From Rhodoferax sp. TH121 (GTDB lineage Bacteria; Pseudomonadota; Gammaproteobacteria; Burkholderiales; Burkholderiaceae_C): 64,000 nucleotides of DNA. The stretch lies in contig NZ_NOXW01000022.1 of the NCBI RefSeq assembly GCF_002251855.1, forward strand, positions 186,001-250,000. The letters run 5' to 3'. The notes under the pieces are model-generated. The model was not told the DNA's origin and searched no databases. It worked only from the letters and a program-made list of their open reading frames with translations. The translations under genes were made by a program, and so were the position numbers. Positions 1 through 64,000 of this stretch are shown piece by piece. Each line of letters begins with the position of its first letter. The stretch's first letter is position 1.

Positions 1-1
1 T

Positions 2-64
2 GCGGCGCGCCTGCAGCAACTGCGCAGCCAGTTGCCTTCGTTGCAGCACCGGGTGTTGGCGTGA
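2..64 (+). CDS. 3' end of an unidentified upstream gene (partial)
   Basis: An open frame enters from the left edge and stops at the TGA at 62-64. The visible 20 residues are rich in Leu, Gln and Arg and end RVLA, like the tail of an amphipathic helix. The dispersed repeat begins on the next base. That is where copies of this repeat usually sit elsewhere in the window (after pgk, after the DUF1501 gene), which supports a genuine gene end. The family cannot be named from so short a piece. Confidence 0.35.
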   Translation, partial: AARLQQLRSQLPSLQHRVLA

Positions 65-126
65 TTGCTATTAATATAGGAGCTGCTTGCGCATATTCTG
101 TGTTGCCCGCAGCCCTAAAAGACTCA
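65..126 (+). repeat. Comamonadaceae-type dispersed repeat, copy 1
   Basis: The copy starts with GCTAT-N7-GGAGC followed by TGCTTGCGCATATTC. Its right half is degenerate (GCAGCCCTAAAAG instead of GGGCTAGAGGCC). It fills the space between the stop at 62-64 and the end of the minus-strand small gene at 131. Confidence 0.75.
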
Positions 127-130
127 AAAA

Positions 131-268
131 TCAGTCCTCCTTCGGAGGCGTCCGGCTGTCGTCGTCTCGGGGGAGTTCTCCCCGGTTGCGGCCGGCAAAC
201 ATGGTCCACCAAATGATGGCAACGAAGATCAGTCCGGCCCCGAGGGCTTCGAGCAACAGCAGTGTCAT
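131..268 (-). CDS. Small single-pass membrane protein
   Basis: The 45-residue frame has an acidic-hydrophobic N-terminus, one clear membrane segment (about residues 3-23, ending in IIWWTMF) and a charged tail with RNRGE and DDDSR. Small proteins of this pattern occur as hypotheticals in Comamonadaceae; that is recall, not a search. The ATG at 268-266 shares two bases with the mltA ATG at 267-269 on the other strand, so the genes diverge from the single tetranucleotide CATG. A longer in-frame start at 358 exists but would lie wholly antisense to mltA. No Shine-Dalgarno sequence is obvious. Function unknown. Confidence 0.55.
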   Translation of the reverse strand: MTLLLLEALGAGLIFVAIIWWTMFAGRNRGELPRDDDSRTPPKED

Positions 269-1403
269 GGGGCGGGTTCGCTCGGTGGTGGCAATGGTGT
301 CGATTGTAGGAACGCTGGTGGGCTGCGGCAGCGTGCCACTGTATGCCCCTGTGGCCAACCCGGCCTCAGCGCCCGCGGTGCGCCCGGTACCTGTTGCCCC
401 GCCGGAGGGAGCTCTGTCGCAGGCCCGGGGTACTTGGGTGCCGGTGCCATGGTCCGATCTGCCTGGCTGGGGCAGCGACTACCTGTTTGAAGCCTGGAAT
501 GCTTGGCTCAAGAGCTGTGAGAAATCAACGCCCCCTTGGGTTGCGCTGTGCCCTGAGGTGCGCCGCCTGAGCATTGGCAGCGCCCAGGAGCAGCTGGCCT
601 GGATGCAGGCGCGCCTGCAGGCTTACCGCATTGAAGCGGCACCGGGCGAATCCACCGGGCTTCTCACGAGTTACTTTGAGCCGGTGATCGAAGCCAGCCG
701 CGTACCTGCCCCTGGCTTCACTGTGCCGCTCTATGGGCCTCCGCCGGGACTGGCCCAGCGCAAGCCCTGGTACACGCGCCAAGAGATGGACACCCTGCCC
801 GAAGCACAGGCCGTGCTGAAGGGGCGTGCCATTGCCTATATGGCCGATCCGGTGGACGCCTTGGTCCTGCAAATCCAGGGCTCTGGCCGGGTGCGCATGG
901 CCCAGGCCGACGGCAGCCAGCGTTGGGTGCGCCTGGCCTATGCCGGGACCAATGACCAACCCTACCGCAGTGTGGGCCGCTGGCTGCTGGACCAAGGGCT
1001 GGTGAAAGATGCCTCGTGGCCCGGCATCAAGGCTTGGCTGGCACAAAACCCCGGGCGTCAGCAGGAGCTGCTGTGGAGCAACCCGCGTGTGGTGTTTTTC
1101 AAGGAAGAAACCCTGTCGGAGCTGGAGTCGGCTTTTGGTCCGCGTGGTGCCCAAGGTGTGGCGTTGACGCCAGGCCGCTCCATCGCGGTAGACCCTGGCA
1201 GCGTGCCTTATGGCACACCGGTCTGGCTTGTCTCGCCCGGGCCACAAACCAGCCTGCAAAAGCTGGTGTTGGCACAAGACACCGGGAGCGCCATCACGGG
1301 TGCCGTGCGCGCCGACTACTTTGCTGGCTGGGGCGCCGAAGCCGGTGACCTCGCGGGCCGCCTGCGGCAGCCGCTCCAGATGTGGGCGATCTGGCCGAAA
1401 TAG
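267..1403 (+). CDS. mltA: Membrane-bound lytic murein transglycosylase A
   Basis: MltA cuts peptidoglycan glycan strands non-hydrolytically and leaves 1,6-anhydro-muramic ends. The start at 267 gives 378 residues, the usual size for the family. It has an N-terminal signal with a positive MGRVR start, a hydrophobic stretch and a lipobox ending in Cys20 (TLVGC), so it should be an outer-membrane lipoprotein. The MltA domain follows, with the conserved LQIQGSGRV block. The C-terminal 3D domain carries AQDTGSAITGAVRADYF, which includes the catalytic Asp region. In-frame non-ATG codons further upstream would add a poor leader overlapping the repeat. Start choice is moderately sure, function is sure. 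Confidence 0.93.
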   Translation: MGRVRSVVAMVSIVGTLVGCGSVPLYAPVANPASAPAVRPVPVAPPEGALSQARGTWVPVPWSDLPGWGSDYLFEAWNAWLKSCEKSTPPWVALCPEVRRLSIGSAQEQLAWMQARLQAYRIEAAPGESTGLLTSYFEPVIEASRVPAPGFTVPLYGPPPGLAQRKPWYTRQEMDTLPEAQAVLKGRAIAYMADPVDALVLQIQGSGRVRMAQADGSQRWVRLAYAGTNDQPYRSVGRWLLDQGLVKDASWPGIKAWLAQNPGRQQELLWSNPRVVFFKEETLSELESAFGPRGAQGVALTPGRSIAVDPGSVPYGTPVWLVSPGPQTSLQKLVLAQDTGSAITGAVRADYFAGWGAEAGDLAGRLRQPLQMWAIWPK

Positions 1404-1462
1404 TCTGGATGGCGTTACCATGGCAACACAGCAACCTTGAAGCCTTCAAAAGGACGGACCCC

Positions 1463-2416
1463 ATGAGCAAAGAAATGCGCGAGATTGACGAGCGGACCAA
1501 CCTGGCCGCCAACAGCATGTTTGAGCTGCTGCTGTTTCGTTTGGGTGAAGCGGCCAACAGTGCGGACCGCCGCGAGCTGTTTGGCATCAACGTGTTCAAG
1601 GTCCGCGAAATTCTGGTCATGCCTGAGATCACCGCCATGGTGAATTCGCCCCCCCAGGTCATGGGTGTGGCCAATATCCGCGGTCAGATGATCACCGTCA
1701 TCAACCTGCCCATGGTGGTGGGTTGCAAGCCCACCAAGGGCCTGGGTATCCTGCTGGTGACCGAGTTTGCGCGCACCACCCAGGCCTTTGCGGTCGAAGA
1801 GGTCAATGAAATCGTGCGTTTGGAGTGGAAGCATGTGCTGTCGGCCGAAAATTCGGGTGGCGGCCTTGTAACCAGCATTGCGCGCCTGGACGGCGCGGCT
1901 GAAAACACCCGCCTCGCCCAAGTGCTGGACGTGGAGCAAATCCTGCGCGATGTCATGCCACAGGAAGTCAAGATCGAGGATGCCAAAACGGTTGCCAAAG
2001 TCCGCTTGGAGCCCGGCCAGATCATTTTGGCGGCCGACGATTCTGCAGTGGCCCGCATGATGATAGAAAAAGGGCTCAAGGCCATGGATGTGCCTTACGT
2101 CATGACCAAGACAGGCAAGGAGGCCTGGGAGCGTCTGCAATCCCTCCACGCCGCGGCGGCGGCCGAGGGCAAGTCCATCAAGGACAAGGTGGCCTTGGTG
2201 TTGACCGACTTGGAAATGCCTGAGATGGATGGCTTTACGCTAACGCGTAACATCAAGCAGGATGGACGCTTCAACCAGATTCCAGTCATCATTCACTCTT
2301 CGCTTACCGGCTCTACCAACGAGAGCCATGTGAAGAGTGTGGGCGCTGATGCCTACATCGCCAAGTTTGTGGAAGAGGAGCTGGCTGCCACCATCCGCGA
2401 CGTCTTTAACCGATAA
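1463..2416 (+). CDS. cheV: CheV-type chemotaxis coupling/response-regulator protein
   Basis: CheV couples chemoreceptors to the kinase CheA through a CheW domain and is adjusted by phosphorylation of a receiver domain. The 317-residue protein has the CheW-like domain first (about 30-175, with VFKVREIL and VANIRGQMITVINL). The receiver follows (about 190-317), with LTDLEMPEMDG placing the phospho-acceptor at Asp249. The ATG at 1463 is preceded by AAGGACGG at 1450-1457. No che or flagellar genes are nearby, so it stands alone here. The family assignment is strong; which receptors it serves cannot be told. Confidence 0.92.
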   Translation: MSKEMREIDERTNLAANSMFELLLFRLGEAANSADRRELFGINVFKVREILVMPEITAMVNSPPQVMGVANIRGQMITVINLPMVVGCKPTKGLGILLVTEFARTTQAFAVEEVNEIVRLEWKHVLSAENSGGGLVTSIARLDGAAENTRLAQVLDVEQILRDVMPQEVKIEDAKTVAKVRLEPGQIILAADDSAVARMMIEKGLKAMDVPYVMTKTGKEAWERLQSLHAAAAAEGKSIKDKVALVLTDLEMPEMDGFTLTRNIKQDGRFNQIPVIIHSSLTGSTNESHVKSVGADAYIAKFVEEELAATIRDVFNR

Positions 2417-2439
2417 CGAAGTTCTGCACCGTATGCACA

Positions 2440-2462
2440 AGGGGCCTCGAGGCCCCTTTTTA
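2440..2462. terminator. Bidirectional terminator between cheV and the lysR-type gene
   Basis: A perfect 18-nt palindrome (AGGGGCCTCGAGGCCCCT, 2440-2457) is followed by five T on the plus strand. It lies 24 bases after the cheV stop. The T tract overlaps the stop codon (2460-2462) of the convergent LysR-family gene. Confidence 0.85.
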
Positions 2463-3488
2463 CATTTTGCATTCGACCAGCCGCGAACCGTGCTCCAGCA
2501 CGAATTCACGGAAGGCGCCATTCACACCGCTGAGCGCCGAGTCACGCCGGTGCAGCAGACACCAATCCAGCATTTTGGGCATGTCTTCCATGTGCAGCAC
2601 GGCCAGCTTGCCGGCCTCAATCTCTACTTGGAAGGTGTGTGCCGACAGAAAGCTGATGCCCATGCCCGCCATAACGGCCTGCTTGATAGTTTCGTTGCCT
2701 GACAGCTCCATGGTTACCCGCACTGGTAGCGATTGGGCCTGCAGCAGGTGGTCGAAAAATTGGCGTGTGGCCGACCCCGGTTCACGGAAGATGAAGGGCT
2801 CGTCGCGCAGCGCATCCCAGTGGATCCGGCGTTTTTTTGCCAACGGGTGGTTGGCGGCGGCCACCACGCAATGTGGGTTCTGCGCAAAGGTCTCGGCTTC
2901 CACATCGGCTTCAGATGGCGGATATCCCGCAATCGCGACATCCAGCTGGTGGTCCTGCAGCATCGCCAGGATGGTTTCGCGCCGGTCCACTGTCAGCTTG
3001 AACTTCACACCCGGCCAATGTTCGGCAAAGGCCATGAGCAGCGCAGGTGCAAAGTAGTGGGCGGAGGAAACCACGCCCAAATGGAGCAGCCCGCCGCGAC
3101 CGCCCTCCGTGTTGTGAAAGACACCCAGGGCCTCTTCCGCCATGGTGACTTGGTTCAGGATGCGCCGTGCCTGGCGCAGCATTTCTTCGCCGGCCTGGCT
3201 CAGGCGCACCTGACGGCCCGTCTTTACCAGCAGCTGCAGGCCAAGTTCTGCCTCCAGTTGTTGCACCTGCATGGAGACGGCCGGCTGCGTCACGTTCATC
3301 TGCTCGGCTGCACGCGAATAGTTCAGCTGCGTGGCCACGGCTTCGAACAGTCGGAGTTGGCGCAGGGTGAGGTTTTTGAGGCGATTGTCGCGCTTGCCGC
3401 CCGGTGTCTCAGTCGGGGACGATTCCCCACCACGGGATTTCCCTAGGACTTTGGCTATTGTCGATGCGTTGGCAGTACGGGTTTTCAT
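2460..3488 (-). CDS. LysR-family transcriptional regulator (CbbR-like) next to the rhamnose operon
   Basis: LysR regulators bind DNA as tetramers and usually control a divergent operon in response to a small molecule. The 342-residue protein has a winged-helix DNA-binding domain at about residues 38-100 (LRQLRLFEAVATQLNYSRAA, then TQPAVS), followed by a co-inducer domain of two lobes. The sequence resembles the CbbR/CysB-like subgroup. It has an unusual 37-residue polar N-terminal extension, and no alternative ATG, GTG or TTG was found closer to the HTH. It diverges from the rhamnose genes across 188 bases that hold a LysR-like operator, so it is a candidate regulator of rhamnose use. That role is inferred from position only. 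Confidence 0.85.
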   Translation of the reverse strand: MKTRTANASTIAKVLGKSRGGESSPTETPGGKRDNRLKNLTLRQLRLFEAVATQLNYSRAAEQMNVTQPAVSMQVQQLEAELGLQLLVKTGRQVRLSQAGEEMLRQARRILNQVTMAEEALGVFHNTEGGRGGLLHLGVVSSAHYFAPALLMAFAEHWPGVKFKLTVDRRETILAMLQDHQLDVAIAGYPPSEADVEAETFAQNPHCVVAAANHPLAKKRRIHWDALRDEPFIFREPGSATRQFFDHLLQAQSLPVRVTMELSGNETIKQAVMAGMGISFLSAHTFQVEIEAGKLAVLHMEDMPKMLDWCLLHRRDSALSGVNGAFREFVLEHGSRLVECKM

Positions 3489-3581
3489 CGGTGTTTACCC
3501 TAGGGATTTTGCATGTGGCGACCGCCCGCCGTCGGGGGCACTGTGAGCTTCAGAACGGTGTGGAGCAAATTCTAGTGATCT

Positions 3582-3596
3582 ATCAGGATTTCTGAT
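3582..3596. promoter_or_regulatory. Candidate LysR operator upstream of the rhamnose operon
   Basis: A perfect inverted repeat ATCAG-N5-CTGAT lies in the divergent intergenic region. It is centred about 65 bases before the inferred transcription start of the rhamnose operon, where LysR recognition sites normally lie. The region is AT-rich compared with its surroundings. Confidence 0.45.
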
Positions 3597-3618
3597 GATT
3601 TTTATAAAAAAGTCTAAG

Positions 3619-3647
3619 TTGTTCCTATAGCTCTGCCTGTCTACAGT
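3619..3647 (+). promoter_or_regulatory. Candidate sigma-70 promoter of the rhamnose operon
   Basis: TTGTTC at 3619-3624 and TACAGT at 3642-3647 are separated by 17 bases. They lie just downstream of the candidate LysR site and 30 bases before the first ATG. The matches to consensus are partial, as expected for an activated promoter. Confidence 0.35.
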
Positions 3648-3676
3648 CACGCCAATCCTTCGAAACTGCACCGCAC

Positions 3677-5782
3677 ATGACCTCTCGCTCTCAACCCGCT
3701 CCGTTCCCCGTCTGGAACCCGGACCACGCCGCCAAGCTGGACCAGCCCAATCTGCTGCTGTACCGCTCCAACCTGCTGGGTTCCGACCTGCGCATCACCA
3801 ACTACGGTGGTGGCAACACCTCCGCCAAGATCACCCAAAAAGACCCGCTGACTGGCCAAGATGTACGAGTGCTGTGGGTCAAGGGTTCCGGCGGCGATGT
3901 GGGCTCCATGAAGCTCGACGGTTTCTCCACGCTCTACATGGACAAGCTCAATGCCCTGCAAGGCATTTACCGCGGCCCCGAGCATGAAGACGAAATGGTG
4001 GGCTACCTGCCACACTGCACCTTCAATCTGAACCCGCGTGCTGCCAGTATCGACACCCCGCTGCATGCCTACCTGCCCTTTGCGCACGTGGACCATATGC
4101 ACCCGGACTCGGTCATCGCCATTGCGGCCATGGCCAATAGCGAAAGCATTACCAAGGAAGCCTTTGGCGGCACCATCGGCTGGCTGCCTTGGCGCCGTCC
4201 CGGTTACGAGCTGGGCCTGCAACTGCAACGCTATGTGGCAGCCCACCCCGGCCTTAAAGGCCTGGTGCTCGGTGGTCATGGCCTATTCACCTGGGGCGAC
4301 GATTCCCAAAGCTGCTACGAGAACACCGTGGCCGTGATTGAACAAGCCCAAACCTGGCTGGCCGTACAGGCTCAGGCCCGCAAAGCCGTGCCGTTTGGTG
4401 GCGCCAAAGTCAACGCACTCGATGTGGCAGCGCAAGATGAGGTGTTGGCCCGCGTGCTGCCTGTGCTCCGTGGCCAGGCCTCGCAAAGCGGGCACAAGCT
4501 CTTGCATGTGGACCGCCAGGACGTGGTGATGGAATTTGTGAACAGCCAGCAGTTGGAGAGCTTGGCCGCGCTCGGCACCTCATGCCCCGACCACTTTTTG
4601 CGCACCAAGATCAAGCCGTTGATCCTTGATGAATCGATCTACAACCTGGACGGTGCCGAACTCTCCAAGGCCATTGCCGCCAAATTGGCCGACTACCGCG
4701 CCGACTACACCGCCTACTACGAGCGCTGCAAGCGCGCCAACAGCCCGGCGCTGCGCGACCCGAACCCCGTCATCATCCTGCTGCCGCGCATCGGCATGGT
4801 GGCCATTGCCAAGGACAAGGCCACGGCCCGCATTGCCGGCGAGTTCTATGTGAACGCCATCAACGTGATGCGCGATGCCAACGCCATTGACACCTATGTG
4901 GGCCTGCCCGAGCAGGAAGCGTTTGACATCGAGTACTGGCTGCTCGAAGAAGCCAAGCTGCAACGCATGCCCAAAGCCAAGCCTCTGGTGGGCAAGGTGG
5001 CCTTGGTCACCGGTGGCGCAGGTGGCATTGGCCGCGCGATTGTGGAGCGCCAGTTGCAAGAGGGCGTGTGCGCCGTGCTGCTGGACATTGACACCGAAGC
5101 ACTCAACAGCACCGTGGCCGAGCTGGCCAAGAAATACGGCAAGGACGTGGTGCGCGGTGTGGTCTGCGATGTGACGAGTGAAGAGTCCGTGATTGCGGCC
5201 TATGCCCGCACGGCCATCGAATACGGTGGCGTGGACATTCTGGTGTCCAACGCCGGTATTGCCTCCGCCTCGCCACTGGAAGACACCACGCTGGCCCTGT
5301 GGAACCGCAACCAGAGCATTCTGGCTACGGGCTACTTTCTGGTGGGCCGCGAAGCCTTCCGTCTCATGAAGGCACAGGCCTTGGGCGGCTCCATGGTGTT
5401 CATTGCCAGCAAAAACGGCATGGTGGCCAGCAACCAGGCGGTGGCCTACTGCGCTGCCAAGGCCGCCGAGATTCAGCTGTCCCGCAGCTTTGCGCTGGAA
5501 GGCGCGCCCTTGGGCATTCGCTGCAACGTGGTGAACCCCGATGCGGTGATCCGTGGCAGCAAAATCTGGACCGGTACCTGGAGCCAGGAACGCGCCGCGG
5601 CCAACAAGGTGAGTGAGCAAGAGCTCGAGGCCTTTTACCGCGACCGCTCCATGCTCAAGCGCAGCGTCTTCCCCGAAGACATTGCTGAGGCGACCTATTT
5701 CCTCGCAAGCGAGCTAGCCGCCAAGTCCACCGGCAACATCCTCAACGTGGACGCGGGCAACTTGGCTGCCTTCCCGCGCTAA
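3677..5782 (+). CDS. rhaD: Bifunctional rhamnulose-1-phosphate aldolase / short-chain dehydrogenase
   Basis: This fused enzyme cleaves L-rhamnulose 1-phosphate to dihydroxyacetone phosphate and L-lactaldehyde, and is thought to oxidise the aldehyde to lactate. The 701-residue protein has a class II aldolase domain (about 1-420) with the metal-binding HVDHMH cluster and a later GGHGLFTWG block. A Rossmann short-chain dehydrogenase domain follows (about 436-701) with TGGAGGIG at 445-452 and the catalytic Tyr591-x3-Lys595. It is the first gene of the operon and lies 24 bases before rhaI. The domain order matches the RhaD/RhaE fusion known in other proteobacteria and Bacillus. The name is sure at family level. 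Confidence 0.9.
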   Translation: MTSRSQPAPFPVWNPDHAAKLDQPNLLLYRSNLLGSDLRITNYGGGNTSAKITQKDPLTGQDVRVLWVKGSGGDVGSMKLDGFSTLYMDKLNALQGIYRGPEHEDEMVGYLPHCTFNLNPRAASIDTPLHAYLPFAHVDHMHPDSVIAIAAMANSESITKEAFGGTIGWLPWRRPGYELGLQLQRYVAAHPGLKGLVLGGHGLFTWGDDSQSCYENTVAVIEQAQTWLAVQAQARKAVPFGGAKVNALDVAAQDEVLARVLPVLRGQASQSGHKLLHVDRQDVVMEFVNSQQLESLAALGTSCPDHFLRTKIKPLILDESIYNLDGAELSKAIAAKLADYRADYTAYYERCKRANSPALRDPNPVIILLPRIGMVAIAKDKATARIAGEFYVNAINVMRDANAIDTYVGLPEQEAFDIEYWLLEEAKLQRMPKAKPLVGKVALVTGGAGGIGRAIVERQLQEGVCAVLLDIDTEALNSTVAELAKKYGKDVVRGVVCDVTSEESVIAAYARTAIEYGGVDILVSNAGIASASPLEDTTLALWNRNQSILATGYFLVGREAFRLMKAQALGGSMVFIASKNGMVASNQAVAYCAAKAAEIQLSRSFALEGAPLGIRCNVVNPDAVIRGSKIWTGTWSQERAAANKVSEQELEAFYRDRSMLKRSVFPEDIAEATYFLASELAAKSTGNILNVDAGNLAAFPR

Positions 5783-5806
5783 GACAACACGCATCCGAGA
5801 CGCACC

Positions 5807-7096
5807 ATGACACAACTGATCAACGCCGCTCTGATTGCGGAACACAACACCCAGGCCGCCGCGCGCGTCAACCTGGACTACGAAAACCTGGGCGAGCAGC
5901 TGGCCCGCCGGGGGGTGGATATCGAGGTGCTGAAAGCCCAGGTGGCCCAGTTTGCGGTGGCCGTACCTAGCTGGGGTGTGGGCACCGGCGGTACCCGCTT
6001 TGCGCGCTTCCCTGGCCTGGGCGAGCCGCGCCATGTGTTCGACAAGATTCAGGATTGTGGTGTGATTCAGCAGCTGGTGCGCTGCACGCCCACCGTGTCC
6101 CCCCACTTTCCCTGGGACAAGGTGAGCGACTACACGGAGCTGCGCCAGCACGCAGAGGCGCATGGCGTGGCTTTTGATGCGGTCAACTCCAACACCTTCT
6201 CCGACCAGAAGGACCAGCCGCTGTCCTACAAGTTCGGCAGTCTGACCCATGCCGACGCAGGCGTGCGCGCCCAGGCCGTGGCGCACAACCTGGAGTGCAT
6301 CGAGATCGGCAAGCAACTGGGCAGCAAGGCGCTGACCGTGTGGATTGGCGATGGTTCCAACTTCCCCGGACAAAGCCACTTCCGCCGCCAATTCGAGCGC
6401 TACTTGGACAGCAACCGTCAGATCTACGCTGCCCTGCCCGCGGACTGGCGCATGTTCCTGGAGCACAAGATGTTCGAGCCTGCGTTCTACGCCACGGTCA
6501 TCCAGGACTGGGGCAGCAGCCTGCTGGCCGCGCAAACCCTTGGCCCCAAGGCGCATTGCCTGGTGGACCTGGGCCACCACGCACCCAATACCAACATCGA
6601 GTTGATCGTGGCGCGCCTGGTGCATGCCCAAAAGCTGGCTGGCTTCCACTTCAACGACAGCAAGTACGGTGACGACGATCTGGACAGCGGCAGCATCAAT
6701 CCTTACCAGCTCTTCTTGGTGTTTAACGAATTGGTGGATGCCGCGCAAAGCCAGGCCGCGAACTTTGATCCTGCCTACATGCTGGACCAGTCGCACAACG
6801 TGACAGACCCCATCGAGAGCCTGATGACCAGTGCCGTGACCGTGCAGCGCTGCTACGCCCAGGCCTTGCTGGTGGACCGCAAGGCGTTGACCGCCTACCA
6901 GGACAGCAACGACGTGCTGATGGCCGCACAAACGCTGAAGCAAGCCTTTCACACCGACGTGACGCCGCTGCTGCAGAAGATCCGCATGGATGCCGGCGGC
7001 GCTGTGGACCCGGTACAGGCCTACCGCGCCAGCGGCTACCGCAAGCAGATGGCGGCCATCCGCCCTGCCAGCGGCCCCAGCAGCGGCATTGTTTGA
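5807..7096 (+). CDS. rhaI: L-rhamnose isomerase (RhaI type)
   Basis: The enzyme converts L-rhamnose to L-rhamnulose. The 429 residues match the Pseudomonas stutzeri/Rhizobium-type isomerase, a TIM barrel unlike E. coli RhaA. Likely metal ligands can be seen in LEHKMFEP (Glu), LVDLGHHAPN (Asp) and GFHFNDSKYGDDDLD (His and Asp). It follows the aldolase gene after 24 bases and is clearly co-transcribed with it. A hairpin begins right at its stop codon. Confidence 0.93.
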   Translation: MTQLINAALIAEHNTQAAARVNLDYENLGEQLARRGVDIEVLKAQVAQFAVAVPSWGVGTGGTRFARFPGLGEPRHVFDKIQDCGVIQQLVRCTPTVSPHFPWDKVSDYTELRQHAEAHGVAFDAVNSNTFSDQKDQPLSYKFGSLTHADAGVRAQAVAHNLECIEIGKQLGSKALTVWIGDGSNFPGQSHFRRQFERYLDSNRQIYAALPADWRMFLEHKMFEPAFYATVIQDWGSSLLAAQTLGPKAHCLVDLGHHAPNTNIELIVARLVHAQKLAGFHFNDSKYGDDDLDSGSINPYQLFLVFNELVDAAQSQAANFDPAYMLDQSHNVTDPIESLMTSAVTVQRCYAQALLVDRKALTAYQDSNDVLMAAQTLKQAFHTDVTPLLQKIRMDAGGAVDPVQAYRASGYRKQMAAIRPASGPSSGIV

Positions 7097-7124
7097 GCGA
7101 GATTGCATGGGCAATGTCGCGCTC
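7095..7124 (+). other. Intercistronic hairpin after rhaI
   Basis: GAGCGAGATTGC and GCAATGTCGCGCTC pair with a short bulge around an ATGG loop. No T tract follows. It probably acts in mRNA processing or stability rather than termination, separating rhaDI from rhaS. Confidence 0.45.
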
Positions 7125-7226
7125 CCCATCGAATCCGGTTCACGCCACCAAGTCCAGGTGTGTGCAGTCGGTATCGAGACCGGCCTTAGTGCCAAATTTT
7201 TCTACTAACAATTCCAGGAGACACGC

Positions 7227-8219
7227 ATGAAGAAACAACTCAAGACCCTGCTGACCATCGCACTGAGTGCGGCTCTCGTCAGTCCTGCATTTGCAGCCGA
7301 CAAGATCGCTCTGGTGGTGAAGAGCCTGGGCAACGGCTTCTTTGACGCCGCCAACCAGGGTGCGCAGGAAGCCGCCAAGGAGCTCAAGAACGTCGAGATC
7401 ATTTACACCGGCCCCGCCAAGGCGACTGCCGAAGGCCAGATCGAAATCGTCAACTCGCTGATCGCGCAAAAGGTCTCTGCCATCGTGATCTCCGCCAACG
7501 ACCCCGACGCCCTGGCCCCCGTGCTCAAGCGCGCCATGGACCGCGGCATCAAGGTGCTGTCATTTGACTCCGGCGTGCGCAAAGATGGCCGCCTGATGCA
7601 CCTGAATCCCTCCAGCAACCCGCTGATTGGGGAGAAGCTGGTGAAGATGACCCAGGAAGCCATCGGCGCAACTGGCGAAGTGGCCGTGCTGTCTGCCACC
7701 GCGCAAGCCACCAACCAGAACATCTGGATCGAAGAAGCCAAGAAGGTGCTGGCCCAGCCCGCGTACAAGGGCCTGAAACTGGTCAGCGTGGTCTACGGTG
7801 ACGACCAGACCGACAAGAGCTACCGGGAAGCCCAAGGCCTGTTCAAAAGCTACCCCAACCTGAAGGCCATCATCGCCCCCACCACGGTGGGCGTGGCAGC
7901 CGCCGCCAAGGCGGTGCAGGATGAAAAGAAGGTCGGCAAAATTTTCGTAACCGGTTTGGGTCTGCCTTCGGAAATGGCCGGCCATGTGAAGAGTGGTGCG
8001 GTCAAGTCTTTCGCCATCTGGAACCCTATCGACCTGGGCTATTCGTCCATCTACGCCGCCAGCCAGTTCATCAGCGGCAAGGTTACCGGCAAGGCCGGTG
8101 ACAAGGTCTCCTTGGGTCGCGTGGGCACCGTGACGTTGGATGCCAATGGCGAAGCCGCCATGGCCGAGCCTTTCACGTACGATGCCTCCAACGTCGAGAA
8201 GTTCGCCAAGTTCTTCTGA
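7227..8219 (+). CDS. rhaS: Rhamnose ABC transporter, periplasmic binding protein
   Basis: This protein captures rhamnose in the periplasm and delivers it to the RhaPQ permeases. The 330 residues begin with a typical Sec signal (MKKQLKTLL, hydrophobic core, cleavage after AFA at about 23). The two-lobed sugar-binding fold of the ribose/rhamnose family (Peripla_BP_4) follows. A strong ribosome site AGGAGA precedes the ATG. The gene is bracketed by two intercistronic hairpins, fitting the higher expression that binding proteins need compared with their transporter subunits. Substrate is assigned from the operon. Confidence 0.92.
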   Translation: MKKQLKTLLTIALSAALVSPAFAADKIALVVKSLGNGFFDAANQGAQEAAKELKNVEIIYTGPAKATAEGQIEIVNSLIAQKVSAIVISANDPDALAPVLKRAMDRGIKVLSFDSGVRKDGRLMHLNPSSNPLIGEKLVKMTQEAIGATGEVAVLSATAQATNQNIWIEEAKKVLAQPAYKGLKLVSVVYGDDQTDKSYREAQGLFKSYPNLKAIIAPTTVGVAAAAKAVQDEKKVGKIFVTGLGLPSEMAGHVKSGAVKSFAIWNPIDLGYSSIYAASQFISGKVTGKAGDKVSLGRVGTVTLDANGEAAMAEPFTYDASNVEKFAKFF

Positions 8220-8228
8220 TGTCGAAGC

Positions 8229-8250
8229 AGCCGGCCCCTGCGGGCCGGCT
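8229..8250 (+). other. Intercistronic stem-loop after rhaS
   Basis: A perfect 9-bp stem (AGCCGGCCC / GGGCCGGCT) with a 4-base loop lies ten bases after the rhaS stop. No T run follows directly; seven T occur about 50 bases on. It is likely to protect rhaS mRNA or cause partial termination before rhaT. Confidence 0.6.
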
Positions 8251-8324
8251 GTGCGCAGTGTGAAGGGGGCAGCCCTGCCTCGGTGGGGTGGCCCCTTGTT
8301 TTTTTGGAATGTTGGATTCTCATC

Positions 8325-9869
8325 ATGTCTGATGTATTGCTGAGTCTGCGGACCATCCACAAGCGCTATGGCGCAACCCACGCGCTGCGTGGGGTGGACT
8401 TGGATTTGCGGGCTGGGGAAGTGCTGGCCCTGGTGGGCGAGAACGGCGCGGGCAAGTCCACGCTGGTCAAGATGCTCACCGGCGTGGTGCCGGTGGACGA
8501 GGGCGTGATCACGCTCAATGGCAAGGTGCAGACTTTCGCCAATGCACAGGCCTCGCAGGCCGCAGGCATCCTGGCCGTGCACCAGGAAACGGTGATGTTC
8601 GAGGAGCTCAGCGTGGCCGAAAACATTTACGTGGGCCGACACCTCATGCGAGGCCCCTTTATCGACTGGTCTGCGATGAACACGCAGGCGCAAGCCGTGC
8701 TGGATCAGATCGGCGCGCGCTTCAAGGCCACCACGCTGGTCAAGGACCTGAGTCTGGCCGAGCGCCATTTGGTGGAGATTGCGCGCGCGCTGTCGCAAAA
8801 GGCGCTGGTGGTCATCCTGGACGAACCCACGGCTGCGCTGTCGCAGGCCGAGATCCGTGACTTCTACGGCATCGTGCGTCAGCTGCGCGACCAAGGCGTG
8901 GGTGTGATCTTCATCACCCACAAGTTCGATGAAATCTTTGCCGTGGCCGACCGCTATGTGGTGCTGCGGGACGGCGCCGCAGTGGGCAATGGCGCGATAG
9001 CCGATGCCACCGAGCAGGAGTTGGTCAAGCTCATGGCCGGGCGCGCCATCGACCAGATCTACCCGCACATAGCCTCCACCCCCGGCGAGGTGGTGATGAC
9101 GGTGAAGAACCTCTCGCACCCTACCGAATTCAACAACGTGGCCTTTGAGCTGCGCCGCGGCGAAATCCTGGGCTTCTACGGCCTGGTGGGCTCGGGCCGC
9201 AGTGAGGCCATGCTGGCCATCATGGGCCTGAACCCCGCGGCCCAAGGCGAGTTCGTCGTGTGCGGCCAGACGCTGCATGCGCGCCGCCCCTGTGACGCGA
9301 TTGCGGCTGGCATTGCCTATGTGCCCGAGGAGCGCCAGCGCCAGGGCGGCATTCTGGGCTTCTCGGTGGAGCACAACATCAGCCTGGCTGGCCTCTCGCG
9401 CTTCGCGCGCGGCGTGTGGCTGTCCAAGGTGCGCGAGTCCGCGCTCTGCCAGCGCATGATTGAGCGCCTGCGCATCAAGACCCACTCAAGCGACACGCTG
9501 CTGTCCGGCCTGTCGGGCGGCAACCAGCAAAAGGTGGTAATCGCCAAGTGGCTCGGGCTGGATCCGCGCATCGTGATTCTGGACGAGCCCACCAAGGGCA
9601 TCGACGTGGGTGCTAAACAGGCCGTCTACCAGCTCATTGCCGAGATGGTGGAACAGGGCCTGGCCGTGATCCTCGTGTCCAGCGAACTACCCGAGGTGAT
9701 GCATCTCGCGCACCGCACCATCGTGATGCGCCGCGGCGTGCAGGTGGCGGAATTTGACCGTGCGAATGCGCACGCAGAACAGATCGTGGCCGCGGCCTCG
9801 GGCCTGGCCGCAGCGCCGGCGTCCCGCGCGGACGAACCCGCCACCGTGCAGGAGGCGCTTGCAGCATGA
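8325..9869 (+). CDS. rhaT: Rhamnose ABC transporter, ATP-binding protein
   Basis: The 514-residue protein has two ABC ATPase domains in tandem, as in sugar importers of the RbsA/XylG/MglA family. The first has a full Walker A (GENGAGKST) and a Walker B near VVILDEPTAALS. The second has the degenerate P-loop GLVGSGRSE usual for these proteins, and the signature LSGGNQQKV. The ATG at 8325 starts MSDVLLSL; an upstream in-frame start would add an unlikely leader. Its stop overlaps the rhaP start by four bases (ATGA), so the two are translationally coupled. It powers rhamnose import at the inner membrane. Confidence 0.92.
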   Translation: MSDVLLSLRTIHKRYGATHALRGVDLDLRAGEVLALVGENGAGKSTLVKMLTGVVPVDEGVITLNGKVQTFANAQASQAAGILAVHQETVMFEELSVAENIYVGRHLMRGPFIDWSAMNTQAQAVLDQIGARFKATTLVKDLSLAERHLVEIARALSQKALVVILDEPTAALSQAEIRDFYGIVRQLRDQGVGVIFITHKFDEIFAVADRYVVLRDGAAVGNGAIADATEQELVKLMAGRAIDQIYPHIASTPGEVVMTVKNLSHPTEFNNVAFELRRGEILGFYGLVGSGRSEAMLAIMGLNPAAQGEFVVCGQTLHARRPCDAIAAGIAYVPEERQRQGGILGFSVEHNISLAGLSRFARGVWLSKVRESALCQRMIERLRIKTHSSDTLLSGLSGGNQQKVVIAKWLGLDPRIVILDEPTKGIDVGAKQAVYQLIAEMVEQGLAVILVSSELPEVMHLAHRTIVMRRGVQVAEFDRANAHAEQIVAAASGLAAAPASRADEPATVQEALAA

Positions 9870-10873
9870 ACTCCCTGAAATCTATTCGTCGTGAATGGCT
9901 GCTCTTGGCCATCATCGTGGCCATTGCGCTGGCCGTGGGGGCCCGCGCGCCCGTGTTTCTGACCTGGCGCAACGGCCTGGACATCGCCAATGACTCCGCC
10001 ATCCTCGCTATCCTGGTGATGGGCCAGATGCTGGTGCTATTGACGCGCGGCATTGACCTGTCCGTAGCCTCCAACCTGGCGCTCACCGGCATGGTGTGCG
10101 CGCTCATCGGCAAGGCCTGGCCTGGTGCCTCGGTGCCCGTGTTGCTGGTGCTGGCCTTGGGTGTTGGCGCCCTGCTGGGCGCGGTGAATGGCTGGCTCAT
10201 CACGCGCTTTGAGCTTCCGCCCATTGTGGTCACGCTGGGCACGCTGTCGGCTTACCGCGGCGCCATCTTTGTGGCGAGCAAGGGCGCCTGGGTGTCGGAC
10301 CAGGACATCCATGAGGTCATCAAGGGCTTGCCGCGCCAGGAATGGTTGGGCCTGCCCGCGCTGGTTTGGTTTGCGCTGGCCGTGCTGGCCTTGACGGCGG
10401 TGTTTCTGAAGCTGCGCCGCGAAGGGCGCGAGATCTACGCGCTGGGCGGTAACCCGCATGCGGCGGCCTATGTGGGCATCTCCGCCAACAAGCGCCTGAT
10501 GATGGTCTACACCCTCTCTGGCATGCTGGCCGGCCTGGCCGGTTTGCTGTGGGTGGGGCGTTACTCTATTGCGTACACAGAGTTGGCTGCGGGCTATGAG
10601 TTGACCGTGGTGGCGGCTTGCGTGATTGGTGGCGTCAGCATTGGCGGTGGCGTGGGCAGTGTGCTGGGCGCAGCGCTGGGCGTGCTGTTCATCGGCGTGG
10701 TCAATGGCGCGCTACCGGTGATCCAGGTGTCACCGTTCTGGCAGCAGGCCATTGCCGGTGCCGTGATTTTGATTTCGGTGACGGTGAATGCCCGAGCTGA
10801 GCGGCGCGCAGGGCGCCAGATTCTGGAACACAAAGCGGCACCCTCGGGCGCAGCGCAAGGAGCGACAGCATGA
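9866..10873 (+). CDS. rhaP: Rhamnose ABC transporter, permease 1
   Basis: This is an inner-membrane permease of the RbsC/BPD_transp_2 family, 335 residues, with eight or more hydrophobic segments and a conserved block near IDLSVASNLALTG. It forms the channel together with RhaQ. It overlaps both neighbours by four bases (ATGA junctions at 9866 and 10870). The C-terminus is basic and cytoplasmic. Confidence 0.92.
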   Translation: MNSLKSIRREWLLLAIIVAIALAVGARAPVFLTWRNGLDIANDSAILAILVMGQMLVLLTRGIDLSVASNLALTGMVCALIGKAWPGASVPVLLVLALGVGALLGAVNGWLITRFELPPIVVTLGTLSAYRGAIFVASKGAWVSDQDIHEVIKGLPRQEWLGLPALVWFALAVLALTAVFLKLRREGREIYALGGNPHAAAYVGISANKRLMMVYTLSGMLAGLAGLLWVGRYSIAYTELAAGYELTVVAACVIGGVSIGGGVGSVLGAALGVLFIGVVNGALPVIQVSPFWQQAIAGAVILISVTVNARAERRAGRQILEHKAAPSGAAQGATA

Positions 10874-11832
10874 AGGCCTGGAACACATGGGAACGCGTGC
10901 TTCTGGCCCTGCTGGTGGTACTGCTGGTGGTGTTTGGCATCGCGCAGCCGGGCTTCATGACGCCCGACGCGCTGGCCGACAGCACCTTTAACTTCAGCGA
11001 GAAGGGCATCCTCGCGCTGGCGCTGGCTCTGCTCATCATCACCGGCGAGATTGACCTGTCGATTGCGGCAATCCTCGCGCTGTGCTCGCTGGCCATGGGC
11101 TATGCCATGAAGGCGGGGGCTGGCCCGCTGGGGATGACCCTGGCAGCCTTTGCCACCGGTGCTGTGGCCGGCGCCATCAATGGCATTCTGGTCACGCGCT
11201 ACAAGTTGCCGTCCATCGTAGTGACCATTGGTACCCTGTCGCTGTACCGTGGGCTGGCGCTGGTGGCGCTGGGGGACCAGGCTATCTCTGGTTACCCCGA
11301 GGTGTTTTCCACACTGGGCAACAGCTATGTGGGCGAGGTTATTGGCGTGCGCTGGTTGACCGTACCTATCGAGTTCGCCATCCTGCTGGTGGGTGCCATC
11401 GTGGTCGGTGTGGTGCTGCACCGCACGGTGGCCGGTCGACGCCTGTATGCCATTGGCGCCAACCCCGTCGCAGCGCGTTTTTCTGGTATCGAGGTGGACC
11501 GCTACCGTATGGCACTGTTTGTGTTTGCTGGCCTCATGGCCGCGCTCGCAGCGCTCATGCTGACGGGCCGTATTGGCAGCACGCGCCCCAATATTGCGAT
11601 GGGCTGGGAGTTGGATGCCATCACCATGGTGATTCTGGGCGGTGTGGCGATTGAAGGTGGGCGTGGCAGCATCGTGGGCACCATGCTGGCCGTGTTGTTG
11701 CTGGGCCTGTTCACCTTCGCCATGGGCATGGCCAATGTCACCGGCATCGTCATGAGTATGGTGATCGGCGCGTTGCTCATCGTCTCTATGGTTCTGCCGC
11801 GTTTCTTCCGCCGCCAGGGAGTCCGTGCATGA
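10870..11832 (+). CDS. rhaQ: Rhamnose ABC transporter, permease 2
   Basis: The second RbsC-like permease has 320 residues. [15 protein letters not shown] matches the same conserved loop as in RhaP, and [15 protein letters not shown] matches the late conserved loop. The pair suggests a heterodimeric channel, as in the Rhizobium RhaSTPQ system. It overlaps rhaP and rhaM by four bases each, so all three are translationally linked. Confidence 0.92.
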
Positions 11833-12161
11833 ACGCCACTGAACGTACCGAGAAGTACGCCTTCCGCATGTTCCTGAATCCGGGCTGCGTGGCGGAGTAC
11901 AAAAAGCGCCACGATGAGATCTGGCCCGAACTCAGCGCACTGCTGACCAAAGCCGGCGTGCGCGACTACAGCATCTACCTGGACGAGGAGCACCATGTGC
12001 TGTTCGCAGTGCTGCGTCGTCTGCCGGGTCACACCATGGACGTACTTCCGCAGCACCCGGTGATGCAGCGCTGGTGGGCCCATATGGCCGACATCATGCG
12101 CGCCAATCCGGATGGTTCGCCCGTGGCTGAGCCGCTGCCCTGCATGTTCCACATGGACTGA
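11829..12161 (+). CDS. rhaM: L-rhamnose mutarotase
   Basis: The enzyme interconverts alpha and beta anomers of L-rhamnose so that the isomerase always has its preferred form. The 110-residue protein has the usual family length. [10 protein letters not shown] near residue 25 and WWAHMADIM near residue 85 contain the conserved His residues of the dimeric alpha/beta-barrel fold. The ATG overlaps the rhaQ stop by four bases and rhaK follows after four bases. Confidence 0.95.
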
Positions 12162-12165
12162 GGGT

Positions 12166-13596
12166 ATGGCGGTGAGCGACGAACTGACGCTGGTGATCGA
12201 CATCGGCAAAAGCCACGCCAAGCTCCTCATGGTGGACGCACAGGGTGCGGTGCTGGAGCGCTTCGGGCGTGCTAACGCCAGTGTGCCTTCGCCCTTGGGC
12301 TACCCGGCTCTGGACGTGCAGGGCTTGGAAGACTGGATGGCGCAGACCCTGCGCGGTTGCGTGCACACCGCGCGCTGCAGCCGCGTCATCACATCCACCC
12401 ACGGTGCCGCGCTGGTGGCGCTGGGGGGGCAGGGGCTGGCCTGGGATCCGGTGGATTACGAATTTGACGGTCTGGCTCTGCACCCTCTGTTGGCCAAGGC
12501 TTTTGACGCGGCGGCTGATGGTTTTGCCAGCACCTTATCGCCGGACCTGCCGGCCGGCTTGAACGCTGCGCGCCAGCTGTTCCAGGTGCAACACCTGCAT
12601 CCTGAAGTCTGGCGGCGCACGCACTGCTTGCTGCCTTACGCGCAGTATTGGGCTTGGCGCCTGAGTGGTGTGGCGGCCAGTGAGGTCTCTTCCCTAGGTT
12701 GTCATACCCACCTGTGGCGGCCACAGGAAGGGGCGTTCTCCGCATTGGCGCAGGACCAAGGCTGGGCCGCGCTGTTTGCACCGCTGCGCTCTGCCTGGGA
12801 GGTGCTGGGTACCGTCACGCCGGAGATCGCCACGGCCTGGGGTCTGCCCGCGCACTGCCAGGTGCATGTCGGCGTGCACGACAGCAATGCCTGCTTGGCG
12901 CGTTACCTGGACGCGTCGGAGGTGGATGCTTCGGCGCTAACCGTGGTGTCCTCCGGCACCTGGACCGTGCTGATGGCGCCCGGCGCGCCCACGGCCAGCC
13001 TACAGGCCGAGCGCGACATGCTGGCCAATGTGGATGTGCTGGGCCGCGCAACGCCCACGGCCCGCTTCATGGGCGGGCGGGAGTTCGCGCATCTGCTGGA
13101 CGGGGCATCGCCCGATGCCGGTACGCTGGACGATGTGCAAGCGCTGGTGGACTCCGCCACGCTGGCCATGCCTTCATTTGCCGAGCATGGCGGCCCATTC
13201 ATGGGGCGGCAGGGAATGATCCTGCGTGAGGGCAAGCCCTTGCCAGTCGCTCTGCCGCATGGCCAGCGCGCAGCCTTGGCTGCGCTGTACTGCGCCCAGA
13301 CCACCGCCTGGCTGGTGGAGCGGCTTTGGGACGGCGTGGCATTGCCGCGCACTGTGGTGCTGGAAGGGCCGTTGGCCCAAAACGCCTTGTACCTGGCGCT
13401 GCTGCAGGCGCTGCTGCCCCAGGCCCGCTGTCTGGCCAGCCATGATGCGATGGAAGGCACCGCGCGCGGCACCTGGCTGCTGGCGCGTTGGGGCGACCCG
13501 GCGGCAGCCGCCACCACGGCCCTTGCGCCGGTGGAGGCCGCGCCGGTGCGCGGCTTGCCGGCCTACCACGCGCAGTGGATCGCTAGCGCAGCGTAA
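12166..13596 (+). CDS. rhaK: L-rhamnulokinase (FGGY family)
   Basis: RhaK phosphorylates L-rhamnulose before aldolase cleavage. The 476-residue protein starts with the phosphate-binding loop LVIDIGKSHAKLL of the FGGY/actin-like ATPase fold. A central HVGVHDSNA block places a likely catalytic Asp, and SSGTWTVL matches the second-domain ATP region. The start at 12166 follows rhaM by four bases. It is the last gene of the operon. Its 3' end overlaps the convergent secreted-protein gene by 14 bases. In Rhizobium, RhaK is also needed for rhamnose uptake; whether that holds here is unknown. Confidence 0.9.
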   Translation: MAVSDELTLVIDIGKSHAKLLMVDAQGAVLERFGRANASVPSPLGYPALDVQGLEDWMAQTLRGCVHTARCSRVITSTHGAALVALGGQGLAWDPVDYEFDGLALHPLLAKAFDAAADGFASTLSPDLPAGLNAARQLFQVQHLHPEVWRRTHCLLPYAQYWAWRLSGVAASEVSSLGCHTHLWRPQEGAFSALAQDQGWAALFAPLRSAWEVLGTVTPEIATAWGLPAHCQVHVGVHDSNACLARYLDASEVDASALTVVSSGTWTVLMAPGAPTASLQAERDMLANVDVLGRATPTARFMGGREFAHLLDGASPDAGTLDDVQALVDSATLAMPSFAEHGGPFMGRQGMILREGKPLPVALPHGQRAALAALYCAQTTAWLVERLWDGVALPRTVVLEGPLAQNALYLALLQALLPQARCLASHDAMEGTARGTWLLARWGDPAAAATTALAPVEAAPVRGLPAYHAQWIASAA

Positions 13597-14215
13597 CGCG
13601 CACCTGCACCTCGGTGCGGGTTTGGCCACTCTGCTGCTGCGCGCCGGTCAGGCCGCTGTTGCTGGCCTGGCTGTTTTGTTCTGACTCGCCCACCGTGGTC
13701 CATTCGTCCAGCGGCAGTGCCAGCACACTGCTGGCCCCTGCATTCGTTTGCGCCCCCGGAACGGTATTGCCACTGCGCAGGGCTTGCTGCGCCGCCAGGT
13801 CCAGCTCTACCAGGGTGCCACCGTCCCAGCGCGGCGTGGCGCTGAAGCCCGTCCCGGCTTCCAGCAGCACAGTGCCCACGGTAGTCACCACGCGGCCATT
13901 GCGCACAAAGCCCTGCAGCAGGCGGATGGGCGTGGTGGTCTGCGGCATCAGACGCACTGGGCGGCCATTGAGTACCAGTGCCTGCTGCGTGGCTGTGCCG
14001 CTGCTGCGCGACTGGTTCATCTGCACCCCGGGACGGCTGCCCAACTCCACTCCGCTGCGCTGGCTGTCGTCTGACTGCACCTGGCGCACTTCGATCAGCA
14101 GGTTACGCAGTGGAAGGGGCGACTGTTTTGCTACTAAATCAGGAACTGCTTGCGCATATGCAACGAGGGCTAGAGGCCAAAAAGACGCATAAATGAGGGC
14201 GTGACGGCGTTTCAT
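13583..14215 (-). CDS. Secreted protein of unknown function with a repeat-encoded signal peptide
   Basis: The 210-residue protein has a signal peptide (about residues 1-21, cleavage near AYA-QA) and a mature part rich in Gln, Ser, Thr and Gly. LLIEVRQVQSDDSQ near the N-terminus and a following beta-rich stretch (GRVVTTVGTVLLEAGTGF) vaguely recall the short beta domains of secretins, but the match is too weak to name. Residues about 7-30 are encoded by the reverse strand of a dispersed-repeat copy (14127-14193). The start ATG overlaps the stop of the lrp-type gene by four bases, so they form one unit. Its 3' end overlaps rhaK by 14 bases. Confidence 0.7.
   Translation of the reverse strand: MKRRHALIYASFWPLALVAYAQAVPDLVAKQSPLPLRNLLIEVRQVQSDDSQRSGVELGSRPGVQMNQSRSSGTATQQALVLNGRPVRLMPQTTTPIRLLQGFVRNGRVVTTVGTVLLEAGTGFSATPRWDGGTLVELDLAAQQALRSGNTVPGAQTNAGASSVLALPLDEWTTVGESEQNSQASNSGLTGAQQQSGQTRTEVQVRVTLR
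14127..14193 (+). repeat. Dispersed repeat, copy 2 (encodes a signal peptide on the opposite strand)
   Basis: The copy shows GCTACTAAATCAGGAACTGC, then TTGCGCATATGCAACGAG and GGCTAGAGGCC. Its reverse strand is in frame within the signal peptide of the minus-strand secreted protein. Confidence 0.85.
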
Positions 14216-14718
14216 GGGCGGCTCCGGGTCGTGGGCGTGGGGGCGGGCTGCAAGTGACCCAACGGTAGCGCGCTGCTGGCCTTGACCTCGCCCAGCGAGA
14301 AGCTGGTGTGCAGGTCTTTCACATTGGGCAGGTTGATGAGCACCTCGCGCGCGAACTGGCTGAAGGTGTTGAGGTCGCGGCTCACGACTTGTAGCTCGAA
14401 GGTACCGGTGCCGCTGATGTAGTGACAGCTGATGACCTCGGGCAGTTCGCGGATGGCCTCTTCCAGCCCGTGTAGCACATCACCGCTGTTGCGGTTGGCG
14501 TCCAGCCGCACGAAGGCCAGCACGCCCAGGCCCATCTTGTGGCGGTTGATCTCGGCGCGGTAGCCGGTGATGAAGCCGTTTTCCTCCAGCGCCTTGACGC
14601 GGCGCCAGCAGGGCGCCGCACTCAGGCCCACGCGGGTAGCCAGCTCGGCGTTGCTCAGGCGCCCATCGTCCTGCAACTCTTTCAGGATGGCGAGGTCAAA
14701 ACGATCGAGTGTTTCCAT
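14212..14718 (-). CDS. Lrp/AsnC-family transcriptional regulator
   Basis: Lrp/AsnC regulators sense amino acids or related acids. The 168-residue frame has an N-terminal HTH (LDRFDLAILKELQDDGRLSN, then LATRVGLSAAPCWRRVKALE) and a C-terminal RAM effector domain (VISCHYISGTGTFELQVV). The ATG at 14718 places METLDRFDLAIL at the usual family start; an ATG three codons upstream is equally possible. It diverges from the indolepyruvate ferredoxin oxidoreductase gene across about 120 bases and may regulate it in response to aromatic amino acids or keto acids. That is inference from position. Confidence 0.9.
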   Translation of the reverse strand: METLDRFDLAILKELQDDGRLSNAELATRVGLSAAPCWRRVKALEENGFITGYRAEINRHKMGLGVLAFVRLDANRNSGDVLHGLEEAIRELPEVISCHYISGTGTFELQVVSRDLNTFSQFAREVLINLPNVKDLHTSFSLGEVKASSALPLGHLQPAPTPTTRSRP

Positions 14719-14836
14719 AAGTTGCATTATGGAGAAAGATTCATTCTTTGAAACCCAGTTTGAAGGCAAAGAAAGCAAAGACATATCCGGGCCAGACGCC
14801 TACACTTTGCGCACAACCATAACGGAGACACGCATC

Positions 14837-17800
14837 ATGAATGCACCCCTCAACCGGGACCTGCCCGAGCACATCCGCACGGCGCTGGACACGGTCACTC
14901 TCGACGACAAATACGCACTCGACTACGGCCGCGCCTTCATGAGCGGGGTGCAAGCCCTGGTCAAACTGCCCATGCTGCAGCGTGTGCGCGACCAGCGCCT
15001 GGGCAAGAACACCGCCGGCTTCATCAGCGGCTACCGTGGCTCGCCGCTGGGCACCTATGACCAGTCCCTGGTCAAGGCCGAGAAGTACCTGCAGGCCCAC
15101 CACATCCATTTCCAGCCCGGCGTGAACGAAGAGCTGGCCGCCACCGCGCTGTGGGGCACACAGCAGCTGGGCTTTGCCCCGCCCGGCAGCAACAAGTACG
15201 ACGGCGTGTTCGGTATCTGGTACGGCAAGGGCCCGGGCGTGGACCGCTGCTCCGATGTCTTCAAGCACGCCAACATGGCGGGCACCACGCCCTGGGGTGG
15301 CGTGATTGCGGTGGCGGGGGATGACCACATTTCCAAGAGCAGCACGGCCGCCCATCAGAGCGACCACATCTTTAAGGCCTGCGGCACGCCGGTATTCTTC
15401 CCGGCCAATGTGCAGGAAATCCTGGACCTGGGGCTGCACGCCTTCGCCATGAGCCGCTTTTCTGGCGTCTGGGCAGGCATGAAGACGATTCAGGAAATCG
15501 TCGAGTCCAGCTCGACGGTCATGATTGATCCCGACCGCGTGATCACCCGCCTGCCGGCCGACTTTGTGTTGCCGCCCGGCGGTTTGCACATCCGCTGGCC
15601 CGACCATGCGTTGGAGCAGGAAGCCCGGCTCATGGACTACAAGTGGTACGCCGCGCTGGCCTACATCCGCGCCAACCGGCTTAACTACAACGTCATCGAG
15701 GGCAATAACGACCGCTTCGGCATCATCGCCAGTGGCAAGGCCTACAACGACACGCGCCAGGCCCTGGCCGATCTGGGGCTGGACGATGCGACCTGCCAAC
15801 GCATCGGTATCCGCCTGCACAAGGTGGGGGTGGTTTGGCCGTTGGAGGCGCAGCTTACGCGCGAGTTCGCCACCGGTCTGCAGGAGATTCTGGTGGTGGA
15901 AGAAAAGCGCCAGGTCATCGAGTACCAGCTCAAGGAAGAGCTCTACAACTGGCGCGCCGATGTGCGCCCCACGGTGCTGGGCAAGTTCAACGAAGTGGAA
16001 ACGCCGGACCACTACGGCGCCGGCGGCGAATGGTCCATGCCCAACCCCACCGCCAACACGCTCTTGCGCGCCAACGCCGACCTGTCGCCCGCGCTGATTG
16101 CACGCGCCATTGCCCAGCGCATCAAGAAGCTGGGGCTGGACGCAGACACCAGCGCCCGTATTGACGCGCAGATGGCGATTCTGGAGGCCAAGGAGCGCGC
16201 GATGCATGCCATCGAATTGGCGGGCACCAAGGGTGCAGACCGCCAGCCCTGGTTTTGCTCGGGCTGTCCGCACAACACATCTACCAAGGTGCCCGAAGGC
16301 TCGCGCGCCATGGCCGGCATTGGCTGCCACTTCATGACCATCTGGATGGACCGCAGCACTGACGGTTTCACACAGATGGGCGGTGAGGGCGTGCCCTGGG
16401 TGGGCCAGCAGCCCTTCACCAATGAGAAGCACATCTTTGCCAACCTGGGCGATGGCACCTACTTCCACAGCGGCCTGCTGGCAGTGCGCCAAAGCATTGC
16501 GGCGGGCGTGAATATCACCTACAAGATTCTTTACAACGACGCCGTGGCCATGACCGGCGGTCAACAGGTGGGCGAGCGGCCCGAGGGGCACTCTGTGGTC
16601 CAGATCGCCCAGAGCATGCGGGCGGAGGGCGCGGTCAAGATCATCATCGTGACCGATGAGCCGGACAAATACGACGACGTGCAGGGCTTGCCTTCGGATA
16701 TCGCCATCCAGCATCGCGACACACTGGACGCGGTGCAGCGCGAGTTCCGCGAGATCAAGGGCACCACCGTCATCATCTACGACCAAACCTGTGCGACGGA
16801 AAAGCGCCGTCGCCGCAAGCGCGGCAGCCTGGTGGACCCGGCCAAGCGCGTGGTCATCAACGAGCTGGTGTGTGAGGGCTGCGGTGACTGCAGCGTGCAG
16901 AGCAACTGCATGAGCGTGGAGCCGCTGGAGACTGAGTTTGGCCGCAAGCGCCAGATCAACCAGAGCACCTGCAACAAGGATTTCTCCTGCGTCAAAGGGT
17001 TCTGCCCCAGCTTTGTAACGGTGGAGGGCGGCTCGCTCAAGAAGGCTGCCAAATCCAAAGCTGATAGCAAGGCCGGTGACAGCAGTTCCTGGCCGGCTTT
17101 GCCGGATCCCGTTCTGCCTGACCTCGCCACCGCCATTGGCGGCGTCTGGGGCACCATCGTCGCCGGTGTGGGCGGTACCGGGGTCATTACCATCGGCCAG
17201 TTGCTAGGCGTGGCCGCTCATCTGGAAGGTAAGGGCATCGTCACGCAGGACGCGGGTGGTTTGGCGCAAAAGGGCGGCGCCACCTGGAGCCACGTGCTCA
17301 TAGGCGCGAGCCAGGATGCCATTCGCACCACCCGCGTGGGCACGGCCTCTGCCGACTTGGTGCTGGGGTGCGACCCCATCGTGGTGGCGGGCAAGGAAAC
17401 GCTGGTGCGCATGCGCCCGGGCCGCACCCACGTGGCGCTGAATACCAACAGCGCGCCCACGGCCGCGTTTGTGAAGAACGCCAACTGGACCAATCCCGGC
17501 GACCAGTGCGTGGCCGATATCGCCAAAACGGTGGGAGAGGGTAACCTAGGCGTGTTCGACGCCGATGCGGCCGCTACCCATCTGCTGGGCGATAGCATCT
17601 ACACCAACCCCATGATGCTGGGCTACGCTTGGCAAAAAGGCTGGATTCCCCTGGGCCTAGCGTCGCTAATGCGCGCCATCGAACTCAACGCTGTGGCCGT
17701 GGCCAATAACAAGACAGCCTTTGAGTGGGGCCGCCGCGCTGCGGTGGACTGGCCGGCCGTGCAGCGCGCGCTGAACCCGGGACAGGTCATCGCCTTCACG

Positions 17801-18478
17801 CCGCGCAGCCCGCAGTCATTGGATGTGCTGGTGCGCAAGCGCGTGGAATTTTTGACCGCATACCAGAATTCGGCCTACGCCCAAAGCTATGCCGATTTTG
17901 TCGCCAAGGTGCGCAGTGCAGAGGAGGCCGCCGCGGGCGGTGACAAGCTACCTTTGTCTGAAGCTGTGGCTCGCTACCTGTTCAAGCTCATGGCCTACAA
18001 GGACGAGTATGAGGTGGCGCGTTTGCACACCGATACAGCCTTCCGCGCCAAGGTGGAGGGCATGTTCGAGGGCGACTTCAAGCTGGCCTACCACCTCGCG
18101 CCGCCCCTGCTGGCCCGCAAAAACGAGCGGGGCGAGCTGCAGAAAATGCGCCTGGGGGGTTGGATGCGCCCGGTGTTTGGCGTGTTGGCCTCCCTGAAAG
18201 GATTGCGCGGCACAGCGCTGGACGTGTTCGGCTACACCGCCGAGCGCCGCGAGGAGCGGGCCTTGATCGGCGAGTACCGCACGGCCATCGAGTCCCTGCT
18301 GCTCACGCTCGGCGCCAGCAATCGCGATGCCGCCGCCGCTATTGCCCGGGTGCCCGAACAGATCCGCGGCTATGGCCACGTCAAGGCGCGCCATTTGCAG
18401 GCGGCCCGCCAGCAATGGGCGGTCTTGCTGGAAAAGTACCGCCAGACACCCGCTGTCAAGCAAACCCAGGCCGCCTAG
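14837..18478 (+). CDS. Indolepyruvate ferredoxin oxidoreductase, fused alpha-gamma type
   Basis: This enzyme decarboxylates aryl-pyruvates (from Trp, Phe or Tyr) with thiamine diphosphate and passes electrons to ferredoxin, forming aryl-acetyl-CoA. The 1213-residue protein fuses the subunits that are separate in archaea. A thiamine-dependent region occupies about 1-660. A 4Fe-4S motif C679-x2-C-x2-C-x5-C691 follows. A gamma-type domain begins near GVGGTG (777-782), and a C-terminal domain of about 200 residues ends the protein. The ATG at 14837 has GGAGAC upstream. Longer in-frame starts run into the lrp-type gene and are unlikely. Substrate range cannot be told from sequence. Confidence 0.92.
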   Translation: MNAPLNRDLPEHIRTALDTVTLDDKYALDYGRAFMSGVQALVKLPMLQRVRDQRLGKNTAGFISGYRGSPLGTYDQSLVKAEKYLQAHHIHFQPGVNEELAATALWGTQQLGFAPPGSNKYDGVFGIWYGKGPGVDRCSDVFKHANMAGTTPWGGVIAVAGDDHISKSSTAAHQSDHIFKACGTPVFFPANVQEILDLGLHAFAMSRFSGVWAGMKTIQEIVESSSTVMIDPDRVITRLPADFVLPPGGLHIRWPDHALEQEARLMDYKWYAALAYIRANRLNYNVIEGNNDRFGIIASGKAYNDTRQALADLGLDDATCQRIGIRLHKVGVVWPLEAQLTREFATGLQEILVVEEKRQVIEYQLKEELYNWRADVRPTVLGKFNEVETPDHYGAGGEWSMPNPTANTLLRANADLSPALIARAIAQRIKKLGLDADTSARIDAQMAILEAKERAMHAIELAGTKGADRQPWFCSGCPHNTSTKVPEGSRAMAGIGCHFMTIWMDRSTDGFTQMGGEGVPWVGQQPFTNEKHIFANLGDGTYFHSGLLAVRQSIAAGVNITYKILYNDAVAMTGGQQVGERPEGHSVVQIAQSMRAEGAVKIIIVTDEPDKYDDVQGLPSDIAIQHRDTLDAVQREFREIKGTTVIIYDQTCATEKRRRRKRGSLVDPAKRVVINELVCEGCGDCSVQSNCMSVEPLETEFGRKRQINQSTCNKDFSCVKGFCPSFVTVEGGSLKKAAKSKADSKAGDSSSWPALPDPVLPDLATAIGGVWGTIVAGVGGTGVITIGQLLGVAAHLEGKGIVTQDAGGLAQKGGATWSHVLIGASQDAIRTTRVGTASADLVLGCDPIVVAGKETLVRMRPGRTHVALNTNSAPTAAFVKNANWTNPGDQCVADIAKTVGEGNLGVFDADAAATHLLGDSIYTNPMMLGYAWQKGWIPLGLASLMRAIELNAVAVANNKTAFEWGRRAAVDWPAVQRALNPGQVIAFTPRSPQSLDVLVRKRVEFLTAYQNSAYAQSYADFVAKVRSAEEAAAGGDKLPLSEAVARYLFKLMAYKDEYEVARLHTDTAFRAKVEGMFEGDFKLAYHLAPPLLARKNERGELQKMRLGGWMRPVFGVLASLKGLRGTALDVFGYTAERREERALIGEYRTAIESLLLTLGASNRDAAAAIARVPEQIRGYGHVKARHLQAARQQWAVLLEKYRQTPAVKQTQAA

Positions 18479-18484
18479 GGCCTT

Positions 18485-18507
18485 GCCCGCCCCTCCCGGG
18501 CGGGCCT
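18485..18507 (+). terminator. Probable terminator after the oxidoreductase gene
   Basis: An 8-bp stem GCCCGCCC / GGGCGGGC with a 5-base loop lies seven bases after the stop and is followed by CTTTC. The T tract is weak, so termination may be partial. Confidence 0.55.
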
Positions 18508-18617
18508 TTCCCCCGGCTTACAATGACCGGTTGCTCGCCTAGAAGCGGCGCGGCCGTGCGCGGTCGTTCTGCAGGGCGAAGCGCGTTTGTCATTGACCCA
18601 TTTTGTGGAGTTTGCCT

Positions 18618-18947
18618 GTGTTCATTTCTTCTGCTTTTGCCCAAACCGCTCCTGCTGCCGCTGGCGGTGATATGCAGTCCACCCTGATGAGCATGCTGCC
18701 CTTGGTGCTGATGTTTGTGGTGCTGTATTTCGTGATGATTCGCCCCCAAATGAAGAAGCAGAAAGAGCACCGCGCCATGCTGGATGCACTGGCCAAGGGT
18801 GATGAAGTCGTCACTGCTGGCGGTGTGTTGGGTAAGGTTGCCAAGCTGGGTGACAGCTATGTAGGTCTGGAAGTCGCCAGCGGCGTGGAAGTGCAAATCC
18901 AACGCAGCGCCGTGGTGCAAGTGCTGCCCAAGGGTTCCATCAAGTAA
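18618..18947 (+). CDS. yajC: Sec translocon accessory protein YajC
   Basis: YajC is a small inner-membrane partner of SecDF. A GTG start at 18618 with GGAG eight bases upstream gives 109 residues beginning FISSAFAQ, as in other betaproteobacterial YajC proteins. There is one membrane segment (about 25-45, MLPLVLMFVVLYFVMIRP), then a basic stretch and a small beta domain (GDEVVTAGGVLGKV). secD follows after 23 bases. In many bacteria queA-tgt precede this operon; here the gene before it is the oxidoreductase. Confidence 0.95.
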   Translation: MFISSAFAQTAPAAAGGDMQSTLMSMLPLVLMFVVLYFVMIRPQMKKQKEHRAMLDALAKGDEVVTAGGVLGKVAKLGDSYVGLEVASGVEVQIQRSAVVQVLPKGSIK

Positions 18948-18970
18948 TTTTCTCAAAGCGACGCGCGATC

Positions 18971-20851
18971 ATGAACCGTTATCCGGTATGGAAGTACGCG
19001 ATCATCCTGATCGCGCTCGTGGTGTCTGGGTTGTATGCCCTGCCCAATCTGTTTGGCGAGGCGCCAGCGGTGCAGGTGTCTCCCGCCAAGGCCATAGTGA
19101 AGCTGGACCCCACGTCCTTGGCCAAGGTGGAAGAGGTGCTCAAGGCGGCCGGACTGAGTCCCGATGCGATCAGCTTGGAAAACGGCTCCATCAAGGCCCG
19201 TTTTGCTGATACTGACAGCCAGCTCAAGGCGAAAGACGCGCTGCAAAAGGCTTTGAATCCGGATGTGGCGGATCCCACCTACGTGGTGGCCTTGAATTTG
19301 TTGTCCCGCTCCCCAGCTTGGTTGACGGCCATGCGTGCCTCTCCCATGTATTTGGGGCTGGACCTGCGTGGTGGTGTGCATTTCATGTTGCAGGTGGACA
19401 TGCAGGCCGCATTGACCAAGAAGGCCGAGTCCTTGTCCGGTGATATCCGCAGCACCCTGCGGGAGAAGAACGTGCGCCACAGCGGTATCACGCGCAGCGG
19501 CCAAGCCATTGAAATCCGCTTCCGTGACGCGGCGACTGCTCAGGCCGCCAAACGCATTGTCCAAGACCAGTTTGCCGACCTAGATACCGTGGAAACGGCT
19601 GAAGGCACCGATGTGAAGATGGTCGCAACCATCAAGCCGGTTGCTGCGCGCACTGTGCAAGAGCAGGCGCTCAAGCAGAACATCACAACACTGCACAACC
19701 GCATCAACGAGCTGGGTGTGGCGGAACCGGTGATTCAGCAGCAGGGTCTGGACCGCATCGTTGTGCAATTGCCCGGTGTCCAGGACACTGCCAAGGCCAA
19801 AGACATCTTGGGCCGTACCGCCACGCTGGAGATCCGCATGGTGGATGAAAGCGCCGAGGCGCGTGCTGCCGAGTCCGGCGCTGGCGTGGTGCCGTTTGGC
19901 TCGGAGCGCTATCTGGAACGCAGCGGCCAAGGCGTGATCGTCAAGAAACAGGTCATTCTGACTGGCGAAAATTTGACCGACGCCCAGCCAGGATTTGACA
20001 GCCAGACCCAGGAGCCCACCGTCAATCTGTCGCTGGACGCCAAGGGTGCTCGCATCTTCCGCGACGTGACACGGGAGAACATCAACAAACGCATGGCCAT
20101 CCTCTTGTTTGAAAAAGGCAAAGGTGAGGTGGTGACCGCCCCAGTGATCCGCTCCGAAATTGGCGGTGGCCGGGTGCAGATCTCGGGCCGTATGACTACG
20201 GTGGAAGCTGCGGACACGGCATTGTTGTTACGCGCGGGCTCCTTGGCCGCACCGATGGAGATTATTGAAGAACGCACCATTGGCCCCAGCTTGGGCGCCG
20301 AAAACATCACCAAAGGTTTCCACAGTGTGACCTGGGGCTTCGTAGCGGTTGCCGTCTTCATGTGCCTTTACTACATGTTGTTTGGCGTTATTTCCAGCAT
20401 TGCGCTGGCGTTTAACCTGCTGCTGCTGGTGGCAGTGCTCTCCATGCTGCAGGCAACGCTCACCCTGCCGGGCATGGCGGCCATGGCGCTGGTGCTTGGC
20501 ATGGCGATTGACGCCAACGTGCTGATTAACGAGCGGGTGCGGGAGGAGTTGCGCAATGGTGCTTCGCCGCAGGCGGCTATCCACGCTGGTTACGACCGCG
20601 CCTGGGCCACCATCATTGACTCCAACGTCACCACCCTGATCGCTGGTCTGGCCCTGCTGGCCTTTGGCTCCGGACCGGTGCGTGGTTTCGCCGTGGTGCA
20701 TTGCCTGGGTATTCTGACCAGCATGTTCTCGGGTGTTTTCTTCTCCCGGGGGGTGGTGAATTTGTGGTACGGTCGTCAAAAGAAGCTCAAGAGCGTGTCC
20801 ATTGGCACCGTGTGGCGTCCTGATGCCGGCCATCAGGTCACGACCAACTAA
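18971..20851 (+). CDS. secD: Protein translocase subunit SecD
   Basis: SecD and SecF use the proton gradient to pull exported proteins through SecYEG. The 626 residues have an N-terminal membrane helix, a large periplasmic P1 region (about 35-440) with the conserved YLGLDLRGGVHF motif, and five further membrane segments. In the last part GMAIDANVLINERVREE holds the Asp used in proton movement. Length and order are standard. secF follows after 12 bases. Confidence 0.96.
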   Translation: MNRYPVWKYAIILIALVVSGLYALPNLFGEAPAVQVSPAKAIVKLDPTSLAKVEEVLKAAGLSPDAISLENGSIKARFADTDSQLKAKDALQKALNPDVADPTYVVALNLLSRSPAWLTAMRASPMYLGLDLRGGVHFMLQVDMQAALTKKAESLSGDIRSTLREKNVRHSGITRSGQAIEIRFRDAATAQAAKRIVQDQFADLDTVETAEGTDVKMVATIKPVAARTVQEQALKQNITTLHNRINELGVAEPVIQQQGLDRIVVQLPGVQDTAKAKDILGRTATLEIRMVDESAEARAAESGAGVVPFGSERYLERSGQGVIVKKQVILTGENLTDAQPGFDSQTQEPTVNLSLDAKGARIFRDVTRENINKRMAILLFEKGKGEVVTAPVIRSEIGGGRVQISGRMTTVEAADTALLLRAGSLAAPMEIIEERTIGPSLGAENITKGFHSVTWGFVAVAVFMCLYYMLFGVISSIALAFNLLLLVAVLSMLQATLTLPGMAAMALVLGMAIDANVLINERVREELRNGASPQAAIHAGYDRAWATIIDSNVTTLIAGLALLAFGSGPVRGFAVVHCLGILTSMFSGVFFSRGVVNLWYGRQKKLKSVSIGTVWRPDAGHQVTTN

Positions 20852-20863
20852 AGGGAAAAGAGC

Positions 20864-21817
20864 ATGGAATTTTTCAAAATCCAACGGGACATCCCGTTCA
20901 TGCGCCATGCATTGGTGTTGAACGTTGTATCTTTGGTTACCTTTATTGCGGCTGTCTTCTTCCTGTTTTCACGGGGCTTGCACCTGTCGGTGGAATTCAC
21001 TGGCGGCACGCTGATGGAAGTAAGCTACTCACAACCTGCAGACCTCAATAGCGTGCGCAGCACGCTCGACAAGCTGGGCATCAAGGACGTTCAGGTTCAG
21101 AACTTTGGCACGGCCCAAGATGTGTTGATCCGCATGCCCGTGCAAAAGGGAACGACCTCTGGCCAGCAAAGCGATGCGGTGATGGTTGCGCTCAAGGCTG
21201 CAGATGCATCCGCCACCATGCGCCGCACAGAATTTGTGGGCCCTCAGGTAGGGGATGAACTGGCAGCAGACGGCCTCAAGGCTCTGGCCTTTGTGGTCGT
21301 TGGCATCATGTTGTATTTGGCGATCCGTTTCGAATGGAAATTCGCCGTTGCTGCCATCATTGCCAACTTGCATGACGTGATCATCATTCTTGGCTTCTTC
21401 GCTTTCTTTCAGTGGGAGTTTTCGCTCCCCGTGCTGGCGGCGGTATTGGCAGTGCTCGGGTATTCGGTCAACGAATCGGTGGTGATTTTTGATCGTATCC
21501 GCGAGAACTTCCGCCGTTATCGCAAGATGAATCCGGAAGAGATCATCAATAACGCCATCACCTCGACCATCAGTCGCACCATCATTACGCACGCATCGAC
21601 ACAGATGATGGTGTTGTCCATGCTGTTGTTTGGTGGTGCCACCTTGCACTACTTTGCCTTGGCGTTGACCATCGGCATACTGTTTGGCATTTACTCCTCA
21701 GTCTTTGTAGCAGCTTCCATTGCCATGTGGCTTGGCATCCAGCGCGAGGACCTGGTCAAAGGAACGCCCAAGAAAGACCTAGACCCCAACGATCCCAACG
21801 CCGGCGCAACGGTTTAA
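20864..21817 (+). CDS. secF: Protein translocase subunit SecF
   Basis: The 317-residue partner of SecD has six membrane segments and a short periplasmic loop after FTGGTLMEVSY. The conserved GYSVNESVVIFDRIREN segment is the RND proton-path motif. AAAGGGAAAAG just upstream is a good ribosome site. The DUF1631 gene follows after nine bases and may be co-transcribed. Confidence 0.96.
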   Translation: MEFFKIQRDIPFMRHALVLNVVSLVTFIAAVFFLFSRGLHLSVEFTGGTLMEVSYSQPADLNSVRSTLDKLGIKDVQVQNFGTAQDVLIRMPVQKGTTSGQQSDAVMVALKAADASATMRRTEFVGPQVGDELAADGLKALAFVVVGIMLYLAIRFEWKFAVAAIIANLHDVIIILGFFAFFQWEFSLPVLAAVLAVLGYSVNESVVIFDRIRENFRRYRKMNPEEIINNAITSTISRTIITHASTQMMVLSMLLFGGATLHYFALALTIGILFGIYSSVFVAASIAMWLGIQREDLVKGTPKKDLDPNDPNAGATV

Positions 21818-21826
21818 GCTAGCACC

Positions 21827-24472
21827 ATGGCCACCCCTCCTCCCGCATTGCCTCCCCGCTTGCAGCTTGCCCGCGCTTTGCGCGAGCGTTTTCTCGCCGA
21901 AGCTGGAAAAGCCGCACAGGAGATCAGCGGCGCCGTACAAGAGCGCCTGACCACGTTGATGGATGAGTTGGTCAACGCGCGGGAAGCCCAGCTACGGCGG
22001 GATACCTGGATGGCCTACAAACGTAGCCGACCTCTCTGGGTGGATGGCACCATGAAGGCTTGGCGCGAATGCCTAGACCCCCCCAAGCAGAAAAAGAGCC
22101 CTAGCTTGGAGTCTGCGGGTTTGGAGCTGGTGGGTACCGAAGTGGTGGAGAACAAGATCTTGGCGTCCCGCTTGGTGCTGGCCGTCAATGAAAAGGTTCT
22201 GCCGCAGCTGGATGACCTACGTGTGCGCATCCGTTTTCTGGAGAATATCGAGGACCTGGAGGGCAATGATTTGCTGCGCCCTGAGGTGCTGGTGTTACTC
22301 ATGGTCGAACAATGGGCCCAGTCCGGCATGCCAGCCGAGTCGTGGCCCATGGTAAATGAGGTGGTGCAGAAGCTGCTGATCGAACGCCTGATCGTGGCCT
22401 ATAAAAACGCCAATGACCTGCTCATCAGCAAGGGCGTGATGCCGACCATCGAGCTGAAAGACCGTGTGAAAGCCTCGGTGCGTGCACCACAACGCCCGCG
22501 CCCGCTGCCAACCGCCCCCGGGATTGGGCAGCCTAATAGTGAGATGTCACCCAGTGGCTATGGCGATGTGGGTTACGGTACCAACCCCGGGGGCAGCTAC
22601 GCGCAGGCTTACGCGCCCACGGGTCATGCTGCACTGGGCGGCGCAGTGCCCCAGCCGGGCGGGCGTGGCGTGGCGGGCATGGACGGTGGTACTTCCACCG
22701 GCCCTGGCGGCGGGGGCTATGGCCCGACCCAGCAGGCTGGTATGGATGCCGGTGGTGGTGCTCCCCCCTCCGGTGGTCAGCGTTCGGGCGGTGGATTTTT
22801 CGGGGGGCGTCTGGGCTGGGGAGGCGGTGCAGCGTCTGCAGTCTCAGGGAATTCCGGTCCACAAGGGGTATCTTCTTCTGCGCCCACGCCATTCTGGCGT
22901 CAGTCTTCGGGTTCACACAGCATGCCTGGCCAAGCCTATGGCGCAGGGGAAGAGACTCGCATGTTGACTGCCACCACCCCGCTTGCACGAGCCCGCAGCC
23001 GTGCGCAAGGGGTGATCGGTCAAATTCGCCGTTTATTTGTAAGTCACGGTGGTGGCGACTTCGGCGGTACCGCCCACCACGCCCCATCCCCCGCACTGGC
23101 TGCCGCCATAGCTCCCGGTGCCGCCAACATGGTGTACGCCCCGGGTGGAACCATGTACGAAGACTACAGCCCGGCTGGTGTTGCCCGGGTGGCTGGTGAC
23201 CTGCGTGAGAAGTCGAGCGAGCTCAAGAAAAAGGCCGAAACCAAGGGTGAAAAGGCCACGATTGAAATTGTGGCACTGATGTTCCAGGCGATCTTGGCTG
23301 AGGAGCGTATTCCACCCGGCATACGTGTCTGGTTTGCCCGCCTGCAAATGCCTGTCCTGCGAGTCGCCCTGGAAGATCCTGATTTTTTCGGTACCGCTGA
23401 CCACCCTGCGCGGCAACTGATTGACCGCATGGGCTCCTGCGTCATGGGATTTGATGCTTCGGGTGTGCAAGGCGGTGCGATGGAGACCGAGATCAAGCGC
23501 ATCGTTCAGGTCATTGAGCAGTACCCTGAAACCGGCAAAAAGGTCTACCAGATCGTCTTCGAGGAGTTCCAGAAGTTCCTCTCCAAGTTCCTCACGGAAA
23601 AAGGTGCAAACCAAAAGGTGGTGAGCGTGGCGCAACAGGTCGAACAAAAAGAGACCTTGGCAATCCAATACACCATCGAAATGCGCAACATGTTGAAAGA
23701 CATGCCGGTGCGCGACGAAATCCGAGACTTCCTGTTCAAAGTCTGGGCAGAGGTGTTGGCCGTCGCTGCGGTGCGAAAAGGGCCCCAGCATGCCGACACA
23801 CTGGTGCTTAAAAAATCAGCAACAGACTTGATCTGGGCCGCCAGCGCTAAGCCCAACCGGGCCGACCGCGCCAAAGTGATCCAGGATCTTCCCAACTTGC
23901 TGTTGCGCTTGCGCTCCGGCATGACCCTGTTGGCCATGGCGCCCAGTGAGCAGGAAACGAATGTGAAGCGCATCAGCGATACGCTCGCCGACGCCTTCAT
24001 GTCCAAGACCCAGGCAATTCCGCAAGCGCAGATTGATGCCATGGCCCAGCGCCTGGGCAACTTGGAGGACTTTGTGTCTGAAGACGGCATGGGTGACCTG
24101 CCTTTGGATGCCGAGAGCATTGAAATGATGCTGGGTATCGATGCTTCGGCTATCGAGGTGGTGGCCAATGGCGGCTCCAAACCTACGGCAGCCATGTTGG
24201 CCTGGGCCCAGGAGTTGCAGTTGGGTTCGTGGTTCACGCTGGACCACAACAACCAGATCACCCAGGTGCAGTTTGCCTGGCGCAGTGACCGCAAACATCT
24301 GAATCTGTTTGCCTCCAGTGCTGGGAAGAGCTATTTGATTCAGGGTGGGCGCTTGGCGGCCTATTTGCAGGCAGGCTTGCTCTTGCCGCAAGAGGAAGAA
24401 GCCTTGACGGTGCGCGCGACACGCGATGCCTTGGCCAAGCTCGAAGCGAATCCGGAGCGTCTGTTGGCATAA
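21827..24472 (+). CDS. DUF1631 family protein with a long glycine-rich insert
   Basis: The 881-residue protein is recognised as a DUF1631 protein, a betaproteobacterial and gammaproteobacterial family of unknown function. An N-terminal helical part (about 1-220) includes RRDTWMAYKRSRPLW. Residues about 223-430 are low-complexity and rich in Gly, Pro, Ser, Gln and Tyr. The C-terminal helical part (about 440-881) holds long charged helices such as REKSSELKKKAETKGEK. No signal peptide or membrane helix is seen, so it should be cytoplasmic. It starts nine bases after secF, a link that may be only transcriptional. The insert makes it longer than I expect for the family. Confidence 0.8.
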   Translation: MATPPPALPPRLQLARALRERFLAEAGKAAQEISGAVQERLTTLMDELVNAREAQLRRDTWMAYKRSRPLWVDGTMKAWRECLDPPKQKKSPSLESAGLELVGTEVVENKILASRLVLAVNEKVLPQLDDLRVRIRFLENIEDLEGNDLLRPEVLVLLMVEQWAQSGMPAESWPMVNEVVQKLLIERLIVAYKNANDLLISKGVMPTIELKDRVKASVRAPQRPRPLPTAPGIGQPNSEMSPSGYGDVGYGTNPGGSYAQAYAPTGHAALGGAVPQPGGRGVAGMDGGTSTGPGGGGYGPTQQAGMDAGGGAPPSGGQRSGGGFFGGRLGWGGGAASAVSGNSGPQGVSSSAPTPFWRQSSGSHSMPGQAYGAGEETRMLTATTPLARARSRAQGVIGQIRRLFVSHGGGDFGGTAHHAPSPALAAAIAPGAANMVYAPGGTMYEDYSPAGVARVAGDLREKSSELKKKAETKGEKATIEIVALMFQAILAEERIPPGIRVWFARLQMPVLRVALEDPDFFGTADHPARQLIDRMGSCVMGFDASGVQGGAMETEIKRIVQVIEQYPETGKKVYQIVFEEFQKFLSKFLTEKGANQKVVSVAQQVEQKETLAIQYTIEMRNMLKDMPVRDEIRDFLFKVWAEVLAVAAVRKGPQHADTLVLKKSATDLIWAASAKPNRADRAKVIQDLPNLLLRLRSGMTLLAMAPSEQETNVKRISDTLADAFMSKTQAIPQAQIDAMAQRLGNLEDFVSEDGMGDLPLDAESIEMMLGIDASAIEVVANGGSKPTAAMLAWAQELQLGSWFTLDHNNQITQVQFAWRSDRKHLNLFASSAGKSYLIQGGRLAAYLQAGLLLPQEEEALTVRATRDALAKLEANPERLLA

Positions 24473-24553
24473 CTGCCAAGTTTCTGTGCCGGGTCCCCCT
24501 AGGCTGAACGCGCCACCTCATAAGGTCGCTGCGTAGTGTGGGGGCCTGTTTCT

Positions 24554-25063
24554 TCAATGCGTGATGCGTTCGCTGCTGTCGTCGCAGAGTTCGTCCAGCA
24601 CGAGCGCATCAGGTTCTAGGCCAAAACTCCAGAACACCATGAGGATGATGACCTTGAGGTCGGCCAGCGCCACTGGACCTCCGGGGGCTGCCATGGCTCG
24701 GTCCAGCACCACTTCGCGCAAATGGGCAGGCAAGACGCCAGCCGATTCCAAAAATCGGATAAATCCCAGGCACTGGGAGCCTAAATGGTTTTGCTCATAC
24801 GGCGGGTAAATTCGCACACTGGTGGCCAGAGGCTGGCGCAGCCAAGGTTCAGCGGCCAATTTCGCGGATGCTTCCAGCGTCTCAGGGACCCGGGGGCGTG
24901 CGCTATGCGCCGCATTATTCAGGCCTTGCAGCCAAGTCAGGGCATCGTCGATTTCGTCCGACTCAAAGCCCACGGCGCTGAGCTTGCGTTGCAGGTGGGC
25001 GGGTTCGGGGCAGTCCTTGTCCGCGTAGTAGTTTTCGTAAACGAAAGCAAGCACTTCAAACAT
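24554..25063 (-). CDS. smg: Smg family protein (DUF494)
   Basis: The 169-residue protein starts MFEVLAFVYENYY and has the acidic helical N-terminus and C-terminal LKVIILMVFWSFG segment typical of Smg. This family is usually found next to dprA, as here. Its function is not established. The ATG at 25063 is preferred over an in-frame TTG three codons upstream. A terminator lies between dprA and this gene, so it may have its own promoter. Confidence 0.9.
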   Translation of the reverse strand: MFEVLAFVYENYYADKDCPEPAHLQRKLSAVGFESDEIDDALTWLQGLNNAAHSARPRVPETLEASAKLAAEPWLRQPLATSVRIYPPYEQNHLGSQCLGFIRFLESAGVLPAHLREVVLDRAMAAPGGPVALADLKVIILMVFWSFGLEPDALVLDELCDDSSERITH

Positions 25064-25082
25064 GGGAGCCAATATAGCGCAG

Positions 25083-25108
25083 AAAAAAGCACCGCACGTT
25101 TGCGGTGC
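25083..25108 (-). terminator. Terminator after dprA (minus strand)
   Basis: The 8-bp stem GCACCGCA / TGCGGTGC with a CGTT loop is followed, read on the minus strand, by six T (plus-strand 25083-25088). It lies about 25 bases beyond the dprA stop. Confidence 0.8.
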
Positions 25109-25131
25109 AAACTGCCCCGCTTTTCCGGCGT

Positions 25132-26292
25132 TTAGCTGCGGGCGAGGCGCTGGAACAGGCTGCCAGGTAGGCGTGCGACGTGGCCCTTCAGCTCCAGCTC
25201 CATCAGCAATGCTTGTAGTGTTGGGGTGTCCATGCCTGTACGTGCCTGCAGAGTGTCCAGGCCCGCGGGTTCAAAAGCCAGGGCCTCCAACAAAGAGCGT
25301 TCAATGCCGGAAATACCTTCGAAAGCCGTGAATGCGGCGTCAGAAGCTCCTGGATTTATAGCAAATCCAGGGCCATCCGGGAGATCAAACTCCTCCAGGA
25401 TGTCTTGGGCGCTTTCCACCAGCTTGGCGCCCTGCTTGATCAATGCGTGGCAGCCGCGTGCTTGGGTGGCGTGGATGGAGCCCGGGATGGCAAACACGTC
25501 TTTGCCTTGTTCCACGGCCATGCGTGCCGTGATGAGCGAACCAGACTTGAGGGCGGCCTCCACCACCAGCGTCGCCTGTGAGAGGCCAGAAATGATGCGG
25601 TTGCGTTTGGGAAAATTGGCTGACAGCGGTGGTGTGCCCAAGTGGTACTCACTGATCAGCAAGCCATGTTGGGCGATGCGATGGGCCAATTGGAAATGGG
25701 CTTTCGGGTACACACGGTCCAGTCCGGTGCCCACGATGGCGATGGTCGCTAACTGGTCTTCGGCCGCGCCATCCAGTGCCCCCTCATGCGCCGCTCCGTC
25801 AATGCCCAAGGCCAGCCCGGACACCACAGTCAAACCAGCCTGGGCCAGCGTTTGCGAGAACTGCCGCGCATTGGCGACACCTTGTGCTGTTGGGTTGCGG
25901 CTACCCACTACGGCAATGCGACTGGATGCGCTAGGGGCCCATCCCGCTTGCAGGTGTCGGGCGTCACCCAGGGCATACAAGAGCAAGGGTGGGTCTTCCG
26001 TATCGAGCAGGGCGGCAGGGTAGCGGGGGTCACCCAAAGTTAGCACATGACGTTGTTGCGGGTTTTGCGTCAGCCATTCCCACGTTATGTCCAACAAGTC
26101 CGCCAGTTCGTCGGGGGTGTGCAGCAGGCTCTCTGCCTGTTTGCTGCTCACGCATTCGCACAAGGTTGCGCTGTCATGCGAAAAAATTTGCTGGGGGAGC
26201 CCAAAGCGGGCCAAGAGCTTGCGGCCGCTGCTGCTGCCTACTCCCGGGGTGAGGAGTAGACGCAGCCACCCGGACAGTTCATCGCGCTCCAC
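25132..26292 (-). CDS. dprA: DNA-processing protein DprA
   Basis: DprA loads RecA onto incoming single-stranded DNA during natural transformation. The 386 residues contain a SAM-like N-terminal domain, the Rossmann-like DNA-binding core with AVVGSRNPT and TVVSGLALGIDGAAHEGAL, and a C-terminal winged-helix domain (about 315-386). The linker before the winged helix (GFAINPGAS) is encoded by about 20 bases resembling the start of the dispersed repeat. It follows the LysM gene by 37 bases in the same direction, a common arrangement in this order. Confidence 0.94.
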   Translation of the reverse strand: MERDELSGWLRLLLTPGVGSSSGRKLLARFGLPQQIFSHDSATLCECVSSKQAESLLHTPDELADLLDITWEWLTQNPQQRHVLTLGDPRYPAALLDTEDPPLLLYALGDARHLQAGWAPSASSRIAVVGSRNPTAQGVANARQFSQTLAQAGLTVVSGLALGIDGAAHEGALDGAAEDQLATIAIVGTGLDRVYPKAHFQLAHRIAQHGLLISEYHLGTPPLSANFPKRNRIISGLSQATLVVEAALKSGSLITARMAVEQGKDVFAIPGSIHATQARGCHALIKQGAKLVESAQDILEEFDLPDGPGFAINPGASDAAFTAFEGISGIERSLLEALAFEPAGLDTLQARTGMDTPTLQALLMELELKGHVARLPGSLFQRLARS

Positions 26293-26329
26293 GTGCGGAG
26301 GTGCCCTTGTGGCGGAGTGCGCGCAGGCC

Positions 26330-27541
26330 TTAGCGCGGGTTGACCAGACGGTCGCCCACCCGCACGCTGTCGGTAATTTCCAGAATCAGCGCATAAGAGA
26401 CGCGGTCGAAGGTGCGGAAGACCATCAGCAGCCCGTTGCGTTCACTGGGGAGCTTCATGAGCGGCCGGGTGGGGTCGGTTTTATCCACAATACGCTGGCC
26501 ATCCTTCAGGATGGCAAGCACGTGGCCAGCTTCCATGCCGTCTTGGGTGCCTCGGTTGATGGCCACCACCTGGCTTTGGCCAGCATTGATCACGGCACTG
26601 CCGTAAACCGACACAATGCGGGCCTCCACTGTTTGGGAGGGCGCGTGGGGCGTATACGACGATAGTTCGCGGGCTGGCTCCGGCAGCATGCGATCTCCGA
26701 CCCGGATTTCTTCTTTGGCGGAGACGATATCGATGGTTGCAGGTACGACAGCACTTTCCAGCTGCCCTTTCTCACCTTGCACCTCTCCGGTGGTTTCGCT
26801 GCGCGTTAGCTGGGCTTTGCCTATGTACTGCGCTTCATAGCCCAAGATTTCCCCGGTTCCGGGGTCTTTGAGTGGGGTCGCGTTGCGGAACAGTCGGAAC
26901 AGTTGCAGCTTGGCTTGGTCGTCCAGCAGCGGAGCTCCGTTGGAGCCGCGCGCATAGGCCCGGTCGCCACGGGTGAGCAGCACGCGCTCTTCTTGGGTGG
27001 CCACGATGCGGGGCGCGGCCTGCAATTCAGCAGCGTCCACAATCAAAGGCTCCGCCAGAAATGCCTCGATGACGCGACTCTTCAGTGCGGGCAAGGCCAA
27101 ATCAGCCAGTGCTTCGTAGCGTGTGCGCGGTGTTACGCGGACGGTATCGGGCGCTGCACCGTCACCCCCGCCCGCCACACGCAAGGTGGCTTTGTCACCC
27201 AATCGTTCCAAGACCAGCACCTGACCAGGATAGATGCGATGGGGGTTCTTGATGTCATTGAGGTTCATGCCCCATAGCTCGGGCCAGCGCCAGGGGCTCT
27301 TGAGGAATAGCTTGGAGATGTCCCACAGGGTGTCACCACTTTTGACGGTGTAGCTGTCTGGAGCATTGGGGGCCAGCTCGCTCAGGGGCACGCCTTTTTG
27401 GGCGACTTCGTTGGCGGTTTGTTTCTGGGCGGCAGAGATTGGGAAGTTCTGCGCCCATGCGCCGGGGCCCGCCAAGGTGCCGGCCAGTACGGCCAAGGCG
27501 GCAAGCGCCACGCGGGATTTCGCCATCAGGTGTGTCGTCAT
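26330..27541 (-). CDS. Exported LysM-domain protein
   Basis: The 403-residue protein has a Sec signal (residues 1-31, ending GAWA) and one LysM domain at about 60-110 (SYTVKSGDTLWDISKLFL to PGQVLVLERL). A long C-terminal region of unknown function follows. LysM binds peptidoglycan, so it probably acts at the cell wall in the periplasm. The start at 27541 gives a clean signal; an ATG five codons later is also possible, and a further upstream frame has no signal character. It is divergent from def and upstream of dprA, the standard arrangement in this order. Confidence 0.88.
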   Translation of the reverse strand: MTTHLMAKSRVALAALAVLAGTLAGPGAWAQNFPISAAQKQTANEVAQKGVPLSELAPNAPDSYTVKSGDTLWDISKLFLKSPWRWPELWGMNLNDIKNPHRIYPGQVLVLERLGDKATLRVAGGGDGAAPDTVRVTPRTRYEALADLALPALKSRVIEAFLAEPLIVDAAELQAAPRIVATQEERVLLTRGDRAYARGSNGAPLLDDQAKLQLFRLFRNATPLKDPGTGEILGYEAQYIGKAQLTRSETTGEVQGEKGQLESAVVPATIDIVSAKEEIRVGDRMLPEPARELSSYTPHAPSQTVEARIVSVYGSAVINAGQSQVVAINRGTQDGMEAGHVLAILKDGQRIVDKTDPTRPLMKLPSERNGLLMVFRTFDRVSYALILEITDSVRVGDRLVNPR

Positions 27542-27682
27542 AGGGTGCGAATGGGTGAAAGAACTTGATAAGTTACGCGCGATTTTGCGCTCAAGCCCTT
27601 GATTCGGCAACGTTTTTGGCCTGTTGGCAGTGCAAGCAATCGTAAAAGTGGCGAAAATAGCCACATCTTTTAGGCAGTTCCC

Positions 27683-28192
27683 ATGGCTTTACTCCCGATT
27701 CTTTGTTACCCCGATCCCAAACTCCATACCGTGGCCAAACCCATTGCTGCGGTGGACGCACGCATTCAGCAGCTGGCTGCGGACATGCTGGAGACCATGT
27801 ATGACGCCAAAGGCATTGGCCTGGCAGCGACACAAATCAATGTTCACGAACGCCTGATCGTGATCGACGTGTCGGAAGAGAGGGACCAGCCCATGGTGCT
27901 GATCAACCCCGAGCTGGTCTGGACCAGCCCCACCACCCACCTGAATGAAGAGGGCTGCCTGTCGGTGCCTGGCATTTACGATGGTGTGACCCGCTTTGAT
28001 GCGGTGCGTGTAAAGGCACTGGACGAAAAAGGCCAGAGCCGCGAAATCGAGGCTGATGGTCTGTTGGCCGTCTGCATTCAGCACGAGATGGACCACCTGA
28101 TGGGCAAGGTGTTTGTCGAATACCTCTCGCCGCTCAAGCGCAACCGTATCAAGACCAAGATGATCAAGGCGCAACGCGAGGAATCGCGCTAA
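27683..28192 (+). CDS. def: Peptide deformylase
   Basis: Def removes the formyl group from the N-terminal Met of new proteins. The 169 residues carry all three motifs: [13 protein letters not shown] (metal-binding Cys) and QHEMDHLMG (two metal-binding His and the catalytic Glu). The fmt GTG start follows the stop codon with no gap, so the two are coupled. Confidence 0.97.
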
Positions 28193-29215
28193 GTGGTCGC
28201 CGCAGCCGGCCAGGCCGCGCGGCCACTGCGCGTCATCTTTGCCGGTACGCCGGAATTTGCCCGTGTGGCGCTGGAGCGCCTGCACGCGGCCGGCCACACC
28301 ATTGCCTTGGTGCTGAGCCAGCCCGACCGCCCCGCTGGGCGTGGCATGAAGCTGCAGGCCTCCGCTGTCAAACAGTTTGCGCTGGACCACGCCATTCCCG
28401 TGGCCCAACCGCGCAGCCTGCGCCTGGATGGAAAATTTCCCGAGGATGCCGCCGCAGCCCGCCAAGCCATTGCCGATGCGCAGGCCGATGTGATGGTGGT
28501 GGCTGCCTATGGCCTCATCTTGCCGCAATGGGTGCTCGATGACATGGTGGCCGGCGGCAAGTTGGGCTGCCTGAATATTCACGGTTCCTTGCTGCCCCGT
28601 TGGCGGGGCGCTGCGCCGATTCATCGCGCCATTGAAGTGGGCGATGCCGAGACGGGCGTCACCATCATGCAGATGGATGTGGGGCTGGATACCGGCGACA
28701 TGCTGCTCAAGCAGGCGCTGCCTATTCTGGACACTGATACCACGGCCACGCTGCATGACAAGGTGGCGGATTTGGGCGCCGCCATGGTGGTGCAGGCGCT
28801 GGACCTAGCTGCCCGGGGCGCCCTGCAGCCCGTGAAGCAGCCTGAAGCCGGCGTGACCTATGCCCACAAGATCGAGAAACACGAAGCGCCCATCGACTGG
28901 CGGCTGGACGCGGCCACCATCGTGCGCCGCGTGCGTGCTTTCAATCCTTTTCCCGGCGCCAGCGCGGTGCTGAATGGTGAAACCATCAAAGTCTGGGGAG
29001 CGCAGGTGGCACAAGGCACCCAAGCTGCTGATTTTGGTCAAATTTTGGCTGTAGCCCCGGAAGGTATTGCGGTGGCAGCTATGAATTCAATAGCAGTTTT
29101 AACCGAGCTGCAGCGCCCGGGTGGCAAGCGCTTGCCGGCCGCCGAATTTCTGCGGGGTTGCCCTTTACAAGTGGGCCAGCGTTTCGAACTGCCTGCGCCG
29201 CCCGAGGCGCCCTGA
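28193..29215 (+). CDS. fmt: Methionyl-tRNA formyltransferase
   Basis: Fmt formylates initiator Met-tRNA using 10-formyl-tetrahydrofolate. The 340-residue protein starts with GTG directly after the def stop. It shows IFAGTPEFA at the N-terminus, the catalytic [17 protein letters not shown] block and a C-terminal tRNA-binding domain from about residue 210. In that domain about 25 residues ([20 protein letters not shown]) are encoded by a reversed copy of the dispersed repeat, in frame. The azlC ATG overlaps the stop by one base. Confidence 0.96.
29026..29103 (-). repeat. Dispersed repeat, copy inside fmt
   Basis: On the minus strand it reads GCTATTGAATTCATAGC (a GCTAT/ATAGC hairpin), then CGCAATA and GGGGCTACAGCC. 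It is translated in frame, in the antisense direction of the repeat, within the C-terminal domain of Fmt. Confidence 0.75.
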
Positions 29216-29979
29216 TGTTTTTTCTTCGCAGCAACTACACGCATCCCGAATTTCGCCGCGGCTTTCAGGACATGCTGGGTGTCTCGCCCGGCATTGCTGC
29301 CTGGGGGCTGATGACGGGTGTGGCCATGGTCAAGTCCGGCATGAGCACGGTGGAGGCGCTGTTCATGGCGCTCACCGTGTTTGCCGGCAGCTCCCAGCTG
29401 GCTGCCATTCCGCTGCTGATGGCGGGCGCTCCCGCCTGGGTGGTGCTGGTGACCGGCTTTTGCGTGAATCTGCGATTTGTCGTGTTCAGCGCGCACATGC
29501 GCCCCTATCTGATGCACTTGCCGCGCTGGCAGCGCTTGGTCACGGGTTACCTGTCGGCCGACCTGACCTATGTGCTCTTTGTTAAGCAGTTCGCCCACCC
29601 GGCCACCGACGATGTTGGTCGCAATGCGCAAATGGCCTACCTGGCTGGAAACGGCGGCATCAACTGGTTCAGCTGGACCAGCAGCAGTGTGCTGGGCGTG
29701 GTGCTGGCCAATTTTGTGCCCACGTCTTGGGGCTTGGGCTTTGCGGGCATTCTGGCGCTGGTGGGCATGATGGCCTCGCTGGCGACCAGCCGCCTGCGCT
29801 GGGTCTCGGCCGGTGTGGCTGGGGCGGCAGGCGTGGCGGCCTTTGCGCTGCCGCTCAAGCTCAACATCCTGGTGGCGATTGCCGTGGCGGTGGCCGTGTG
29901 CCTGTTGCTGGACAAGCGCCCCGATACCTCGCACCCGCTGCACCACCCAGCGCCGCAACCGCCCAAGGAGTCTGCATGA
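29215..29979 (+). CDS. azlC: AzlC family branched-chain amino acid exporter subunit
   Basis: AzlC and AzlD together export branched-chain amino acids or analogues. The 254-residue protein has about seven membrane segments and the family block FAGSSQLAAIPLL followed by VNLRFVVFSAHMRPYL. Its ATG at 29215 overlaps the fmt stop by one base, and its stop overlaps azlD by four. The substrate here is not known. Confidence 0.92.
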   Translation: MFFLRSNYTHPEFRRGFQDMLGVSPGIAAWGLMTGVAMVKSGMSTVEALFMALTVFAGSSQLAAIPLLMAGAPAWVVLVTGFCVNLRFVVFSAHMRPYLMHLPRWQRLVTGYLSADLTYVLFVKQFAHPATDDVGRNAQMAYLAGNGGINWFSWTSSSVLGVVLANFVPTSWGLGFAGILALVGMMASLATSRLRWVSAGVAGAAGVAAFALPLKLNILVAIAVAVAVCLLLDKRPDTSHPLHHPAPQPPKESA

Positions 29980-30344
29980 GCCTGGACAGTTTCTTTGTCG
30001 GTAGCACCGACGGCTGGACACTGCTGACCACGGCTGGCTTGGCTTGCGTGACCGTGATTGCACGCTCCTTTTTCTTCATCACCGACAAGGACTGGTCGCT
30101 GCCTGCCTGGGCCCAACGCGGCCTGCAGTACGCGCCGATTGCCGCCCTGTCGGCCGTTATCGTGCCCGAGATCGTCATGTCCCAAGGCCAGATCATTCAC
30201 ACGCTCAAGGACGCGCGGCTTTACGCCGTGGCAGCCGGGCTGGCCTTCTTTGTCTGGCGCCGGGGTGCCGGCCAGGCGGTGCTGGGCACCATTGCCTCGG
30301 GCATGGCAGTGTATCTGCCGCTGCATATCGGCTTGGGTTGGTAG
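29976..30344 (+). CDS. azlD: AzlD family branched-chain amino acid exporter subunit
   Basis: The 122-residue protein has four hydrophobic segments and the AzlD pattern (TVIARSFFF near residue 27, LQYAPIAALSAVIVPEI near 50). It is coupled to azlC by an ATGA overlap. The two proteins normally function as a pair in the inner membrane. The 175 bases that follow, up to pgk, hold no recognisable gene. Confidence 0.92.
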   Translation: MSLDSFFVGSTDGWTLLTTAGLACVTVIARSFFFITDKDWSLPAWAQRGLQYAPIAALSAVIVPEIVMSQGQIIHTLKDARLYAVAAGLAFFVWRRGAGQAVLGTIASGMAVYLPLHIGLGW

Positions 30345-30519
30345 GCCGTAAGTAGTTTGCTGAGACCGGAGCGCTTGGCCCATGTGCTTTGCTCCGTGTC
30401 TCCCGCCCGCTGCGCGGAGGACACGCCGCAAAAGGACTGCCCTCTCGCTGACGCTGGTACGTACCAAACCCGCAGCCCACACCCCTACAATTCGGGCAAA
30501 TTTTCAACAAGGCTGCTCC

Positions 30520-31713
30520 ATGAACGTCATCCGTTTTTCTGATTTGTGTGCCAACGGCAGCGTTGCCGGCAAGCGCGTCTTTATCCGTGCCGACCTGAAC
30601 GTGCCGCAAGACGACGCCGGCAACATCACCGAAGACACCCGTATCCGCGCCTCGGTGCCCGCCATCCAGATGGCGCTGGATGCAGGAGCTGCCGTCATGG
30701 TGACCAGCCACCTGGGCCGCCCCACCGAAGGCGATTTCAAGCCTGAAGATTCCTTGGCTCCCGTGGCCAAGCGCATGGGCGAACTTTTGGGGCGCGAGAT
30801 TCCCGTGGTGGCAAACTGGGTGGACGGCGTGCAGGTGCAGCCCGGCCAGCTGGTGATGCTGGAAAACTGCCGCGTCAACAAGGGAGAGAAGAAGAACAGC
30901 GAAGACCTGGCGCGCAAGCTGGCCGCACTGTGTGACATCTTTGTGCACGATGCCTTTGGCACCGCCCATCGTGCCGAGGGAACCACCTACGGCATCGCCC
31001 AGTTCGCTCCCGTGGCCTGCGCCGGCCCGCTGCTGGCGGCCGAAATCGACGCCATCACCAAGGCCCTGGCCAATCCCAAGCGTCCGTTGGCTGCCATCGT
31101 GGCCGGCTCCAAGGTGTCGACCAAGCTCACCATCCTCAAGAGCCTGTCAGCCAATGTGGATCAGCTCATCGTGGGTGGCGGCATTGCCAACACCTTCATG
31201 CTGGCCGCTGGCCTGAAGATCGGCAAGAGCTTGGCCGAACCCGACTTGCTGGCCGAAGCCAAGGCCGTGATCGACGCCATGAAGGCGCGCGGCGCCGAGG
31301 TACCGATCCCCACCGACGTGGTGGTGGCCAAGACTTTTGCTGCCGACGCACCCGCCACGGTGAAGAAGGCTACCGAAGTGGCGGACGATGACCTGATTTT
31401 GGACATTGGCCCAGAAACCGCCGCCAAGCTGGCTGCCCAGCTCAAGCAGGCTGGCACCATTGTCTGGAACGGCCCCGTGGGCGTGTTCGAATTCGCCGCC
31501 TTTGAGAACGGCACCAAAGTGATTGCGCAAGCGATTGCCGAGTCCAGCGCCTTCTCCATCGCTGGTGGTGGCGACACATTGGCCGCCATTGCCAAGTACG
31601 GCATCGAGAAGCAGGTGGGTTACATCAGCACCGGCGGCGGTGCCTTCCTGGAAGTGCTGGAAGGCAAGACCCTGCCCGCCTTTGAGATTCTGACGAAGCG
31701 CGCTGCAGCCTAA
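30520..31713 (+). CDS. pgk: Phosphoglycerate kinase
   Basis: Pgk makes ATP and 3-phosphoglycerate from 1,3-bisphosphoglycerate. The 397-residue protein contains [29 protein letters not shown] and the C-terminal GGGDTLAAI nucleotide-site motif. The ATG at 30520 begins MNVIRFSDL. Upstream frame to 30382 has no family match. A TACAAT at 30486-30491 may be a -10 element, although no good -35 is seen. Confidence 0.97.
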
Positions 31714-31714
31714 T

Positions 31715-31780
31715 TTGCTATTGAATGTATAGCTGCTTGCGCACAAGCCGCAAGCATCGGAGGCATTTTCTGGTCATAAA
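31715..31780 (+). repeat. Dispersed repeat, copy after pgk
   Basis: GCTAT-N7-ATAGC (a perfect small hairpin) is followed by TGCTTGCGCA, beginning two bases after the pgk stop. Its right half supplies the left arm of the following terminator. Confidence 0.85.
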
Positions 31781-31799
31781 CCGGGGAATGCCTTTTTTT
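31761..31799 (+). terminator. Terminator after pgk
   Basis: AGGCATT (31761-31767) pairs with AATGCCT (31787-31793), with extra pairing in the loop (TGGT/ACC), and seven T follow. The left arm lies within the right end of the dispersed repeat. Confidence 0.75.
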
Positions 31800-31952
31800 G
31801 TGGCTGCTTCCGCCTGCCCGGGCTGTCGGCTTGCGGGGCCGCAGCAGTGCGCATTCAGGCTCGCCCATCCCCTGCGTATTCTTGTGCCTGCCATGTAACC
31901 AAGGTACAGACAAGCGTGTGAAAATAGGTAACTCACTCTAGGAGACAGTTTC

Positions 31953-33386
31953 ATGCCCCGTCGCGCCACCAAAATCGTTGCCACCCTCGGACCCGCTTCC
32001 AGCGACCCCGCTTTGCTGGAGCAAATGATCCGAGCCGGCGTCAATGTGGTGCGGCTGAACTTCAGCCACGGCAAGGCCCAAGACCACATTGACCGCGCCC
32101 GCCTGGTGCGCGAAGCTGCCCAACGCGCCGGCCGCGAAGTGGCCATCATGGCCGACCTGCAGGGCCCCAAGATTCGTGTTGGCAAATTTGCAGATGGCAA
32201 AGTCTTCCTGGAGCCCGGTCAAAAATTCATTCTGGATGCTGCCCGCACGGAACTCGGCGACATCGACGCCGTGGGCCTGGATTACAAGTCCCTGCCCAAT
32301 GAGGTGAAGGCCGGCGATGTGCTGCTGCTCAACGACGGTTTGATCGTGATCACCGTGGATGCGGTGAAAGGCGAACAGGTGCACACCACCGTCAAGCTGG
32401 GCGGCGAGCTGTCCAACAACAAGGGCATCAACAAGCAGGGCGGCGGTCTGACTGCTCCCGCGCTCACCGGCAAGGACATGGAAGACATTCGCACCGCGAT
32501 GAGCTTCCAGGCCGACTACGTGGCCGTGAGCTTCCCCAAGAACGCCACCGACATGGAAATGGCGCGCCAGTTGTGCAATGTGGCGGCCGCCGAGTTCAAC
32601 CACAAGCCCGGCCTGATTGCCAAGATCGAACGCGCTGAAGCTATCCCCAAGCTGGAAGAAATTCTGCTTGCCTCCGACGGCATCATGGTTGCCCGTGGTG
32701 ACTTGGCCGTGGAAGTCGGTAACGCTGCGGTTCCCGCGCTGCAAAAGCGCATGATCAAGCTGGCCCGCGAGAACGACAAGGTCGTGATCACCGCCACCCA
32801 GATGATGGAATCCATGATCACCAACCCCGTGCCTACGCGTGCGGAAGTAAGTGATGTGGCCAACGCGGTGCTGGATGGAACCGACGCCGTGATGTTGTCG
32901 GCCGAAACCGCCGCCGGCAAGTACCCCCTGGAGACCGTGGTTGAGATGGCCAAGATCTGTGTTGCCGCAGAAAGCAGCGAGCACGTCAAGCTCGATGCGG
33001 ATTTCACGGGCAAGACTTTCACCCGTATTGACCAGTCCATCGCCATGGGCGCCTTGTTCACGGCCCACCATTTGGGTGCCAAGGCCATCGTGGCCATGAC
33101 CGACAGTGGCAGCACCGCGCTGTGGATGAGCCGCCACCTGATCCATGTGCCTATTTATGCGCTCACGCCCAAGATCAGCACCCAGCGCAAGATGACGCTG
33201 TACCGCAATGTGCGCCCGCTGCTCATGGGTACCAGTGCCGACCGCGACACCGCGCTGATGGACGCCGAGAAGCACCTGAAGTCCCGCAGCATTGTGCAAA
33301 AGGGCGACATCTATGCCATCACCTGCGGCGAGCCCATGGGCGCACCCGGTGGTACCAATATGCTGAAAATCTGCGCGGTGAGTTAA
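31953..33386 (+). CDS. pyk: Pyruvate kinase
   Basis: Pyk converts phosphoenolpyruvate and ADP to pyruvate and ATP. The 477 residues include TKIVATLGPAS at the start, RLNFSHG, the active-site IAKIERAEA with MVARGDLAVE, and ATQMMESM. A strong AGGAGA site precedes the ATG. The protein is full length. The roughly 170 bases upstream after the pgk terminator hold no gene but contain GTAACC and GGTAAC half-sites also seen before fba. Confidence 0.97.
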   Translation: MPRRATKIVATLGPASSDPALLEQMIRAGVNVVRLNFSHGKAQDHIDRARLVREAAQRAGREVAIMADLQGPKIRVGKFADGKVFLEPGQKFILDAARTELGDIDAVGLDYKSLPNEVKAGDVLLLNDGLIVITVDAVKGEQVHTTVKLGGELSNNKGINKQGGGLTAPALTGKDMEDIRTAMSFQADYVAVSFPKNATDMEMARQLCNVAAAEFNHKPGLIAKIERAEAIPKLEEILLASDGIMVARGDLAVEVGNAAVPALQKRMIKLARENDKVVITATQMMESMITNPVPTRAEVSDVANAVLDGTDAVMLSAETAAGKYPLETVVEMAKICVAAESSEHVKLDADFTGKTFTRIDQSIAMGALFTAHHLGAKAIVAMTDSGSTALWMSRHLIHVPIYALTPKISTQRKMTLYRNVRPLLMGTSADRDTALMDAEKHLKSRSIVQKGDIYAITCGEPMGAPGGTNMLKICAVS

Positions 33387-33428
33387 ATCTCCAGGCCTGC
33401 CCACCGCGTGGGGCTGGCGATAGACACA

Positions 33429-33451
33429 AGGGGCCGCAGGGCCCCTTTTTT
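33429..33451 (+). terminator. Terminator after pyk
   Basis: The stem AGGGGCC / GGCCCCT with a GCAG loop is followed by six T. It has nearly the same sequence as the terminator at 2440-2462. Confidence 0.88.
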
Positions 33452-33494
33452 GCGGACTTTCACGGGTTAACCCTGAAGGTTAGAATCCGGCAAC

Positions 33495-33522
33495 GGTAAA
33501 AAGTTACCAAGCGGTTACCAAG
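33495..33522 (+). promoter_or_regulatory. Candidate regulatory site upstream of fba
   Basis: GGTAA-N4-TTACC (33495-33508) overlaps a direct repeat of GTTACCAAG (33503-33511 and 33514-33522). The two copies are 11 bases apart, one helical turn. A TAGAAT lies just upstream at 33481-33486 as a possible -10 element, which would place the site around or just after the transcription start. No binding protein can be named. Confidence 0.4.
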
Positions 33523-33560
33523 AGCCGCTGCTGCGAGTTTTTAACTTCCTGGGGATATCC

Positions 33561-34640
33561 ATGGCACTCGTCTCGATGCGTGAGCTTCTTGATCACGCGG
33601 CAACGCACAACTACGCGATTCCCGCGTTCAACGTCAACAACCTAGAGCAGGTCCAGGCCATCATGGAGGCGGCCAAAGAAGTGGGCGCCCCTGTGATCAT
33701 GCAGGCCAGCGCCGGTGCACGCAAATACGCCGGGGAGCACTTCCTCAAGCACCTGATCCAGGCTGCTGTGGAGAGTTATCCCACCATTCCGGTGGTGATG
33801 CACCAGGACCATGGCCAGAGCCCCGCGGTCTGCCAGGGCGCGATCGACCTGGGCTTCAGCTCCGTCATGATGGACGGCAGCCTGGAGGCTGACGGCAAGA
33901 CGATTGCCAGTTACGAGTACAACGTCGATGTGACACGCAAGGTGGTGGACCTGGCCCACAAGCTGGGGGTGACGGTGGAAGGCGAACTGGGCTGCCTGGG
34001 CTCGCTGGAAACCATGAAGGGCGACAAGGAAGACGGCCACGGCACCGATGCCACCATGACCCGCGAACAGCTGCTGACGGACCCCGAGCAAGCGGCTGAC
34101 TTCGTCAAACGCACCCAGCTCGACGCGCTGGCGATTGCCATCGGCACCAGCCACGGCGCCTACAAGTTCACCCGCAAGCCCACGGGCGACATCTTGGCGA
34201 TCGACCGCATCAAGGAAATCCACGCCCGCATCCCCAACACCCACCTGGTGATGCATGGCTCCAGCGCAGTGCCGCAAGAATTGCTGGCCGCCATCAACCA
34301 GTACGGCGGCAAGATGCCCCAGACCTGGGGTGTGCCGGTGGAAGAGGTGCAGCGCGCCATTCCCTTCGGCGTGCGCAAGGTCAACATCGACACCGATATC
34401 CGCATGGCCATGACCGCGGCGGTCCGCAAGTTCATGTTCGAGAACCCCGAGAAGTTTGATGCCCGCGAATGGCTCAAACCCGCCCGCGAAGCCGCCAAGC
34501 AGCTCTGCAAACAGCGCTACATCGAATTCGGCTGTGAAGGTCGCGCTGCCAGTATCAAGGGCCATAGCCTGCAGGTGGTGGCCGCTCAGTACGCTCGCGG
34601 AGAGTTGGCCCAGGTGGTGCAGGATCTGGCCGTCGCCTGA
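33561..34640 (+). CDS. fba: Fructose-bisphosphate aldolase, class II
   Basis: The enzyme cleaves fructose 1,6-bisphosphate in glycolysis and forms it in gluconeogenesis. The 359-residue zinc-dependent protein has [15 protein letters not shown] (zinc His and catalytic Asp), [16 protein letters not shown] and HGSSAVP. Its length fits the class IIB form of betaproteobacteria. It follows pgk and pyk in one direction but with terminators between, so each gene probably has its own promoter. Confidence 0.97.
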
Positions 34641-34650
34641 AGACGCCCCC

Positions 34651-34669
34651 CGCACCGCAGGGCGGTGCG
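34651..34669 (+). other. Stem-loop after fba
   Basis: CGCACCGC / GCGGTGCG with a 3-base loop lies ten bases after the fba stop and has no T tract. It may stabilise the mRNA end; the real terminator follows at 34685. Confidence 0.45.
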
Positions 34670-34684
34670 AACTTGCGATAATCC

Positions 34685-34722
34685 AAGGCTTCGCCTTCCA
34701 TTCCGGGGGGCGAGGCCTTTTT
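34685..34722 (+). terminator. Terminator between fba and purC
   Basis: AAGGCTTCGCC pairs with GGCGAGGCCTT (one G-T pair) around a loop of about 13 bases and runs into five T. It ends 15 bases before the purC ATG. Confidence 0.7.
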
Positions 34723-34737
34723 AATTAGCTGGATGCC

Positions 34738-35643
34738 ATGACTTCTGCCTTGCACACCTCCGCCCTGTCCCTTCCCCTGCTTGCCCGCGGCAAGGTGCGC
34801 GACAACTACGCGGTGGGCGAGGACCGCATCCTGATGGTAGCTAGCGACCGCCTGTCTGCGTTTGACGTGATCATGGGCGAGCCGATTCCCGGCAAGGGCG
34901 TGCTGCTGACGAAGATGGCCCTGTTCTGGTTTGAGAAGCTGGGCAAGAACGGCGCCAACATCTGCCCCAACCACCTGACCGGCGACGCGCCCGAAAGCGT
35001 GGTGCTGCCGTCCGAAGTGGCGCAGGTCACCGGCCGCTCCATGCTGGTCAAGCGCCTCAAGCCCATCCCGGTCGAGGCCGTGGTGCGTGGCTATCTGGCC
35101 GGCAGCGGCTGGAAGGAATACCAGGAGAACGGCGCCGTGTGTGGCGTGCCGCTGCCCGCGGGTTTGCAAAACGCCAGCAAACTGCCCGAGCCCATCTACA
35201 CCCCCGCCGCCAAGGCCGCCGTGGGCGACCATGACGAGAACATCACCTTCGAGAAAACCGTGGAGATGATTGGCCTGGACCTCGCCACCCGCATCCGCGA
35301 CATCAGCATCCAGATCTACAAGACCGCCGCCGCGTTTGCGCTGACCAAGGGCATCATCATCGCCGATACCAAGTTCGAATTTGGCCTGGACAAGGACGGC
35401 ACCTTGGTGCTGATGGATGAGGTGTTGACCCCTGACTCCAGCCGCTACTGGCCGCAGGAAAGCTACCAGGTCGGCACCAACCCGCCCAGCTACGACAAGC
35501 AGTTTGTGCGCGACTGGCTCGAAGCCGCCCTGGTGGACGGCAAGCCCTGGGACAAGACGCCGCCCGCACCACGCGTGCCGCGCGAGGTGATCGAGAAAAC
35601 CGCCGCCAAATACCAGGAAGCCCTGACGCGCCTGACGGCCTGA
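34738..35643 (+). CDS. purC: Phosphoribosylaminoimidazole-succinocarboxamide synthase
   Basis: PurC (SAICAR synthetase) joins aspartate to CAIR in purine synthesis. The 301-residue protein has the N-terminal [20 protein letters not shown] block and [20 protein letters not shown] and the C-terminal DTKFEFGLD and [14 protein letters not shown] match the active site. The size is that of the longer proteobacterial/fungal form. purE and purK lie 2.7 kb downstream. Confidence 0.96.
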
Positions 35644-35649
35644 TTCAGA

Positions 35650-35708
35650 GAGTTTTGAGGCGTTAGCCCCCGTCGTTATTGCGCAAGCAGCTATCGTTTT
35701 TGTAGCAT
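35650..35708 (-). repeat. Dispersed repeat, copy after purC (reversed)
   Basis: Read on the minus strand: GCTAC-N7-GATAGC, TGCTTGCGCAATA, then GGGGGCTAACGCC. It lies between purC and the PfpI-family gene, beginning seven bases after the purC stop. Confidence 0.8.
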
Positions 35709-35799
35709 TTGCGTCGTGTCGGGTGTAACAACCCGGTACCACCACGCACAGCGCGTGGCGCCCAACAATCGGTTTCCCATTTACAACGAGGAGACTGAC

Positions 35800-36381
35800 A
35801 TGGCGGGCAAGAAAATCCTGATGATTTGCGGTGACTACTGCGAAGACTACGAAACCATGGTGCCCTTCCAGGCGCTGCTGGCGGTGGGCCACACGGTGCA
35901 CGCCGTGTGCCCCGACAAAAAGGCGGGCGACCACATCAAGACCGCCATCCACGACTTTGAGGGCGCGCAGACCTACAGCGAAAAGCCCGGCCACAACTTC
36001 AACTTGAATGCCACCTTTGCAGAGGTGCAGGCCAGCAGCTACGACGCGCTGGTGATTCCTGGTGGCCGCGGCCCTGAGTACCTGCGCACCTACCCCGCCG
36101 TGGTGGCCGCGGTGAAGCACTTTTTTGATGCCAACAAACCCGTGGCCGCGGTGTGCCACGGCGCACAGCTGCTGGCTGGAGCCGGCGTGCTCAAGGGCCG
36201 TACCTGTTCGGCCTACCCGGCGTGCCGGGTGGAGGTGGAAATCGCCGGCGGCACCTACGCCGACATTGCCATCGATGCGGCGTACACCGATGGCAATTTG
36301 GTCAGCGCCCCCGCCTGGCCCGCGCATCCGGCCTGGATCGGGCAGTTCCTGGTGCTGCTGGGTACGCGTATTTCCCATTGA
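35800..36381 (+). CDS. DJ-1/PfpI family protein
   Basis: The 193-residue protein belongs to the glutamine-amidotransferase-like DJ-1/PfpI family of proteases, glyoxalases and stress chaperones. The nucleophile elbow [10 protein letters not shown] places the catalytic Cys at about residue 118, and [12 protein letters not shown] is a second family block. CGDYCEDYE near the N-terminus carries the conserved acidic residue beside the Cys. The start at 35800 has a strong CGAGGAGA site. Its closest biochemical activity cannot be told. A ribbon-helix-helix gene follows after 52 bases with a near-identical ribosome site. Confidence 0.88.
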
Positions 36382-36433
36382 CGCCCCGGGGGCCGGCTCG
36401 CACCATGCGGGGCAGCCCACCGAGGAGACAGCC

Positions 36434-36811
36434 ATGTGCCAAGTGTTCATCAGCGCCGACCCCACGCTTTACGAGAGCCGCGCCCGCTCGGTGCGACTGC
36501 ACGGAGTGGCCACCAGCATCAAACTGGAAAACCTGTTCTGGCGTGTGCTCGACGAGATTGCCACGCGCGACGGTATGGGCGTGCCCCAGCTCTGCACCAA
36601 GCTCTACGACGAGCTGGTGGCCGAGCGTGGCGAGGTGGACAACTTCGCCTCGTTTTTGCGGGTGTGCTGTGGCCGCTACTTGGCGCTACAGCTCAGCGGT
36701 GGCATTCCGCAGGACGCCAGCATCCCTATCGCCAGCCTCAACGCCCAGCGTGTGCTGGCCACCGAGCGCCAAGCTGTGCGGCACACCGGTATGCACGTGC
36801 GCGCCGCCTGA
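36434..36811 (+). CDS. Ribbon-helix-helix domain protein
   Basis: The 125-residue protein fits the RHH_4 type of ribbon-helix-helix proteins. Residues 15-60 contain SRARSVRLHGVATSIKLEN, the beta strand and first helix that would touch DNA. Later there is a Cys-containing helix (FLRVCCGRYLALQL). Proteins of this family are often annotated only by the domain. It may be a small DNA-binding regulator, perhaps of the gene before it. The ATG at 36434 follows a GAGGAGAC site. Confidence 0.75.
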   Translation: MCQVFISADPTLYESRARSVRLHGVATSIKLENLFWRVLDEIATRDGMGVPQLCTKLYDELVAERGEVDNFASFLRVCCGRYLALQLSGGIPQDASIPIASLNAQRVLATERQAVRHTGMHVRAA

Positions 36812-36914
36812 GGAGCTCCACGCGCCAGTTTGATCCAGCGCAAGCGTTTGGGATGAACTTTTGGCGCTGAGCTGCGCTCAGACAGCGGTCATTGTTCAAC
36901 TTCAGGACTTCTGT

Positions 36915-37292
36915 ATGAAACTGCTCTCGTGCGTGGTGGCCAGCGCTGCCTTGGTGTCCAGTGTGGCCTGGGCCCAAGCTCCAGATCCCCATGCGGGCCA
37001 CACCATGCCCGCTGCGGCGACCGCGGCTGCGTCGCCTTCCACGGCAGCCTACGAGGCTGCGAATGCCAAGATGCACAAGGACATGGGCGTGGCCCTGACT
37101 GGCGACGCGGATGTAGACTTTCTCGCGGGCATGATTCCCCATCACCAAGGCGCCATCGACATGGCCGAAGTGGCGCTCAAGTACGGCAAAGATCCCAAAG
37201 TCAAAAAACTCGCGCGGGACATCATTCGCGCGCAAAAGCAGGAAATCGCGATGATGACTGCGTGGCTCAAGGCCAAGCGCGAGGGCAAATAA
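36915..37292 (+). CDS. Exported DUF305 protein, likely metal-binding
   Basis: The 125-residue protein has a Sec signal (1-20, ending AWA) and a DUF305 domain with the hallmark AGMIPHHQGAIDMA. A His/Met stretch (HAGHTMP, then KMHKDM) precedes it. DUF305 proteins are periplasmic and many bind copper. A short frame of other genes is absent nearby, so its partners are unknown. Function at family level only. Confidence 0.85.
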   Translation: MKLLSCVVASAALVSSVAWAQAPDPHAGHTMPAAATAAASPSTAAYEAANAKMHKDMGVALTGDADVDFLAGMIPHHQGAIDMAEVALKYGKDPKVKKLARDIIRAQKQEIAMMTAWLKAKREGK

Positions 37293-37316
37293 ACAAGCCG
37301 CCCGTGGGCGGCTTGT
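37293..37316. terminator. Terminator between the DUF305 and thioredoxin-like genes
   Basis: ACAAGCCGCC / GGCGGCTTGT form a perfect 10-bp stem with a CGTG loop. Read on the minus strand it runs into TTATTT, so it best serves the convergent minus-strand gene; on the plus strand no T tract follows. Confidence 0.7.
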
Positions 37317-37334
37317 CAAGAAGGGCTTGGGTGC

Positions 37335-38291
37335 TCAGTTCAGCGCCATGCTGAGCTTGCGCCGGTAGGCAGACACCAGCTGGGCCTGCGGGTCTTGCTC
37401 GGTCACGGCCTTGCCCACCACCTCAATGCCGCCAGCGGCCTTGCCTGCATCGGCCGGGTTGGCTTTGGGCTTGGGTGGGGTCAGTAGCTCCAAGATGGCC
37501 ACAAAGGTCTTGCGCGGCACGGCGTCGCCCCACGCCTTGTCGCGCATGATGATTTCCAGCAGCTCGTCCATGGCGCCGGTCCAGTCGCCACCGACCATCA
37601 GCACGCGGGCCTTGGCCAGGCGGGTGTCGAAGTCGCGTTTGTTGCTGGCAATCAGCGCGTCAAACTGGTCGGGTGTCCAAATGCCGCGGTCGTCGGTCAC
37701 CACGAACTTGATGGCGTCCAGAAACTGGCCCAGCGCCTCAAAGCGCAGCTGGCGCGGGATTTCGGTGAGTTTGGGGGCCAGCGCGGCTTCGGCATCTTCG
37801 AGCAGGTCGTTCTCGATCAGCAGCTTCACGTAGTCGTAGCGGGCATCGTCGTTGCTGGGGTCTACGCTCAGCGCTTCCAGCAGCTTTTGCAGCGCGGCCT
37901 GCGGGTCGCCGGCGGCAACGAGGGCCTGTGCGTCTTCGGCGTCTGCCACGGCTTCGAGCACGGCCTCGGAGGGCACGTGTTTGTCCAGAAACTCCTTGAT
38001 CTTGCTTTCCGGCACTGCGCCCATAAAGCCGTCCACCGGTTTGCCGTCCACCATCAGCACGCAGGTGGGAATGCTGCGGATGCCAAAGGCCTGGGCCAGC
38101 TGCTGCTCCTGGTCGGAGTCAATCTTCACCAGCTTGAAGCGGCCGGCGTACTCCTCCTCCACCTTTTCGAGCAGCGGACCGATCACTTTGCAGGGGCCGC
38201 ACCAGGGCGCCCAGAAGTCCACCAGAACCGGGACCTGGTGCGAGGCGGCGACGACTTCGGCGTCAAAGTTTTCGATGGTGACGTTAATCAT
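37335..38291 (-). CDS. cnoX: Thioredoxin-TPR protein (CnoX/YbbN family)
   Basis: CnoX-type proteins combine a thioredoxin domain with tetratricopeptide repeats and protect substrates of GroEL during oxidative stress. In this 318-residue protein the thioredoxin domain spans about 1-110 with WCGPC at 30-34, so it has both redox Cys, unlike the E. coli protein. Helical TPR-like repeats follow (about 115-290), then a C-terminal tail rich in Ala, Lys and Pro. No signal peptide is present. It is divergent from purE. Confidence 0.9.
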
Positions 38292-38392
38292 GGAAGGTAG
38301 CTCGGGGTGAAAAAGTAAAATTCAATTCTGGCCACGTGCGCAAACCCTGCGCCGCCAGTCCACCTGGCGCTTCGCAAAGCGCTTTCAGCACT

Positions 38393-38896
38393 ATGAAAAC
38401 CATTCAAATCGGCGTTGTCATGGGCTCCAGTTCCGACTGGGACACCATGCAGCACGCAGTCCAGATTCTCCAACAGTTTGGCATCGGCTTCGAAGCCAAG
38501 GTGGTTTCCGCCCACCGCATGCCCGACGACATGTTCGCCTACGCCGAAACGGCCGTGGCGCGCGGCCTCAAGGCCATCATCGCCGGCGCCGGTGGTGCGG
38601 CCCACTTGCCGGGCATGCTGGCCGCCAAAACTACGCTGCCGGTGCTGGGTGTGCCGGTGCAGAGCAAGGCCCTGTCGGGCGTGGATTCGCTGCACAGCAT
38701 CGTGCAAATGCCCAAGGGCATTCCCGTGGCGACCTTCGCCATCGGCCCGGCGGGTGCTGCCAATGCCGCGCTGTTTGCCGTGGCCCTGCTGGCCAACGAC
38801 AACCCGGACCTGCGCCAGGAGCTGGACGCCTTCCGCATCGACCAGACCGAGGCCGCGCGCAAGATGGTGCTGCCGATGACCGGAAGCGCGGTTTAA
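38393..38896 (+). CDS. purE: N5-carboxyaminoimidazole ribonucleotide mutase
   Basis: PurE moves the carboxyl group of N5-CAIR to give CAIR. The 167-residue protein has [19 protein letters not shown] and [11 protein letters not shown], the standard class I PurE motifs. The ATG at 38393 fits; an upstream in-frame start has no support. purK starts on the base after its stop codon. Confidence 0.97.
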
Positions 38897-40150
38897 ATGG
38901 CTTCTGAGCATGCAGCCGTCGGTTTGGGCGGAGCCAAGGAAATGACGCTGGGCGGATCAAAGGAGATGACGCTGGGCGGATCAAAGGAGATGACGCTGGG
39001 CGTCATGGGCGGTGGCCAGTTGGGACGCATGTTTGCCCATGCCGCCCAGCAAATGGGGTTTTTCACCGCGGTGCTGGACCCGGATGCCAACAGCCCGGCC
39101 GGGCGCATCAGCCACCACCATGTGCAGACGGCCTACACCGACCCTGCGGGGCTGGCCCGGCTGGCCGAGGTGTCGGCGGCTGTCACCACCGAGTTTGAGA
39201 ATGTGCCCGCCCAAGCGCTGACGCAGCTGGCGCAGAGCCGCCCCGTGGCGCCCAGTGGTGCCGCTGTGGCCATTGCCCAAGACCGTGCGGCCGAGAAGGC
39301 GCACTTTGTGAAATGTGGCGTGCCGTGTGCGCCCTATGCCGTGATTGAAACAGCCGAGCAGCTGGCTGCCGTCGATGCCAACCTGCTGCCCGGAATTATG
39401 AAAACTGCCCGCATGGGCTACGACGGCAAGGGCCAGGTGCGCGTGAAGACGCTGGCAGAGCTGGCCGCCGCCTGGGCCGACTTGGGCGGCGTGCCCTGCG
39501 TGCTGGAGAAGATGCTGCCGCTGGCGCTGGAGTGCTCGGTCATCGTGGCGCGCGGTGCCGACGGTGCGTGTGTGAACCTGCCGGTACAGCGCAACCTGCA
39601 CCGCGATGGCATCCTGGCGGTGACCGAGGTGTATGAAGGAAATCTGCCGCCAGCCCTCGCCGAACGTGCGGTAGCAGCTGCAAAATCGATAGCGGAGGGT
39701 GTGCAGTACGTGGGCGTGCTGTGCGTGGAATTCTTTGTGCTGGACGAAAGCCACCCTGCCGCTGCCGGCCTGGGCGGCCTGGTGGTGAACGAGATGGCGC
39801 CACGCCCGCACAACAGCGGCCACTACAGCATGGATGCCTGCGATGTGTCGCAGTTCCACCTGCAGGTGCGCACGCTGGCGGGGCTGCCGCTGGTGCAGCC
39901 GCGCCAGCACAGCCCGGTCCTCATGCTCAATCTGCTGGGCGACATTTGGCCCAACGAAGGGCGTGACGGCGGTGTGCCTGACTGGGCCGCCGTGCTGGCC
40001 CTGCCCGGCACCCATCTGCACCTCTATGGCAAGCTGGACGCCAAGAAGGGCCGCAAGATGGGCCACCTCAACATCACCGGCGCTACGGTGGAAGGCGTGC
40101 GCGCCACCGCGCTGGAGGCCGCGCGCATCCTCGGCATTGCCGCGTTTTGA
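38897..40150 (+). CDS. purK: N5-carboxyaminoimidazole ribonucleotide synthase
   Basis: PurK, an ATP-grasp enzyme, carboxylates AIR with bicarbonate. The 417-residue frame starts directly after purE. The family core begins at about residue 35 (GVMGGGQLGRMF) and includes MGYDGKGQ and NEMAPRPHNSGHYS. The first 34 residues are unusual: residues 11-34 are three copies of GG(A/S)KEMTL from a 24-bp tandem repeat. Each copy contains an ATG preceded by AAGGAA or AAAGGAG, so the real start may be at 38897, 38942, 38966 or 38990. A reversed copy of the dispersed repeat lies in frame at 39643-39694. Confidence 0.94.
   Translation: MASEHAAVGLGGAKEMTLGGSKEMTLGGSKEMTLGVMGGGQLGRMFAHAAQQMGFFTAVLDPDANSPAGRISHHHVQTAYTDPAGLARLAEVSAAVTTEFENVPAQALTQLAQSRPVAPSGAAVAIAQDRAAEKAHFVKCGVPCAPYAVIETAEQLAAVDANLLPGIMKTARMGYDGKGQVRVKTLAELAAAWADLGGVPCVLEKMLPLALECSVIVARGADGACVNLPVQRNLHRDGILAVTEVYEGNLPPALAERAVAAAKSIAEGVQYVGVLCVEFFVLDESHPAAAGLGGLVVNEMAPRPHNSGHYSMDACDVSQFHLQVRTLAGLPLVQPRQHSPVLMLNLLGDIWPNEGRDGGVPDWAAVLALPGTHLHLYGKLDAKKGRKMGHLNITGATVEGVRATALEAARILGIAAF
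38927..38998 (+). repeat. Three 24-bp tandem repeats at the start of purK
   Basis: Units lie at 38927-38950, 38951-38974 and 38975-38998. Units 2 and 3 are identical; unit 1 differs at three or so positions. Each encodes GG(A/S)KEMTL, and the sequence MTLG at the end of each unit resembles a native PurK start. Confidence 0.95.
39643..39694 (-). repeat. Degenerate dispersed repeat inside purK
   Basis: On the minus strand it reads GCTATCGATTTTGCAGCTGC, then CCGCA and GAGGGCTGGCGGC, in the order of the repeat. It is translated in frame as part of PurK. Confidence 0.5.
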
Positions 40151-40162
40151 ACCCGCAGTACC

Positions 40163-41224
40163 ATGATCGTGTCCGCCTACCAGTTTGCCGACGGTGTGGA
40201 GCTTGCTCCTGATTCGATAGCTGCTTGCGCAGATGCCGTGAGGGATGGGGGGCTGATTGGCTTGCCAACCGAGACTGTGTATGGCCTGGGTGCGGATGCC
40301 TCCGACCCGGTGGCTGTGGGCAAAATTTTTGCGGCCAAGGGCCGCCCGGCCGACCACCCGCTGATCGTGCATGTGGCTGCGTTTGACGGTGGCATGGGCG
40401 GGGTGGCGCACTACTGTGCGCGCGTGCCGGCCTTTGCGCAGCAGCTCATGGCCGCCTTCTGGCCGGGGCCGCTCACGCTGATCCTGCCGCGCCGCGACGG
40501 CGTGGGTGCGGCGGCCGCCGGTGGGCAGGACAGCATTGGCCTGCGTTGCCCGGCACATCCGGTGGCGCAGGCACTCTTGGCTGCGCTGCGCAAGCCCACC
40601 GACGGTGCGCGCGAGGTCTGGGGCGTTGCCGCGCCCAGCGCCAATAAGTTTGGCCGCGTGAGCCCGACCACGGCCGCGCATGTGCACGACGAGTTTGGCG
40701 ACGAATTGCTGATCCTGGACGGTGGCCCCTGCGAGGTTGGTATCGAGTCCACCATCATCGACTGCACGCGCGGCGCTCCGGTGCTGCTGCGCCCCGGCGC
40801 CATCACCGCAGCCCAGGTGATCGATGCCTGTGGCCGCCAGTTGCTATCGAAAGAAGAGCTGGACGCGCAGAGTCAACCAGGGCCTCGGGCCTCTGGGACA
40901 TTGGAGTCACACTACGCGCCCAGCGCCACCGTGCGCCTGATGGACGCCAAGGCGCTGCAGGCTGCATTGGACCTGCTGGCCAGCGCCCAGCCGCCGGACG
41001 CACGCCCCACCATTGCGCTCTACCACCGCAGCCCTCTGCACGTGCGCTCGCCCCTGGTGGCGGCCCACCGCATGCCCAGCCATGCCCAGCCTGCCGCACA
41101 CGAGCTGTTTGCCAAGCTGCGCGAGATGGACGCGCAGGGCGTTAAGCTGATCTGGGTGGAGGCCCCGCCCGATGCGCCCGAGTGGGACGGTGTGCGCGAT
41201 CGCCTGACGCGCGCGGCGGCCTGA
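40163..41224 (+). CDS. tsaC: L-threonylcarbamoyladenylate synthase (Sua5/TsaC type)
   Basis: The enzyme makes threonylcarbamoyl-AMP, the first step of tRNA t6A modification. The 353-residue protein is the long Sua5 form. A YrdC domain (about 10-210) has LIGLPTETVYGLGADA and SANKFGRVSPT. After a linker comes a C-terminal Sua5 domain (about 245-350). Two copies of the dispersed repeat are in frame, one at the N-terminus (DSIAACADA) and one in the interdomain linker. It starts 12 bases after purK. tsaB, from the same pathway, lies 1.6 kb downstream. Confidence 0.93.
   Translation: MIVSAYQFADGVELAPDSIAACADAVRDGGLIGLPTETVYGLGADASDPVAVGKIFAAKGRPADHPLIVHVAAFDGGMGGVAHYCARVPAFAQQLMAAFWPGPLTLILPRRDGVGAAAAGGQDSIGLRCPAHPVAQALLAALRKPTDGAREVWGVAAPSANKFGRVSPTTAAHVHDEFGDELLILDGGPCEVGIESTIIDCTRGAPVLLRPGAITAAQVIDACGRQLLSKEELDAQSQPGPRASGTLESHYAPSATVRLMDAKALQAALDLLASAQPPDARPTIALYHRSPLHVRSPLVAAHRMPSHAQPAAHELFAKLREMDAQGVKLIWVEAPPDAPEWDGVRDRLTRAAA
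40205..40247 (+). repeat. Dispersed repeat core in the N-terminal part of tsaC
   Basis: GATAGCTGCTTGCGCA at 40216-40231 matches the repeat core exactly and is preceded by GCTCCTGATTC. It is translated as part of TsaC. Confidence 0.6.
40841..40899 (+). repeat. Degenerate dispersed repeat in the tsaC interdomain linker
   Basis: TTGCTATC, AGAGCTG, CGCGCA and GGGCCTCGGGCC occur in the order and spacing of the repeat. The stretch encodes the linker between the YrdC and Sua5 domains. Confidence 0.5.
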
Positions 41225-41233
41225 CCCTCCGGT

Positions 41234-42691
41234 TTACTGGTCGCGTCCGGCCCATTCCACCAGCGCGTCGACCGCAGGGCGGGCCTCGTTGGCATTGGCG
41301 TGGTTGACGATGGCTACCAGCACATAGCGTTTGCCACTGGCCGCCAGCACGTAGCCTGCGCGTGCCACCACATTGCTCAGACTGCCGGTTTTCAGGTGTG
41401 CGCTGGTGCTGCCCTTGACACGGCGCAGCGTGCCGTCCACGCCAGAGATGGGCAGGGACGACATCAGCTCCGACATCACCGGCGACACATAGGCACTTTG
41501 CAGCATGCGGCCCAGAGCCTGCGCGGTGATGCGCTCCTGCCGTGACAGCCCCGAGCCGTTGTCCAGCACCGGGGGTTCTTCGTTGCCCAAGCGCTCGCGC
41601 CACCAGCGTTGCACCACGGCGCGGCTAGCGTCAAAGTTGCCGGGCGCCAAGTCCGGAGGAGCTGCGACTCCCGCGGGCGGCGGAACATAGGCGGCGCGGC
41701 CCAGGGTCAAAAACAGCTGTTGCGCCATCACGTTGTTGCTGAACTTGTTGATGTCCCGAATCACCTCGACCATGGGTACCGAGCTGCTCACAAACGCCGG
41801 TTTGCCGGCTGCCAGCGCGGCCGGCACGGTACCCAGGCGCACGCTGCCCTGCAGGCTGCCGCCCAGGCTCTCCCACAGGCCCAGCACAGCGCGCTGGGCA
41901 TAGGTCTTGGGGTCGGCATAGGCCACCGGCCACAACTTCTCGCCACAGCTGGCCGGGTAGTTGCCGCCAAAGCGGATGCGCAGCGGGTCGGCAAAGTCGG
42001 CCTTGAGTGTTGCGCGGTAGTCGCCACAGTCCCCAGCACCCAGCGCCACGGTGGCGGGCAGGGCCACGCCAGCCAGCGGCGGGTCGTATTGCACTTGGGC
42101 CACCTGCGCCGCACGGTCGGGTGTGAACGTCATCACCACCGATTTGAAGTTGATCAGCAGCGCGTCCGGGGTGGCGTTGTAGGGGCGCAGCGGCTCCCCG
42201 TCAAACTGGGCGGGGTCCACCTCGGGCAGGTTGAAGGCGCTGCGGTCCAGCACGATGTCACCCGCAATTGTCTTGATTCCAAGGCCCTGCACGCGGCGCA
42301 GCAGCAGCCAAAGCCGCTCCAGCACCAGCTTGGGGTCCCCCTGGCCCTTGATGTAGAGGTTGCCTTGCAACACACCGTTGCGCACACTGCCCTCAGTGTA
42401 GACCGGCGTGGCCCACTGGTAGGCCGGGCCCAGCAGGTCCAATGCTGCGGTGGTGGTGACCAGCTTCATCACCGAGGCCGGGTTCATGGGCGTCTGCGCC
42501 CGGTGGGCCAGACGCGGGGTGGCCGCCGGGTTTTGTGCATCCACCACCAGAAAAGACACCGCGTCGCGCGGCACCTTGGCGCGGGCCAGGGCGGCGTCTA
42601 CGTCGGGGGGGAGGGCTTGCGCGATGGCGGTGGTGCAGCTCAGCAGGCCGATGGCCAGGCTGTGCAGAAGGGTTCGGGTGGGCAGGAGCAT
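41234..42691 (-). CDS. dacB: D-alanyl-D-alanine carboxypeptidase/endopeptidase (PBP4)
   Basis: DacB trims and opens peptidoglycan cross-links in the periplasm. The start at 42691 gives 485 residues with a Sec signal (1-25, ending AIAQA). The penicillin-binding motifs are Ser73-x2-Lys76 (NPASVMKL), SNN (KFSNNVMA) and KTG (HLKTGSL). The spacing between the first two motifs shows the large inserted domain of class C PBP4. It is convergent with tsaC (gap nine bases). A hairpin lies just upstream of its start. Confidence 0.95.
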   Translation of the reverse strand: MLLPTRTLLHSLAIGLLSCTTAIAQALPPDVDAALARAKVPRDAVSFLVVDAQNPAATPRLAHRAQTPMNPASVMKLVTTTAALDLLGPAYQWATPVYTEGSVRNGVLQGNLYIKGQGDPKLVLERLWLLLRRVQGLGIKTIAGDIVLDRSAFNLPEVDPAQFDGEPLRPYNATPDALLINFKSVVMTFTPDRAAQVAQVQYDPPLAGVALPATVALGAGDCGDYRATLKADFADPLRIRFGGNYPASCGEKLWPVAYADPKTYAQRAVLGLWESLGGSLQGSVRLGTVPAALAAGKPAFVSSSVPMVEVIRDINKFSNNVMAQQLFLTLGRAAYVPPPAGVAAPPDLAPGNFDASRAVVQRWWRERLGNEEPPVLDNGSGLSRQERITAQALGRMLQSAYVSPVMSELMSSLPISGVDGTLRRVKGSTSAHLKTGSLSNVVARAGYVLAASGKRYVLVAIVNHANANEARPAVDALVEWAGRDQ

Positions 42692-42696
42692 GGCAG

Positions 42697-42721
42697 GATT
42701 ATCCGGGTAACCCCGATAATC
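42697..42721. promoter_or_regulatory. Inverted repeat just upstream of dacB
   Basis: GATTATC and GATAATC flank a GC-rich centre (CGGGTAACCCC) that can pair further. It begins five bases before the dacB start codon, so it could be an operator or a translation-blocking hairpin. Confidence 0.35.
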
Positions 42722-42778
42722 AGGGCTCGCCTCGTAGGCCGCCGTCTGCACATGCATGCGCAATTGCGGAAGGTCTTC

Positions 42779-42843
42779 GCTCCTAAATTGGGAGCTATTT
42801 ACGCAGTATTGACGAGGGCTAGAGGCCCATTTCTCTTAAAAAC
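42779..42843 (+). repeat. Dispersed repeat forming the tsaB leader
   Basis: GCTCC-N7-GGAGC (a compensated form of the usual GCTAT/ATAGC hairpin), ACGCAGTATT and GAGGGCTAGAGGCCC end in AAAAAC directly at the tsaB ATG. No separate ribosome site is visible. Confidence 0.85.
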
Positions 42844-43578
42844 ATGAACCTGCTGGCCATTGATTCCGGAACCGAGCATCTGTCCATCGCGGTCTGCCGT
42901 GGTGCGGCGGTGTGGCAGTACGCCGGGGCGGGTGGTGCCCGCGCCTCCACCGACCTGATTGCTGGCGTGCTGGACCTGCTGGCCCAGGCCGAGCTGCCCA
43001 TGGCATTGCTGGATGCGATGGCCTTTGGCTCCGGGCCAGGGTCGTTTACCGGCTTGCGCACCGCCTGCTCGGTGGTGCAGGGGCTGGCGTTTGGCGCCAA
43101 CGTGCCGGTGTTGCCCATGGACTCGCTGCTGGCCGTGGCCGAGGACGCGCGCCAGTTGGCAGCGCCCGATACCGCCACCCTGCAAGTGTTGGCGCTGTTG
43201 GATGCACGCATGGACGAGGTGTACGCCGCGCACTATGCCTATGCCCACGGGCAGTGGCGCGTGTTGCAGCCCAGCGCGCTGGTGCGCCCCGAGCATGTGC
43301 AGCTGCCAGCGCCGGCTGCGGGCCTGGGCCCGCTGTTTGTGGCGGGCAATGTGTTTGCCGTGTATGCGGACCGCCTGCCTGCGGCCGTGCAGCAGGGCGG
43401 CACGGTGGTGCCGGCCCTGCCAACGGCCGCTGCCATGCTGCGCTTGGCGCCCGCCCTGTTGGCTGCGGGCCTGGCGATCGACGCGGCCCACGCCATGCCG
43501 AGCTACATCCGTGACAAGGTGGCCAAAACCACCGCCGAGCGCCTGGCTGAAAAAGCTGCGGCGGCATCTGCTGCCTGA
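42844..43578 (+). CDS. tsaB: tRNA threonylcarbamoyladenosine biosynthesis protein TsaB
   Basis: TsaB supports TsaD in transferring the threonylcarbamoyl group to tRNA. The 244-residue protein has the ASKHA-fold start NLLAIDSGTEHLSIAV and the conserved FGSGPGSFTGLRTACSVVQGLA. Its C-terminal part contains LDARMDEVYAA. The leader is a dispersed-repeat copy that reaches to the ATG. rimI follows after ten bases, as in many proteobacteria. Confidence 0.95.
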   Translation: MNLLAIDSGTEHLSIAVCRGAAVWQYAGAGGARASTDLIAGVLDLLAQAELPMALLDAMAFGSGPGSFTGLRTACSVVQGLAFGANVPVLPMDSLLAVAEDARQLAAPDTATLQVLALLDARMDEVYAAHYAYAHGQWRVLQPSALVRPEHVQLPAPAAGLGPLFVAGNVFAVYADRLPAAVQQGGTVVPALPTAAAMLRLAPALLAAGLAIDAAHAMPSYIRDKVAKTTAERLAEKAAAASAA

Positions 43579-43588
43579 GCCCCACGCC

Positions 43589-44062
43589 ATGTCCTCCCTT
43601 CCACGCGCCCCCGAGGCTGTTTTTGAACCGCTGCTAGCCGACCGGCTGGACGAAGTCTTGCGCGTGGAACAGCGCGCCTACGCCCATCCCTGGAGTCACG
43701 CCAATTTTCTGGACGCGCTGCACAGCGGCTACCAGGCCCAGATGCTGGTGGCCGACGGTTATGTGCTGGGCTACTTTGTGGCCATGAAGGGCGTGGACGA
43801 AGTGCACCTGCTCAACATCACTGTGGCGCCGGAATTCCAGGGCCAGGGCTGGGCCCGCGTCATGCTGGACGCGCTCGCCGTGTGGGCGCGTGGCCAGGGC
43901 GTGCAGTGGCTGTGGCTGGAGGCGCGCGTGAGCAATGCGCGGGCCCTGCATGTGTACGAGCAGTACGGCTACCGCCGCGTGGGCCAGCGCAAAGCCTATT
44001 ACCCTGCCGGCAACGGCCAGCGCGAAGACGCGGTGGTCATGAGCCTGCCCCTGTACCCTTGA
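43589..44062 (+). CDS. rimI: Ribosomal protein S18-alanine N-acetyltransferase
   Basis: RimI acetylates the N-terminal Ala of S18 and belongs to the GNAT family. The 157-residue protein has the acetyl-CoA loop (ITVAPEFQGQGWARVML) and the C-terminal EVS/EARVSNARALHVYEQYGY region typical of RimI. Within the CoA loop the usual R/Q-x-x-G-x-G/A pattern is kept. It lies ten bases after tsaB and 16 before the glycosylase gene. Confidence 0.94.
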   Translation: MSSLPRAPEAVFEPLLADRLDEVLRVEQRAYAHPWSHANFLDALHSGYQAQMLVADGYVLGYFVAMKGVDEVHLLNITVAPEFQGQGWARVMLDALAVWARGQGVQWLWLEARVSNARALHVYEQYGYRRVGQRKAYYPAGNGQREDAVVMSLPLYP

Positions 44063-44078
44063 CGAGACCCGTTGTCCC

Positions 44079-44927
44079 ATGGCCCTGACCCTTGACGAAC
44101 GCCAACGCGCCATGCTGCTGGAGATGGGCGTGCGCGTCTGGTTGCCCGGCACCGTGTTTGAGACCGAGCCGCCTTCGGTGGCCGTGCAGGTTGCGGCGCC
44201 CGCGGTTGCCCAGCCGGCCCCTGCAGTGGCGCCCACGGCCCCAGCGGCCGTGCCCACGCCGGCCCCGGTGCGTGCGGTGCCGGTAGCCCGTGCGCCCGCC
44301 GTGACGGCCCGCACGGCAGGTACGCCGCTGGACCTGGGCACCCTGGACTGGGAGGCCCTGGCCGACACCGCCGCCAGCTGCCAGGCCTGTGGCTTGTGCG
44401 CCGGGCGCAAACACGCCACGCTGCAGCCGGCCCCCGGCCAGCGCGACTGGCTGGTGGTGGGCGACCCGCCCGAGGAAGACGAAGACCGCAGTGCCCAGGC
44501 CTTTGTGGAAAGCCCCGGCCTGCTGCTGGACAACATGCTCAAGGCTGTGGGTGCCAGCCGTAGTGGCACCGGTGCACAGGGCGCCTACGCCACCAATGTG
44601 GTGAAGTGCCGACCACCCCACGGGCAGATTCCGCAGGCGCCCGACCTGGCGCAGTGTGCCCAGTACCTGCAGCGTGAGATTGCGCTGGTGCAGCCCAAAG
44701 TCATCCTGGCTATGGGCCGCTTTGCCATCCAGACGCTACTTGCCGAACATGGCGCACTGGCCACCCAGCCGCTGGGCAAGCTGCGCGGCACGGTGTACCA
44801 GTACCAGGGCATCCCGGTCATCGTGACGTACCACCCCAAGCTGCTGCTGCGCAACAGCGCCGACAAGGCCAAGGCCTGGGCCGACTTGTGCCTGGCCATG
44901 GATGTAAAAGACGCCTCCGTAAAATAG
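44079..44927 (+). CDS. Family-4-like uracil-DNA glycosylase with altered motif 1
   Basis: These enzymes remove uracil from DNA and carry a 4Fe-4S cluster. The 282-residue protein has a short N-terminal helix, an Ala/Pro/Val-rich linker (about 33-88) and then the glycosylase domain. Likely cluster Cys appear in CQACGLC, VVKCRPP and LAQCAQYL. Motif 2 is [10 protein letters not shown]. Motif 1, normally GEAPG-x-x-ED, reads GDPPEEDED, which changes the segment that activates water. It may be an altered-specificity enzyme. It follows rimI after 16 bases, and pyrF starts six bases later. Confidence 0.82.
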
Positions 44928-44932
44928 CCCCC

Positions 44933-45772
44933 ATGACTTTTCTAGACCAGCTGCGCACCGCCGAGCGCCAAAACGGTTCCTTGTTGTGCGTGGGCCTGGA
45001 CCCTGAACCAAGCAAGTTCCCTACCCATCTCCAGGGCGATGCCAGCAAGATTTACGACTTCTGCGCAGCTATCGTCGATGCCACGGCTGACTTGGTGAAC
45101 TCTTTCAAGCCGCAGATTGCCTACTTTGCCGCGCACCGTGCCGAAGACCAGCTTGAAAAACTGATGGCGCATATGCGCCGCACCGCGCCCCAGGTCCCCA
45201 TCATCCTGGACGCCAAGCGTGGCGACATTGGCAGCACCGCCGAGCAGTACGCCAAGGAAGCCTTCGAGCGCTATGGCGCCGACGCGGTGACGCTCTCGCC
45301 CTTCATGGGGTTTGACTCGGTGGCCCCCTACCTGAAGTACCACGGCAAGGGCGCTTTCCTGTTGTGCCGCACCTCCAACCCCGGCGGCGATGACTTCCAG
45401 CCGCAGCCCCTGCGGGATGTGCCCGGCCAGCCACGCTTGTACGAGCACATTGCCACCCTGGCGCAGGGTCCCTGGAACCTGAACGGCCAGCTCGGGTTGG
45501 TGGTGGGCGCCACTTACCCGGCCGAGATTGAGCGCGTGCGCGCCCTTGCGCCCACGCTGCCGCTGCTGATTCCCGGGGTGGGGGCGCAGGGTGGGGACGC
45601 CACAGCCACGGTCAAGGCCGGTTGGAGGGCTGTCGACAGCCAAACCACGGGCCCGATCATCGTGAACTCTTCGCGCGCCATCCTCTACGCTTCCGCCGGT
45701 GCCGACTTTGCTGCGGCCGCCCGCCGGGAGGCGCTGCGTACGCGCGATCTGCTGCAAACTGCCACCCGCTAG
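44933..45772 (+). CDS. pyrF: Orotidine 5'-phosphate decarboxylase
   Basis: PyrF makes UMP from OMP. The 279-residue protein is the long type 2 form found in betaproteobacteria and actinobacteria. It has [13 protein letters not shown] and the catalytic [12 protein letters not shown] with Lys and Asp of the charge network. Near the C-terminus [11 protein letters not shown] and [12 protein letters not shown] form the phosphate site. The ATG at 44933 is preceded by the end of the glycosylase gene. Confidence 0.96.
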
Positions 45773-45884
45773 GCATCGGACGACCGGCTGTCCCTGACAG
45801 CAGTAATTGTTTGTAAGGGCGCTGGGCAGCGCGTGGGGTGGGCGATAACCTTCGCGGCCTATCCACTCCACTTTGGAGATTCCC

Positions 45885-47681
45885 ATGCGTGACACCGTGG
45901 ACGAAGCCGAGCTCGCCACGCCCCCCCAAACCCGCAGTTCCCCGCAGGACTCTGCCGCCCTGACTGCTGTGGCTTTGGCCGCAGCGGCGGCCTTGGCGGC
46001 CTGCGGTGGTGGCGGTGGAGATGGCGGCGACACGACGGAGGCGCCCGTAGGCGGGCGCACCATTTCTTTGCGGGCTTTGCCTGCGGCCATTGCCCTGAGC
46101 GGTGCCAGCATCAGCGCGGAGCAGGCCTCGCGCTTTCTGCAGCAAGCCCAGTTTTCGGCCAGCGATGCCGACATCGCCCAGGTGCGCAACCAGGGCTATG
46201 CCGCTTGGATCGAAGGCCAGGTGGCCCTGAACTTTGGCACCCGTGGCTGGGACTGGCTCAACAGCCAAGGCTATGGGGACGCCAGCAACACCAACAACTA
46301 TTACGACCAAAGCTACCCGGCCGACTACATGGTGTGGAACCAGTTGCTGGCCAGCAGCGACCCCATGCGCAAGCGCATTGGGCTGGCGCTCTCCGAGTTT
46401 TTTGTGGTGTCGCTGTCGGGCTTGGATTTCCGCTGGCGCAGCCACGCCATGGCGCACTACTGGGACACGCTGTGCGCCTACGCGTTTGGCAACTTCAGGG
46501 GGCTGCTGGAGGCCGTGACCCTGCATGTGGCGATGGGCTACTACCTCAATACCAAGGGCAACAAGAAAGAAAACAACTCTGGCCGCCAGCCCGATGAGAA
46601 CTATGCCCGCGAGGTGATGCAGCTGTTCACCGTGGGCCTGCACCTGCTCAACCCCGATGGCACCCAGCAACTCGACGGCAACGGCAAGCCGCAAGACACC
46701 TACACCGCCAGCGACGTGAGCAATCTGGCGCGGGTGTTCACCGGCTACGACGTGGACATGAGCCAGAACGTGAACGTGACGGTGAATGGCAACACAGTGG
46801 GCAACACCGCATTTGCCCGCCTGCCCATGGTGCTGACGGCCAGCAACCATTCCACCTTGGCCGCCACTTTTCTGGGTACCACCATCCCGGCCAATACGCC
46901 GGGGGCAGCAGCGCTCAAGACGGCGCTCGACACGCTGTTTAACCACCAGAACACGGCACCCTTCTTCTGCAAGCAAATGATCCAGCGCCTGGTGACCAGC
47001 AACCCCAGCCCGGCCTACGTGGGGCGCGTAGCGGCTGTGTTTGCTGACAACGGGCAGGGCGTGCGCGGCGATCTTGCCTACGTGTTTGCCGCCATCCTTC
47101 TGGACGACGAGGCGCGCAATGCCACCGGCCTCAGCGCGCTGGAGTACGGCAAGTTGCGCGAGCCGATGTTGCGTTTGGCGCAATGGGGGCGCACCTTTGG
47201 GGTGGGCTCTGCCAGCGGAGCCTGGAAGATTGGGGACCTGAGCAACGCCGGGACCCAGCTCAGCCAAAGCCCCTTGCGCGCGCCCTCGGTGTTCAACTTC
47301 TTTCGCCCCGGTTATGTGCCGCCCAGCACCGCGCTGAGCAATGGTGTGGTAGCGCCGGAGTTCCAGTTGGTGACCGAAAGCAGCGTGGGGGGCTACCTCA
47401 ACTACATGATGGGCGTCATCGACAACGGCTTCAACAGCCGCGACATCTACGCGGCCTATAGCACCGAGCTCACGCTGGTGCTTGACCCCGCCGCGCTGGT
47501 GCGCCGCCTCAACCTGCTGCTGTGCGCGGGCCAGCTCTCGGCCAGCACACAGACCGTCATCGTCAATGCTCTCTTGGGCGTCACTGTCAGTTCCAACAGC
47601 TCCGCCGCCCTCAAGCGTCAGCGCGTCTGTGCGGCAGTGCTGATGGTGATGGCCTGCCCCGAGTACCTGATCCAGAAGTAG
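45885..47681 (+). CDS. Exported DUF1800 family protein
   Basis: The 598-residue protein belongs to DUF1800, an exported family of unknown function nearly always paired with a DUF1501 gene, as here. It has an N-terminal polar stretch, then an Ala-rich hydrophobic segment ending LAAC-GGGGG (about residues 28-45). This resembles a lipobox, although it lies further in than usual. The domain follows with DENYAREVMQLFTVGLHLLNPDG and FLYAF-like helices such as FFCKQMIQRLVTSNPSPAYV. GGAG at 45874 serves the ATG at 45885. Confidence 0.85.
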   Translation: MRDTVDEAELATPPQTRSSPQDSAALTAVALAAAAALAACGGGGGDGGDTTEAPVGGRTISLRALPAAIALSGASISAEQASRFLQQAQFSASDADIAQVRNQGYAAWIEGQVALNFGTRGWDWLNSQGYGDASNTNNYYDQSYPADYMVWNQLLASSDPMRKRIGLALSEFFVVSLSGLDFRWRSHAMAHYWDTLCAYAFGNFRGLLEAVTLHVAMGYYLNTKGNKKENNSGRQPDENYAREVMQLFTVGLHLLNPDGTQQLDGNGKPQDTYTASDVSNLARVFTGYDVDMSQNVNVTVNGNTVGNTAFARLPMVLTASNHSTLAATFLGTTIPANTPGAAALKTALDTLFNHQNTAPFFCKQMIQRLVTSNPSPAYVGRVAAVFADNGQGVRGDLAYVFAAILLDDEARNATGLSALEYGKLREPMLRLAQWGRTFGVGSASGAWKIGDLSNAGTQLSQSPLRAPSVFNFFRPGYVPPSTALSNGVVAPEFQLVTESSVGGYLNYMMGVIDNGFNSRDIYAAYSTELTLVLDPAALVRRLNLLLCAGQLSASTQTVIVNALLGVTVSSNSSAALKRQRVCAAVLMVMACPEYLIQK

Positions 47682-47689
47682 AGGGCCCT

Positions 47690-49225
47690 ATGTCCATGCT
47701 GCCACCCGAATTCCAGAGCCGACGTGCCTTTTTGCGCCGCAGCGGCCAGCTTGCGCTGAGCGGCACCGCGCTGCCTTTTGCGCTCAACCTGGCCGCCATT
47801 GGCGAGGCCGCCGCCTTCAACGCACCGGCCGGGGACTACAAGGCCCTGGTCTGCGTGTTTTTGTTTGGCGGCAATGACTACGCCAATACCGTCGTGGCCT
47901 ACGACGACCCGAGCTACAACCAGTACAGCACCATCCGCGGTGGTGGCGCCGGGCAAACCGCTGGTGGCATTGCGCTGGCCAAGGCGGCGCTCACGCCCAC
48001 GCGCCTGGTTCCTCTCACACCGCCGGTGGACACGCTGGGTGCCACGACCCGCGAGTACGCGCTGCACCCGGCCATGACCGGCTTGGCCAATCTGTTCAAC
48101 ACCGGCAAGGCGGCGGTGCAGCTCAATGTGGGGCCGCTGGTGGTGCCGCTCACGCGCGCCCAGTACAACAACAGCAACCGCACGCTCTACCCGCGCCCGC
48201 CGCAGCTGTTTTCGCACAACGACCAGCAGTCGCTGTGGCAGTCGTCCTCGCCCGAAGGTTCCAAAGTGGGCTGGGGCGGCAATATGGGGGATGTGGTGCT
48301 GCAAAACAGCCTCAACAGCAATTCGCTGTTCAGCTGCATGTCGGTGTCGGGCAACGCGGTCTTCCTCGCGGGGGACACGGCCTTGCAGTACCAGGTCAGC
48401 ACCTCGGGCGCCATCAAAATCCGGCCTGCTACGGACACAACTGTCTACGGCTCGTCGTCGGTGCGCAGCACCATTGACAGCTTGATCCGCCAGTCCCGCA
48501 CCCACAAGCTGGAGAACGAATACAACGTGGTGACGGCGCGGGCGCTGGCGGCTGAGGCCTCGGTGACGAATGCGCTGGCCTTGAGCCCGCCAGCCTTCGG
48601 AACCGCGCCCAATCTGCGCCCCTTCCAGGCCACTTTTGGCACGGATGCATTGTCGACCCAGCTGCAAATGGTGGCGCGCCTGATCAAGGGTCGCAATGTG
48701 CTGGGCGCGCGGCGCCAGGTGTTTTTTGTGTCCATGGGCGGCTTTGACCTGCACGACAACCTGGTCGCGCAGCAGGCCACCCTGATGGGCCGCCTGAGCA
48801 CGGCCATGACGGCGTTTTATGAAGCAACCAACGAGATGGGCGTGGCCAACCAGGTGACGGCGTTCACTGCATCCGACTTTGGCCGCACCCTGGCCTCCAA
48901 CGGCGATGGCTCGGACCACGGCTGGGGCAGTCACCACCTGGTGGTGGGTGGTGCGGTGAATGGACAGCGTTTCTACGGTGTGGCTCCGCCCATCAGCGTG
49001 AGCGATGCCAAGGACGCGGGCGGCAACTACCTGCCCGAGAACGCCTGGCATGTGGGCCAGGGCCGCTTGCTGCCACGCACCTCGGTCGACCAGTATGCGG
49101 CGACGCTGGCCAAGTGGTTTGGTGTGACGGACGCCGAGATGCCAGGCGTTTTGCCCAAGATCACGAACTTCGGCACGGCGGCCAGCCGGCCAGACTACCC
49201 GACCGATCTTGGGTTTATGCAATAA
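47690..49225 (+). CDS. Tat-exported DUF1501 family protein
   Basis: The 511-residue protein has a twin-arginine signal (SRRAFLRRSG at about 10-19, then a hydrophobic stretch to about 42). The DUF1501 domain, related to sulfatase/alkaline-phosphatase folds, includes VFLFGGNDYANTVV, SMGGFDLHDN and FTASDFGRTLASNGDGSDHGWG. Asp and His residues in these blocks could bind metal. It starts nine bases after the DUF1800 gene, so the two form a unit. The Tat signal suggests it is folded before export. The biological role of the pair is unknown. Confidence 0.87.
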   Translation: MSMLPPEFQSRRAFLRRSGQLALSGTALPFALNLAAIGEAAAFNAPAGDYKALVCVFLFGGNDYANTVVAYDDPSYNQYSTIRGGGAGQTAGGIALAKAALTPTRLVPLTPPVDTLGATTREYALHPAMTGLANLFNTGKAAVQLNVGPLVVPLTRAQYNNSNRTLYPRPPQLFSHNDQQSLWQSSSPEGSKVGWGGNMGDVVLQNSLNSNSLFSCMSVSGNAVFLAGDTALQYQVSTSGAIKIRPATDTTVYGSSSVRSTIDSLIRQSRTHKLENEYNVVTARALAAEASVTNALALSPPAFGTAPNLRPFQATFGTDALSTQLQMVARLIKGRNVLGARRQVFFVSMGGFDLHDNLVAQQATLMGRLSTAMTAFYEATNEMGVANQVTAFTASDFGRTLASNGDGSDHGWGSHHLVVGGAVNGQRFYGVAPPISVSDAKDAGGNYLPENAWHVGQGRLLPRTSVDQYAATLAKWFGVTDAEMPGVLPKITNFGTAASRPDYPTDLGFMQ

Positions 49226-49291
49226 GTGCTATTGATTTAGTAGCTGTTAATGCATATTTCATAAGGGTTAGAGGCCTAAATGGTTTGATTT
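49226..49291 (+). repeat. Dispersed repeat, copy after the DUF1501 gene
   Basis: GCTATTGATTTAGTAGC (hairpin), TGTTAATGCATATTTC and AGGGTTAGAGGCC fill the whole gap between two convergent stop codons. Confidence 0.85.
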
Positions 49292-49666
49292 TCAGGCTGC
49301 GGGCTTGTCGATGCCCAGTTCGGCCAGTTCGGCATCGGTGAACACGCGGGAGCGGGTGTGGAAGGCCTTGCCCTCGGGCCCTTCGAGCGAGAAGGTGCCG
49401 CCGTGACCTTCGATCACGTCGATGATGAGTTGGGTGTGTTTCCAGTATTCGTACTGGGCTTTGCCGATGTAGAACGGACTGCCGCCGATGTCGCCCAAGT
49501 ACACGTCACCGGCACCCATGGTGATTTCACCGGGCAGGTAGCAGTTGGCCGCGCTGTTGTCGCAGCAGCCTCCGCTTTGGTGGAACATCAATTCCGGGCC
49601 GTGTTTCGTTTTCAGGAAAGCCACCAGTTCCAGGGCGGCGGGGGTGGCTACTACTTTGTCGACCAT
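49292..49666 (-). CDS. DUF779 protein next to acetaldehyde dehydrogenase
   Basis: The 124-residue protein belongs to DUF779, a family usually encoded beside AcoD/ExaC-type aldehyde dehydrogenases. FHQSGGCCDNSAANCYLPGE contains a cluster of Cys residues, and GDVYLGDIGGSPFYIG follows. No signal or membrane segment is present. GGAGACAAACC precedes the ATG. It is downstream of acoD in the same direction across 286 bases of nested inverted repeats. Its function is unknown; a role in aldehyde oxidation is inferred from the pairing. Confidence 0.88.
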   Translation of the reverse strand: MVDKVVATPAALELVAFLKTKHGPELMFHQSGGCCDNSAANCYLPGEITMGAGDVYLGDIGGSPFYIGKAQYEYWKHTQLIIDVIEGHGGTFSLEGPEGKAFHTRSRVFTDAELAELGIDKPAA

Positions 49667-49714
49667 GGTTTGTCTCCTTGTGGTCTGCGCAGGTGCTTGT
49701 TGTGCCGTTGCTTT

Positions 49715-49906
49715 GTTGGCGCTCGCAGCTTCGCAGACTGTGCGGGCAGCCGCCTCTTACTGAGGTACCAGAAATCGGTGTCTGCCCGCACAGTCTACGA
49801 AGCTGGTTCGTTGGCGCACCACTTTCCGCATACCAAAAGCCACGTGGATTCCCAAGGGGAGACCGCCGATTTCTGGTACTCCAGTATGAGGTGGTCGCCC
49901 CTTGGG
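49715..49906. repeat. Nested inverted repeats between acoD and the DUF779 gene
   Basis: Three inverted pairs can be seen. 49726-49749 pairs with 49782-49805 (23 of 24 matches). 49765-49778 pairs with 49866-49879 (14 of 14, GTACCAGAAATCGG). 49851-49864 pairs with 49893-49906 (13 of 14). The first pair is bracketed by GTTGGCGC at 49715-49722 and 49810-49817. There is no gene in the stretch. It may be a miniature mobile element or a structured intercistronic RNA. Confidence 0.7.
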
Positions 49907-49952
49907 GAGCCGCGTGGCGTCCCCTCCGACGAGAAGGGGCTCAATACACTGC

Positions 49953-51476
49953 TTAGAAGAACCCCAGCTTGTTCTCAGAGTAAGAAACCAGCAGGTTCTT
50001 CGTCTGCTGGTAGTGGTCCAGCATCATCTTGTGGGTCTCACGGCCGATGCCGGATTCCTTGTAGCCGCCAAACGCTGCGTGCGCAGGGTAGGCGTGGTAG
50101 CAGTTGGTCCACACACGGCCAGCTTTGATGGCGCGGCCCATGCGGTAGGCCACGTTGCCATTGCGGCTCCATACGCCAGCACCCAAACCGTACAGCGTGT
50201 CGTTGGCAATCGCCAGGGCTTCGGCTTCGTCCTTGAAGGTGGTCACAGCGAGCACAGGTCCGAAGATTTCTTCCTGGAAGATGCGCATCTTGTTGTGGCC
50301 CTTGAACAAGGTGGGCTGCACGTAGTAGCCGCCTTCCAGATCGCCGCCGAGGTGGGCTTGTCCGCCGCCGGCCAGCACTTGCGCGCCTTCCTGCTTGCCC
50401 AGGTCCAGGTAGCTCAGGATCTTGGTCAGCTGCTCTTTGGAGGCCTGCGCGCCCATCATGCTGTCGGTGTCCAGCGGGTTCATGTGCTTGATGGCGGCCA
50501 CGCGCTTCAAGACGCGCTCCATGAACTTGTCATAGATGGATTCTTGAATCAGCGCGCGCGATGGGCAGGTGCAGACCTCGCCCTGGTTAAACGCGAACAG
50601 GACCAGGCCTTCGATGGCCTTGTCCAGGAATGCATCGTCCTTGTCCATGATGTCGGCGAAGAACACATTGGGGCTCTTGCCGCCCAGTTCCAGCGTGGCG
50701 GGAATCAGGTTGTTAGCGGCGGCCTGGGCGATTACGCGGCCGGTGGTGGTGGAGCCGGTGAAGGCGATCTTGGCGATGCGCTTGCTAGTGGCAAGCGGCA
50801 TACCTGCTTCGCGGCCATAGCCGTTGACGATGTTGAGCACGCCGGGCGGCAGCAGGTCGGCAATCAGCTCGGCTAGGATGAGGATGGAGATGGGGGTGCT
50901 TTCGGCGGGCTTAAGCACCACACAGTTGCCGGCACCTAGCGCAGGCGCCAGTTTCCAGGCTGCCATCAGAATAGGGAAGTTCCACGGAATGATCTGCCCC
51001 ACCACGCCCAGCGGCTCGTGGATGTGGTACGCCATGGTGTTCTCGTCAATCTCGCTGATGCCGCCTTCTTGTGCGCGCAGAGCACCTGCAAAGTAGCGGA
51101 AGTGGTCCACGGTGAGTGGGATGTCGGCGTTCAGTGTTTCGCGGATGGCTTTGCCGTTGTCCACCGTTTCGGCGTAGGCCAGCAACTCCAGGTTTTGCTC
51201 GATACGATCGGCAATTTTCAGCAGGATGTTGCTACGGGTGGCGGCGTCAGTCTTGCCCCATTTATCGGCCGCTGCGTGGGCAGCATCCAAGGCCAGTTCG
51301 ATGTCTTCGGCCGTGGAGCGAGCTGCCTTGGTGTAGACCTTGCCACTGACCGGCGTGATCACATCAAAGTACTGGCCCTTGACCGGGGCGATCCACTTGC
51401 CCCCAATGAAGTTGTCGTATTGGGCTTTGTAGGAAATCTTGGCGCCTGCGGCGCCGGGTGCTGCGTAAATTGCCAT
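49953..51476 (-). CDS. acoD: NAD-dependent acetaldehyde dehydrogenase (AcoD/ExaC type)
   Basis: The enzyme oxidises acetaldehyde to acetate during acetoin or ethanol use. The 507-residue protein starts MAIYAAPG at 51476, with AAGAGGA upstream. [41 protein letters not shown] (catalytic Glu) and [12 protein letters not shown] (catalytic Cys) give a complete aldehyde dehydrogenase. The adjacent DUF779 gene and the divergent AcoR regulator are the usual setting. A likely sigma-54 promoter lies about 60 bases upstream. An upstream in-frame extension to 51641 runs through that promoter and is rejected. Confidence 0.93.
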
Positions 51477-51537
51477 GGTTGTCGTCCTCTTGTGGTTTGC
51501 TGCCTGCGTCGGGATGTCCGGCAGGTGCAGAGGTATC

Positions 51538-51552
51538 TCAAGACGCGTGCCA
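51538..51552 (-). promoter_or_regulatory. Sigma-54 promoter of acoD
   Basis: Read on the minus strand: TGGCACG-N4-TTGA, with the -24 GG intact and the -12 GC changed to GA. It lies 62 bases before the acoD ATG, next to a divergent gene for a GAFTGA-bearing sigma-54 activator. Confidence 0.65.
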
Positions 51553-51635
51553 TGTGGGCGCCGAAGGCAGGCCCTTGATTTCATTGGATTTGTTGCGCCG
51601 CAGCACCCTTGCGCAAGCTGTCCGCAAGCCAGGGC

Positions 51636-51666
51636 TGTCACGATTCTCCACAGTGACAGGTGTCAC
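51636..51666. promoter_or_regulatory. Candidate activator (AcoR) binding sites
   Basis: GTGACAGGTGTCAC (51653-51666) is a perfect 14-bp palindrome. A further TGTCAC at 51636-51641 pairs with GTGACA at 51653-51658. They lie about 100 bases upstream of the sigma-54 promoter, the usual place for an enhancer site. Confidence 0.55.
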
Positions 51667-51704
51667 AAAATGGAACAGTTGGGCCTGCGCGGTGGTGTGT
51701 GCCA

Positions 51705-51733
51705 TTGCCTCGCCCAACCAGCGCCCCCATACT
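51705..51733 (+). promoter_or_regulatory. Candidate sigma-70 promoter of acoR
   Basis: TTGCCT (51705-51710) and CATACT (51728-51733) have 17-base spacing, each with four of six consensus matches, 42 bases before the acoR start. Confidence 0.4.
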
Positions 51734-51774
51734 GTGCCAAAGCGGGGCAACCACGACCCCGCGCAGGAGACAAC

Positions 51775-53715
51775 GTGCGACAAACCTCCCCCGTGCTGGC
51801 CTTGCGACAGGCCCGCCAACAGCTGCTGGAAACCGGCCAATGCCCTGTGGGCGTGTTGGACGAACGCTTGGCCCGCTCTTGGCACCGCAGCCTGGCCGCA
51901 GGCCTGGCACCGACGGGCCGCGCTGCCACCGACCATGCAGGTAGCGCCAGTCTGCGCCAGGCGCTGGCCAATAGCCATGCCCTGCTGGCCCACTCGCGCC
52001 CGGTGATGGAATACGTGTTTGAGCAAGTGCGCCACAGCCAGAGCGTGGTGGTGCTGGCCGACCAGCACGGCATGCTCATGCACACGCTGGGCGATGTGAG
52101 TTTTGTCGGCAAGGCCGAGCGCGTGGCGCTGACCAGCGGTGCCTCCTGGCACGAAGCGCACCGTGGCACCAACGCTATTGGCACCGCGCTGGTGGAGCGC
52201 AGCGCGGTAGAGATCCATGGCGGCGAACATTTCCTGGAACGCAATGGTTTCCTGACCTGCGCAGCCTCGCCCATCCTGTCGGCCACGGGCGAACTCATGG
52301 GCGTGCTCGACATTTCTGGCGACCACCGCCATGGCCACGGCCACACCCTAGGCTTGGCCAGCACTGCGGCCCGCATGATCGAAAACCGGCTCATGCTAGC
52401 CACCTGCAAGCGCAACATTCGCCTGCACCTGCACGCTCAGCCCGAGGGCATTGGCAGCGTCGCTGAAGGCATCGTCGCGCTGTCGGACGATGGCTGGGTG
52501 GTGGGCGCCAACCGTGTAGGACTCGCGCTGCTGCGCTTGAATACCGGTGACATTGGCGCCACCCTGTTGGAGCGCGTGCTCGATGTGCGGATGGACGACT
52601 TGCTGTCTCGCCACAAGCGCCGCCCCCAGCAGGTGCAACAGCTGCGCCTGCACAACGGAGCGGTGCTGTTTGCGCACGTGCAGATGGACGCGTCCGCGCT
52701 GCAAGCAACCGGTCTGTCGTCACCAGCGCCTGCCCCTGCAAGTGATGCCCTGGCCGCACTGGACACGGGCGACGCCCGCTGGCGCAGCGCCGCCGACAAG
52801 GCACGCCGCGTGGTGGCCAAGCCCATTCCGGTGCTGATCCAGGGCGAGTCGGGCGTGGGCAAAGAGCTGTTTGCACGCGCCCTGCACGCCAGCGGCCCAC
52901 GCCGTGCGGCACCGTTTGTGGCTATCAACTGCGGCGCGATTCCTGAGAGCCTGATCGAGTCCGAGCTGTTTGGCTACGTGGCTGGCGCCTTCACCGGCGC
53001 GCGCAAAGAGGGCAGCCTGGGCCGCCTGCGCGAGGCCGAGGGCGGTACGCTGTTTCTGGATGAGATTGGCGACATGCCGCTGCCGATGCAGACACGGCTG
53101 CTGCGCGTGCTGCAGGAGCGCACGGTGACGCCCGTGGGTGCGGGCAAGGCGGTGCCAGTGGACTTTGCGCTGGTCTGCGCTACGCACAGCAAGCTGGCCG
53201 AGGCGGCAGAGCGCGGCACGTTCCGCCAAGATCTGTACTACCGCATCAACGGCCTGACCGTCCAGCTGCCCGCGTTGCGCGAGCGCAGTGACTTTGCCGC
53301 GCTGACCGAGCGCTTGTTGGCGGACCTGAGCCCGGAGCGCGAGGTGCAACTGGCGCCCGAGCTGCTGGCGCGCCTGAGCACCCACGCCTGGCCCGGCAAT
53401 CTGCGCCAATACGCCAGCGTGCTGCGCACCGCCTGTGCCATGCTGCTGGACGGCGAGGACACGCTGGACTGGGCGCACATGCCCGATGACCTGGTGGACG
53501 CGTTGCAGATGGGCGACGCCGTGAGGACGGTGCCCGTGGTGCCAGCTGTGGCCCAGGCCCCGCAAAGCCTGCAGGCGCTGGGCCACGCCGCCATCCAGCA
53601 GGCCCTGAAAGCTGCGCGCGGCAATGTGTCCCTGGCCGCACGTCAGCTCGGCATCAGCCGGCAGACGCTGTACCGCAAGCTGGGTGCTTCTGGGGTGAAA
53701 ATTGCTATCAGATAA
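51775..53715 (+). CDS. acoR: Sigma-54-dependent activator AcoR
   Basis: AcoR-type proteins activate acetoin/ethanol catabolism genes with sigma-54 RNA polymerase. The GTG at 51775 has CAGGAGA upstream and gives 646 residues. A GAF-like sensor lies N-terminal (about 70-230). The AAA+ domain (about 345-570) has Walker A GESGVGKE and the sigma-54 contact GAFTGA. A Fis-type HTH ends the protein (ALKAARGNVSLAARQLGISR). The last codons and the stop lie within a dispersed-repeat copy. It diverges from acoD across 298 bases. Confidence 0.93.
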   Translation: MRQTSPVLALRQARQQLLETGQCPVGVLDERLARSWHRSLAAGLAPTGRAATDHAGSASLRQALANSHALLAHSRPVMEYVFEQVRHSQSVVVLADQHGMLMHTLGDVSFVGKAERVALTSGASWHEAHRGTNAIGTALVERSAVEIHGGEHFLERNGFLTCAASPILSATGELMGVLDISGDHRHGHGHTLGLASTAARMIENRLMLATCKRNIRLHLHAQPEGIGSVAEGIVALSDDGWVVGANRVGLALLRLNTGDIGATLLERVLDVRMDDLLSRHKRRPQQVQQLRLHNGAVLFAHVQMDASALQATGLSSPAPAPASDALAALDTGDARWRSAADKARRVVAKPIPVLIQGESGVGKELFARALHASGPRRAAPFVAINCGAIPESLIESELFGYVAGAFTGARKEGSLGRLREAEGGTLFLDEIGDMPLPMQTRLLRVLQERTVTPVGAGKAVPVDFALVCATHSKLAEAAERGTFRQDLYYRINGLTVQLPALRERSDFAALTERLLADLSPEREVQLAPELLARLSTHAWPGNLRQYASVLRTACAMLLDGEDTLDWAHMPDDLVDALQMGDAVRTVPVVPAVAQAPQSLQALGHAAIQQALKAARGNVSLAARQLGISRQTLYRKLGASGVKIAIR

Positions 53716-53758
53716 ATAGCTATTGACGCATATTCCATAGGGTTGAAGGTCAATTCCA
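53702..53758 (+). repeat. Dispersed repeat at the 3' end of acoR
   Basis: GCTATCAGATAAATAGC (GCTAT/ATAGC hairpin), GACGCATATTCC and AGGGTTGAAGG. The stop codon of acoR (53713-53715) lies inside the hairpin loop. Confidence 0.85.
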
Positions 53759-53914
53759 TACATAAACTGGCCTATGGGGAAGCCTGAGGTCGGCGCGCCT
53801 TTATGATGGTTGCAGTTCAGCGCGCAGGCCCTTCTGGGAGGGAGGGGCTGCAGTTTTCGGCCCATCTGCGGCCTTTGAGGCGGCTTGCCGCCCGCATGCA
53901 CCACAACAAGAGCT

Positions 53915-55615
53915 ATGTACATCGGCATCGACCTTGGAACCACCAACAGCCTGGTAGCGGTTTTTCGCGACGGGCAGGCCCATTTGATCCCCAACGCCCA
54001 CGGGCACGTTCTGACGCCCAGCGCAGTGAGCGTGGCCGACGATGGCACGCTGCTGGTGGGGCTGGCCGCCCGAGAGCGCCTGGCTAGCCACCCCCAGCAG
54101 ACCGCAATGACTTTTAAGCGCTGGATGGGCACCGACAAGCTCACGCGCCTGGGCAGCAAGGATTACCGCGCCGAAGAGCTGTCGGCCATGGTGCTCAAGT
54201 CACTCAAGGCCGACGCCGAGGCCTACCTGGGCACCGAGGTGACAGAGGCGGTGGTGACGGTACCGGCCTATTTCAACGACGTGCAGCGCCGCGCCACCAA
54301 GCACGCGGCCGAGCTGGCTGGACTCAAGGTGGAACGCCTGCTGAACGAGCCCACCGCAGCCGGGCTGGCCTATGGCCTGCAAGAGCGGCAGGACCACAGC
54401 ACCTTTCTGGTGTTTGACTTGGGCGGCGGCACCTTTGATGTGTCGGTGCTGGAGTACTTTGATGGCGTGGTGGAGGTGCGCTCCAGCGCGGGTGATACGC
54501 GTCTGGGCGGCGAAGACTTCGTGGCTGTGCTGGAGACTCTGTTCCTCGAGAAATGTGAGAACTTCTCCGAGCGCGACCGGGAGCAGATTCTCGCTTCCAA
54601 GGCGCTGTGGCGCGCGGCAGAGCAGGCCAAGCGCGACCTGACGGATGCCGACACGGTGGACATGCGTTTGCAGTGGAAGGACGCCGCCTTCACCCACACG
54701 GTGAGCCGTGCCGAATTTGAAGCCGCCAGCGACGAGCTGATCAAGCGCCTACGCCGCCCCATCGAGCGCGCGCTGAGCGATGCGCGCCTGGCACCCAACG
54801 AGTTGTCGGAGGTGGTGCTGGTGGGCGGTGCGTCCCGCATGCCGCTGGTGCGCCAGACGGTGACCAAACTCTTTCAGCGTTTGCCGCTGCGCACCATCAA
54901 CCCCGACGAAACCATTGCGCGTGGCGCTGCCATTCAGGCTGCCCTGAAAGCGCGCGACGCAGCGCTGGAAGAGGTGGTGCTGACCGATGTCATGCCGTAT
55001 TCGTTGGGGGTGATCATCAGCGAGTTCATCAATGGTCGGCGCTTCGGCGACCGCTTCTCGCCCATCATCGAGCGCAACACGCCAGTGCCCGTCTCACGTG
55101 TGCAGGGCTACAACACCATTAGCGACAACCAACGGCAAATCTTGTTTGACATCCGTCAGGGCGAATCGCCCATTGGCAGTGAAAACATGGCCTTGGGCGT
55201 GCTGGAAATCGATGTGCCGCCCAAGCCCGCTGGGCAGGTGAGCGTGAATGTGCGGATTTCTTACGATGCCAATGGCATGCTGGAAGTGGAGGTGAAGGAC
55301 GAGCGCCAGCAGTTGATGGCTTCGACCATCATCCAGCCCGCCGGTGCCAGCATGGGGGCTGATGACATAGCCCAGGCGCTGGAACGCCTGCGCGTCCTCA
55401 AGCAGCACCCGCGCGACCAACAGGAAAACATCTACCTGCTGGAGCGCGCCAAGCGCCTGTACGAAGACCGCCTGGGCGAGCAGCGCCAGTGGCTGCAGCG
55501 CTGGATTGCGCAGTTTGAAATGTCGCTGGACACGCAGGATGCCAAGGAGGTGGCCCGCGCGCGCGACGAGTTCCGCGCGGCGCTGGACAATCTGGACAAA
55601 GGCTTTGTCTTCTGA
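53915..55615 (+). CDS. hscC: HscC-type Hsp70 chaperone
   Basis: The 566-residue protein is an Hsp70 with a shortened C-terminus, as in E. coli HscC (about 556), rather than DnaK (about 640). YIGIDLGTTNSLVAVF, AVVTVPAYFNDVQR, LVFDLGGGTFDVSVLE and VLVGGASRMPLVR are the nucleotide-domain motifs. The substrate domain follows with FSPIIERNTPVPVS. A long helical end stands in place of the normal lid. The ATG at 53915 starts MYIGIDLG. The J-like membrane protein gene overlaps the stop by one base, so the chaperone and its likely partner are coupled. About 200 bases upstream hold the repeat but no other gene. Confidence 0.92.
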   Translation: MYIGIDLGTTNSLVAVFRDGQAHLIPNAHGHVLTPSAVSVADDGTLLVGLAARERLASHPQQTAMTFKRWMGTDKLTRLGSKDYRAEELSAMVLKSLKADAEAYLGTEVTEAVVTVPAYFNDVQRRATKHAAELAGLKVERLLNEPTAAGLAYGLQERQDHSTFLVFDLGGGTFDVSVLEYFDGVVEVRSSAGDTRLGGEDFVAVLETLFLEKCENFSERDREQILASKALWRAAEQAKRDLTDADTVDMRLQWKDAAFTHTVSRAEFEAASDELIKRLRRPIERALSDARLAPNELSEVVLVGGASRMPLVRQTVTKLFQRLPLRTINPDETIARGAAIQAALKARDAALEEVVLTDVMPYSLGVIISEFINGRRFGDRFSPIIERNTPVPVSRVQGYNTISDNQRQILFDIRQGESPIGSENMALGVLEIDVPPKPAGQVSVNVRISYDANGMLEVEVKDERQQLMASTIIQPAGASMGADDIAQALERLRVLKQHPRDQQENIYLLERAKRLYEDRLGEQRQWLQRWIAQFEMSLDTQDAKEVARARDEFRAALDNLDKGFVF

Positions 55616-57369
55616 TGGCGCCTTGGGACACGCTGGGCATAGAACCCACCAACGATATCCGGGCCATCAAAAAGGCCTACTCCATCAAGCTCAAGACCAC
55701 GCGTCCGGATGACGATGCGGCGGCCTACCAGCAGCTACGGGAGGCGTATGAGGCGGCGCAGCAATGGGCCCCGTTTATCGCCAGTTTGGAAGCGGAGGTG
55801 CTTGTCGAGGAACCAGCCGATCCCTTGCCCGAGGTGTTCCAGCCCGTGAAGGTGGATGTCTTGCCGGAGGTCGCTGACACTACGCCTCCCGCCGAGTCAG
55901 TCGCGCCTGCAGAGTCCGTTGCGCCAGTGATTTCCCCGGCGCCAATCCTGGACCCCGTGGCGTCTGCCGAGGAAGAGGCGTGGGTGCAGCCCCAGGGACC
56001 CACGGTGGAGCGCCTGGTGCAGACCTGTGCTGCCATCCTGGAGCAAGGGGGCGAGCGGCACTTGGTGCGCATGTGGCCCGGCCTGCAGCAGCAGATCGAA
56101 GACTTGCCGATTGCTGCGCACCAGGAGGCAAGCCGCAGCTTTGCTGCTTTTGCGGTGCAGCAAGATGTGCCGGTGGAGGTGTTGATTGCATTGACACGGT
56201 ATTTCCAGTGGGGCTTGGACTACCGGGTGGATACTCAGCTGGGGCATGAACTGTCACTGGCACTGCAGTCAAGATTGCAGCAGGCGCATGTGTACGCGGC
56301 GCTGAACGGGCAGACCGACCCTGGCGATGCCTGGGCGTTGGCCTTGGCCAAGTTGTCCGACCAAGGGCGGATGGTGTGGCTGCGCCTGCTGGCCGTGTGT
56401 ATGGACCACAGCACCCGGCAACGGGTTGCACAAACGTCGCCGCTGCGATTGCGTGCACTCGGCGCGTCCAAAAGCGCTGGCCACACTGCTGTGGTGGCAG
56501 CAGCATCAGGGGGAATTTGGCAGGCGTTGCTGTTTCTGGTGTTGTTCATCGTGGCAGCGCACGGACTCTTTGCGTTGTCAGGGTCATACATCAAACGTCA
56601 AGAGTGGCAATTCACTGGGGCTTGGGTCGCACTGTTGCTCGGAATTTATTCCTATCTTTACCGTGAAGTCCCCTATGTGGACTACTGGTGGCTACATCTG
56701 CGGCAAAAATTGCGTGCTAAGGGCTGGATTCTCGATGGTCTGGCCCTGGTGCCGTGGGCTGTAGCTGCGCTCCTGCCGCTTGTCGTGAGCCCAGAGAGTC
56801 TGGATTCGGTGGAAGTGCTAGTTCCCGTGTCGCTCGTTTACTTCGCGCTATGGCTGGTGGTGCCAACGGACGAGCAATCGTGGCGTAAGTTGTTCTTACC
56901 CACTTTCGTTTTGTTGCTGGTGGGTTTGTCAGGTTTTTTCCCCCAGTTGTCGCATGCCACGTTGCTTGGCATCGCGCTTGGATGGACTTTGGTTGCTCAT
57001 GTTTTTCTGCGGCGATATTCCCCTGTGTTTGAGACGATCTACCAAGGTTTCGGAAAAATGGGTGTTTTGAAAGGGGTTTTGCGCGAACAGCCTTTACTCA
57101 TTTTCGGCATCAAGTTCATTGGAGCTGCCTGGCTCCTGTATGTGTTGACGTGCTTGCCTGCTTTCCTGTTTCGGCTGTGCGCGCAGAGCGGTTTGTTGTT
57201 TGCGCAACTGGCCATGCTGGGTGGCGTTCTGTTCAGCGTTGCCCTTCACCCTACGTCGCCCGCATCGTGGTTGTTGGCAAGCACGTTGGCTGCTGTGTTT
57301 GCCATTCAGTCTATGCAGTGGGGCCTGCAAAAGTGCGCAGATTTTCTATTGTCCAAGCTAAAGAGCTGA
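55615..57369 (+). CDS. Membrane J-like protein, probable HscC partner
   Basis: The 584-residue protein begins with a J-domain-like segment (about 1-50: WDTLGIEPTNDIRAIKKAYS, then YQQLREAYEAA). Where J domains have His-Pro-Asp it has Arg30-Pro31-Asp32. A Pro/Glu-rich linker (about 60-125) and a helical middle part follow. From about 295 there are roughly eight membrane segments to the C-terminus. In E. coli the HscC partners DjlB and DjlC are membrane J-like proteins with a similar layout. This gene overlaps hscC by one base, so partnership is likely. The membrane half is less GC-rich than its surroundings. Confidence 0.82.
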   Translation: MAPWDTLGIEPTNDIRAIKKAYSIKLKTTRPDDDAAAYQQLREAYEAAQQWAPFIASLEAEVLVEEPADPLPEVFQPVKVDVLPEVADTTPPAESVAPAESVAPVISPAPILDPVASAEEEAWVQPQGPTVERLVQTCAAILEQGGERHLVRMWPGLQQQIEDLPIAAHQEASRSFAAFAVQQDVPVEVLIALTRYFQWGLDYRVDTQLGHELSLALQSRLQQAHVYAALNGQTDPGDAWALALAKLSDQGRMVWLRLLAVCMDHSTRQRVAQTSPLRLRALGASKSAGHTAVVAAASGGIWQALLFLVLFIVAAHGLFALSGSYIKRQEWQFTGAWVALLLGIYSYLYREVPYVDYWWLHLRQKLRAKGWILDGLALVPWAVAALLPLVVSPESLDSVEVLVPVSLVYFALWLVVPTDEQSWRKLFLPTFVLLLVGLSGFFPQLSHATLLGIALGWTLVAHVFLRRYSPVFETIYQGFGKMGVLKGVLREQPLLIFGIKFIGAAWLLYVLTCLPAFLFRLCAQSGLLFAQLAMLGGVLFSVALHPTSPASWLLASTLAAVFAIQSMQWGLQKCADFLLSKLKS

Positions 57370-57398
57370 GTAATTGCATCTGGAAGGTAGTGCAGTTC

Positions 57399-57465
57399 GC
57401 TACTAAATCAGTAGCTTCTTGCGTATGTTCCACGCAGGCTAGAGGCCTATTTGGCTTAAAAATTA
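57399..57465 (+). repeat. Dispersed repeat between the J-like gene and uvrA
   Basis: GCTACTAAATCAGTAGC forms a perfect 6-bp hairpin. TTGCGTATGTTC, GGCTAGAGGCC and TTTGGCTTAAAAATTA follow. The final TTA is the uvrA stop codon on the minus strand. Confidence 0.88.
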
Positions 57466-60400
57466 GCCTCTGCACCCGGTTGAAAGCAGTGCCTTCAAAT
57501 ACCGCCCTGTGTGGCTCTCGGGGTTGGCCGCAATGTCCTCCGGCGTCCCTACCCCCACCACGGTGCCACCGCCCGCACCGCCCTCGGGGCCGATGTCGAT
57601 GAGCCAGTCCGCGGTTTTGATCACGTCCAAGTTGTGTTCGATGATGACGATGGTGTTGCCCGCGTCGCGCAGCTGGTGCAAGACCTTGAGCAGCAGCGCA
57701 ATGTCGGCAAAGTGCAGGCCCGTAGTCGGCTCGTCCAGGATGTAGAGCGTGCGGCCGGTGTCGCGCTTGCTCAGTTCCAGGGCCAACTTCACGCGCTGCG
57801 CTTCGCCGCCAGACAGCGTGGTGGCGGCTTGCCCGAGGCGGATGTAACTCAGGCCCACATCCAGTAGCGTCTGCAGCTTGCGCGCGATGGTGGGCACGGC
57901 TTGCAAAAACTCGTAGGCCGCTTCTACCGTCATGTCCAGAATCTGCGCTATGTTCTTGCCCTTGTACTGCACCTCCAGCGTCTCGCGGTTGTAGCGCTGG
58001 CCGGCGCACACGTCGCAGGGTACGTACACATCGGGCAAGAAGTGCATCTCCACCTTCACCATGCCGTCGCCCTGGCAGGCTTCGCAGCGGCCGCCGGCCA
58101 CGTTGAAGCTGAAGCGGCCCGGGCCATAGCCACGCTCGCGCGCGGTGGGCACCTCGGCCATCAGTTCGCGGATGGGCGTGAACAGGCCGGTGTAAGTGGC
58201 GGGGTTGCTGCGCGGTGTTCGGCCGATGGGCGATTGGTCGACGTTGATGACCTTGTCGAAGTACTGGATGCCGTCAATGCTCTCGTGGGGCGCGGGTTCA
58301 TCGTGTGCGCGGTAAAGCTGGCGCGCCACGGCGGCGTACAGCGTGTCGTTCACCAGCGTGCTCTTGCCCGAGCCGGACACGCCAGTCACGCATGTGAGTA
58401 GCCCCACAGGGAAATCCGCGTTCACGTTCTTCAGGTTGTGGCCGTTGGCACCGGTGATACGGATGGCCTGCATGTCCCCCTGGGTGGCGATGTGGTGCGC
58501 CTGGCGCTCGGCCCATGCCAGTGCGGCCTTGCTGGGCGCGCCCTTGCCACCCGCGGCCTTGGCTACGGGAGCCTTTTCGGGAACCACGGGCAGCCAGGGC
58601 GTGCGGCGCTTGGGCACGTCAATTTGTAGCGTCTTGGCGAGGTATTGGCCGGTCAGTGAGTCGGGGTGGGCTTTGACTTCATCAAACGTGCCTTGCGCAA
58701 TCACGCGTCCGCCATGCACGCCCGCGCCCAGGCCCATGTCGATCACATGGTCGGCGGCGCGCATCATGTCCTCATCGTGCTCCACCACCAGCACGCTGTT
58801 GCCTATGTCGCGCAGGTGCTGCAGGGTGCCGATCAGGCGGTCGTTGTCGCGCTGGTGCAGGCCGATGCTGGGCTCGTCCAGCACATACATTACACCGGTC
58901 AGGCCGGAGCCGATTTGCGAGGCGAGGCGGATGCGCTGGCTCTCGCCGCCGGACAGTGTCTCGGCGCTGCGGTCCAGACTCAGGTAGTTTAGGCCCACGT
59001 CGTTCAAAAACTTCAGGCGCAGGCCAATCTCGCGGATCACCTTGGAGGCGATCTCGCCACGGGCGCCGCTAAGCTGCAGGCTGCTGAAATAGTCAAAGCT
59101 CTCGCGCAGGGTGACGTGGCTGATCTCGTAGATGGCGCGGGCCTGGTCGCCTTCGCCCACCTTCACGTGGCGCGCCTCTTTGCGCAGGCGCGAGCCCCCG
59201 CAGTCTGGGCAGGGCTGGGTGCTGCGCAGGCGGCCCAGGTCTTCGCGCACCAGGGCCGAATCCGTCTCGCGGTAGCGCCGTTGCATATTGGGGATGATCC
59301 CCTCGAAGGGATGTTTCTTGGTGACCTTCTTGCCCTGCTGTGCGCCCGAGTCCATCACGTAGCTGAACTTGATGTCTTCTTCGCCCGAGCCAAACAGGAT
59401 GGCGTTCTGCACGTGCTCTGGCAGGCTTTCGAACGATGCGTCGATATCGAACTGGTAATGCTTGGACAGGCTCTCCAGCATGCTGAAGTAATAGCCATTG
59501 CGCCGGTCCCAGCCCTTGATGGCGCCGCTGGCCAGGCTCAACGTGGGGAAGGCGACCACGCGCGTAGGGTCGAAGAACTCGTGGTTGCCCAGTCCGTCGC
59601 AGGTGGGGCAGGCGCCCACGGGCGAGTTGAAGGAGAACAGGCGCGGCTCCAGCTCGGCAATCGAGTAGTTGCACACCGGGCAGGCGAATTTGGCGTTAAA
59701 CAGGTGCTCGACCCCGGTGTCCATCTCCAGCGCAATCGCTCGGCCACCGGCCAGGCGCAACGCGGCTTCAAAGCTTTCGGCCAAGCGCTGCTTCAGGTCG
59801 GCGCGCACCTTGATGCGGTCCACCACTACGTCGATGTCGTGTTTTTCTGTCTTCTTCAGTTTGGGCAGGTTTTCCGCTTCGACGGCTTCGCCGTTGATGC
59901 GAAAGCGCACATAGCCTTGGGCCTGCATGTCGGCAAACACCTCCAGAAACTCACCCTTTTTCTCGCGCGCCACGGGAGCGAGGATCATCAGTTTGGTCTC
60001 TTCGGGCAGGGCCAGCACTGCGTCCACCATCTGGCTGACCGTCTGGCTTTGTAGCGGCAAGTTGTGGTCCGGGCAAAACGGGGTGCCCGCGCGGGCGAAC
60101 AGCAGGCGCAGGTAGTCGTGGATTTCGGTCACCGTGCCCACGGTGGAGCGGGGGTTATGGCTGGTGGCTTTTTGCTCGATGCTGATGGCGGGCGACAGGC
60201 CCTCGATCATGTCCACATCGGGCTTGTCCATGAGCTGCAGGAACTGCCGTGCGTAAGTGGAAAGGCTCTCCACATAGCGGCGCTGGCCTTCGGCATACAG
60301 CGTGTCAAACGCCAGGCTGGACTTACCCGAGCCCGATAGCCCCGTGATCACCACCAGTTGGTTGCGCGGGATGTCCAGGTCGATGTTCTTGAGGTTGTGG

Positions 60401-60495
60401 GTGCGGGCGCCCCGCACGCTGATGTTCTGCTGCTGCAGGGCCCGGGCGAGGTACTTGCCGTCGTCAGTAGGAGAGTTCAAGGGTGTGGCCGCCAA
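57463..60495 (-). CDS. uvrA: Excinuclease ABC subunit A
   Basis: UvrA finds DNA damage for nucleotide excision repair. The 1010-residue protein has two ABC ATPase modules. The first has [10 protein letters not shown] near residue 54, zinc finger Cys pairs (CPVCNYS and CPTCDGLG) and the signature [12 protein letters not shown]. The second has [19 protein letters not shown] and [13 protein letters not shown] Lys/Pro/Ala-rich stretch lies between the halves. The longest frame begins with TTG at 60495, as no ATG lies near the family start. The true start is therefore uncertain by some 20 residues. The stop codon lies in the adjacent repeat. No LexA box was recognised upstream. Confidence 0.96.
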
Positions 60496-60580
60496 AAGAG
60501 TAACCCGCCATGATAGACAATGTTGGGCTGCGGTGTCGCCTCCTGGTTTCTGCCGCCTTTACTGCCCGAGAGTGACTGCC

Positions 60581-61789
60581 GTGTCTGCCCCCTCTGTTCC
60601 CGATACCTCCATGACGCCGCTGGAGCGGCGCTCCAGCGCTTCGTTGGCGCTGATTTTTGCCCTGCGCATGCTGGGGCTGTTCCTGGTCCTGCCCGTCTTT
60701 GCCCTGGAGGCGCGCAAATACCCGGGTGGCGAAGACACGGCACTGGTGGGTATGGCCATGGGCATTTATGGCCTCACCCAGGGGCTGTTACAAATCCCGT
60801 TTGGCATCGCCTCAGATCGCTTTGGACGCAAACCTGTCATGGTGATGGGCTTGTTGGTGTTTGCAGCGGGCAGCGCCGTTGCTGCCTGGGCGCCCACACT
60901 CCAATGGCTGGTGGCGGGGCGCGCTTTGCAAGGAGCTGGTGCCATCTCTGCGGCGGTGACCGCCCTTTTGGCCGACCAGACCCGCGACGCTGTGCGTACC
61001 AAGGCTATGGCGCTGGTGGGTGCCAGTATTGGCCTGGTGTTTGCGGTGTCTCTGGTGCTATCTCCTTTGCTGGCGGCCTATGTGGGTTTGCATGGCCTGT
61101 TTGCCTTGACATCCCTGTTGGCCGTGGGAGGGATTGCGGTGGTTCTGTGGTGGGTGCCACCTGAACCGGCCCAGCAGGTGGACCAGGCGCGCGGAGGCTT
61201 GCTGGCCGTGTTGCGCCAGCCTGCGCTGTTGCGCCTGAACGTGGGGGTTTTTGTGCTGCACGCCGTCCAGTTGGCGATGTGGGTGGCCTTGCCGGGCCTG
61301 CTGGTGCAGGCCGGATTGGTGCGTGATTTGCACTGGCAGGTGTACCTGCCAGCGGTGCTGGCCTCGTTTGTAGTGATGGGCGCCGTCCTGTTCCCGCTGG
61401 AAAAACGTGGGTATTTGCGGGCCGTGTTTTTGGTTGCCATCGGATTGATCGGTCTGGTGCAACTGGTGCTACTTGTGCTGAGTGGGGCGGCACCGGGCAT
61501 TTGGACGCTGGGGCTGCTGCTGCTGGTGTTCTTCTGCGGCTTCAATGTCCTGGAAGCGAGCCAGCCCAGTTTGGCGTCGCGGGTGGCTCCTGCTGCGTCG
61601 CGTGGTGCAGCGCTGGGGGTTTACAACACCTTGCAGTCCCTGGGATTTTTCACTGGCGGCGCTGTGGGGGGCTGGCTGGTGAAGTCAGCTGGGCCACAGG
61701 CCCTGTTTGGCGCCTGTGCGCTGGCGATGCTGGCCTGGCTGGTGGTGGCTTGGCCCATGCGGGCTCCGGCGGCTCGGGCAGCGGCATAA
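60581..61789 (+). CDS. Major facilitator superfamily transporter
   Basis: The 402-residue protein has twelve hydrophobic segments and the MFS loop motif [14 protein letters not shown] after the second segment. A cytoplasmic gap lies near the middle ([12 protein letters not shown]). GTG at 60581 has GAGAG upstream; a GTG at 60572 and an ATG at 60611 are alternatives. It resembles drug/sugar exporters of the YfcJ/AraJ type, but the substrate cannot be told. The gene order uvrA-MFS-ssb is common in this family of bacteria. Confidence 0.87.
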
Positions 61790-61815
61790 TCTGCGATTAA
61801 TCTGGAGAAAGTCCC

Positions 61816-62322
61816 ATGGCATCCGTCAACAAAGTCATTCTGGTCGGCAATTGCGGCCGCGATCCCGAAATCCGCTACCTGCCTTCTGGTCAGGCGGTGG
61901 CGAACGTCAGCGTGGCCACCAGCAGCCGCCGCAAGGACAAGAACACCGGCGAATCCATTGAAGACACCCAGTGGCACCGCGTCACCTTTTATGACCGCTT
62001 GGCAGAGATTGCTGGCGAATACGTGAAGAAAGGTCGCCCGATTTACGTGGAAGGCCGCCTGAAGTACGGCAAATACACTGACCAGTCTGGCGTCGAGAAG
62101 AACACCGTCGACATTGTGGCCACTGAACTGCAGCTGCTGGGTGGACGTGAAGGCATGGGTGGCCCTGGTGGGGACGGCGATGAGGGCGGTGGTTACCAGC
62201 AAGCCCCTCGCCGCCCCGCGCCGCCGCCCCGCGCGGCAGCCCCTGCACCCGCACCGCGTCAGGCGCCCGCGCCGCGGCCCGCGAGTGGCTTTGACGATAT
62301 GGATGACGACATTCCGTTCTGA
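61816..62322 (+). CDS. ssb: Single-stranded DNA-binding protein
   Basis: SSB coats single-stranded DNA in replication and repair. The 168 residues have an OB fold (about 1-112: [39 protein letters not shown]). A flexible Gly/Pro/Ala-rich linker follows, and the acidic tip DDIPF recruits partner proteins. CTGGAGAAAG precedes the ATG. A strong terminator lies downstream. Confidence 0.97.
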
Positions 62323-62372
62323 CGCGCAGCGGCAGCGAGCTCAGCCATCTTGAAGGGGCTGCGCCACACGCA

Positions 62373-62407
62373 AGAAAAAAGCGACTGGGTTCCAGTCGCT
62401 TTTTTCT
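62373..62407. terminator. Strong bidirectional terminator between ssb and the TolC-family gene
   Basis: A 16-bp perfect stem (A/T-rich ends around GCGACTGG / CCAGTCGC) has a 3-base loop. Both arms end in runs of six A or T, so it works in both directions for the convergent genes. Confidence 0.92.
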
Positions 62408-62425
62408 CTTTGGGGCTTGCTGTCC

Positions 62426-64000
62426 CTAGAAGGTCCGGCCCTTGGTGACGGTTTCGCGCACGATCTTCCAGCTGTTTCCAACGCGGGTGAGGGATAGTGT
62501 TTTTTCTACGCTGTCGCGGTAGTCCACCGAGCCGTATTCTTGCTTGAACGACACTTCCGCGTTATTTGCGTCACAGGACAGTGGCTTGATATCGCTGATG
62601 GCAGCTTGGATGTCGCCCTGTTTGCCGATGCGTTTTTTGCGCAGGTTTTCCCATGCGTTGCGGCTCAGGCCCATAGCTGGGACAAAGTTGTCAGCGTAGT
62701 GGCCCAAATAGCTGCTCGCATCTTTGGAGTTCCAAGCAGCAAGCCAGGTTTGCACTGCGGAGGGGATCTGGGCGCAGGCCTGAGCCACGGGGTCCGGTTT
62801 GGGCGCTACAGGTGCTGGCGCTACAACCACCGGGGTTGGCTGCGGCTCCGGCGTTACCGGCTTCGGGCTTGCCATGGGCACGGGAGTTTTTTCAATCGAG
62901 GGTAGGGTGTGGCTGCTGCATTCCATCAGGTCGTCCTTGTCCTCGGTGCCGCCTGCCGTGCTGGGCAGATCGGTTGACAGCGGACGTAATTGCAGCGCTT
63001 GCAGCAGAGAGCCTGATGAGGCCAGTACCCGTGCATGGGAGAGTTGCAGGTCGTACTCGGCGTTGGCCAGCGCGCGTCGCGCTTGGTAATACTCGTTTTC
63101 GGTATCGAGCAGGTCCAGCAGCGAGCGTTGGCCGATGTCGAATTGCTGCTGGTAGGCGACGCGGGCTTTGGAGGTCGAGAGTTCGTGCTGTTGCAGTAGC
63201 TTGATTTGCGAACCCAGACGTACCGAGTCGTTGTAGGCAATCTGTCCGGTTTGCCAAGTGTCGCGACACGCCTTGTCGCGCAAGTCGAAGGCAACATTGA
63301 GTTTGGAGGCGTACTGCTTGATCTTGGCGATATCCGAGCCGCCACGGAACAGGTTGTAGCTGAGGACCAGCTCCATGACGGAATCGCGGTAGTCTCCACT
63401 GACGCCGCTTTGGTTGGTTTCGAAGCTTTGGCGGGCTCTGAACTCCAGAGTGGGGTAGAGCGGCGATTTGCGCTGGTTCATGTCAGCGCGGAAAGCTCGC
63501 AGGGTGGAGACTGAAGCCAGGAAGTCCGGGTTTTGGGCGACTGCGCCGCGCAGAAATTCGATACCCTGGGGCATGAAGCTGACCAAGGGTTGGGGGGGCG
63601 TTAGGCTCGAGGCCGGGATGTCACCAACCAAACGCTGGTAGCGGGCTGACACGTCATGCAGGTTGCTGACTTCGGTGATCCAGTTGGATTCCGCCAGCGC
63701 CATACGGCCTGAAGCTTGTTCCAGATCCACACGCCGGCCAACACCGGCTTGTACCTTCTGGTTGAGGCGTTCGTAGACTTCGCGGTGGGTCAGCAGGTTG
63801 TCTGCGGCCATCTCCACCAGCTCGCGGTAGCGGATCACGTCCAGGTAGGCGCGTGCCGTTTCCAGTCCAATCTGGTTGCTGGCAGATTGAAGTTCGTAGT
63901 AGCTCGCTTGTTGGGTATGACTTAGCCGGCGCACCTCGTTCAGGGTGGCGAAGCCGTCAAACAGGGTTTGGCGCAGCTGGATGCTGGCCCGGTTGGCATT
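62426..64000 (-). CDS. TolC-family outer-membrane protein with C-terminal NTF2-like domain (5' partial)
   Basis: TolC-type proteins form the outer-membrane tunnel of type I secretion or efflux systems. The frame runs to the right edge, so the start lies beyond the window; 524 codons are visible. The edge residues (QLRQTLFDGFATLNEVRRL) and later LVLSYNLFRGG, RRVDLEQASGRMALAE and LLDLLDTENEYYQARRALA are typical TolC repeats. After about residue 345 of the visible part a Pro/Val/Ala linker leads to a domain of about 125 residues (VQTWLAAWNSKDASSYLGHY, then TLSLTRVGNSWKIV). This resembles NTF2-like domains of the Cds6 kind. Confidence 0.88.
   Translation of the reverse strand, partial: NANRASIQLRQTLFDGFATLNEVRRLSHTQQASYYELQSASNQIGLETARAYLDVIRYRELVEMAADNLLTHREVYERLNQKVQAGVGRRVDLEQASGRMALAESNWITEVSNLHDVSARYQRLVGDIPASSLTPPQPLVSFMPQGIEFLRGAVAQNPDFLASVSTLRAFRADMNQRKSPLYPTLEFRARQSFETNQSGVSGDYRDSVMELVLSYNLFRGGSDIAKIKQYASKLNVAFDLRDKACRDTWQTGQIAYNDSVRLGSQIKLLQQHELSTSKARVAYQQQFDIGQRSLLDLLDTENEYYQARRALANAEYDLQLSHARVLASSGSLLQALQLRPLSTDLPSTAGGTEDKDDLMECSSHTLPSIEKTPVPMASPKPVTPEPQPTPVVVAPAPVAPKPDPVAQACAQIPSAVQTWLAAWNSKDASSYLGHYADNFVPAMGLSRNAWENLRKKRIGKQGDIQAAISDIKPLSCDANNAEVSFKQEYGSVDYRDSVEKTLSLTRVGNSWKIVRETVTKGRTF

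Follow-up and report, generated by a model that had tools for sequence, protein, structure and literature searches.

The window, the whole stretch of 64,000 nucleotides analysed from Rhodoferax sp. TH121, carries at 13583-14215 on its minus strand a gene for a probably exported protein of 210 amino acids with a secretin-like beta domain, recognized from the open reading frame, the orthologues and the predicted fold. The N-terminus of the protein reads MKRRHALIYASFWPLALVAYAQAVPDLV / MKRRHALIYASFWPLALVAYAQAVPDLVAKQSPLPLRNLLIEVRQV. The ATG of the gene overlaps the TGA of the gene directly upstream, an AsnC/Lrp-type regulator identified with Pfam (14212-14784, minus strand) and conserved as a neighbour both in the orthologues that bear the repeat described below and in those free of it. 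Pfam and NCBIfam scans of the 210-residue protein gave no family match. When the predicted fold was searched with Foldseek, secretins were the best matches (InvG, E 8.7e-7); as the mean pLDDT of the fold was 64.5 and the TM score of the InvG match only 0.30, the protein is called secretin-like with moderate confidence.

Residue properties predict a signal peptide in residues 1-23 (14147-14215, minus strand). Its n-region, MKRRHA, has a net charge of +3 and is followed by a hydrophobic core starting at residue 7, with a best 11-residue Kyte-Doolittle mean of 1.65. Cleavage is likely after AYA (residue 21) or AQA (residue 23), and A21 and Q22 are invariant among seven orthologues. Judged by residue properties only, the leader has the features of a Sec signal peptide: a basic n-region, an uncharged hydrophobic core (a Glu being kept in the orthologues L090 and L092) and small residues at -3 and -1.

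Residues 7-30 of the leader are encoded by a copy of a dispersed repeat of about 69 bp (14127-14197, minus strand), which lies in the frame of the gene and was detected by repeat finding, DNA similarity and profile search. The sequence-only reading had placed a repeat copy, read on the reverse strand, over these residues, and its coordinates, strand and codons were correct: TGG CCT CTA GCC encodes WPLA and GCG CAA GCA encodes AQA. A profile constructed of 28 other copies from the same genome, with the gene copy left out, matched the window gene with 49.9 bits (E 4.8e-14) and the equivalent site in other species with up to 64.8 bits (E 1.1e-18). The same profile gave no match at E ≤ 1 over 64 loci read backwards as a reversed-sequence control. 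The similarity between the leader and the repeat is far beyond chance.

Full-length strong relatives of the gene were present in seven of 61 genomes, its own included, and scanning named genomes yielded 34 loci. With seven of these removed (other neighbourhood or partial) and the window and L033 added, the comparison included 29 rows spanning Rhodoferax, Curvibacter, Hylemonella and their relatives. The loci left out for want of an adjoining Lrp gene were L114 (Comamonadaceae bin) and L119 (Variovorax), with weak leader repeat matches (E 0.006 and 0.001, respectively), the fragment L117, L118 and L121-L123. The leader repeat is present in 19 of the 29 rows (window, L033, L090-L105 and L108; profile E 1.1e-18 to 0.011), and the other ten (L106, L107, L109-L113, L115, L116 and L120) have no profile match at E ≤ 1. 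The same AsnC/Lrp gene lies beside 28 of the 29 orthologues, including all ten repeat-free and 18 of the 19 repeat-bearing ones; L103 was counted among the 19 although no Lrp was found beside it. The mature proteins of the 19 repeat-bearing rows are less than 50% identical in 99 of 171 pairs. If gained once, the leader repeat would predate the split of these species.

In the tree, four repeat-bearing Curvibacter and Hylemonella rows form the sister group of the ten repeat-free rows (support 93/92). The topology requires two changes of repeat state, either two separate gains or a single gain followed by decay within that clade. The two changes are in keeping with the repeat having been gained in the leader more than once, by two or more independent insertions or by renewed conversion by other copies, and so is the uneven likeness of the leader copies to the profile, those of the window, L090 and L092 being much nearer to it (50-65 bits) than those of L093-L095 (24-27 bits). 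Against multiple gains, the 3' end CAACCAGCTATCAATTCAGGAGC is common to distant rows (L100 compared with L102, L104, L105 and L108, up to the last bases), and a single clade of the repeat-bearing rows was not rejected (p-AU 0.20). Repeated gain is considered possible but rather doubtful.

The leader copies differ from the other copies of the repeat in hydropathy and charge. Median hydropathy is raised to 1.27 in ten leader copies versus -0.15 in 128 other copies, the comparison covering gap-free distinct copies that passed the filters, by which nine leader rows were removed. The position of the glutamate in VEYA is acidic in two of the ten leader copies and in 88 of the 128 others; the p-value of 0.003 is optimistic and the statistics are indicative only, since the rows are related and part of the 128 copies was fetched by this frame. 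Over all 19 repeat-bearing rows, the VEYA codon is acidic only in L090 and L092, the acidic residue having been lost in 17. These are signs of selection against charge in the leader copies. Constraint on the repeat part at the DNA level was also considered and is not claimed: in the pairs below 50% identity its codon identity (0.72) exceeds that of all 175 mature windows, yet codons 2-10 reach 0.71 (in the next class 0.57 versus 0.73), so that the raised identity shows nothing special, codons 2-10 lying mostly outside the repeat and being about equally high in the most distant pairs.

The repeat could instead be a mere 5' leader or spacer, with translation starting past it and no signal peptide formed. 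Several copies elsewhere do occupy the gap between two adjacent ORFs, within a few bases of the stop codon on one side and the start codon on the other, according to rough ORF calls. In the gene studied here, however, no stop interrupts the frame across the repeat in any of the 19 rows, most of which have a basic n-region, and the aligned rows contain no ATG from the repeat to LPxRNLLIEVRQ. The spacer explanation also does not fit with the repeat-free orthologues having a leader at the same place, nor with the depletion of charge in the repeat leaders, and is regarded as improbable. The own start of L103 is uncertain because there is no ATG at the aligned start.

Counted from the start, the Ala of Ala|Gln is residue 21 in six of the seven repeat-bearing leaders measured, the seventh being without AQ, and residue 20 in three of the four repeat-free leaders measured, an earlier AQ pair being marked in the fourth. 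Up to LPxRN the leaders have 33-39 residues with the repeat (seven rows) and 28-31 without it (four rows), and in the eleven leaders measured hydropathy ranges from 1.55 to 2.70 and from 2.23 to 2.80, respectively. Leaders with the repeat are hence longer and in general less hydrophobic.

The distantly related homologues found at other loci (25-36% identity) have no repeat, and the same is true of the rows from Aquabacterium and Serpentinimonas; both have leaders that are signal-like by eye wherever the N-terminus is complete, and many leaders of the repeat-free homologues end in A-Q. Because the repeat-free distant homologues also start with signal-like leaders, export very probably predates the repeat. 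Such leaders, together with the about equal distance of Ala|Gln from the start, also make it probable that the repeat replaced an older signal instead of creating a new secreted protein.

The proposal of the sequence-only reading, that a dispersed repeat supplied an export signal, can therefore be retained in part. The repeat encodes a large part of the hydrophobic core and cleavage region, is kept in 19 of the 29 orthologues and shows the signs of selection against charge, but the idea that it created secretion is not supported, given the repeat-free homologues, the ten syntenic orthologues as well as the distant ones, with leaders that are signal-like by eye. Orthologues whose leader differs and bears no likeness to the repeat, one of the observations named in advance as contrary to that proposal when the different signal is also the older one, do exist, but the tree does not show their ten leaders to be older: these rows may keep an older signal or may have lost the repeat by drift. 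The wider suggestion that the repeat is a general route to new secreted proteins was not borne out: among the matches listed, none of the 66 other loci inspected with the frame open looks like a signal peptide by eye. These loci comprise 26 plus 40 in-frame matches, chosen among the matches listed for long open frames or rank; the frame is probably untranslated in many cases.

The repeat is about 69 bp long and non-palindromic. Its own genome has at least 40 copies (best 40 of 150 and best 40 of 265 first-look candidates in two DNA searches), and 65 distinct copies at E ≤ 1e-4 were counted among the fetched own-genome loci and the window, which itself contains 11 copies at E ≤ 1e-4. On the minus strand, the profile detected copies at 62-132 (37.7 bits), 42774-42844 (47.0 bits), 49223-49293 (36.5 bits) and 57394-57464 (61.2 bits), the last being also one of the copies searched by DNA. 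Weak in-frame copies are present inside a PurK-like ORF (39628-39698, plus strand, 29.1 bits) and close to the beginning of a Sua5/TsaC-like ORF (40200-40270, minus strand, 26.2 bits), both ORFs being named by eye. The N-terminus of the PurK-like ORF includes three in-frame tandem units of 24 bp (GGSKEMTLG; 38925-39002). An inverted repeat of 37 nt around a 6-nt loop, with 84% complementarity, lies at 49726-49805, and is partly repeated at 49866-49900.

When the 28 copies picked by DNA similarity alone were aligned, mean column identity was 73%. The gene's sense frame has no stop in 17 of them, one antisense frame is open in 25, and the remaining four frames are open in one to five copies. With one sense and one antisense frame usually free of stops, the repeat can sit inside genes. 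In the frame of the gene the generic repeat reads approximately IFESNWPLALVEYAQAAPELIAN, with a best 11-residue hydropathy of 0.96. The consensus did not fold better than shuffled sequences (fold z +0.77) and has no inverted ends by eye, and no Rfam match over the gathering threshold was found in the window. A covarying 3' hairpin, its arms complementary by eye, was rejected, as 153 of 500 shuffles paired at least as well, RNAalifold gave two pairs, and single-strand folding was no better than with shuffled sequences.

A search with the 69-nt consensus found the repeat in 19 of the 61 genomes, which were 19 of the 37 of the same genus and none of the 24 from other families of the order. In a wider sample of the family, 47 of 200 genomes and 39 of 141 genera had the repeat. 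This wide occurrence, with strong orthologues of the gene in only seven of the same 61 genomes, speaks against the family having arisen from the signal sequence of this gene and then spread. The profile, too, scores many other copies above the gene copy, a result biased by those copies having built it, while the gene copy is the best own-genome match (78.8 bits) to a quick consensus that was built from copies found with the gene copy. An origin of the family in this gene is very improbable. Signal peptides converge easily at the protein level, but a chance likeness of a leucine- and alanine-rich leader to the repeat can practically be dismissed, with E-values down to 1e-18 at the DNA level and no match in reversed sequence; it is refuted for the stronger rows, and the weakest (E 0.001-0.011) rest also on position and alignment.

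In-frame copies occur in other genes as well; doubtful ORFs (for example L008) were left out of the evidence on copies and ORFs. Eight of the 28 DNA-picked copies lie in frame within ORFs that have coding-like flanks on both sides, four in sense and four in antisense orientation. Six of these eight ORFs were scanned with NCBIfam, of which GluQRS, HpnE, AcnA and ComEC scored above the cut-offs; WaaA and enoyl-CoA hydratase were clear by E-value and below the cut-offs. The copies in AcnA and in the scanned ComEC are antisense. In ProA and CoaBC, both above the NCBIfam cut-offs, in-frame copies were found using the gene copy as query. In comparison to PDB relatives, the repeat insert adds 14 residues in ProA, 18 in AcnA and none in CoaBC (PDB 6tgv). 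Two ComEC-like ORFs, L030 and L171 (the latter one of the 66 loci inspected), have by eye the hydrophobic sense frame in the N-terminal membrane region, L030 also with an antisense copy further on.

The in-frame insert of ProA (L006, L174-L196) is polymorphic, being present in the own genome and several relatives and absent from close relatives such as G001 and G007. Of 20 ProA loci 17 were read: five were occupied (G000, G009 and G015, and in decayed form G003 and G022), 11 empty and one in between, and comparison of occupied and empty sites did not show a clean duplication of the target site, which together with terminal inverted repeats characterizes MITEs. The pattern suggests precise loss or repeated gain. 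A gene resembling rRNA methyltransferases (SpoU/TrmH; PDB relative at E 4.9e-23, under the NCBIfam cut-off) has the same frame at one place in nine of the 66 loci, from nine genomes (L154, L161, L162, L132, L134, L218, L227, L237 and L238), and is apparently a second old domestication, in a soluble enzyme.

In CoaBC and near the N-terminus of ProA, where a second, weaker repeat match (27.2 bits) is ungapped against PDB 4ghk, repeat-like DNA lies on native codons in register and without change of length. By eye, the signal peptide and the PurK-, Sua5- and Fmt-like ORFs of the window resemble these cases. It is conceivable, though unlikely, that the repeat not only inserts but also overwrites coding sequence in register. 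If so, overwriting would point to templated replacement, by conversion from dispersed copies or by drive, and the signal peptide would be one patched site. DNA uptake sequences are an example of such drive. At L216 in G029, a GpsA-like gene, named by eye, seems to take its start codon and initial residues (M-K-I) from a repeat copy.

Taken as a whole, the data make it quite likely that a repeat copy entered the signal-peptide region of a secretin-like protein that was already being exported, and took over its core and cleavage region. In this scenario, a presumably mobile, non-palindromic repeat of about 69 bp would have been dispersed through the Rhodoferax/Curvibacter branch as well as further genera of the family, and in an ancestor of the Rhodoferax-like, probably also the Curvibacter delicatus-like, lineages one copy would have landed in the signal-peptide region of the exported protein encoded behind the AsnC/Lrp regulator. 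Its sense frame, about IFESNWPLALVEYAQAAPELIAN, would have come to encode most of the hydrophobic core together with the cleavage region, by replacement rather than by insertion plus trimming. The distance from the start to Ala|Gln would thereby have remained almost unchanged and the stretch after Ala|Gln become longer by a few residues, the basic n-region (M-K/N-R-R) staying mostly outside the repeat. Later point changes, from VEYA to VAYA, AVYA and others, may then have removed the charge, and the outcome would be a signal of the Sec type, with cleavage close to AYA|Q or AQA|V.

Among known systems, REP/RAYT elements (PMC2817692) are similar in their high copy number and in having many copies between genes. 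The repeat differs from the elements described there in being longer and in lacking a hairpin and a GTAG/GTGG head in its consensus, and of the features that characterize REP/RAYT systems, a short palindrome, the GTAG/GTGG head and a cognate RAYT, its sequence has neither the palindrome nor the head. The 3.3-kb locus of the only Y1-type transposase match of the genome, L244, also contains a repeat copy (35.6 bits), which is not striking at such a copy number; this transposase is possibly a candidate for a RAYT-like helper.

The Rickettsia palindromic elements, which according to a 2024 review (PMC10969869) are about 150 bp long and lie in frame in many genes, are likewise short repeats with open frames inserted in frame in unrelated protein-coding genes. 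The present repeat is unlike them in its length (about 69 versus about 150 bp), in having no palindrome or stable hairpin, in its host clade and in the signal-peptide case. The RU-2/YAPL element is also termed palindromic (PMC2229807). Because the repeat is not palindromic, it was assigned neither to the Rickettsia palindromic elements nor to RU-2, though it works like them. No description of the repeat family in Comamonadaceae was found in the literature, among the matches listed; the results suggest that Comamonadaceae-type genomes harbour a repeat family that is compatible with coding and alters conserved enzymes.

The direct precedent is YPO1552 of Yersinia, in which the RU-2/YAPL repeat forms part of the predicted signal peptide (Delihas 2007, PMC2759123). 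As described in that paper, the repeat provides residues 1-30 of a predicted signal of residues 1-41 in Y. pestis and Y. pseudotuberculosis, and the homologues in other genera carry unrelated signals. In comparison to YPO1552 as reported there, the repeat studied here contributes both core and cleavage region, has persisted in 19 orthologues, shows signs of selection and derives from an element that is not palindromic. The locus would be a bacterial example of a targeting signal made from repeat DNA that can be followed across many species. Since orthologues with and without the repeat are found at one and the same locus, the replacement of a signal peptide by a dispersed repeat is directly testable.
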